Source of the DNA: a virus | Virus record (IMG/VR): IMGVR_UViG_3300047551_002821 | Span: 1-35,422 of that record | Reading direction: 5' to 3' (one strand) | DNA: 35,422 nt | Shown: one piece after another, positions 1 through 35,422 of the stretch | Layout: each line of letters opens with the position of its first letter | Numbering within the stretch: position 1 is the stretch's first letter | Program-made: the position numbers and the translations under genes | The notes under the pieces: model-generated | What the model was told of the DNA's origin: nothing | The model's input: the letters and a program-made list of their open reading frames with translations, nothing else | Database searches by the model: none

Positions 1-108
1 GCTGGGGGTGACGATACTGACTTAGACGAACCCATTGTCATTGAGACCGAATCAGATTTGGTCATAATGAAAGCCATGCTTTCAAGTTATTTTGCTGTCA
101 AACATTAA
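1..108 (+). CDS. 3' end of an unknown protein (5' truncated by window edge)
   Basis: Frame 1 is open from the first base to a TAA at 106-108, giving 35 residues ending in FAVKH. The fragment has an acidic stretch (DDTDLDEP) followed by a short hydrophobic and helical tail. It runs in the same direction as the polymerase gene that follows 43 bases later, so it probably belongs to the same transcription unit. Too little is visible to assign a family. Confidence 0.6.
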   Translation, partial: AGGDDTDLDEPIVIETESDLVIMKAMLSSYFAVKH

Positions 109-151
109 CATAATTAAATACTAGACATTATGGCACATCTAGGACTCAATT

Positions 152-1825
152 ATGGAATCAAGATATCAAGAACTGGAAAAATTAATCTCACGATTTGAAC
201 GTACGATACCCGATACTGAAGAATACAATAAAAGATTAGAGGAAGAATTAGAACTTGTAGCAAGACTTGGTTTTGCCAAGCATTTTCATAGAGTAAGAGA
301 AATATTAGATCTTACCAACGACATTCCACATATAACACGAGGATCGGCAGGCAGTAGTTTAATTTGCTACTTAATGGGCATAGGCGATGTTGACCCTGTG
401 GCAGAAAACATTCCGTTAAGTAGGTTTATGAATCCACATAGGGATGACTTACCCGATATAGACCTAGATTTTCCACACTGGCAACAGGAAACAGTTATGA
501 ATCGTATATTCAAAAACTGGCCAGGCCGCAGTGCTCGTGTAAGCAACTATGTGACTTATAAAGAAAAATCTGCTCGTAGGGAAGCAGCGAAACGATTTGG
601 AGCCAAAGGTCGTTTACCACGAAATATTGATTTTGAAAAAATTATACCTGAATTCGTTGAAGATGCAGAACGACTAACAAAAAAATTATTGGGTAAAAAA
701 CGCTGTATTAGCAAACATTGTGGCGGAATTTTAATTTTCGACAGAAGTGTACCTAAAAGTTTGATTAACGGCGAAAACCAAATACTGTTAGACAAATACG
801 AAATTGAAGATTTGGAACACTTTAAGATAGATATCTTAGCTAATCGCGGTCTCAGTCAACTCTGGGAAATTGATCAAAGACAGTTAACTGATTATCCAGA
901 GACTGATTCTGCTACCAGTGAGCTACTGTGCAGGGGAGAGATACTAGGTGTCACTCAGGCCGAAAGTCCGGCCATGCGTAGATTATTCAGAGCAATTAAA
1001 CCTCAGAGTCGAAGCGATTGTGTGTTGGCCACAGCACTAGTCAGACCGGTGGCTACAATGGGACGGCGACGTGCCAGTGCTTTTCAAGATTGGACTAAAG
1101 ATAATTTCAATGATACCATTGTGTTTGAAGATGATGCTATAAGATTAATAGCAGATATACTAGGTTGTAATCAATACGAAGCAGACATGTGGCGTAGAGC
1201 ATTTGCTAAAAAGAATGAAGAAAAAATATTCGAGTTTATGGAACTAATAGGAGATCATCCTGACAAACATACAGTTCTTGAGGCCTTACGCGAACTTAGT
1301 CATTTTGGACTTTGTCGCGCTCATGCTATCAATTTGGGTAGATTAATATGGGCATTGGCCTACCAAAAGGCACATAATCCAAAAAAGTTTTGGCAGGCTG
1401 CATTAAAGCATTGTCATGGTAGTTACTCAAAATGGGTCTACTACCATGAAGCTAAATTAGCAGGAAGTATTCTAGCTGGTACTTCTATTATTGAAGGAGA
1501 AGAAATTCGTGATCTGGCTGAACACGGATATTGGCGAAGTAAAGATTTTTTACCTGTGTGTCGAGAAATTCGTCGTCCCGGACAAGTAGAGTTTTGCGGA
1601 TTGGTAGCTAACTACAGGGTATTCAAAGCTAGACCTAAAGAATATATAACTTTTGTCACTGTTGGCACAGGTAATAATAGATATCTTGATGTCATAATTC
1701 CACACGCTATATCTTTTCACGATCATCCAATTTTAGTTGGAGTCGGCCGTTTAGACTACAAAAATAATACAGAATGTGTTAAAGTTAAGAGCCATCGTAG
1801 ATTAAAGATTGAGGACTTATTATGA
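152..1825 (+). CDS. Compact DnaE-like (family C) DNA polymerase III alpha subunit, no PHP domain
   Basis: A 557-aa protein recognisable as the core of bacterial replicative polymerase DnaE. Visible landmarks are the RGSAGSS loop (about 63-69), matching the RGSGAGS motif; PDIDLDF (101-107), whose D102 and D104 align with the catalytic aspartate pair; SKHCGGILI (about 188-196), matching HAGGVVI; FKID (D227), matching the third catalytic aspartate; GVTQAES (about 266-272), matching GVFQLES; a helical segment with FGLCRAHA (about 385-392), matching FNKSHA; and a C-terminal OB-fold-like stretch (about 478-520). Normal DnaE is about twice as long, and the N-terminal PHP domain is absent. It probably synthesises phage DNA or repairs it. 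The ATG at 152 follows a weak AGGA, and the gene ends in an ATGA overlap with the next gene. Family assignment is firm; whether it is the main replicase is inference. Confidence 0.88.
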   Translation: MESRYQELEKLISRFERTIPDTEEYNKRLEEELELVARLGFAKHFHRVREILDLTNDIPHITRGSAGSSLICYLMGIGDVDPVAENIPLSRFMNPHRDDLPDIDLDFPHWQQETVMNRIFKNWPGRSARVSNYVTYKEKSARREAAKRFGAKGRLPRNIDFEKIIPEFVEDAERLTKKLLGKKRCISKHCGGILIFDRSVPKSLINGENQILLDKYEIEDLEHFKIDILANRGLSQLWEIDQRQLTDYPETDSATSELLCRGEILGVTQAESPAMRRLFRAIKPQSRSDCVLATALVRPVATMGRRRASAFQDWTKDNFNDTIVFEDDAIRLIADILGCNQYEADMWRRAFAKKNEEKIFEFMELIGDHPDKHTVLEALRELSHFGLCRAHAINLGRLIWALAYQKAHNPKKFWQAALKHCHGSYSKWVYYHEAKLAGSILAGTSIIEGEEIRDLAEHGYWRSKDFLPVCREIRRPGQVEFCGLVANYRVFKARPKEYITFVTVGTGNNRYLDVIIPHAISFHDHPILVGVGRLDYKNNTECVKVKSHRRLKIEDLL

Positions 1826-2112
1826 ATACCCTAGCTAGACTTGAAATTGTAGCCAGCTGTGACGTTAAAGATCGTGCTTATATATTAGGGGAACCTGCTG
1901 CGCTTCGAGCATTGGCTAATACTTTAACGAGAGCAGCTAATGGATTTTTAGGATTAGAATCAGTAAAACTATACAAATCAAATGGACACGACTACGAAAT
2001 TGTAGTCTGTGCTGACATCTCAGAGACCGAATGGCAAAACTTACCAAAACCCACAGAACTTGTTAGTATCAAAACTTATGATGAAATGGTAAAAGAAGTT
2101 AGAGGATTGTAA
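1822..2112 (+). CDS. Small hypothetical protein, coupled to the polymerase gene
   Basis: A 96-aa soluble-looking protein whose ATG overlaps the polymerase stop codon (ATGA at 1822-1825), which implies translational coupling. The sequence alternates short beta-like stretches (ARLEIVASC, YEIVVCADI) with a helix rich in Ala and Leu (about 26-38). I do not recognise a family. Because it is coupled to the DnaE-like gene it may be an accessory factor, but nothing in the sequence proves this. The Pho box of the next transcription unit overlaps its last codons. Confidence 0.7.
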   Translation: MNTLARLEIVASCDVKDRAYILGEPAALRALANTLTRAANGFLGLESVKLYKSNGHDYEIVVCADISETEWQNLPKPTELVSIKTYDEMVKEVRGL

Positions 2113-2143
2113 TAATTCTGTAATAATTAAATGCTAATATAAT
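2107..2143 (+). promoter_or_regulatory. Pho box plus -10 element in front of phoX
   Basis: Two direct heptads, TTGTAAT (2107-2113) and CTGTAAT (2118-2124), are separated by AATT and followed by another AATT. This is the 7+4+7 layout (11-bp period) of PhoB binding sites, whose E. coli heptad is CTGTCAT. A TATAAT follows at 2138-2143, 13 bases after the second heptad, and no -35 is needed in PhoB-activated promoters. A near-identical copy with the same spacing lies at 5468-5504. Binding of host PhoB is inferred. Confidence 0.82.
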
Positions 2144-2144
2144 G

Positions 2145-2173
2145 ATAAGTAGTTGTATCGACTATTTACTTAT
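2145..2173 (+). promoter_or_regulatory. 5'-UTR hairpin of the phoX transcript
   Basis: ATAAG (2145-2149) pairs with CTTAT (2169-2173), and TAGTTG (2150-2155) pairs with CGACTA (2159-2164) around a TAT loop, leaving a four-base bulge. It lies just downstream of the -10 and immediately before the AAGGAGA ribosome-binding site (2174-2180), so it would form the very 5' end of the message. The Pho-driven transcript at 5510 has the same layout. Confidence 0.5.
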
Positions 2174-2184
2174 AAGGAGACTCT

Positions 2185-4407
2185 ATGTTAGCAGACCCAG
2201 ACGGAACAGAGAATACCAGTTCTAATCCGCATATTCAAGACATTATTGCACAAGCATTTGCCTCACAAACACGCCGATCATTCCTAAAAAAAGGTGGATC
2301 GGCTTTTTTTACGGCTGCTGCGGGTGCTACATTGGCAGGTTGTGCCACCGGTGACGATGACATATTGACCCTGCCCGCTCAGCTATCCTTCGCTGCTGTG
2401 GCTAAAAATACAGCGGATAAGATTACTCTACCACCGGGATATCAATACACAGTTGTTCATGCTACCGGAGATCGATTGGTAAGTAGCCTTCCGGCCTACA
2501 GCAACCGAGGGACCGAAACAGATGATTGGTCAAAGCGTGTGGGTGACCACCATGATGGCGTAGAACTATTCCATCTTGACAGCGCAGGTAAAAGAACTAC
2601 CACAATGACTGATCGTGTATTACTAGGTATGAATCACGAAAGTTCAGCAGACGCACATTTCTTCCACCCAAATGGACAGACCAGCAATGGTGTAAGTGGT
2701 AAGAAATATGATCAGTTTGGTAGTTGGGACTTGGGCGTTCGTCCAGGACTTGAAGTTCTTAAAGAAATCAATCATCACGGTGTCAGTATCGTAGAAGCCA
2801 ACAAGGGATCATCAGGTTGGACCTATAAGTTAGACAGTGCTTTCAATCGCCGTGTCACAGCACAGACTCCAGTAAAGATTGCTGGTCCTGCTGCTGAAAT
2901 CAACAATATTCGAGCACTAATGGCTACCCGGTATGACCCCACTGGTGCTACCAGCCGTGGCACACTAAACAATTGTGGAACAGGTATTACTCCCTGGGGA
3001 ACAATGCTGACCTGTGAAGAAAACTGGGCTGTATATTTTAGTATGCCCAAGGGCAGTGCCGGTCCTGATAGTCGTATGGTTCAGACTCGTGCTCGTTATG
3101 GTGTTCGCAATGCTGCCATTGCTGCTACTGCTACGACCAGCAATTCGCAGGGTTGGCATACACCAACAGACTTGCCGGACACAGAGCATCGTTTCAGTCG
3201 CTGGGATATTAGCATCAAGGGTGCCACTGAAAAAGACGACTTCCGCAATGAGCCACATACATTTGGCTACAATGTAGAAATCGATCCTGCCAACCCCACC
3301 AGCCAACCAGTTAAACGTGTTTCAATGGGTCGTTTCGCACACGAGGCTGCTGTATATGGTCGTTTAGTAGCAGGGCAACCAGTAGTATTTTACATGGGCT
3401 GCGATAGTCGTAATGAATACATCTATAAATTTGTCAGTGCTCAACCTTGGAATCCAGCAGATGCTACAGGTGGATTAGCCGCTGGTGACAAATACCTAAA
3501 CGAAGGTCGGTTGTATGTGGCAAAGTTTAACGATGATGGCACCGGTTCGTGGATTGAATTATCAATCACTAATCCTCTAATCGCAGGATATGCCACATTC
3601 AAGTTCAACAATCAAGCAGAAATCTTTGTATTCACTCGTATTGCTGCTGATGCTGTTGGTGCTACTAAAATGGATCGTCCAGAATGGGGTGCTGTGAATC
3701 CTGCTAACGGTGAAGTTTACTTTGCTCTAACCAATAACAGTGCTGCTAATCGCACACCTACTACAGTTAATGCTGCCAATCCTCGGAGTTATGCTGATCC
3801 AGATGGATTAGCAAGAACAGGTAATCCTAACGGACATATTATTCGTTGGCGTGAAACCGCCACAGGATTCCAGTGGGATATCTTTGTATTTGGTTCAGAA
3901 GAAGATAACGCTCAAAGCAATGTCAGCAAACTGACTGCCAATAACAGTTTTAGTAGCCCAGATGGACTATGGTTCTCAAAAGCCACAGGTCTATGCTGGA
4001 TTCAAACTGACGACGGTGCCTACACCGACGAGGTTCATAATCAACTGTTGGTGGCTATCCCCGGACAGGTTGGTGATGGAAAAGCAGTCACAGTGAATAA
4101 TAGCCTAAGTGGTGCTACCGGTACACAGAATACCTTTGTGGGTGCTGAGTTAGGAGAGACCAAGTTGCGTAGGTTTATGACTGGTCCTGCTGGGTGCGAA
4201 ATTACTGGTATCGCTGAAACAGCAGATGGTCGTGCTATCTTTGTCAATGTTCAACACCCAGGTGAAGATACAACCGCAGCGTTTTGGAGTAGTGGTGCTT
4301 CTCCACAAAGTCAATGGCCAGGTAATGCTAATTATGGCGTAACTGGTCGTCCTCGTTCAGCCACAATTTGTATCACAAAGGTTGACGGCGGCATTATAGG
4401 TCTGTAA
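2185..4407 (+). CDS. phoX: PhoX-family alkaline phosphatase (DUF839), Tat lipoprotein
   Basis: A 740-aa homologue of PhoX, the calcium/iron-dependent periplasmic alkaline phosphatase that releases phosphate from organic phosphate esters. The N-terminus has a twin-arginine motif (RRSFLKKG, from R30), a hydrophobic stretch, and a lipobox LAGC with Cys at about 53, so export by Tat and lipid anchoring are expected. Family hallmarks are NHESS, TPWGTMLTCEEN, a GYNVEIDP...VKRVSMGRFAHEA block, RPEWGAVNPANGEVYFALTNN split over a PEWGAVNP core, and DGLWFSKATG. Length is normal for the family. It has a strong ribosome-binding site (AAGGAGA) and a Pho box upstream, so induction under phosphate starvation is likely. 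The gene is less AT-rich than the rest of the window, suggesting a bacterial origin. Confidence 0.93.
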   Translation: MLADPDGTENTSSNPHIQDIIAQAFASQTRRSFLKKGGSAFFTAAAGATLAGCATGDDDILTLPAQLSFAAVAKNTADKITLPPGYQYTVVHATGDRLVSSLPAYSNRGTETDDWSKRVGDHHDGVELFHLDSAGKRTTTMTDRVLLGMNHESSADAHFFHPNGQTSNGVSGKKYDQFGSWDLGVRPGLEVLKEINHHGVSIVEANKGSSGWTYKLDSAFNRRVTAQTPVKIAGPAAEINNIRALMATRYDPTGATSRGTLNNCGTGITPWGTMLTCEENWAVYFSMPKGSAGPDSRMVQTRARYGVRNAAIAATATTSNSQGWHTPTDLPDTEHRFSRWDISIKGATEKDDFRNEPHTFGYNVEIDPANPTSQPVKRVSMGRFAHEAAVYGRLVAGQPVVFYMGCDSRNEYIYKFVSAQPWNPADATGGLAAGDKYLNEGRLYVAKFNDDGTGSWIELSITNPLIAGYATFKFNNQAEIFVFTRIAADAVGATKMDRPEWGAVNPANGEVYFALTNNSAANRTPTTVNAANPRSYADPDGLARTGNPNGHIIRWRETATGFQWDIFVFGSEEDNAQSNVSKLTANNSFSSPDGLWFSKATGLCWIQTDDGAYTDEVHNQLLVAIPGQVGDGKAVTVNNSLSGATGTQNTFVGAELGETKLRRFMTGPAGCEITGIAETADGRAIFVNVQHPGEDTTAAFWSSGASPQSQWPGNANYGVTGRPRSATICITKVDGGIIGL

Positions 4408-4412
4408 TATAT

Positions 4413-4432
4413 AGGGGGCTAGTCCCCCTTTT
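4413..4432 (+). terminator. Probable rho-independent terminator after phoX
   Basis: AGGGGG (4413-4418) and CCCCCT (4424-4429) form a 6-bp GC-rich stem with a 5-base loop, followed by a short T run (4429-4432). It lies between phoX and pstS. No separate Pho box is visible before pstS, so this may be a partial terminator that tunes read-through rather than a full stop. Confidence 0.65.
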
Positions 4433-4457
4433 CATTTAACACACAAAGGAAAAATTA

Positions 4458-5468
4458 ATGAAAAAATTCTTAATGGCCATTGCGGCCACAATATTTGCTG
4501 CTACAGTTCAAGCAGCAGAAATCACAGGAGCGGGTGCTACTTTCCCATATCCTATCTATGCCAAGTGGGCTGAAGCCTATCATAAGGCCACTGGCAATAC
4601 ACTAAACTATCAAAGCATTGGATCAAGTGGCGGCATTCGTCAGATCAATAACAAAACTGTCACATTTGGTGCCAGTGATGCTCCAGTAAAAGGCGAAGAC
4701 CTTGACAAACTTGGCCAGGTTCAATTTCCTGCTATCATTGGCGGCACTGTACCTGTTATTAATCTTGATGGGTTCAAGCCCGGCGAACTTCGCATAACAG
4801 GTCCAGTAATGGCTGAAGTTTTTATGGGCAATATCCTTAAATGGAATGACCCAAAATTAGCGGCATTAAATCCAGGTAAGAAATTACCAGACCTTAATAT
4901 CACAGTGGTTCATCGTGCCGATGGTTCGGGCACTACATTTAACTGGACTGACTACTTGACCGTAATCAGCCCTGAATGGGAAAAAAGGGTAGGTCGTGGT
5001 GCTGCTGTTAAATGGCCTGCTACAAGTTCAGTTGGTGGAAAAGGCAACGAAGGTGTTGCTGCCAATGTAAATAGAATAAAAGGTAGCATTGGTTATGTTG
5101 AGTACGCCTATGTTAAGAAAAATAACATGAACTTTATGTTGCTACAGAACCGGGCTGGAAACTTTGTTGCCCCGGATGACCTAACATTTGCTGCTGCGGC
5201 TGCTGATGCTGATTGGTTCTCAGTTCCAGGAATGGGCTTGAGTATTGTAAACCAAGCGGGCAAAGATACTTGGCCGGTCACAACAGCAAGTTTTATTATT
5301 ATGTACAAAGATCCTGCTGACAAAAAGGCCAGTCAGGAAGTTATCAAGTTTTTTGACTGGTCATTTAAGAACGGTGCTAAATTAAGTGCTGAACTTGACT
5401 ATGTTCATCTTCCTACAGTATTACAGGATCAAATTCGCACACGAGTTTGGTCACAGATCAAACACTGA
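4458..5468 (+). CDS. pstS: PstS periplasmic phosphate-binding protein
   Basis: A 336-aa phosphate ABC-transporter substrate-binding protein. It has a Sec signal peptide (KKFLMAIAATIFAATVQA, cleavage before AEITGAGATFP), then the conserved GAGATFPYPIYAKWAEAY, IGSSGGIRQI, FGASDAPV, HRADGSGTTFNWTDYL and GSIGYVEYAY blocks, which carry the Ser, Asp, Arg and Thr residues that bind phosphate. The closest remembered relatives are proteobacterial (E. coli-type) PstS proteins. The PstCAB partners are absent from the window, so it would feed the host transporter. A good AAGGA ribosome-binding site precedes the ATG. pstS is a known auxiliary gene of marine phages. It lies between two Pho-box units and may be reached by read-through from phoX. 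Confidence 0.95.
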   Translation: MKKFLMAIAATIFAATVQAAEITGAGATFPYPIYAKWAEAYHKATGNTLNYQSIGSSGGIRQINNKTVTFGASDAPVKGEDLDKLGQVQFPAIIGGTVPVINLDGFKPGELRITGPVMAEVFMGNILKWNDPKLAALNPGKKLPDLNITVVHRADGSGTTFNWTDYLTVISPEWEKRVGRGAAVKWPATSSVGGKGNEGVAANVNRIKGSIGYVEYAYVKKNNMNFMLLQNRAGNFVAPDDLTFAAAAADADWFSVPGMGLSIVNQAGKDTWPVTTASFIIMYKDPADKKASQEVIKFFDWSFKNGAKLSAELDYVHLPTVLQDQIRTRVWSQIKH

Positions 5469-5504
5469 TGTAATAATTCTGTAATAATTATATACGCATA
5501 TATT
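5468..5504 (+). promoter_or_regulatory. Second Pho box plus -10, in front of the plcP/agt gene group
   Basis: Heptads ATGTAAT (5468-5474) and CTGTAAT (5479-5485), each followed by AATT, differ from the phoX box only in the first base. A -10-like TATATT lies at 5499-5504, again 13 bases after the second heptad. The first base of the box is the last base of the pstS stop codon. The identical layout at two sites makes chance unlikely. Control by host PhoB is inferred. Confidence 0.82.
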
Positions 5505-5509
5505 GATAA

Positions 5510-5544
5510 ATATTTGTGCAGGGCCACAAGCTCTGCACAAATAT
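5510..5544 (+). promoter_or_regulatory. Strong 5'-UTR hairpin of the plcP/agt transcript
   Basis: A 15-bp stem: positions 5510-5524 pair with 5530-5544, all Watson-Crick except one G-U pair, around a CACAA loop. It begins close to the expected start of transcription from the Pho promoter and ends one base before the AAGGGG ribosome-binding site (5546-5551). There is no T run and a gene follows at once, so a role in message stability or translation is more likely than termination. Confidence 0.65.
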
Positions 5545-5557
5545 CAAGGGGATTATA

Positions 5558-5818
5558 ATGAAACTTGAAATGCGTGTATTTAATTTAGATGTCTGTGTTG
5601 AGTTAGATGACGACCAATACTACGATCAACTAGAAGTATTAGAAAATGTCAAAAGTCTTGTAAGAAGTTTAGAGCAGTTTGATAGTGTGTATTTACATAT
5701 CGAAACTGTAAAAGAGGACAGTCAAGAAGTAGAAACTGTAGAAGGTAGTCCAATAGATGATGATGGATATCGTTTCTCTGGTGATCAAGCAGCGTTATCC
5801 GAAAAAATCGCTGCGTAA
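5558..5818 (+). CDS. Small acidic protein, first gene of the Pho-controlled plcP/agt group
   Basis: An 86-aa protein starting MKLEMRVF. The ATG at 5558 is chosen because AAGGGG lies 6 bases upstream; a longer reading from further up would run through the hairpin. The protein is strongly acidic (ELDDDQYYDQLE, EDSQEVETVEG) and begins with a beta-like stretch, LEMRVFNLDVCVEL. No family recognised. Its place directly behind a Pho box and 17 bases before plcP suggests it is co-induced under phosphate limitation, perhaps as a regulator or partner protein, but this is inference only. Confidence 0.75.
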   Translation: MKLEMRVFNLDVCVELDDDQYYDQLEVLENVKSLVRSLEQFDSVYLHIETVKEDSQEVETVEGSPIDDDGYRFSGDQAALSEKIAA

Positions 5819-5835
5819 GGTTATAAGCGTATGCG

Positions 5836-6612
5836 ATGGATTATAAAACTATCTTTATATCAGATGTACACCTGGGCAGTCGAGGCTGTAAAGCAGAACA
5901 GCTAAACAGCTTTTTAAAGAATAATACTGCTACTCGGTTATATCTTATAGGTGATATAGTAGACGGTTGGAAGATCCAACAAAACAAATGGGCTTGGCGA
6001 CAAGCCCATTCTGATGTTGTGCGTAGGATCTTAGGTCACGCCAAGCGTGGCACCGAAGTCATTTATATTGCCGGCAATCACGATGAATTTCTAAGACCAA
6101 TGATACCTTATCAGGTCACATTTGGTCGGATCAAAATAGCCAATCAAGCCACACACATAGGACAAGATGGTCTACGATATCTTGTGGTACACGGAGATTT
6201 GTTTGACGGTATAACAAGATTGGCTCCTTGGGTAAGTTTTTTAGGAGATCGTGCCTATGACGTCCTTATCAGCCTTAATACCCAATTTAATCGTATTAGG
6301 AATCGCCTTGGCTTCGGGTATTGGAGCCTTAGCAAGTATCTTAAGCACAGAGTCAAACGAGCAATGGATTTTATGTTTCGATTCGAGACTAATCTTGCTG
6401 ATTACTGTCAGCGTCGTGGCTTTGACGGAATTATTTGTGGTCATATACATAATGCGGAAATCAAAGACATCAAGGGAGTTAGATATATGAACGACGGTGA
6501 CTGGGTAGAATCCTGTACTGCATTGGTCGAACACCACGATGGTCGTTGGGAGATTGTACATTGGCCTTGGACCAAGGATACTTATGTGGACCTTATTCCT
6601 CATAGTAGTTAA
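5836..6612 (+). CDS. plcP: PlcP-type phospholipase C (metallophosphoesterase)
   Basis: A 258-aa calcineurin-like metallophosphoesterase. Metal-binding motifs are ISDVHLG (D10, H12), GDIVDGW (D40), GNHDEF (N81, H82), VHGDLFD (H119) and CGHIHNAE (H203, H205). Many such proteins are labelled UDP-2,3-diacylglucosamine hydrolase, but the pattern (HLGSRGCKAE, FGYWSLSKYLKHRVK, GDWVESCTALVEHHDGRWEI) is that of PlcP. PlcP is the enzyme of Sinorhizobium and marine bacteria that cuts phospholipids to diacylglycerol under phosphate starvation. It follows the Pho box and precedes a glycosyltransferase of the Agt type, which is the classic genetic neighbour. In the infected cell it would free phosphate-bearing head groups and supply diacylglycerol. 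Substrate is inferred from family and context. Confidence 0.87.
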   Translation: MDYKTIFISDVHLGSRGCKAEQLNSFLKNNTATRLYLIGDIVDGWKIQQNKWAWRQAHSDVVRRILGHAKRGTEVIYIAGNHDEFLRPMIPYQVTFGRIKIANQATHIGQDGLRYLVVHGDLFDGITRLAPWVSFLGDRAYDVLISLNTQFNRIRNRLGFGYWSLSKYLKHRVKRAMDFMFRFETNLADYCQRRGFDGIICGHIHNAEIKDIKGVRYMNDGDWVESCTALVEHHDGRWEIVHWPWTKDTYVDLIPHSS

Positions 6613-6784
6613 CATCTATGATCCCACGGACATACCGGGTCGTATACAATTACAATTTCAGGATAGATCCGCGTGTGAATTGGCATTACAGTCAATGACC
6701 AGTTATGTAAAGTTTCCTTGGTTTAGAGTAGAGGGTAGATGTGAAAAAAATACTGGCCACAGAGAGTCCGGTATTGCTAAATAA
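6584..6784 (+). CDS. Small membrane or exported protein overlapping the end of plcP
   Basis: A 66-aa reading frame from the ATG at 6584, preceded by AAGGAT (6574-6579). It overlaps the last 29 bases of plcP in another frame. The N-terminus MWTLFLIVVNIY is hydrophobic, like a signal or membrane segment, followed by a small domain with two cysteines (SACELA, EGRCEK). This layout is common in tiny phage and bacterial proteins of unknown role. The last 12 or so residues may have been altered by the adjacent homing-endonuclease insertion: the ending NTGHRES resembles NIDGDRQS at the end of the endonuclease frame. Function unknown. Confidence 0.55.
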   Translation: MWTLFLIVVNIYDPTDIPGRIQLQFQDRSACELALQSMTSYVKFPWFRVEGRCEKNTGHRESGIAK

Positions 6785-7439
6785 TTATATGAAACCAATC
6801 TACCTATTAGTTAAAACACATATCAAGACCGGATTAAAATATCTTTGCCAAACAACTCGTAAAGATTTTGACAAATATCAAGGATCCGGAAAATATTGGA
6901 AAAGACATCTTAAAAAACACGGCCCTGAACACACGACAGAAGTTATTAAAGAATGTAATTCAAGAGAAGAAATAATCAAATGGGGAAATTATTATAGTGA
7001 TCTTTGGAAGGTGGTAGAAAGCAAAGAATGGGCTAACTTAAAACCCGAGGAAGGAAACGGCAATACTTCAGACTGGACAAAGTCACTTTGGAAGAGACCG
7101 GGATTTAAAGAAAAACATATCGAATCAAGAAAGAAGACTTATACTACAGAACAGTATAGACAGCAACAGCGTGATAACTCTAAAAAAATATGGTCTAATC
7201 CGGAGTTTCGTGAAAATCGTCCAGATCAAAGCGGTAAAAACAACCCAAATTATGATCCTACACCTTATACATTTATCGATAAGGATGGTAAGACATTTAC
7301 TGGATCTAAATGGGACTTTGCCAAAGAATATAATCTAAGAACAAAAGCAGTTAGACATTTAGTTAAAGGTGACGCACAAACACATAAAGGATGGAAACTT
7401 GTCAAAGAAAATATTGATGGTGACAGACAATCTAGTTGA
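6741..7439 (+). CDS. GIY-YIG homing endonuclease inserted between plcP and agt
   Basis: A 232-aa protein. Residues 17-60 match the GIY-YIG nuclease of phage homing endonucleases (IYLLVKTHIKTGLKYLC, then YQGSGKYWKRHLKKHG), followed by the helical region with YYSDLWKVVESKEWANLKP. NUMOD3-like DNA-binding segments follow (KSLWKRPGFKEKH, KKIWSNPEFRENR, NNPNY) and then a C-terminal NUMOD1/HTH-like module (KWDFAKEYNLRTKAV, HKGWKLVK). In the second motif, usually YIG, the glycine is Cys (YLC), so activity is uncertain. The GTG start at 6741 has a GAGGG site upstream; an ATG at 6789 would give the usual family N-terminus but has no ribosome-binding site. The gene overlaps both neighbours and interrupts the plcP-agt pair. 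Confidence 0.8.
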   Translation: MKKILATESPVLLNNYMKPIYLLVKTHIKTGLKYLCQTTRKDFDKYQGSGKYWKRHLKKHGPEHTTEVIKECNSREEIIKWGNYYSDLWKVVESKEWANLKPEEGNGNTSDWTKSLWKRPGFKEKHIESRKKTYTTEQYRQQQRDNSKKIWSNPEFRENRPDQSGKNNPNYDPTPYTFIDKDGKTFTGSKWDFAKEYNLRTKAVRHLVKGDAQTHKGWKLVKENIDGDRQSS

Positions 7440-8406
7440 TCAGATTAATGGCGTTAATACTACCTACAAAAATATTGAACCGTATGCGATTCGCGATGGT
7501 TATAGTATTCATACTATTGATCCCGGGTGCTTCGGTTATGTTAATTGCCCTATCTATAACGAAGTCAAACTTGCCTTTCCACGAAAAATGGGAGAGAAGA
7601 TTGAGGAGATTAATCCGGATTATATACACATCCAGACAGAAGGTCCTGTGGGTCTGTGGGCTAGAGCATATCTTACAAAACATCGTTATCGCTACAATAC
7701 TGCTTACCACACTAAGTTTCCTGAAGGACTACATACCCTTCTTGGCATTCCTGAAAGCATAACCTGGCGTTATATAAAATGGTTTCATAAACACACCGGT
7801 CGTGTTTTAACCACTACTCAAAGCATGGTTGATCAACTCCGGGAGCACGGACTGCGTGGTAATATTGTTCCTTGGACTCGTGGTGTTGACCGTAGCATAT
7901 TCAGTCCTGAATTAAGAACCAAACGCGGCGGTGAGGTTGTGCTAGTCTGCGTCAGCAGAGTCAGTCGAGAAAAGAACCTAGATGATTTCTGCGGCCTAGA
8001 CTATTTTGGTGCTCGTAAGATAATGGTCGGAGATGGCCCATATCGTGCAGAACTTGAGGCCAAGTATCCTGATGTAGAATTTGTAGGATATAAAACCGGT
8101 CAAGAATTAGCCACATACTATGCCAATGCTGACGTGTTTGTATTTCCAAGCCGTTGGGAAACATTTGGAATCGTTATGATAGAAGCCATGGCCTGCGGAA
8201 CACCTGTTGCTGCTTATCCTTGTCAAGGACCCATAGATGTTGTTGATCATGGTCAAACAGGATTTTTGAGAGAAAATCTCAAACAAGCCATAACAGAATG
8301 CTTGACATTAAGTAGACATGATGTTACTATAAATAGCCATAAGTGGTCGTGGGAAGCGGCCTGGCGAATCTTTAGAGACAACCTTATAGAGACTACAAAT
8401 GGGTGA
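7399..8406 (+). CDS. agt: Agt-type GT4 glycosyltransferase (diacylglycerol glycosyltransferase)
   Basis: A 335-aa GT-B fold glycosyltransferase of family GT4. The N-terminal half has VTDNLVDQINGVNTTY, HIQTEGPVGLWAR and YHTKFPE, typical of the Agt/MgdA-like enzymes that glycosylate diacylglycerol. The C-terminal half has CVSRVSREKNLDDF, MVGDGPYR and the EX7E motif in WETFGIVMIEAMACG. In bacteria agt sits beside plcP: PlcP makes diacylglycerol and Agt converts it to mono- or diglycosyl diacylglycerol, replacing phospholipids. The start is taken as TTG at 7399, because AAAGGA lies 7 bases upstream and this gives the family N-terminus (M)SKKILMVTD; an ATG at 7417 is the alternative. Its 5' end overlaps the endonuclease gene by 41 bases. 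The sugar donor cannot be read from sequence. Confidence 0.85.
   Translation: MSKKILMVTDNLVDQINGVNTTYKNIEPYAIRDGYSIHTIDPGCFGYVNCPIYNEVKLAFPRKMGEKIEEINPDYIHIQTEGPVGLWARAYLTKHRYRYNTAYHTKFPEGLHTLLGIPESITWRYIKWFHKHTGRVLTTTQSMVDQLREHGLRGNIVPWTRGVDRSIFSPELRTKRGGEVVLVCVSRVSREKNLDDFCGLDYFGARKIMVGDGPYRAELEAKYPDVEFVGYKTGQELATYYANADVFVFPSRWETFGIVMIEAMACGTPVAAYPCQGPIDVVDHGQTGFLRENLKQAITECLTLSRHDVTINSHKWSWEAAWRIFRDNLIETTNG
8303..8336 (+). promoter_or_regulatory. Weak internal promoter candidate inside agt
   Basis: TTGACA (8303-8308), a 17-base spacer and TACTAT (8326-8331) are followed by TATAAATA (8329-8336), which matches the T4-type late promoter. It lies about 65 bases before the small gene at 8399. 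It sits inside a coding region of AT-rich DNA, so chance is a real possibility. Confidence 0.25.
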
Positions 8407-8614
8407 TTCAACTGGTGGATTTTTAGGTGTATTCGAGCAGCGTGTAAATCAATTACGTAAACGACTTAAAGATGAACTAGACAAAGACAAGCCCATCCGC
8501 TGTCGTAGAACATTGAAAAAAATTATAAAAGAAATCAAAGAGTGGGAAGATGTCTTACACAAACATCGTAAAGATTCGAAACGATGTCCACACTGCGGCG
8601 AGAAGCTCGACTAA
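8399..8614 (+). CDS. Small protein with C-terminal zinc-ribbon knuckle
   Basis: A 71-aa protein that overlaps the end of agt by 8 bases, so it is probably translationally coupled. Residues 14-60 are highly charged and helical (RVNQLRKRLKDELDKDK, KKIIKEIKEWEDVLHKH), probably a coiled coil. The C-terminus is RCPHCGEKLD, a CxxC knuckle that could bind zinc if paired with another knuckle in a dimer; one more Cys (IRCRR) lies in the middle. Similar coiled-coil plus CPxCG proteins are common in phages without known function. Confidence 0.7.
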   Translation: MGDSTGGFLGVFEQRVNQLRKRLKDELDKDKPIRCRRTLKKIIKEIKEWEDVLHKHRKDSKRCPHCGEKLD

Positions 8615-8621
8615 ATACTCA

Positions 8622-8936
8622 ATGAAACACATCTTAATAGCACTGGCTGTAGTTTTATCTACAGTGAGTTCGGCTCAAACCAAACGCCCAGACGATTCTG
8701 TACGAGAAGCTGATTGGAAGATATCCTGTGCTAGCCATAGTTATGTAGTTAATTTTTTAAAAGAATACGATGAGCGTCCTGTCATAACAGGTAATATTGG
8801 TCGTAAGGGTAAGATAGCCTTTCTTATAAATACTAAGACTGGCACTTGGACTTTGTTAGCATATACAGATCAAGGTGCTTGTATAATGGCTGCAGGTGAC
8901 GACGCTGAACTACTCGAATCCCTTCGTAGAGAATAA
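8622..8936 (+). CDS. Small secreted protein with signal peptide
   Basis: A 104-aa protein starting at the ATG at 8622. It has a clear Sec signal peptide, MKHILIALAVVLSTVSSAQT, with cleavage expected after SSA. The mature part (about 84 aa) contains two cysteines (KISCASHSY, DQGACIMAAGDD) that could form a disulfide, and beta-like segments GKIAFLINTK and TWTLLAYTD. It resembles small periplasmic proteins often seen in marine phages and proteobacteria, without known function. A reading from further upstream would overlap the previous gene and bury the signal peptide, so the shorter start is preferred. It lies at the end of the phosphate block and may act in the cell envelope. Confidence 0.7.
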   Translation: MKHILIALAVVLSTVSSAQTKRPDDSVREADWKISCASHSYVVNFLKEYDERPVITGNIGRKGKIAFLINTKTGTWTLLAYTDQGACIMAAGDDAELLESLRRE

Positions 8937-9090
8937 TAACCGTATAGCCGACGCCTATGTCGGCATGTTTGTCACTGCTTGGTTTTGGCCTTACTTTATT
9001 ATGGGAAATTTAGATGCTTGGCAAAAGCTAGGTATCACCATGAATGGTGTAAAGCCTATATGTTCTAATTTAGGGATTAAAAAACAATAA
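8896..9090 (+). CDS. Possible small membrane protein
   Basis: A 64-aa reading frame from a GTG at 8896, or 41 aa from the ATG at 8964. It holds an aromatic hydrophobic segment MFVTAWFWPYFIMGNL followed by DAWQKLGITMNG. It overlaps the end of the preceding secreted-protein gene and, at its end, the convergent gene on the other strand. No good ribosome-binding site is visible. It is the only plausible reading of this stretch, but could be non-coding spacer. Confidence 0.35.
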   Translation: MTTLNYSNPFVENNNRIADAYVGMFVTAWFWPYFIMGNLDAWQKLGITMNGVKPICSNLGIKKQ

Positions 9091-9351
9091 AAATCCTGCT
9101 CCGGTATTAGTAAAAGGTTCAGGTACATCGGGCACAAATACCCAACCAACATTATTGCCATAATCGACTCCACCATTGGTTGTATACGCTTTCCAACCTC
9201 CCACAAGCCCTCCTGAAACTGCACTATTTGCGACACTTAAGTAACTAAAATTCATCGCAGTAATTGAATCATTTTGAGTCCAATTACCTTCAATGTAGTT
9301 TTGATCGTTACTAGTGCCTGATATTTGTAAATTGTTTATTGTAATTGCCAT
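9070..9351 (-). CDS. Small virion-associated protein downstream of the giant adhesin
   Basis: A 93-aa protein starting MAITINNLQISG and ending AGFLLFFNP. It is rich in Asn, Gly, Ser and Thr and in aromatic residues (NWTQNDS, VGGWKAYTTNGG, NNVGWVFVPD), with no lysine-rich or catalytic segment, like the receptor-facing beta domains of tail fibres. It starts 8 bases after the stop of the 1880-aa adhesin gene, with no clear ribosome-binding site, so translation may be coupled. Possibly a small fibre tip, or a piece detached from the adhesin. No family recognised. Confidence 0.6.
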   Translation of the reverse strand: MAITINNLQISGTSNDQNYIEGNWTQNDSITAMNFSYLSVANSAVSGGLVGGWKAYTTNGGVDYGNNVGWVFVPDVPEPFTNTGAGFLLFFNP

Positions 9352-9359
9352 AATATTTT

Positions 9360-12300
9360 TTAAGCATTTAAAATATTTACCGTATTACTTGTAGCAATAA
9401 TAGTACCACTAATACTGCCTGTTCTAATATTTAAAATACTAGTTTCAGTGCTTTCTGATGCGGCATCTAAAGCCACAGTTCTAGTTATTGTCGCTGTATT
9501 ATTACTAACAACAAAACTACCCGATGTGTTTCCACCAACCCAATCACTGCTACTAGTATTACCACTATCAGTCCAGTAAAGTGTTGTGCCATTTGAAATA
9601 TTAGTAGTTGTAACAGTCCATGTAATTGTATTGCCTTCATTGACTGTTGTAGAAGAGGGTGTAACTAACACCGTTATTGTTTTATTTAAAATATTTACTG
9701 TATTACTTGTAGCAATAATAGTACCACTAGTACTGACTGTTCTAATATTTAAAATACTAGTTTCAGTGCTTTCTGAGTTTAAATCTAAACTTACAGTTCT
9801 AGTAATTATCGCTGTATTATTAACAACATCAAAACTGCCTGATGTAGCACCACCAACCCAATCACTGCTACTAGTATTACCACTATCAGTCCAGTAAAGT
9901 CTGGTACCATCTGCCATATTATTAGTTATTACATACCAAGTAATTGTATCGCCTTCACTAACTGTAGTTCTACTAGGATAAACTGTATTAGCAGATATTG
10001 TGCTTTTTGAAACGGCGGAACTGGCTATTGCTTTAGAAAAGTTGCCACTACTTGTTCGTACAGTGCCAATTGTTCTAGGCTCAGTATGTACTAAATTTAA
10101 CCAACCTATACCATCACCACTGCCAGTATGTGAAAATGCGCTATCATTTGTAACTATATTTAGATTATTGTCTCGAACAACAAAATTTTTATTGCCTGGG
10201 CCTGTTGTTACAATCTCAGATTGAGCATTATTTCTTGCTACAACCCCGGTATCAAAAATAGTATCATTACCGCCGTTTAGTGTAACTATACTATTACCAA
10301 ATTCTGCATTACCACAAATAATTTTTCCTACAGTTAGATTTTTTGAATTTGTAATTAATCTAGTATTTGCTGTATCATCAAATTGAATCTTATTTAAATA
10401 AAGATAACGAGATGTTGGATAAATAGTTATAGTACTATTGCTTGAAGAAATATTTTGTATAGTAATTGGATTACTGGTTGTGTTCATATCATATGAACTA
10501 CTGATTATAAAATTATTTTGACTACTTGCACCAGGATCAAAAATAAGATTTAATAGTTGTAAACCGTATTGCTGGTTATTGATCCCGGCTTCTTCAAAAA
10601 AATGACTTACTTTAATAGGATTACTTTGCCCAGCACCAGGATTATTTGTTCTACGCAAAAATCTTACACGATGTGGATTCTGTGTAGTTGAAGCATCAAG
10701 TTGCACAGTATTTTCCAATAGTAAATTAGGCCCTGTGCCAGCTCCACGACTACTTGTACTGTTAAATCGTTCGATACTTGTCCAGGTTGTGTTTCCAAAG
10801 AATAAAGGATTTAATGTTTCTGTATTTAATAAACGTAAATATCCAGATCCTTGCCAATAATAAGTACTAGGATCGGTATTATTCCAATAGTTAGTATAAA
10901 TCGTTCCATCGACGTTAAAAGTTGTTCCTTGAACTATGATTTGGTCACAATAAAGTTGATATGGTACTATAACAGTAGTATTTTGAGTAGTCAAAGTTTT
11001 TATCCAAATCTGAGGCTCTAATAATTTAGGGCTTGCACCGCTCATAGTAGCTGTATTTGGTCCCAGTAAAGCTGTGTATATAACTTGAGTTTGATCAGGA
11101 TTATTGCCTGCAAAATTAATAGTAACACCAGAAAATGGTGTATAATACGTACCTAATTGATAGTTACCATAAACAGTAAGAGTACCTGTAGTATTTTTTA
11201 TTCCATAATAGGGTTGTAGAGTTCGATAAACAAGAGTTCCAGCCAATGTAACAGGAACATTATACGCGATTAAATTTAAAGCATTACTTTCTGTTTGACC
11301 ATTTATAGTAACAGTTACATTCTCTGTGCTAATAAAATCACCAGCTCCGCCTATAACTATACCGCCACTATCATTAGTTTGTCCAATAACTGTAGTTGTG
11401 GCTAAATTGCAACTTATACTTGCAGGATAACCAAAAAAAATCTGGTTATAATTAAAGTTTAAAGTTCTAGGCACAGTAGCGTTAGTTATATCAAATCTGT
11501 CTACTGTCAAATTACTATTCACATTAAGTGTTCCACGACCATCAAATAACAATCTATTAGCTGTGCCTGTACCCGCTAACCCTACGCCATTAAGATTATA
11601 AACACAATTATCACTAGTACCAGCGCAACTTATACCACCTGTTGTACTAGTAAAATAACCAGTAAGATTATAGATGGCATTACCTGAAAAAGTTAATGAT
11701 GCTGGTCGAGTTTGTAAACCATCTAAATTATTTAGGTCAATTGTTCCACCAGTGCCTGTTGTTACTAGTGTGGTAATATGTCCACCACTGCTTAAAGTGG
11801 CAGTGTAGTCGGGTCCTGGATTTAGGGTCAACGTGGTTGTTCTAATGGAATTTATGGTACAGGTGCCTAACACAGTAACACTGGGTATTACTGTGGGTGT
11901 TTCTATGTTAAATTGCTGGATCAACGCTCCTGGATTAGCAACAGCAGGAAAACTAATGGTTAAGCCTGTAAAAGGTCCTGTGCCGCTTCCATCGCCATCG
12001 CCAACAGAAACTACGCCTCTAATATTAACTGTTATTGCGCTAGTTGTACTTAAACCAGCACCGGTATAAATATAGAGATTTCTTATCGCACTGCCAGTAG
12101 TAAATGTCTTACTGCCTCTCCAGTGTACGTCAAAATTATTGTCGGCAGTGGCACTCAATCCACTGGTGTTAATGGTGCCTGTGCCCTGTATATCAAAACC
12201 ACCAGGATTTTCAATAGTTAAATTTTGACTGGTACTACCAATGGTAACGGTTCTAACTAGCGGAATAATACATTGATTAAAATTAATAGCTCTTGGATTA

Positions 12301-15002
12301 GTATAAGTACTAGTAAAATTACCTATAATATAATTAGTTGGATCATTAAAAAGAAGGGTGCCAGCTACAAAATCAAGAGTATTTCGACATTGGAACCCGC
12401 TGAGATTATGCTGTGTACCCGTTGCTTTAAACGTAAAAGTTAGATCATTGGTACCATCTACGCCACCTAAGTTCGCTCCACTTATAACTATGGTGCTGCC
12501 ATCTGCAGGAGCGGTGCCTGAAGTGAGAACCGCAGTAGTAACACCAAAATATACAACACCAGTACCAGTTTTTGTTACAGAAAAAAGTGCATCGTTACCA
12601 CCACCTGTACTTGATTTAACTGGCACATTGGTTCTTGTTTGAGCAGTGTTCACTGCGGTACCGCTAATGCCTACAGGTGTACTACCTGCTGATTGGCCAC
12701 TGGCTGTAACCTGTGTGGCAGCAGTAATGGTAAATGTTAGGTCATTGGTACCATCTACACCATCTAAATTGGCACCACTTAGAGTAATAGTGTCACCTAC
12801 GGCATAACCACTGCCTAGGGCAGCAACAGTAATTCCACTATATGCTGTGCCAGTACCAGTTTTAGCTATATTGAAAGTTGCCCCAGTACCACTACCACTA
12901 GTAGATTTAACAGGCACTTGAAATTTTGTTATGGGTGCAGCTACACTGGTTCCTGTGATAGGAGTCCAAGTTGCAGTAAAAGGATTAGCAGTAGTAACGC
13001 TCTGATAATTGTAAGTTGTTCCAGCATCGCCACTGCATGTAACAGTTTGAGCATAGTTTACATTTAAATTAAATATACCAGTATTTTTGGTTAAACTTAA
13101 TGTTCGTACATAAGCGTATAGATTAAAAGTTTGATCGTCGTTTAAAGATGCATCAAGGGTGTTCAATACACCTAAACGATAATTGGCATTTGCCAGCGAA
13201 CTAGCATTTTGTAAAATTGTGAAAGTGCCGCCAGTAGAGGAAGCAATGGTTGCTGTAAGATTAGTTAAATTAAATGCTGCGCCTTGTTCATCCCAAGTAA
13301 TTGATGAATTTGAATTGATTAAGTTTACGGTTTGGGCTGCGGTAAAATTAACTGGCCCATAAAACTCAAGACTGCGTAGGTTGCATCCAGTAATAGAAGC
13401 ATTGAGCGTAGTATTATTAAGTGCTTGAACTCTAAATCTTATTGCATAAGTACCTTGCCAACTACCAGTTGTACAAGTGCCAGTAGTCTGTAACCAAAAC
13501 CCGCCTTCGTTAATATATGAGTCTGATGTACACACTGTGTTATTTAATGTGGCAATTGAAAGAGTACCCGTGCCGTTAATTCCAGCCCTATGATTACCAT
13601 TTATATAAATCCAGTAACCATTAAACTGAAAAAGTCTTTGATTGCCGCTAGCACCAGTTCCAGTGGCGCTGGTAAATACTCTACAGTACATTGATGTATC
13701 GTAAAGAGTTAATTCACCAAAGTTAAAATTAACTGTACCCAATGTATCAAAACTAGAAACAATGAGGTGTACGGTACTAGCATTTCCGCCAAATGTATAT
13801 GCTGATGTAGTACTATTATCATAAAAATTTGTATGTAAATATGTAGATCCTGTACCGTTTGCGGTATATGTTAATGTACTAGTAGAACGTATTATGTTTT
13901 CATAATAACTGCTATTATTTCCACTACATACAACTGTAAATGCTGCTGTTTGCCATGCTGCTCCTGTAGTATCGTTACCATCAATCCATAAATAATAAGT
14001 TGATGTATTACTGCTCAGTGTAAATGTCACCGCTCTAGCGTAGACAAAATAAAATGTTGGCGTACCACTTAGTGGATTTTGAGTTGTATAACTTGTTACC
14101 TGTGCCAGCCAATTTACGGTTTGTGTTACGCCAGTTCTACCTATGATAACAGGATTAGTTGTTGTTACATTATTATAACTTACAGGTGTGCCAGTCAGAC
14201 TGCCCCAAATCTGCGGTGTACTAGTTCCTGCAAAATTACCGTTGACTTCTAAATCTTCAAATTGCCCAGTTACAGTATAATTTCTATTATTGCCTAATTG
14301 AAAAGTAGGAGGTACACCATTGAATGTTGCACCAGCAGTGTAATTACTAGCAATACCGCCACCCGTTACCACTATGGTTGCTGTACCACTACTAGGCTGA
14401 ATATAAGCTGCACCACTTCTAGCAAATTTAGTCCAAGCGGTGCCCACAGCAGTGGTGTGACTGGTATTCCATAAGGTTCCCGAAGATCCTGTAACATAAA
14501 TGGCACCATTAGCTAGATCAATAGTTCTATCTGTATTTCCACTGGCAGTAAATACTCTACAAGTTACAGTATAACCTTGAGTATATAAATTACCATTTGT
14601 GACGGTTAGTGTGGCAGTGGCAGTTCCTGTGACATTCCATGCAGCACCTAGAGTAAGATTTGTACCATTAGTTTTATTGATGGTGCAACCGGCAAAACTG
14701 TTTGTGCCTAAATTTAGCGTTTGGCTATTACCGCCTGTAAAATTTACTGTCATGGTAGTCATATTCAGAGTACCACTATTATTAATGTCACCTTGTATGG
14801 TAAATATACCAGTACCACTAAATGTTACCGTGCCGCTGTTGACAGTGAGATTTCTTACCGTTCTGGCAGTGGTACTGACATTGGGTGTAGCCGTACCAGT
14901 AAAAACTATATCGTCAGCAGCGGCTGGAAGGCCTGTAGGCGACCAATTTGTTGTTGTAGCATATAAACCACCGGCTGCTCCGATCCAAGTGTAAGTTGCC
15001 AT
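9360..15002 (-). CDS. Giant beta-rich adhesin / tail-fibre protein (1880 aa)
   Basis: A 1880-aa protein without a signal peptide, so presumably assembled on the virion. The N-terminus (TYTWIGAAGGLYATTTNWSP) and many following stretches such as VRNLTVNSGTVTFSGTG are typical of secreted beta-helix/adhesin repeats rich in Asn, Thr, Gly and Ser. Around residues 700-870 it carries two copies of a domain ending in GDTITLSGANL..VDGTNDLTFT, also found in the neighbouring 1183-aa fibre. The C-terminal 212 residues are two tandem 106-aa Ig-like (calx-beta-like) domains, each with EGxTITW, LYWTDSGNTSSSDWVGG and ESTETSILNIRT. Probable role: binding of host surface polymers. It belongs to a run of fibre genes on this strand. 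Exact position in the particle is unknown. Confidence 0.8.
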   Translation of the reverse strand: MATYTWIGAAGGLYATTTNWSPTGLPAAADDIVFTGTATPNVSTTARTVRNLTVNSGTVTFSGTGIFTIQGDINNSGTLNMTTMTVNFTGGNSQTLNLGTNSFAGCTINKTNGTNLTLGAAWNVTGTATATLTVTNGNLYTQGYTVTCRVFTASGNTDRTIDLANGAIYVTGSSGTLWNTSHTTAVGTAWTKFARSGAAYIQPSSGTATIVVTGGGIASNYTAGATFNGVPPTFQLGNNRNYTVTGQFEDLEVNGNFAGTSTPQIWGSLTGTPVSYNNVTTTNPVIIGRTGVTQTVNWLAQVTSYTTQNPLSGTPTFYFVYARAVTFTLSSNTSTYYLWIDGNDTTGAAWQTAAFTVVCSGNNSSYYENIIRSTSTLTYTANGTGSTYLHTNFYDNSTTSAYTFGGNASTVHLIVSSFDTLGTVNFNFGELTLYDTSMYCRVFTSATGTGASGNQRLFQFNGYWIYINGNHRAGINGTGTLSIATLNNTVCTSDSYINEGGFWLQTTGTCTTGSWQGTYAIRFRVQALNNTTLNASITGCNLRSLEFYGPVNFTAAQTVNLINSNSSITWDEQGAAFNLTNLTATIASSTGGTFTILQNASSLANANYRLGVLNTLDASLNDDQTFNLYAYVRTLSLTKNTGIFNLNVNYAQTVTCSGDAGTTYNYQSVTTANPFTATWTPITGTSVAAPITKFQVPVKSTSGSGTGATFNIAKTGTGTAYSGITVAALGSGYAVGDTITLSGANLDGVDGTNDLTFTITAATQVTASGQSAGSTPVGISGTAVNTAQTRTNVPVKSSTGGGNDALFSVTKTGTGVVYFGVTTAVLTSGTAPADGSTIVISGANLGGVDGTNDLTFTFKATGTQHNLSGFQCRNTLDFVAGTLLFNDPTNYIIGNFTSTYTNPRAINFNQCIIPLVRTVTIGSTSQNLTIENPGGFDIQGTGTINTSGLSATADNNFDVHWRGSKTFTTGSAIRNLYIYTGAGLSTTSAITVNIRGVVSVGDGDGSGTGPFTGLTISFPAVANPGALIQQFNIETPTVIPSVTVLGTCTINSIRTTTLTLNPGPDYTATLSSGGHITTLVTTGTGGTIDLNNLDGLQTRPASLTFSGNAIYNLTGYFTSTTGGISCAGTSDNCVYNLNGVGLAGTGTANRLLFDGRGTLNVNSNLTVDRFDITNATVPRTLNFNYNQIFFGYPASISCNLATTTVIGQTNDSGGIVIGGAGDFISTENVTVTINGQTESNALNLIAYNVPVTLAGTLVYRTLQPYYGIKNTTGTLTVYGNYQLGTYYTPFSGVTINFAGNNPDQTQVIYTALLGPNTATMSGASPKLLEPQIWIKTLTTQNTTVIVPYQLYCDQIIVQGTTFNVDGTIYTNYWNNTDPSTYYWQGSGYLRLLNTETLNPLFFGNTTWTSIERFNSTSSRGAGTGPNLLLENTVQLDASTTQNPHRVRFLRRTNNPGAGQSNPIKVSHFFEEAGINNQQYGLQLLNLIFDPGASSQNNFIISSSYDMNTTSNPITIQNISSSNSTITIYPTSRYLYLNKIQFDDTANTRLITNSKNLTVGKIICGNAEFGNSIVTLNGGNDTIFDTGVVARNNAQSEIVTTGPGNKNFVVRDNNLNIVTNDSAFSHTGSGDGIGWLNLVHTEPRTIGTVRTSSGNFSKAIASSAVSKSTISANTVYPSRTTVSEGDTITWYVITNNMADGTRLYWTDSGNTSSSDWVGGATSGSFDVVNNTAIITRTVSLDLNSESTETSILNIRTVSTSGTIIATSNTVNILNKTITVLVTPSSTTVNEGNTITWTVTTTNISNGTTLYWTDSGNTSSSDWVGGNTSGSFVVSNNTATITRTVALDAASESTETSILNIRTGSISGTIIATSNTVNILNA
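9373..10000 (-). repeat. 318-bp tandem duplication encoding the adhesin's Ig-like domains
   Basis: Two adjacent copies with a 318-bp period (106 codons); for example the segment starting ATATTTAC at 9373 returns at 9691. Long stretches are nearly identical at the DNA level (the tracts encoding WTDSGNTSSSDWVGG and ESTETSILNIRT), indicating a recent duplication or continuing recombination between copies. Confidence 0.85.
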
Positions 15003-15004
15003 AA

Positions 15005-15214
15005 TTACTCGGCAGGTGGCTCTTCAATCAAAAGAGGTTGTTCTTCAGTGATGTTTAAATCGCCAGGATTTGCCAGCATATTTTTCCATGCAGAAAATTT
15101 TATCAACATCATTTGCATGATTTCTTCATCAGTATGGGTGTGGTCGTCTGGCAAATTTACAGCATCTGTGTAGGGTTTACCATCATAAGTCATTGAGAAT
15201 TTGTAAATTTTCAT
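15005..15214 (-). CDS. Small protein between fibre genes (possible fibre chaperone)
   Basis: A 69-aa protein starting MKIYKFSMTYDG. It is acidic, especially at the end (ITEEQPLLIEEPPAE), with a His/Asp-rich middle (PDDHTHTDEEIMQ) and a short amphipathic helix (MQMMLIKFSAWKNML). Its start lies directly behind the stop of the collagen-like fibre gene and its stop directly before the adhesin start, so all three are probably translated in series. Small genes alternating with fibre genes are often assembly factors; that role here is a guess. Confidence 0.65.
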   Translation of the reverse strand: MKIYKFSMTYDGKPYTDAVNLPDDHTHTDEEIMQMMLIKFSAWKNMLANPGDLNITEEQPLLIEEPPAE

Positions 15215-15216
15215 AA

Positions 15217-18507
<3,291 letters not shown>

Positions 18508-18516
18508 GAGATGTCC

Positions 18517-18732
18517 TTACTCAAATGGCTCGTCTTCGTCGTTTTCCTGATCGTCAAAAGCGTTAGGCAAACCCGAATTACGCTTCATGATTTCAATTTT
18601 TTGTTGTAACGGGGGGACCATTGAATCTAACTCTGGTTCATCACCGGTTTGATCTGTACTGATTTCAGGATCACCGTCACCATTGATTTTAATAGTGATT
18701 GGGACATTAATTACAAATTCTCGGGCTCTCAT
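18517..18732 (-). CDS. Small acidic protein with MVPPLQQ motif (paralogue of the gene at 23969)
   Basis: A 71-aa protein. It contains SMVPPLQQKIEIMKRNSGL followed by PNAFD, closely matching AMVPPLQQELEIKKKTAGM and RNSFD in the 88-aa protein at 23969-24235. The N-terminal part (FVINVPITIKINGDG) is beta-like and the C-terminus is very acidic (DDQENDEDEPFE). It stands directly upstream, in transcription order, of the collagen-like fibre gene. A late-promoter-like AATAAATA lies 5 bases before the ATG and no ribosome-binding site is visible. The repeated pairing with fibre genes suggests an assembly or attachment role (inference). Confidence 0.75.
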   Translation of the reverse strand: MRAREFVINVPITIKINGDGDPEISTDQTGDEPELDSMVPPLQQKIEIMKRNSGLPNAFDDQENDEDEPFE

Positions 18733-18737
18733 AATAT

Positions 18738-18745
18738 TATTTATT
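18738..18745 (-). promoter_or_regulatory. Late-promoter-like AATAAATA
   Basis: AATAAATA on the minus strand ends 5 bases before the ATG at 18732. It matches the NATAAATA form of T4-type late promoters described for marine T4-like phages. If used, transcription would begin at or next to the start codon. AT-rich DNA makes single matches weak evidence. Confidence 0.4.
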
Positions 18746-18763
18746 GTTAATTATTTAGTGCAA

Positions 18764-19960
18764 TTAAGCATCCATTGCCCAATCTAACGAACTACCGTAA
18801 TTAATATAACTGTTTCCAATAAAATACAAACTACCACCGCGATTGGTAGGTGGAGTAAATGTCCATGATCCTAAACTTGCACCAGTTGGTATAGTTAAAC
18901 GCACCTGAGCTAGTCCATTTGGATCAACGATATAAGCATCACCGGGTACCGTACCAGTATTTCCGCCAGGCCCACTGTATGTCCAACCGGCCTTGACAGC
19001 TAATAACGGGCTTAATGCAGGATACTGACTCAATCTTCCTTCAACATTGTTACCCGAAGTATAGTTAATATTTAATGTTATCGGATTGGTTTCTTCGCCA
19101 ATGGTATAAATTTCACCGGCTGCTCTCACCGGTGCATTATTATAGAATGTAACATGATTAAGCAAAGCAGTACTATAAATATAATCACTCCAACCACTGC
19201 TGTCTGATACTTTAAGACCAATTACAGGTGCCTGCGTGAGATATGGAGAGTCTAGTGCAATGTTTACTCCACCATATGCATAAGCCGTAAATGTTTGAGT
19301 AGGCCAAGTCCAAGGATCATCTTCACTATAGGTAGGTGTATTGGTTAATGTGGAAGTTTTAGATCCGACAGTATCATCAAATAAAGTTATATTACTAGAT
19401 ACTGGCAATAAGAACACTGACTCTGCCTGAGCAGTAATTGGTGATGCCGGCGGCGTAAAATTACTAATATACTTTGCACTACCTTTAATTATATGTAGGT
19501 CTTTGAGATATCCTTTGAAGTAACCGTTGGTTCCACCATAGCCTACATATAAAGGTTTTGTGCTGTCGGTTAAAGCTACATTACCACTGTTGCTTGAAAA
19601 ATACTCAACTCCGTTAACATAACCTTTAATTACATTATTATTTCGTACAAATGCATTGTGTCGCCAACCTTGGCCTGAGCGGTTTTGAGCCGACTGTCCT
19701 ATTATTGTATTACCAAGCCAGAATATATCTTGGCCGCCTTCGTAACTGATCGCTATACTATGATTATTTGAAGATGTAACCCATTCACCTATAGCCCACG
19801 GACGTGGATATAAATCACCACCGCCCTCTAATTTGTCCCACCATTCAATTGTAAAATTGTCGTAAATGAATGGCGGAGCTGCGGTAGTAGTTGTAGTTGT
19901 AGTTGTAGAAACACCACTAATAGTTAGAACGGTGCCAATGATTGATTGTGTAATACTCAC
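18764..19960 (-). CDS. LamG/concanavalin-like lectin fibre protein
   Basis: A 398-aa protein with a GTG start at 19960, supported by AGGAG six bases upstream. A short N-terminal beta segment and a polythreonine linker (about 19-30) lead to a LamG/ConA-like jelly-roll domain at about 30-180 (FTIEWWDKLEGGG, WRHNAFVRNNNVIKGYVNGVEY split by natural strand breaks, LYVGYGG, FKGYLKDLHIIKGSAKY). These are typical of concanavalin-like lectin folds in phage tail proteins. The rest is beta-rich with VTFYNNAPVRAAGEIYT. It follows the 1183-aa fibre gene by 8 bases and so is probably co-transcribed. Likely role: binding of surface carbohydrate. Confidence 0.78.
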   Translation of the reverse strand: MSITQSIIGTVLTISGVSTTTTTTTTAAPPFIYDNFTIEWWDKLEGGGDLYPRPWAIGEWVTSSNNHSIAISYEGGQDIFWLGNTIIGQSAQNRSGQGWRHNAFVRNNNVIKGYVNGVEYFSSNSGNVALTDSTKPLYVGYGGTNGYFKGYLKDLHIIKGSAKYISNFTPPASPITAQAESVFLLPVSSNITLFDDTVGSKTSTLTNTPTYSEDDPWTWPTQTFTAYAYGGVNIALDSPYLTQAPVIGLKVSDSSGWSDYIYSTALLNHVTFYNNAPVRAAGEIYTIGEETNPITLNINYTSGNNVEGRLSQYPALSPLLAVKAGWTYSGPGGNTGTVPGDAYIVDPNGLAQVRLTIPTGASLGSWTFTPPTNRGGSLYFIGNSYINYGSSLDWAMDA

Positions 19961-19968
19961 TTTAACTC

Positions 19969-22900
19969 CTAGGCATCGTCATAGACATCACCGGGACCAC
20001 TGACCATCCATATGTCTGGGTAGATGGTATTGGCATCTGTATTGGACATATCATAACCACTCTTAACTTTCAAGAATGTGACCATTGATCCTGATCCTGA
20101 ATCAGGAATACCTATTCTATAAGTTTGGATGTTACGTCCTGCAAGTTTTAGTTGCCCTTGATTAAGTCCCGCCACATCACCCAGGCATTCTACATAACAA
20201 GTGCCAGAAGTAGTCACTAGTGTAAATGTAAAGCCCACAGGAAGATTTTTTATTGTCCAATGTGGAATATATACATTACCATTGCTATCCTCAAAGAAAA
20301 TATGCTTTCCTGAATCTTGTTCGGTTAGATGATAGTCATTGGCTGCTGGTACTTGCGGAATTATGTCAGTAGCGAAACTTTGTTTAGATCCATCACCAAA
20401 TTCTAAGTAGCCTTGTGTGTTATCTGTGATATTAAATTTAAATACAGGTAAAGGTTGTGAAACACCTGTACTCTCATAATTTTTAAGATCACTTAGTACA
20501 GTAATTGTATTTGAATGTTCTGTAGCAGTAAAACTTGTAAATGCTGGTGTTACAGTGTTAGTAGTCCACTCATACTTTCCTAATATATGTTCACCCAGAC
20601 TGGTATATTCGCCTGGATTTAGATTCTTATAACCATCTAAAGGAAGTTTAAACAACAAGGCATTGTAATAATTATCTGTTGGTACATATGTATAACCTGC
20701 ACCTACAAAATAATTATCACCTGAACTATCAGTATAGATATCTGCCCATTGTGGAGTTGGTGTATTATAGTAGTTATAATTTGAATTACCGTCTGCACTT
20801 AATACTCTGTTGTCAATCACAGAACCGTCGGCAGGATTGATTATCATATAGCCCAAACCGTTGCTGTGTATAGGAGTTCCTAAATCAGCACCTATAACAA
20901 TGTTTCCGCTGACAGCCTTTATACTTAATTCAAAATCCGGATCACGGCCACTGCCGTTGTTATTCCAGAAATAAGTTTTTTGCCATACTGCGGCACCTGC
21001 TTCGGTTACTCTTGTTATGATCAGTTCATCATAGTTAGTTCCTGTTCCGTTGAACCAACCACCTGCTACAACAATATCCGAACTACCGGGTACTAGGCAT
21101 ACTGCACGAGCCTGTAAATTCTCGGTGCCGGCTTGAGTAAATCTTAAGTCTTTGCCCCATACTACAGCACCTGTCACAGCATTAAACTTGACTAATAATG
21201 CTTGATCGTATGTAACTTCGTATCGTCCCCGACCCACTGCGAAAATTGATTGGCCGTCTTGGCTCCAACAAAAGTCATAGAATCGATCACTACTACCTCC
21301 ACCAATTGCTGTGGACCAATTTGGTGTCCAAACAAATGCTTCGCTGCCCAAGTTTTGTAACATTGTCCATGAGCCGCCATTGGCAGTAAAATCTACTGCA
21401 TTAAGTATTACTCTAACTGCATCGGTAGGAGCTGTTCCTGTAAAGTCATTGCTTAGTAGTGAAAGTACAGCGCCCGTTGACCCATCAACCGAATTGACTA
21501 CACATGTCACATTGTTGGCAATATCTGTACCATTAGCAAAATTACTGCCGGCTATGGTCAACACGTCACCGGTGACATAATCAGAACCATTAGAAAGTAT
21601 ATTATTAAGCGAAACATTTCCTGTTTGTGCATCAACATAGGCAGTTAACACTGCACCTGAACCAACATCATAATTAATACCGCTCAGCATTGAGTAAGTA
21701 TTACCATCGGCAATCGACACCCCAGATGTAACACTATAACTGTTTACTCCTCCATTACCATCAACTGTCAAAACATTAATTATAACATCGTTTGTCGGAC
21801 TTGAGCCACCAATGTCTGTTCCTGGTATTATAATCTTATGTCCTGGTAGATAGTTTATACCTGCTACATCGACACCCGGCAAAGAATCTAATGTATAAGT
21901 TGCATCAATATTAGCTGTAATAGTAAACGCAGCACCCGATCCTTCGCGAACAGTAGTGGCTAAATTGCCATAAAAGTTAGCATTGTCTACATTGTCTTGC
22001 CCTGTAATACCTGTTCCTTGTATCCAAAAATCACTTGCATACAAATACGGAGCGCCAGGATAATTATCTGCATCAAGATCGGATTTGAGTATGTCGAAAT
22101 ATCCATCCCCGGTAGCGAGCATAGTCAAATTGCCAAAATTTGTGAACTCACCGTATTTTTCGCCTACTACAACTACGTTCCCGGTGGTAGGATGTGATTT
22201 AATTGCGTTAGCATAAACATCACCATCGTCGGACAATGTAGCTACTTCTAAAGTATTACCATTGTCTGGGTCAATAACAAAGACATTAGTCCAAACCCAA
22301 TAGTTGTCAAATTGTTGATCGCCCAATCCAGAATTATATTCTGATATAACAAAAAGAAAATCGTTAACTGTATCGTAGGTTATCGCACAAGCATCGCCTT
22401 GGATATTGTCGTTGTCAGGAGTTTGAGCAGTTGGTGTTTGATTACTAATACCATTAAGATTGTAGCCTGGCTTGATATTGGCAGTCTGTATGATTCCGTC
22501 ACCGTCCACAGTATTAACTATTACAGTGACTAAATTAGTAACAGACGATCCACTCCAGTGATAACCATAAAAGTGTAACTCTTCTCCGGCTTTGTAACCA
22601 CCACCACCGGAAACAATATTAGCAATGGTGATAACATTACTAGTGATATCAAAGTCAAAAGAAGCACCACGCCCTGCTTGTAGCTGTTTAACCCAAACTT
22701 GATTACCGGTTTCGAGATTGAATTTATAAACTTTTGTTAAATTTTGACTATTATCAACTAGATAGTCTTGGCCTAATACATAGGCATATTGATCGTGTAC
22801 AACCACCGATTCGAAAAAGACGTCGTCATCATTGTTAGGTTTATTACCTACAAGATTAATAAATCCTCTTTTAGTGTTAGGAATGCTGGGAGTTCCACCA

Positions 22901-23520
22901 CCCAATACACTATTACCGCTGTCATCTAAAATATCTCCACCGGGCGGCAAAGTTAAATTACCATCTTCAAAAACCCATTCGTCGGTGTTAACTCTGATAC
23001 CAACAGCTACATTAGAAATAATAAAAGTATTATCAAATGACAAATTACCAATGCCGATATTACCACTTGCTCCGCTGCTAATAACATTACCATTCGAATC
23101 GAAAGTGGCTAATCCATTGACACCTGCGGTTAAAATTACGGTATTGCCACCGCTAGAAACAGTAATAGAACTAACGGTCAAAGGAACTGGTTGATCTGCG
23201 TTAGTAGGATCAGTAAAACTAATACCACTAGCTGAGGCTTTGATTTCTGTACCACCCAGATCAATAGTGTTTCCGGATACGTAGATCTTATTCCAACGCA
23301 TAGTTGGTGATCCGAGATCATATACTGCATTAGCACTTGGTACTATGTTTGACGATAGAGCTAGTAGATTAGCACTTCCAGCAGTTACTATATTGCCACC
23401 TGTGGTTACACCATCACCGATGTAAACTTGTTTAGTATCAGTGGTATAAATTAATTCGCCTTCGGCTGGCGTTATAGTTAATCTTTCTGCATCTGTACCA
23501 CGTCTAATTCTGAATGCCAT
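19969..23520 (-). CDS. Propeller-like tail fibre with Mtd-type N-terminal domain
   Basis: An 1183-aa protein. Residues 4-45 (FRIRRGTDAERLTITPAEGE, then YTTDTKQVYIGDG) match the Mtd-type N-terminal domain. Residues about 65-95 hold YDLGSPTMRWNKIYVSG..IDLGG, shared with the collagen fibre. From about 215 onward there are repeated beta-propeller-like blades (YKFNLETGNQVWVKQL, FVIDPDNGNTLEVATL, VKFNAVTGAVVWGKDL, ITRVTEAGAAVWQKTY), resembling PQQ-like repeats. Three copies of a GxxYxxGxxxxxxGxxxxG module are inserted (about 307, 555, 650). The C-terminus ends in a beta domain and DIWMVSGPGDVYDDA. GGGAG/AGGA ribosome-binding signals precede the ATG. Likely a receptor-binding fibre or baseplate appendage; a propeller in such a position is unusual. 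Confidence 0.8.
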   Translation of the reverse strand: MAFRIRRGTDAERLTITPAEGELIYTTDTKQVYIGDGVTTGGNIVTAGSANLLALSSNIVPSANAVYDLGSPTMRWNKIYVSGNTIDLGGTEIKASASGISFTDPTNADQPVPLTVSSITVSSGGNTVILTAGVNGLATFDSNGNVISSGASGNIGIGNLSFDNTFIISNVAVGIRVNTDEWVFEDGNLTLPPGGDILDDSGNSVLGGGTPSIPNTKRGFINLVGNKPNNDDDVFFESVVVHDQYAYVLGQDYLVDNSQNLTKVYKFNLETGNQVWVKQLQAGRGASFDFDITSNVITIANIVSGGGGYKAGEELHFYGYHWSGSSVTNLVTVIVNTVDGDGIIQTANIKPGYNLNGISNQTPTAQTPDNDNIQGDACAITYDTVNDFLFVISEYNSGLGDQQFDNYWVWTNVFVIDPDNGNTLEVATLSDDGDVYANAIKSHPTTGNVVVVGEKYGEFTNFGNLTMLATGDGYFDILKSDLDADNYPGAPYLYASDFWIQGTGITGQDNVDNANFYGNLATTVREGSGAAFTITANIDATYTLDSLPGVDVAGINYLPGHKIIIPGTDIGGSSPTNDVIINVLTVDGNGGVNSYSVTSGVSIADGNTYSMLSGINYDVGSGAVLTAYVDAQTGNVSLNNILSNGSDYVTGDVLTIAGSNFANGTDIANNVTCVVNSVDGSTGAVLSLLSNDFTGTAPTDAVRVILNAVDFTANGGSWTMLQNLGSEAFVWTPNWSTAIGGGSSDRFYDFCWSQDGQSIFAVGRGRYEVTYDQALLVKFNAVTGAVVWGKDLRFTQAGTENLQARAVCLVPGSSDIVVAGGWFNGTGTNYDELIITRVTEAGAAVWQKTYFWNNNGSGRDPDFELSIKAVSGNIVIGADLGTPIHSNGLGYMIINPADGSVIDNRVLSADGNSNYNYYNTPTPQWADIYTDSSGDNYFVGAGYTYVPTDNYYNALLFKLPLDGYKNLNPGEYTSLGEHILGKYEWTTNTVTPAFTSFTATEHSNTITVLSDLKNYESTGVSQPLPVFKFNITDNTQGYLEFGDGSKQSFATDIIPQVPAANDYHLTEQDSGKHIFFEDSNGNVYIPHWTIKNLPVGFTFTLVTTSGTCYVECLGDVAGLNQGQLKLAGRNIQTYRIGIPDSGSGSMVTFLKVKSGYDMSNTDANTIYPDIWMVSGPGDVYDDA

Positions 23521-23531
23521 TCCTAGCTCCC

Positions 23532-23966
23532 TTAAATCAATGTACCTGCATCATAATTTAATGGTGCAGGTTGTAAAATTGTTCCGTTATCAACGTCCAT
23601 AGTAAACAAAAACCATTCTAATTTATTATTAATCGTATTATTAGTAATAGCTCCAAAATCAAAATCTGCAGAATTTGAACCAAGTGTACTGCCATTGGGT
23701 GCAATGATATCGCCGTTTGAAGCAAAAGTCCATATTTTGTCTGATGACTGTACAACTACACTGCCATCTAAATTATCAATTGAAACACGACTATTACCGT
23801 TAAAAATTTTTTTGGCAACAACAGGATCGCCGCCGGGTTTGACACCGTCGCTGATTCTTAGTTCGCCAATGTCCTCATCATAAAAAATGGTGCCGTATTC
23901 GCCAACGAATTCATCAAGATCTAGTGTTACGATCCTGCCAGCTTTAATTTTCCTAATTAGGGCCAT
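23532..23966 (-). CDS. Short tail-fibre protein with Mtd-type N-terminal domain
   Basis: A 144-aa protein. Its first 55 residues (IKAGRIVTLDLDEFVGEYGT, then FYDEDIGELRISDGVKPGG) are a third copy of the Mtd-type N-terminal domain found in the two long fibres of this block. A short beta domain follows (RVSIDNLDGSVVVQSSDKIW, DFGAITNNTIN) with a C-terminal PAPLNYDAGTLI. Its start overlaps or abuts the stop of the 88-aa gene and its stop lies 11 bases before the start of the 1183-aa fibre. It may be a minor fibre or an adaptor that shares an attachment site with the others. Confidence 0.72.
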   Translation of the reverse strand: MALIRKIKAGRIVTLDLDEFVGEYGTIFYDEDIGELRISDGVKPGGDPVVAKKIFNGNSRVSIDNLDGSVVVQSSDKIWTFASNGDIIAPNGSTLGSNSADFDFGAITNNTINNKLEWFLFTMDVDNGTILQPAPLNYDAGTLI

Positions 23967-23968
23967 GA

Positions 23969-24235
23969 CTAGTTTTGTAGCCCTGTAAGTTTCTTAATTA
24001 TTGCTAATTCGTCAATACCTTCACCTACTTGCCCATAATCGAAAGAATTTCTCATACCGGCTGTTTTCTTTTTTATTTCTAATTCTTGCTGTAATGGTGG
24101 AACCATTGCATCAGTTAATTCTTCCGCAGTTTCATCATCGTCGTGATCGACGTTGTCTAAATTAATTTCTTTATCGGCTTCGTTATCAATATTATCAGCA
24201 ATGGTTCTTAATAAATCGGAAATTTTCATGTTCAC
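23969..24235 (-). CDS. Small acidic protein with MVPPLQQ motif (paralogue of the gene at 18517)
   Basis: An 88-aa protein with a strong AAGGAG ribosome-binding site. The N-terminal half is very acidic (DNIDNEADKEINLDNVDHDDDE). The C-terminal half has AMVPPLQQELEIKKKTAGM and RNSFDYGQ, shared with the 71-aa protein at 18517-18732. It is followed by fibre genes of the Mtd-type family, just as its paralogue is. The acidic half plus a conserved hinge-like motif would suit a scaffold, chaperone or attachment peptide, but the function is unknown. Confidence 0.75.
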   Translation of the reverse strand: MNMKISDLLRTIADNIDNEADKEINLDNVDHDDDETAEELTDAMVPPLQQELEIKKKTAGMRNSFDYGQVGEGIDELAIIKKLTGLQN

Positions 24236-24283
24236 TCCTTATTAGCATATTTAGCTTATTGGAGTGTAAAGCAGTTCAGTGAT

Positions 24284-24421
24284 TTATCGTCCTTGTCCTC
24301 GGCTTGGTTTGTATCCTCTACGCTGATGTTTGTTCATTGAACTTGTTTTGGGTTTTGATCCGCCTTGACTAGTGCGTTTTACAAGGGCTTTTTTGTTGCT
24401 TCGACTGTCAGTTTTAGCCAT
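24284..24421 (-). CDS. 45-aa strongly basic protein
   Basis: A short frame read on the minus strand: MAKTDSRSNKKALVKRTSQG continuing to a KHQRRGYKPSRGQGR end. It has a strong ribosome-binding site (AGGAG at 24428-24432, 6 bases before the ATG) and an AATAAATA motif upstream, which support translation despite the small size. About one third of residues are Lys or Arg, so nucleic-acid binding or a packaged basic peptide is possible. I recall similar short basic proteins with RTSQG and a YRGQG-type end in marine T4-like phages, but cannot check. It leads the minus-strand fibre block and is divergent from the gene at 24542. Confidence 0.75.
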   Translation of the reverse strand: MAKTDSRSNKKALVKRTSQGGSKPKTSSMNKHQRRGYKPSRGQGR

Positions 24422-24443
24422 ATTGATCTCCTAAAAGTTCAGT

Positions 24444-24451
24444 TATTTATT
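24444..24451 (-). promoter_or_regulatory. Late-promoter-like AATAAATA before the 45-aa gene
   Basis: AATAAATA on the minus strand, 22 bases before the ATG at 24421. An AGGAG ribosome-binding site lies between, exactly where a short leader would place it if transcription starts 6-7 bases downstream of the motif. This is the best placed of the late-type motifs and could drive the fibre block. Confidence 0.5.
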
Positions 24452-24482
24452 GGCTATTTTACTGTAGTTAAAAAACAACAGG

Positions 24483-24511
24483 TTGACATTCTTTAATTAA
24501 CCCTATATAAT
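24483..24511 (+). promoter_or_regulatory. Consensus sigma70 promoter
   Basis: TTGACA (24483-24488), a 17-base spacer and TATAAT (24506-24511) form a perfect consensus promoter for host RNA polymerase. It lies about 30 bases before the 125-aa gene, whose AGGAGG ribosome-binding site is at 24531-24536. The strength suggests early, high expression. Confidence 0.92.
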
Positions 24512-24541
24512 AGCACTTTAGTAGGAATTTAGGAGGCAATT

Positions 24542-24919
24542 ATGAGTATGCACCTCGAAGGTCCATGGCTCAGTACCACTGGGCGTCGCAAAGGTAAATT
24601 CAAATGGGCTAGTGCCGAACAAAAGCGTCAGCATGAGCAACTTGAGCAACAGTGGCAATCACTTAAGGAGCGTACCACAATGACTAAACCGGCTGCTGTT
24701 CGTCCTCTTACAAGAACTGTGCCCAAATTAGGTCCTCCACCGGGTCGCGAAACTCCACATTTTCCCAGCCGTGATTCTGGTGTTGGTATTGCTGCTAAGA
24801 AAGACATTCCTGTATATACCGGTGACAAGATGTTAGGTGTTACAATTCTACACAAAAGTTGCCTACAACCTGTTTTTAACGAGCAGGCTGCTGTTGATGC
24901 AGCTCATATGCGAAGATGA
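24542..24919 (+). CDS. Conserved small phage protein of unknown function
   Basis: A 125-aa basic protein with a consensus promoter and an AGGAGG ribosome-binding site, so probably one of the most strongly expressed genes here. The N-terminus (MHLEGPWLSTTGRRKGKFKW) and helix (SAEQKRQHEQLEQQWQSLKE) lead to a Pro-rich linker (PKLGPPPGRETPHFPS). The C-terminal part is DIPVYTGDKMLGVTILHKSC followed by PVFNEQAAVDAAHMRR. I recall similar C-termini (YTG...HKSN..PVF...A...MRR) in hypothetical proteins of marine phages, from memory only. No function known; an early host-takeover protein is a reasonable guess from the promoter. Confidence 0.8.
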   Translation: MSMHLEGPWLSTTGRRKGKFKWASAEQKRQHEQLEQQWQSLKERTTMTKPAAVRPLTRTVPKLGPPPGRETPHFPSRDSGVGIAAKKDIPVYTGDKMLGVTILHKSCLQPVFNEQAAVDAAHMRR

Positions 24920-24930
24920 TCAAGGAGTTA

Positions 24931-24959
24931 AATACCCATAAATATAATTTATGGGTATT
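24931..24959 (+). promoter_or_regulatory. Perfect hairpin covering the protease start codon
   Basis: A 13-bp perfect stem: 24931-24943 pairs with 24947-24959 around the loop ATA. The ATG of the S8 protease gene (24951-24953) is inside the 3' arm. The AAGGAG at 24922-24927 lies 23 bases before that ATG, too far for normal use. The 5' arm also contains CATAAATA (24937-24944), a late-promoter-like motif 6 bases before the ATG. If transcription starts there, the message would lack the 5' arm and the hairpin could not form. Confidence 0.6.
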
Positions 24960-26885
24960 GACCAAGAACCAACATATGAATTCGTTGTAACACTACATAG
25001 GTTAGAAGACCTCGAGTCGTTATACGACGACATGGAAACCCCGGGCGGGAATCCATGCATACCTCAACGTGCTGTTCCTATACACAACAGACGAGCATTA
25101 AGTCCCAACACACATTACTTTCTTACCGAGCGCGAGGCCGAATTATTGAGATTAGATCCTCGGGTACTAGGAGTAAGCCGTACTTTAAAAGATCTGGGTA
25201 TAAAACTCAAACCGGCTTGGTCGCAATATAGCGACAGTTGGTATAAAGGTATAGATAGTAGACTAAGCCCGGGCACTCTTCAATCAAATGATAAAAATTG
25301 GGGACTGCTACGTGGTACTACTTTTCCTAATAATGACCCAACTTGGGGTTATGATGCTCGTCCAGCAGGACTTAGAAAATCAGGTACAGCAAGCACCGAC
25401 GCCGATGGAGAAAATGTTGATGTTGTAATTGTAGACGGTTTATTTAGGAGGAATCATGCAGAATTTGCACCAAATCCTGACGGCTCTGGCGGAACCAGAG
25501 TACAGCAAATTAATTGGTTTTTTTGGAACGAAAAATATGGCATGACTCCTAAACCCGGCGGTTACATATATATCTATTATGAGTCTGACGTAGAAAACTC
25601 AAATCATGGGGCACACGTTGCTGGAATAGCGGCCGGCAACACTCAAGGTTGGGCTAGAAAATCTACAATTTATAATATAAGCCCTTATGGTACTAATGTC
25701 GAAGAGCCAGAGCTTATATTTGACTATATTAGGAATTGGGTACTAGAAAAACCAATAAATGCAGCTACAGGTAGAAAAAATCCTACTGTGATGAATTGTA
25801 GTTTTGCTGCACCTGAAATCTATGCATTAGTTCAAACAACATTACGTACTGTAAACGGTGTAATACAACGACAGTCTACAGCTATAAGGGAAATTAATTA
25901 TAGAGGAACATTATACTCAGATAATTTTACTATAGATGGATTTGGTTCTCCAGGACAACCTGTTTATAAAAGTTTTAATGATTTGGGACTTTTAGGGCCA
26001 GCCAAACAATATTTGGCAGCTCAAGGTGATCCTGAATACTATCTTTTAATTCCCAATCATGCTCATCAATCAGTCGATCCATTCAATGGTCTCAAGGCAG
26101 ACATAGATAATTTGATTAATGTCCATGGTTGTCATATTGTTGCAGCGGCCAGTAATTATGGTTACTTGCAAGACAAGCCCGGCGGGCCGGACTATAATAA
26201 TTATATAAAAACTTGGGGTGGTGCAACTTATTATTACAATAGACCACCATCACCACAAACTACGAGTACTATAAATGTAGGAAATCTAAATTCAGATACA
26301 GTTCCAAAAATATTAGCCAGTAGTAATCGTGGACCAGGAGTCGATATCTTTGCGCCAGGTACTGGTATAGCTAGCTCTGTACATCAAGTTACAAGCACTT
26401 CTGGTGGTGCAGCAGATCCTAGATTTCGTAACAGTGATCGCATCAATGCATATGACGGAACAAGCATGGCAGCGCCTCAGGTCACCGGAGTTATTGCTTG
26501 TTTACTGGAAAAAACCCCCACGATGTCACCGGCGGCCATGAAGGCGTTAATTATAGCCAATGCAAAAAACAATTTAATACAAGATGTAACTGTATCAGGG
26601 TCTAGACAGAGATTACTTGGTAGTCCTAATAAAATTTTATCTTATTACTCAACCGGTGGTCCATCACTTACAACAAGCTCAACTACCGGTACAATTACAA
26701 CCACTTCTACCACTAGACCACCTACTACTACTTCAACAACCTATGGGCCATATTATATACTCACTGTGACTCCGGGATCTTCGGTGGACGAAGGAGCCTC
26801 AGTTGAAATATGTCTTACTGTAAATCCTATTTTTATAACCAATGGATCACAGATTCCTTTTACAGTAAATATCGCCGCAGCGTAA
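24951..26885 (+). CDS. Subtilisin-like serine protease (peptidase S8) with Ig-like tail
   Basis: A 644-aa protein. The catalytic triad is visible as VVIVDGLF (D162), SNHGAHVAGIAAG (H219) and YDGTSMAAPQVTG (S505), with the oxyanion Asn in AAASNYG (N402). There is no signal peptide, which points to a virion-associated or cytosolic enzyme. After the catalytic domain come a Thr/Ser-rich linker (about 574-598) and a short Ig-like domain (TVTPGSSVDEGASVEICLTV, then ITNGSQIPFTV) that resembles the C-terminal repeats of the 1880-aa adhesin. The next gene codes for another Ig-rich protein with the same type of linker. Possible roles: maturation of virion proteins or degradation of host surface protein during entry. 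The start codon lies within a hairpin. Confidence 0.88.
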   Translation: MGIDQEPTYEFVVTLHRLEDLESLYDDMETPGGNPCIPQRAVPIHNRRALSPNTHYFLTEREAELLRLDPRVLGVSRTLKDLGIKLKPAWSQYSDSWYKGIDSRLSPGTLQSNDKNWGLLRGTTFPNNDPTWGYDARPAGLRKSGTASTDADGENVDVVIVDGLFRRNHAEFAPNPDGSGGTRVQQINWFFWNEKYGMTPKPGGYIYIYYESDVENSNHGAHVAGIAAGNTQGWARKSTIYNISPYGTNVEEPELIFDYIRNWVLEKPINAATGRKNPTVMNCSFAAPEIYALVQTTLRTVNGVIQRQSTAIREINYRGTLYSDNFTIDGFGSPGQPVYKSFNDLGLLGPAKQYLAAQGDPEYYLLIPNHAHQSVDPFNGLKADIDNLINVHGCHIVAAASNYGYLQDKPGGPDYNNYIKTWGGATYYYNRPPSPQTTSTINVGNLNSDTVPKILASSNRGPGVDIFAPGTGIASSVHQVTSTSGGAADPRFRNSDRINAYDGTSMAAPQVTGVIACLLEKTPTMSPAAMKALIIANAKNNLIQDVTVSGSRQRLLGSPNKILSYYSTGGPSLTTSSTTGTITTTSTTRPPTTTSTTYGPYYILTVTPGSSVDEGASVEICLTVNPIFITNGSQIPFTVNIAAA

Positions 26886-26886
26886 T

Positions 26887-29796
26887 ATGCCCATAATTGT
26901 ATCTCCTACTGTACTTTCTAATGCCAGAGTTAATATAGCATACAGTAATTACATTACTGCCACCGGAGGTACAGCCCCGTACACATTTACAGTATCTTAT
27001 GGTGGATTACCAGCTGGTTTATACTTGGCCGCAGATGGACGATTAGGTGGAACTCCTAGTCAAAGTGGAACTTATTATTTCACCGTTACTGCCACAGACG
27101 CTATAAAAAGTTTGGGTTCTAGACCCTATGCATTGACGGTTGAGGAAAATTTAGATATTTACACAGTTAGTTCGTCTAATTTTACAATTCAAAATGGCAA
27201 AGGTTGTGTGACATTTCGTGTTAAACCAGATAGTATTAATAGAGATTACATAGCAACAATAACTGTAAACACCAATGAGAAATTATTGTTAAGAATTAAT
27301 AATTTAGGATTCATTGGGGTGCCTGCGACCACCAGTACTACGTCCACAACTACTAGAGCTCAGACTACTACATCATCAACTACAGTGTTTGTTAGTACAA
27401 GTACTACTAGTACTACTAGTACTACTAGTTCTACAACTACATCGACAACTACATCAAGTCCATTTGGTACCTATACCGGTTTTGAATTCTGCCAAGGATT
27501 TAATTTATGGCGCAGGTACCTAGATGGTCGCGGCGGTACTTTTGATTTAATATACGAATTTAACAGTATTACCTGCGGCTTTAACGTACCTACAACTAGA
27601 CCACCAACTACAACTTCCACAACAACCACCACAACTACTCGACCAATTGAGCCTGGGCAACCTACAACTACTAGTACAACTTCAACAAGCACAACAAGCA
27701 CAACAAGTACAACCACAACCAGCACTACCAGTACGACCACAACCAGTACTACCAGTACTACTACAACTTCAACTAGTACTACTACAACTACTACAACTTT
27801 AGGACCAAGACCTAATCGACCCAACTTAGTTTGGGATACCAGTCAAGAAAATCAGAGTATAATATCATGGACACGATTAATCTATAAAATATCAGATCCG
27901 TATATTTTTTCAGGTAATATTATATCTGGTTCATTACCAATTGGTTTAAATCTAACCAAAGATGCAACGTTAGGTAATGCCAATGTGATATCAGGAGCGC
28001 CAAGTCCATACTTTATAACCAATTTGGAACCAATAAAAACTTATAAATTTACTATAAGTTCAAATACTGCACCTAGCACAGTTACAGTAAGGTCATATAG
28101 TATTTCGGTTGTCGATAAAGTTTTAGATTATTACTTTATCCTACCCGACAGGTTAACAAGGTCAACTTATGGATTCAGATATAGATTTAACAGTGGTTTA
28201 ACTGAACCATCAGAAGGCAATTATTGGCGTTTAGCCAGTGGGTTACTACCCCCACATTTGAGATTAAACGATAACGGACAAATTGAGTTATTATATAACG
28301 AACCAATCTCTCCGTTTGAAAGGATAAGATTTATCAAAAATTGGATTGATAGCTATGAACTCAGTCAAGATGCATGGGAAGAATGGTTATTGACATTTAT
28401 ACAACAACCACTTCAATATGATTATCAATTTGTCTTGGAATATGTCAGTCAGGATAATATTATTCTCAAGGCGATTACAGTCAGACTTATTATTACAAAA
28501 CCACCAATTTGGGAAGATTGGTTTTATAATAATCAGTATAATCTGGAAGTTGATCAAGATAGATATTATTATCTTTTATTAAGCACTGAACAAGAAGATA
28601 TACAATGGATAACAGAAAGCAATCTAGGATCAATTGTTAACGGAAGTGTAAGTGATCGATCGATATTGGCAACGGGTAATCGTGGAATAAGCTATCAATT
28701 CAAACCCTATACTTATAATAGATTGCCACAAGGTTTAAAATTAACGTCTCAGGGGTATTTGACCGGTAGAGTAAGTTTTAGATGCTATGAAGACGATCCT
28801 GCTAACCTTCCCGAAAATGATGTATATGTATTCGCTGTAAGAGCTAGTACAAATAATAGGTTTACCTATTTAGAAAAACGATTTACTATAAAAGTAGATA
28901 AAGTTTATGATGTACCGTCCGATAATTTATACATTTACGCAGCTCCTAAATTAGAACAAAGAAAAAAATATTTGGGAATAATTGAAGATCAGACTATTAT
29001 TCCTAAAGAATATATCTATAGAATAGATGATCCATGGTTTGGTCTGAACAAAAGAATGCATTTTTTATTTGCTCCCGGGGTAACAAAAACTACTTTGTCT
29101 CATTATGAACAAAAAATCATAACCAATCATTATAACAAAACTATATTGTTTGGAGAACTTAAGGTTGCTTACAGCTTTAATAGTAGGTTACAAATTGATT
29201 ACGAAGTGGTTTATTTAGAAATTCGTGACCCTTTATACAATTATGACGATCCTAAGTTAGGTAGAAACACACCAAAAAATACCATAGACCTTAGACCATA
29301 CATTACTAACTATTATGTTAAGGGCGGGCAAAGTTATTATCTATTAAATCCAAATGGTTTACAAAATATGATGAGCATTATTGCCGATTCAATTGGTTTT
29401 ACTAATATAGGACTTGTCCCAAGTTGGATGACTAGTATACAACCCGATAATAAAACTCCAGGGATATTTTATAGACCTGTGCAAATGAAGATGGCTATGG
29501 TCATAGCCTATGTTAAACCAGGCATGGGCGATAGAGTAAAATATAATCTTAGATTAATTAATTGGAATGAATTTCAATTTACATTTGATCGGTATCAATT
29601 AGAAAACTCATTGACTGAAAACTATGATCAAACAAATAGATCATTTATTAAAGGTAGCCAAGCTAGTATATTTGACAATGGATTTACTAAATTTGACAGC
29701 GACAGTACCAGATTTGTAGAAAACATGGAATATTACCGAGACCCAGAAACGGGCGATAAATATGTTAAATTTCCAAGAGCCGGAGTATTTAGATAA
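26887..29796 (+). CDS. 969-aa structural protein with Ig-like (He_PIG-type) modules and Thr/Ser linkers
   Basis: Starts 1 base after the protease stop, so probably coupled. Residues 1-90 form a putative Ig domain of the He_PIG type (GTAPYTFTVSYGGLPAGLYL, DGRLGGTPSQSGTYYFTVTATDA in two halves). Two mucin-like Thr/Ser linkers follow (about 148-192 and 238-305), made of TTSTT repeats. Further LPxGLxL...G.L.G modules appear near 337-367 and 613-640. The C-terminal 300 residues are Tyr- and Asn-rich without a recognised fold and end in GDKYVKFPRAGVFR. The protein has no signal peptide. It is most likely a baseplate or tail appendage protein; no homologue is recognised by name. Confidence 0.72.
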   Translation: MPIIVSPTVLSNARVNIAYSNYITATGGTAPYTFTVSYGGLPAGLYLAADGRLGGTPSQSGTYYFTVTATDAIKSLGSRPYALTVEENLDIYTVSSSNFTIQNGKGCVTFRVKPDSINRDYIATITVNTNEKLLLRINNLGFIGVPATTSTTSTTTRAQTTTSSTTVFVSTSTTSTTSTTSSTTTSTTTSSPFGTYTGFEFCQGFNLWRRYLDGRGGTFDLIYEFNSITCGFNVPTTRPPTTTSTTTTTTTRPIEPGQPTTTSTTSTSTTSTTSTTTTSTTSTTTTSTTSTTTTSTSTTTTTTTLGPRPNRPNLVWDTSQENQSIISWTRLIYKISDPYIFSGNIISGSLPIGLNLTKDATLGNANVISGAPSPYFITNLEPIKTYKFTISSNTAPSTVTVRSYSISVVDKVLDYYFILPDRLTRSTYGFRYRFNSGLTEPSEGNYWRLASGLLPPHLRLNDNGQIELLYNEPISPFERIRFIKNWIDSYELSQDAWEEWLLTFIQQPLQYDYQFVLEYVSQDNIILKAITVRLIITKPPIWEDWFYNNQYNLEVDQDRYYYLLLSTEQEDIQWITESNLGSIVNGSVSDRSILATGNRGISYQFKPYTYNRLPQGLKLTSQGYLTGRVSFRCYEDDPANLPENDVYVFAVRASTNNRFTYLEKRFTIKVDKVYDVPSDNLYIYAAPKLEQRKKYLGIIEDQTIIPKEYIYRIDDPWFGLNKRMHFLFAPGVTKTTLSHYEQKIITNHYNKTILFGELKVAYSFNSRLQIDYEVVYLEIRDPLYNYDDPKLGRNTPKNTIDLRPYITNYYVKGGQSYYLLNPNGLQNMMSIIADSIGFTNIGLVPSWMTSIQPDNKTPGIFYRPVQMKMAMVIAYVKPGMGDRVKYNLRLINWNEFQFTFDRYQLENSLTENYDQTNRSFIKGSQASIFDNGFTKFDSDSTRFVENMEYYRDPETGDKYVKFPRAGVFR
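27384..27800 (+). repeat. Thr/Ser microsatellite tracts (ACT/AGT/ACA repeats)
   Basis: Two low-complexity tracts (about 27384-27460 and 27600-27800) built of triplets ACT, ACA, AGT and ACC encode the TTSTT linkers. Short units such as AGTACTACT repeat in tandem. A related tract occurs at 26660-26745 in the protease gene. The reverse strand reads as a long Val-rich frame, which is only a shadow. Confidence 0.85.
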
Positions 29797-30813
29797 ATGA
29801 CCAGTAGCATAAGCACCACGGGTATCAACGTAGATTATCCGATCGCCGGTGTTAATAATTCCAGTCAAGGGTTTAGAGATAATTTCAACGCTATCAAACA
29901 AGCCTTAGAATCTGCAAAGTCAGAAATTACAGAATTGACTGATTTTACAAGAATGACCTTGCTACGCCAACCTGTAGGGCAATATTTTAATAATGATTTA
30001 AATTATAATGTAATAAGCAGAGCCCAACTTCGTGCTCCAGCAGTTAGTTACGCAGAAAATTCAATCGCGGATAACCAAATAGTAATTGATTATTTCCGTG
30101 GCAGTGTCCAGATGATAGATTTAATTAACAGTGCCAGTCTTAGGTTTGACAATTTTCCAATTGGGGGTTTAAGTAGTAGCATACGGTTGTACTTCAAGGT
30201 ATTTGCTCCGGGGCTATCGGTACAGTTTTTTCAAAGAATAATCCAAAATTTAGATAACCCGTTATTAATTGATGATAAATTAACTTTTAATCGGTCCGGC
30301 GAACACATGATAGAATTTCAAACTGTGGATAATGGAGCCACATTCTTTCTAGTTTCGTCAAATGCCAGTGCCGGGCCGCCGGGACCACAAGGAGTTCCTG
30401 GCATTGACAGTGTAGTGAAAATCGGTAATGTATATAGTTATATGTACGCAGGTAGTAAAGCAGCAGGTAATCAAAGCAAATTTGACATGGTTACTATAAG
30501 CGGCTTAGGCAATAATGGTATATTAGAACTAAGTCTAGCACACCATCATTCCGGTGTAGGAATGCATGGAGCTTATCGTAGAGTAAGTTATGCTTTAAAC
30601 GCATATACCACACTGTTAGAACTAGAAAATTTTGAAAAAACTTTTGACTCTGGCGTAACATCCGGTAATGTTGGATTCGCTGTTTCTAGACCAACCACTG
30701 GTAATGTAACCATATCATGGTTAGGCAATGTTAGTTTTGATACGAGTTTTACATTTTACATGACAGTTAATGGTAATCAACAGTTAACTTTTAGTAAAAT
30801 AAATCTTGATTAA
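29797..30813 (+). CDS. 338-aa virion structural protein with short collagen-like segment
   Basis: The N-terminus has INVDYPIAGVNNSSQGFRDN followed by FNAIKQALESAKSEITEL, a block I know from structural (baseplate/fibre-associated) proteins of marine T4-like phages, where NSQGFRDNF is a hallmark. A beta-rich middle is followed by a short collagen-like tract GPPGPQGVPG near residue 190, then a C-terminal beta domain (NVYSYMYAGSKAAGNQSKFD, HHHSGVGMHGAYRRVSY, NGNQQLTFSKINLD). The start codon lies directly behind the previous stop (TAAATGA), indicating coupling to the 969-aa gene. Likely a tail or baseplate component; exact role unknown. Confidence 0.72.
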   Translation: MTSSISTTGINVDYPIAGVNNSSQGFRDNFNAIKQALESAKSEITELTDFTRMTLLRQPVGQYFNNDLNYNVISRAQLRAPAVSYAENSIADNQIVIDYFRGSVQMIDLINSASLRFDNFPIGGLSSSIRLYFKVFAPGLSVQFFQRIIQNLDNPLLIDDKLTFNRSGEHMIEFQTVDNGATFFLVSSNASAGPPGPQGVPGIDSVVKIGNVYSYMYAGSKAAGNQSKFDMVTISGLGNNGILELSLAHHHSGVGMHGAYRRVSYALNAYTTLLELENFEKTFDSGVTSGNVGFAVSRPTTGNVTISWLGNVSFDTSFTFYMTVNGNQQLTFSKINLD

Positions 30814-30839
30814 TCAGAGGTTACCAGCTACAATAGCTG
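30806..30839 (+). promoter_or_regulatory. Sigma70-type promoter with hairpin before mazG
   Basis: TTGATT (30806-30811), a 17-base spacer and TACAAT (30829-30834). The -10 lies inside a small perfect inverted repeat, CAGCTA-CAA-TAGCTG (30825-30839). The expected start is close to 30841, giving a very short leader with AAAGGA before the ATG at 30856. The inverted repeat over the -10 could be an operator. Confidence 0.6.
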
Positions 30840-30855
30840 AGTTAAAGGAAATAAA

Positions 30856-31293
30856 ATGGCTATAGTAGATCTTAATGCATATTCAAAATTCGTTAAAACA
30901 GTTACCAGCGAAACCAGTAATGATTTAACCGCATTTATGAATCGTCTGGACGTAATAGACGGTAACTATGATTTCGCTAATAATCAACACGGGCCAAATG
31001 TAAATGTACCGTTAATGTTGACAGGTGTAATAGGTCTAAGCAGTGAAACCGGTGAATTAGCAGAAATCGTAAAAAAAGTTACTTTTCAAGGTAAACCTTT
31101 AACAGAAGAAACTTTATTCCATATGAAACGAGAATTAGGCGATATCATTTGGTATTGGACCAATATGTGTCGTGCCCTTGATCTTAACCCCAACGATGTC
31201 ATTGCCGAAAATGTAAATAAATTAAAGTCTCGCTACCCCGGTGGCGAATTTAATGTTTACCAAAGCGAAAACAGAAAACAAGGAGACATCTGA
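30856..31293 (+). CDS. mazG: MazG-like nucleotide pyrophosphohydrolase
   Basis: A 145-aa all-alpha NTP pyrophosphatase of the MazG superfamily. Metal-binding residues are in SSETGELAEIVKK (E64, E67, E70) and KRELGDIIWYW (E93, D96), followed by the typical NKLKSRYPGGEF end. MazG enzymes hydrolyse (d)NTPs to monophosphates. Phage MazG has been proposed to lower ppGpp or to clean or recycle nucleotides in starved hosts, which would fit a phage carrying phosphate-starvation genes. It has its own promoter and an AAAGGA ribosome-binding site, and its stop overlaps the next start (TGATG). Confidence 0.9.
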   Translation: MAIVDLNAYSKFVKTVTSETSNDLTAFMNRLDVIDGNYDFANNQHGPNVNVPLMLTGVIGLSSETGELAEIVKKVTFQGKPLTEETLFHMKRELGDIIWYWTNMCRALDLNPNDVIAENVNKLKSRYPGGEFNVYQSENRKQGDI

Positions 31294-31532
31294 TGTACCA
31301 CCCATTACTGCCAGACCTTGGTGAGTTTACCGACGATGAGTTAATGAAAAAATACAATGAATTAAACACTAAATGGGGGCAAGCTAACAGAGCAGGCACG
31401 GTCAGTGTCTTACAACAAATGGCAACTGTTTTGGAGTGTTATCGTATTGAAATACGCAGACGTCAAGAAAAACTGTTACAGGAAGTAAGTAGTCGTAATC
31501 CATCATTTAAAAATATTATTGATATCAAATGA
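31293..31532 (+). CDS. Small helical protein of unknown function
   Basis: A 79-aa protein coupled to mazG (TGATG at 31291-31295) with AAGGAG upstream. The sequence is largely helical and charged (FTDDELMKKYNELNTKWGQA, LECYRIEIRRRQEKLLQEV), like the small coiled-coil proteins frequent in T4-like phages. It overlaps the next gene by ATGA. No function recognised. Confidence 0.72.
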   Translation: MYHPLLPDLGEFTDDELMKKYNELNTKWGQANRAGTVSVLQQMATVLECYRIEIRRRQEKLLQEVSSRNPSFKNIIDIK

Positions 31533-32044
31533 AGTTTGATCAATACGGGCAACCATATTGTAACGAATCGGATCTAGTAGATCTACTTTACCAACAACCG
31601 TCGGTTAATATTAAAGATTTTGTCGTTGACTGTCCCAACAGGTACAATCAAAGCGTCAAAGAGTTACATTTAGATTGGCCATTGTTATCGAAATATGTAG
31701 CAAATACTCAGCCATTGGCAGAGTTCGACCAACAACAGCAAAGTGAGTGGTTTATGCCTGAAGAATATAAACAGCTTGATATAGCTAAATGGCTGTTAGA
31801 TCTTTGTAAAAGTCAAGATGAGTTACAAAGAGTCGGTGAAGAATTGCTATTATTCCAGGAAAGAAATCTATTTCCGTTACTGTGTTATCTTAAATATCTA
31901 GTAGATACCATGCGCGATCATAATATTGTTTGGGGTTTAGGGCGTGGTAGTAGCGTAGCTAGTTATGTATTATTTTTAATTGGAGTTCATAAAATTAATA
32001 GTATGTACTTTGATTTAGACATACAAGAATTTTTGAAAGGTTAA
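31529..32044 (+). CDS. DnaE-like fragment ending before the catalytic aspartates
   Basis: A 171-aa protein. Residues about 105-171 match the part of DnaE that precedes the active site: the long helix (QDELQRVGEELLLFQERNLF, PLLCYLKYLVDTMRDHNIVWG), the loop LGRGSSVASYVLFLIGVHKI, equivalent to PGRGSGAGSLVAYALGI, and FDLDIQEFLKG, equivalent to DLLFERFLN. The protein then stops, exactly where the PDxDxDF catalytic strand would begin, so it cannot be a polymerase alone. It differs from the 557-aa DnaE-like protein (152-1825), which has its own copy of this region. It starts in an ATGA overlap and sits upstream of the clamp-loader genes. It may be an accessory or regulatory replication protein. Confidence 0.7.
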   Translation: MKFDQYGQPYCNESDLVDLLYQQPSVNIKDFVVDCPNRYNQSVKELHLDWPLLSKYVANTQPLAEFDQQQQSEWFMPEEYKQLDIAKWLLDLCKSQDELQRVGEELLLFQERNLFPLLCYLKYLVDTMRDHNIVWGLGRGSSVASYVLFLIGVHKINSMYFDLDIQEFLKG

Positions 32045-32047
32045 ATT

Positions 32048-32404
32048 ATGAGTAAAATGTACAGAAGTGCTCAAGGAAAAATGGTTGATATTGATCGCTT
32101 GAGATTGATGAATGAAGATGTTATTGCTGTAGGTAACATGCGTGTCAACGCAAGGGGCGACGAGTTAGGACCCGGCGGCGAAGTCATACGCAATAGAAAT
32201 GAAGTTATGGACAATTATTATAGTTTAAACACACCTACTGTAAAACCTAGTTATCCAGATCCTCTTCCTACAGAATCTTCAATACACCCTCCACCTCCGC
32301 CACCAACTACACCAGTGCGGGGGAGTTTAGCTCAACAACTTTTAAGACCAAATACAACAACTACAACAACTAAATCATTAAATGATCCAGAAGGACTAGA
32401 ATAA
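32048..32404 (+). CDS. Hypothetical protein with Pro- and Thr-rich tail
   Basis: A 118-aa protein. The N-terminal 70 residues (MYRSAQGKMVDIDRLRLMNE, then VIAVGNMRVNARGDELGPGG) are conserved in my memory of marine T4-like phage hypotheticals. The C-terminal half is low complexity: HPPPPPPTTP, then NTTTTTTK. It lies between the DnaE-like fragment and the co-chaperonin and overlaps the latter by one base (TAATG). The disordered tail suggests a peptide that binds a partner protein. Function unknown. Confidence 0.72.
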   Translation: MSKMYRSAQGKMVDIDRLRLMNEDVIAVGNMRVNARGDELGPGGEVIRNRNEVMDNYYSLNTPTVKPSYPDPLPTESSIHPPPPPPTTPVRGSLAQQLLRPNTTTTTTKSLNDPEGLE

Positions 32405-32754
32405 TGTCAACTGTTTTTGTCAATAAAATTAATCAATTGCGACCTTTACATGATAGTGTGTTGGTCACTGAAATGAATTTCGGTGAGCGAAAAACTTTAG
32501 GTGGCATAGTTATTCCTGGTGATGATGCCAAGGATAGGGGAATAAGACCACGGTGGGGACGAGTCTTTGCTGTAGGGCCCGATCAGCAAGAAATCAAAAT
32601 TGGACAATGGATCTGTGTTGGGCATGGACGTTGGACCAGAGGTATCACTGTCGAAGATGATCAAGGACAGCATGTGGTAAGACGTGTGGATAACAATGAT
32701 ATACTTTTGGTCAGCGACGAGCAACCAACGGACGATACAATACGTGACATCTAA
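32404..32754 (+). CDS. GroES-like co-chaperonin (gp31-type)
   Basis: A 116-aa protein with the GroES fold: LRPLHDSVLVTEMNFGERKT, then LGGIVIPGDDAKDRG (the GroEL-binding mobile loop around GGIVIPG), GRVFAVGPDQQEIKIGQWIC and DNNDILLVSDEQP, matching the GroES blocks RPLHDRV, GGIVL, GEVLAVG, VGDIVIF and ILAIVE. It is slightly longer than host GroES, with an insertion in the roof loop region and a C-terminal extension. T4 gp31 replaces GroES to fold the large capsid protein gp23; a similar role with host GroEL is likely. Neighbours are replication genes. Confidence 0.85.
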   Translation: MSTVFVNKINQLRPLHDSVLVTEMNFGERKTLGGIVIPGDDAKDRGIRPRWGRVFAVGPDQQEIKIGQWICVGHGRWTRGITVEDDQGQHVVRRVDNNDILLVSDEQPTDDTIRDI

Positions 32755-32772
32755 TAAAAAATCCTGTATAAT
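32744..32772 (+). promoter_or_regulatory. Sigma70-type promoter of the clamp-loader genes
   Basis: GTGACA (32744-32749), 17-base spacer, TATAAT (32767-32772). The expected start is about 32779, followed by AAGGAT and the ATG at 32804. The -35 lies inside the end of the co-chaperonin gene. Confidence 0.75.
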
Positions 32773-32803
32773 TCGTTGATACTGATATTACAAGGATAAT
32801 TTT

Positions 32804-33745
32804 ATGTTTTTGAATACTCTCTGGGTAGAGAAGTATCGTCCTAAAGAACTGGTTGACTATGTTTTTACTAACAGTGACACCAAGGATTTAGTAGACCATT
32901 GGTTGAAAGAAAAAAGCATTCCGCATATATTATTGCATGGTCCAGCTGGAACTGGAAAAACCACACTGGCTCGTTTACTAATCAGCAATTTAAAATGTGA
33001 TCCAGTGGATGTTCTACAGGTAAATGGCAGTAAAGAAGGTAGGAAAATTGATTGGCTACGTGACAAACTAGACGTATTCTGTCAAACAATGTCTTTCGGA
33101 GAAAGTGGTTTCAAAATTGTTATGATTGATGAGGCCGACTATTTGAGTAAAGACAGTGTACAACCTGCTCTGCGTAATTTAATGGAAGATTATGCAGGTA
33201 ATGTTCGATTTATTCTGACCTGCAATTACCCTAATAGACTGATACCTCCTCTACGTAGTCGATGTCAAGAATTACAGGTCAATCAACCCAATCAAGAAGA
33301 CTTTGTACGCCGTGTAGCTAACATTCTAGATCGAGAAAATGTCAGTTATGACGATATGAACTTGGTTCAATATGTATTAGCAACCTATCCGGACATGCGA
33401 AAGTGTTTGAACTTGATCCAATCCAATGTCATTAATCATAAATTGGTTACAGCAGATAACGGTAATTCTTCCACAAAAGACTTCAGACTTGATGCAGTTC
33501 GTCTCATGCAAGAGGGTCGTGTAAGAGAAGCTCGTCAATTGATCTGCGATCAAGTTAGAACAGAAGATGTGGAAGAAGTATTTCGTTGGGCTTATGATAA
33601 TCTCGAACTTTGGAGCAAGACCGACGAAGGTCAAGACGAAGCAATTAAAATTATTCGTCGTGGATTGGTCAATAATACCAGTTGTAGCGACGTGGAAATA
33701 AATCTCAGTGCAACATTAACCGAACTTATTACAATTGGAAAATAA
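32804..33745 (+). CDS. Sliding-clamp loader ATPase subunit (T4 gp44-like)
   Basis: A 313-aa AAA+ ATPase of the RFC-small-subunit/gp44 type. Landmarks: WVEKYRPKELVDYVF (8-21), Walker A GPAGTGKTT (46-54), Walker B MIDEADYLS (about 107-115), sensor 1 LTCNYPNRL (about 138-146) and the SRC arginine-finger motif (152-154), then a sensor 2/lid region (YPDMRKCLNLIQS) and a C-terminal collar domain. In T4 four gp44 subunits plus one gp62 load the gp45 clamp onto DNA. The gene has its own promoter and is followed directly by a gp62-like gene, as in T4. The clamp itself is not in this window. Confidence 0.93.
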   Translation: MFLNTLWVEKYRPKELVDYVFTNSDTKDLVDHWLKEKSIPHILLHGPAGTGKTTLARLLISNLKCDPVDVLQVNGSKEGRKIDWLRDKLDVFCQTMSFGESGFKIVMIDEADYLSKDSVQPALRNLMEDYAGNVRFILTCNYPNRLIPPLRSRCQELQVNQPNQEDFVRRVANILDRENVSYDDMNLVQYVLATYPDMRKCLNLIQSNVINHKLVTADNGNSSTKDFRLDAVRLMQEGRVREARQLICDQVRTEDVEEVFRWAYDNLELWSKTDEGQDEAIKIIRRGLVNNTSCSDVEINLSATLTELITIGK

Positions 33746-34120
33746 ATGTCAAATCTATATCTTGTAGCCTATTATATTGTTCGTCCTAAAAATAAAAAAG
33801 TAAGGACGCAACTCGAAGGGTGGATGAAGAAACCCGATTCTGTCAGTTACGACGAACAGGTAGCTATTACTCGAAGGCTCAATAACAATGATCTAAGCAT
33901 GGCTAAAATTATTTTAGACATGAAGAATAAAAAAGTTGTCAAAAACGGCTGGCTTAATAACACAAGTTTCGACGATTTATTTTTATATTTTTATAAAAAT
34001 TATCCTCAATATACTAAAGAAATTATGGAACGTTTAGATCCTAATTACCTATTAGGTTTAACTGCTATGCGTGAACCCGAAAGAGTCATTGACACCAGTG
34101 GAAGCCTAAGCTCGGTATAA
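33746..34120 (+). CDS. Probable clamp-loader small subunit (gp62-like)
   Basis: A 124-aa protein starting at the base after the gp44-like stop codon (TAAATG). Its position matches gene 62 next to gene 44 in T4-like phages. The sequence (VRTQLEGWMKKPDSVSYDEQ, KNGWLNNTSFDDLFLYFYKN and YPQYTKEIMERLDP) is helical and contains no ATPase motifs, as expected for gp62. It is shorter than T4 gp62 (187 aa). Assignment rests mainly on position and size, with modest sequence resemblance. Confidence 0.6.
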   Translation: MSNLYLVAYYIVRPKNKKVRTQLEGWMKKPDSVSYDEQVAITRRLNNNDLSMAKIILDMKNKKVVKNGWLNNTSFDDLFLYFYKNYPQYTKEIMERLDPNYLLGLTAMREPERVIDTSGSLSSV

Positions 34121-34123
34121 ATA
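34116..34123 (+). promoter_or_regulatory. Late-promoter-like TATAAATA
   Basis: An exact T4 late-promoter octamer overlapping the stop codon of the gp62-like gene. It lies 4 bases before the ATG at 34128, which has no ribosome-binding site. If used, the transcript would be leaderless or nearly so. Confidence 0.35.
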
Positions 34124-34127
34124 TTCG

Positions 34128-34373
34128 ATGCACCCAAGTTTTGCTCGATCATTGAAACAAAAAAAGCGTAGGGTTAGAGATCCTAACTTACCTCCGCCTC
34201 CAACTCTATTGGGTCAAGTAAAAGAGTTACGATTAACAAAAGAGGAAATAGATCGTTTACAATTGCAGATTATGCTTACTCAGCAACGGGTAGAGTATTT
34301 AGAAGCTAGTAATCGAAGATTAGAAAACAGTTTAGAATCAGTGCAAAATTGGGTTAAAAACCGAATGAGATAA
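34128..34373 (+). CDS. Small coiled-coil protein
   Basis: An 81-aa protein. The basic N-terminus (RSLKQKKRRVRDPNLPPPPT) is followed by a heptad-like coiled coil (KELRLTKEEIDRLQLQIMLT, then QQRVEYLEASNRRLENSLES). No visible ribosome-binding site; a TATAAATA motif lies 4 bases upstream. Could be a structural or DNA-associated protein. Family not recognised. Confidence 0.65.
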   Translation: MHPSFARSLKQKKRRVRDPNLPPPPTLLGQVKELRLTKEEIDRLQLQIMLTQQRVEYLEASNRRLENSLESVQNWVKNRMR

Positions 34374-34374
34374 G

Positions 34375-34403
34375 TCGACGGCGTATAACAAATACGCTAT
34401 AAT
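34375..34403 (+). promoter_or_regulatory. Sigma70-type promoter with inverted repeat
   Basis: TCGACG (34375-34380), a 17-base spacer and TATAAT (34398-34403). The spacer is exactly the inverted repeat GCGTAT-AACAA-ATACGC (34381-34397), which could be an operator or a short terminator stem for the upstream gene. The next gene starts at 34435. Confidence 0.6.
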
Positions 34404-34434
34404 CAATTTGTTATTTTAACATTTGGATCTCTAA

Positions 34435-35022
34435 ATGACAATAAATTTTTTTACCACAGAATTTCGTAAAAAAAATATACAAGGCTATGAAATTAAACTA
34501 GCAGAATGTCGTAGTCATAATGATATAACTGCCATGGTAGCGCCAATGAAAATTCAAAGATATACCTATGAATTTAGGCTAGTTAGAGTATTTTTAGATA
34601 ATTACACTCAAAGAGTTTTTAAATTTGGTAGAAGCGACAATCATCAATCCCATACTCCTGTTGAAAGAATTTATAGGTTAGCAGGACATTTGCCCGGTTG
34701 GGATAGCACTTTAAATATTCCATTGCGAGGACCAAGTGGCGATGACATGATCGATATATGCGAAAATTACTACAAGTTAACTGGGCATCGTATACTTAAA
34801 GATGACGTTATAATTAGAATACATGACTTTACAAATATACCTAGTCCAAGTCAAAGCGATCCTGAATTTTTAATTAAAAAGCATGAACGGTATTTAATTA
34901 AACAGTATAAAGAGACTTATGGAGTATTACCTGTAGGTAATGTAAGAGACGAAGGGTTTATGGATTATAAAAGCACAGTTGATCGAGCTTACTATAGTCA
35001 ATTCATTTACGAAGAAGCATAA
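34435..35022 (+). CDS. Hypothetical protein, possibly GIY-YIG-related
   Basis: A 195-aa protein with its own promoter. The middle contains QRVFKFGRSDNHQSHTPVER and IYRLAGHLPGWD, reminiscent of the YKIGRS...R.L pattern of GIY-YIG/T5orf172-like domains, followed by helices with ENYYKLTGHRI and a HERYLIKQYKETYGVLPVGN segment. The match is loose and key residues cannot be confirmed by eye. The N-terminus MTINFFTTEFRKKN has no signal. Treat as unknown, with a weak hint of a nuclease-like fold. Confidence 0.65.
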   Translation: MTINFFTTEFRKKNIQGYEIKLAECRSHNDITAMVAPMKIQRYTYEFRLVRVFLDNYTQRVFKFGRSDNHQSHTPVERIYRLAGHLPGWDSTLNIPLRGPSGDDMIDICENYYKLTGHRILKDDVIIRIHDFTNIPSPSQSDPEFLIKKHERYLIKQYKETYGVLPVGNVRDEGFMDYKSTVDRAYYSQFIYEEA

Positions 35023-35043
35023 ATTATAAAATCGGAAATAAAA

Positions 35044-35256
35044 ATGCCTTACACTACAGTAGACGTAGAAATTAATTTAGATGATTTTGAAACTGAAGAT
35101 TTAATTAATGAACTTGAGCGCAGATCAGGGGTAATGCAGTTACCCGGTGAAGTAATTGAAATTTTATCCAAAATACACAGAGCTAGGCTATTAGGTTACC
35201 CTTGGGAAGACGACCTAGATCGCTTCCTCAAGGATACGCTAGGTCGTGCTATTTAA
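35044..35256 (+). CDS. Small acidic protein of unknown function
   Basis: A 70-aa protein. The N-terminus VDVEINLDDFETEDLINELE is acidic and is followed by a helical region (GEVIEILSKIHRARLLGYPW). I recall N-termini like VEIDLDDFDTEDLIEEL in T4-like marine phages, function unknown. A weak CGGA precedes the ATG. The stop overlaps the end of a convergent gene by three bases. Confidence 0.7.
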   Translation: MPYTTVDVEINLDDFETEDLINELERRSGVMQLPGEVIEILSKIHRARLLGYPWEDDLDRFLKDTLGRAI

Positions 35257-35422
35257 TTGTCCCCGTAAATTTTAAGCACTTCAGAGACTACTGGGTGTCT
35301 TTGTATATCTCTATGAGCAAAATTTACAAAAGCAATTAGGTTACTAGGACTGGATTGTAGTCTTTCAACAAAGTCCTTCAATCCATTGTCCTCATTGTAA
35401 CGTCTATCTAACTGTCGAAGGT
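35253..35422 (-). CDS. 3' end of an unknown convergent gene (start beyond window)
   Basis: The reverse strand is open from the window edge to a TAA at 35253-35255, giving 55 residues: LRQLDRRYNEDNGLKDFVER, then LQSSPSNLIAFVNFAHRDIQ and RHPVVSEVLKIYGDN. The reading looks like a helical protein end and is longer than a random frame would suggest here. It faces the plus-strand genes, so an expression boundary lies at about 35255, though no terminator hairpin was seen. Function unknown. Confidence 0.6.
   Translation of the reverse strand, partial: LRQLDRRYNEDNGLKDFVERLQSSPSNLIAFVNFAHRDIQRHPVVSEVLKIYGDN

Follow-up and report, generated by a model that had tools for sequence, protein, structure and literature searches.

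The 35,422-nt stretch of viral DNA analysed here (hereafter the window) carries on its forward strand, at positions 152–1825, an ORF with an ATG start that codes for a half-length family-C (DnaE-type) DNA polymerase of 557 aa, recognised by Pfam, by alignment and in a structural model. It is an intact polymerase core that lacks the PHP domain, most of the β-binding region and the τ-binding tail of Pol III α. The reading we favour, held with about even confidence on sequence evidence, is that of an active, stripped-down accessory polymerase, made late in infection, associated with the product of the adjoining gene and engaged in gap filling or lesion bypass rather than acting as the replicase. 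As far as we have found, it is an undescribed single-chain natural family-C polymerase, PHP-free and half the usual size; our literature search, with subscription journals mostly outside its coverage, gave no account of an unsplit half-length PHP-less enzyme of this family.

Pfam assigns residues 13–230 to DNA_pol3_alpha (2e-38) and residues 244–363 to DNA_pol3_finger (2e-14), with no match to a PHP domain in the protein. The palm comprises residues about 15–110 and 185–235, the thumb about 110–180 and the fingers about 240–435, followed by a short linker and a C-terminal OB fold (residues about 470–557). Aligned with Escherichia coli DnaE, the protein starts at the point where the PHP domain ends, retains palm, thumb and shortened fingers to about residue 435, skips most of the β-binding region (the helix-hairpin-helix repeats and the QADMF clamp motif) before the OB fold, and ends where the τ-binding tail would begin. 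A preliminary description of this DNA had recognised a half-length DnaE without PHP domain, and this holds, although its account of the missing parts was incomplete, as most of the β-binding region and the τ-binding tail are also absent. The catalytic aspartates that it named (D102, D104, and D227) correspond to D401, D403, and D555 of E. coli and are invariant across the alignments made; these three and R91, K225, R298, and R348 agree with both DnaE1 and ImuC. Alterations were noted in the fingers, at the QEQ and RPGP stretches. The AlphaFold2 model is of moderate confidence only (mean pLDDT 69), and with it Foldseek retrieved solved structures of the DnaE of Mycobacterium tuberculosis, Thermus, and E. 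coli, then PolC (best E 3e-18), and also OB folds; the predicted structure thus bears out the OB fold proposed earlier. A KL.D[LIV] ending is conserved throughout the family, and we do not claim it as a C-terminal clamp peptide because it resembles the last strand of the OB fold.

The Pol-β-like palm, the three catalytic aspartates, the thumb and the fingers place the protein within the family-C superfamily. It differs from replicative DnaE1, which is defined by an N-terminal PHP domain and by an internal β-clamp-binding region with a τ-binding C-terminal domain, and from PolC, as the OB fold is C-terminal instead of N-terminal and there is no embedded DnaQ exonuclease.

The open frame around the gene spans 560 codons, with an in-frame stop just 5′ of the start, so that there is no concealed N-terminal domain. 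One scan of viral contigs provided 145 relatives, and a profile scan raised the number of viral contigs with a relative to at least 297. Detailed reading of 80 relatives gave lengths of about 553–560 aa throughout, except for copies cut by contig edges, and dN/dS values of 0.017–0.059 in ten pairs indicate strong purifying selection. A truncated or frameshifted gene is ruled out by the upstream stop, the constant length of the relatives and these dN/dS values. Supply of the PHP domain by a separate gene was also rejected, since no PHP match appeared in ten phage records (the control search was positive in 14 of 14 genomes). Among bacteria and archaea, a single genome scan retrieved only relatives of 25–29% identity, nearly all of them longer and with an N-terminal PHP region; the 557-aa family therefore appears to be restricted to phages, and the same result speaks against a recent transfer from the host. 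The only named relative with the short architecture belongs to the uncultured 484-kb phage LR756508.1, and this homologue, used alone as query, gave no matches.

The polymerase stop overlaps, in an ATGA, the start of a second forward-strand gene (1822–2112) that encodes an acidic α/β protein of 96 aa (pI 5.1). A partner of about 100 aa follows the polymerase in at least 76 of 81 loci (75 by clustering and one more by search), and in four of the remaining five the contig ends too soon to judge. The 4-nt overlap is found in 40 of the 75 clustered loci, and the partner is retained even in 11 loci where inserted DNA separates it from the polymerase. The next most common neighbour of the polymerase occurs in 19 loci only, which indicates that polymerase and partner travel as a pair through varied genomic contexts. 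Among these contexts, one locus (L042, 9258–9692) has a rubrerythrin gene immediately upstream of the polymerase, on the opposite strand, and similar-looking genes are present in two others (L018 and L016). The partners are acidic (pI about 5–6) α/β proteins with a model pLDDT of 87, and neither PDB, Pfam nor the named phages gave a confident match or an informative fold. An assignment to Imm32 was discarded (best 4e-4, in only 10 of 33 members, the window protein being under the cut-off). The tight linkage leads us to take the partner as a probable dedicated subunit or regulator of the polymerase; LR756508 has no detectable partner of this size.

The window is a genome fragment and contains no family-B polymerase, so that the check for a gene 43 equivalent could be carried out only in relatives. 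PF00136 matched long ORFs (889–912 aa) in G001 (337 kb) and G002 (320 kb), the two longest contigs with the 557-aa polymerase gene, and also in G004 and in G007, whose protein combines a polymerase domain with an exonuclease domain. LR756508 also encodes a family-B polymerase, and 16 loci have the family-B gene on the opposite strand, about 3 kb upstream of the 557-aa gene. G001 and G002 have local genes in common with the window (glycosyltransferase and metallophosphoesterase clusters, and PstS in G002). As to the other contents of the window, a PhoX alkaline phosphatase and a PstS-like phosphate-binding protein (2185–5468) represent phosphate-acquisition genes, also seen in relatives (L002, a 118-kb contig among those closest to the window), and an ORF of 1880 aa in the tail-gene region (9360–15002) has no PHROG match. 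Y-family translesion polymerases were absent from the eight records searched, which leaves a translesion niche open.

A second DnaE-derived protein is encoded at the far end of the window. This protein of 171 aa (31529–32044, forward strand) aligns with the initial portion of the DnaE palm and no further; it corresponds to the N-terminal (NTP-binding) unit of a split minimal Pol III and reveals a further family-C system in this phage. In group-2.2 jumbo phages, Iyer et al. (2021; PMC7824862) reported a minimal Pol III whose N- and C-terminal parts are separate proteins, for which they proposed synthesis of one strand or repair, and our 171-aa protein fits the N-terminal half of their system. 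The order of this fragment, a small ORF, a GroES-like gene and the clamp loader is maintained, at times interrupted by additional small genes, in jumbo phages from four host genera, namely MIJ3 (Pseudomonas), Phosso (Sinorhizobium), 121Q (a coliphage), and Atu_ph07 (Agrobacterium). These phages also have the C-terminal half with its DIDID and K-D motifs, the break point lying just before the catalytic DxD, and the 557-aa gene is absent from all four. C-terminal units of about 192–206 aa with the same motifs were located in G001 (17469–18050), G002 (125013–125591), and G004 (126153–126722; loci L176–L178), genomes which carry the 557-aa enzyme as well. The mate of the window's unit is not within the 35 kb. 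We rejected the 171-aa protein as a missing half of the 557-aa enzyme, since it duplicates residues 2–95 and has a C-terminal mate of its own elsewhere. G001 and G002 thus encode three polymerases (family B, split family C, and unsplit half-length family C) and, as the relatives carry family B and the split Pol III and the window the split N-terminal unit, the 557-aa enzyme is a third, unsplit polymerase.

Some indication of timing is provided by the leader of the gene. ATAAATA, situated about 31–40 nt 5′ of the start codon, is common to the polymerase leaders, and the window has the variant ATTAAATA (113–120, forward strand) 39 nt before the start. ATAAATA was found 10–60 nt before the start in 45 of 61 distinct polymerase leaders and in 41 of 941 other genes (p about 2e-40, Fisher, a value that is too small because related phages were treated as independent). 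None of 12 PolB leaders had it, a weak contrast given that PolB is usually inside an operon. Its occurrences in these loci peak 0–45 nt upstream of genes and are nearly absent inside them, as expected of a promoter. The same sequence precedes structural genes of the jumbo phage CBB, where it was assigned computationally as a probable late promoter and likened to that of T4 (PMC5259590). The motif, a variant in the window copy, suggests that the polymerase gene is preceded by a T4-type late promoter. It also stands ahead of a phage isocitrate lyase gene in another locus (L026, 3090–4385; PF00463, 2.5e-104). Ahead of the ATG, many polymerase leaders of L002–L081 (113–151 in the window) also have in common a stretch TTA(T/A)GGCA ... 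AGGCA, which is seldom found in other parts of these loci and may be a leader element or a ribosome-binding context.

Under the reading that we favour, the enzyme retains the core for template and nucleotide binding together with an OB fold for single-stranded DNA. Gone are the PHP domain, which provides a nuclease and a docking site for the proofreader, the greater part of the region that binds the sliding clamp, and the tail for the clamp loader. With such losses it should synthesise short patches, do so without proofreading, and accept templates of poor quality, and the loss of these domains suggests low fidelity or low processivity. It would be co-translated, and probably form a complex, with the acidic protein of about 100 aa. 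A T4-type late promoter suggests production while genomes are being recombined, resolved and packaged, and the most likely task would be to fill gaps and to bypass lesions in phage DNA already replicated, bulk replication being left to the family-B polymerase. The preliminary description had mentioned a specialised repair polymerase as one option, and on present sequence evidence this appears to be the best fit.

Among the alternatives, the one that survives best, which we still consider unlikely, is that the enzyme works in replication beside the family-B polymerase, for instance by extending lagging-strand primers before a handover. In Bacillus, DnaE3 extends primers and hands over to PolC. 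The co-occurrence with family B agrees with such a role, as does the suggestion of Iyer et al. (PMC7824862) for the split form, although the late-type motif and the lack of a conserved linkage to primase, helicase or clamp loader count against it. We give a smaller chance to a deliberately mutagenic analogue of ImuC/DnaE2 that would diversify the phage genome. The top NCBIfam score is that of the error-prone DnaE2 model, the proofreading domain is absent and a sister relation to ImuC was not rejected (p 0.22); however, this score is 164 bits against a PRK05672 cut-off of 939, the LR756508 homologue scores best with DnaE1, none of the eight records has a Y-family gene, and the tree does not join the 557-aa clade with ImuC. 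Comparison with reference operons also revealed no ImuA/ImuB-like (Y-family) conserved neighbour at these loci, and a DnaE2/ImuC identity is therefore unsupported by score, gene neighbours and tree alike.

It seems rather improbable that virions carry the 557-aa protein for action on the entering DNA when the next infection begins, an idea with which the late-type motif, shared with the CBB structural proteins, would be compatible. Very improbable is the replicase, or a one-strand replicase, in a hybrid replisome with a T4-type clamp loader, as the preliminary description had envisaged. The family-C core is indeed intact, and a T4 gp44-type clamp loader of 313 aa (32804–33745, forward strand; phrog_168, 3.5e-76) confirms that a minimal family-C enzyme occurs here in a T4-like phage with such a loader. 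However, the loader is not beside the polymerase, as had been stated, but 31 kb away, adjoining the 171-aa DnaE-derived unit (a PF02916 search for the T4-type clamp matched no control). The clamp-binding region is mostly gone, the τ tail is absent, the promoter motif is of late type, and the relatives searched at greatest length and LR756508 have a family-B polymerase, which takes away the support for a replicase role and leaves the family assignment unaffected. Least probable of all is a structural or regulatory remnant without polymerase activity, for which the altered QEQ and RPGP stretches might speak, against the invariance of the three aspartates, the nucleotide-binding residues and the whole core and a dN/dS below 0.06.

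In a broader and more tentative picture, to which we give clearly less credence than to the accessory role itself, some T4-like jumbo phages would use three polymerases, the unsplit one being a late, two-subunit enzyme with a dedicated partner of about 100 aa. Its task would be the repair or completion of genomes during packaging or, if the virion carries it, the mending of incoming DNA. If this were true, there would be a separate late-phase step of DNA synthesis not known in T4. The enzyme brings to three the polymerases of a phage group in which two had been recognised, makes the need of a phage for a late polymerase a directly testable question, and shows how small a part of Pol III α can persist under strong selection.

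In comparison with known systems, the 557-aa enzyme has in common with bacterial DnaE1 and DnaE2 (ImuC) the palm-thumb-fingers core and the OB fold, at roughly 22–29% identity in our searches, but has half their length, no PHP domain, a mostly lost clamp-binding region and no τ tail. The broader tree gave the 557-aa clade no firm placement among DnaE1 and DnaE2; it stands on long branches, apart from DnaE1, ImuC and the full-length phage DnaE. The latter (in Streptomyces and Mycobacterium C1 phages, Pbunavirus, Wifcevirus, and Andromedavirus) are also phage-encoded family-C polymerases, of 931–1274 aa in the annotated examples examined, and those included in the tree do not group with the 557-aa clade. 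The short DnaE of Aminicenantes and Acidobacteriota (L138–L151, about 811–867 aa) resemble the enzyme in their shortened C-terminus, but keep an N-terminal region aligning with PHP and lack OB fold and tail where aligned; they are weakly supported neighbours of the 557-aa clade in the tree, possibly by long-branch attraction.

Much closer is the homologue of LR756508.1 (574 aa), with the same architecture over nearly its full length, about 40% identity and the same catalytic residues, although, unlike G001 and G002, no split Pol III was found in this phage. The split minimal Pol III of group-2.2 jumbo phages (PMC7824862) is, like the 557-aa enzyme, phage-specific, devoid of PHP and coexistent with a family-B polymerase in T4-like jumbo phages. 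It is made up of two chains of about 171 and 195 aa, which lack a thumb and have next to no fingers, whereas the enzyme described here is a single chain with thumb, fingers and OB fold that occurs in addition to the split form. The two form separate clades (100/100 each), and their common grouping has been neither demonstrated nor rejected (p 0.36). The 557-aa polymerase offers an unsplit form for comparison with the split minimal Pol III, which bears on how the latter arose.
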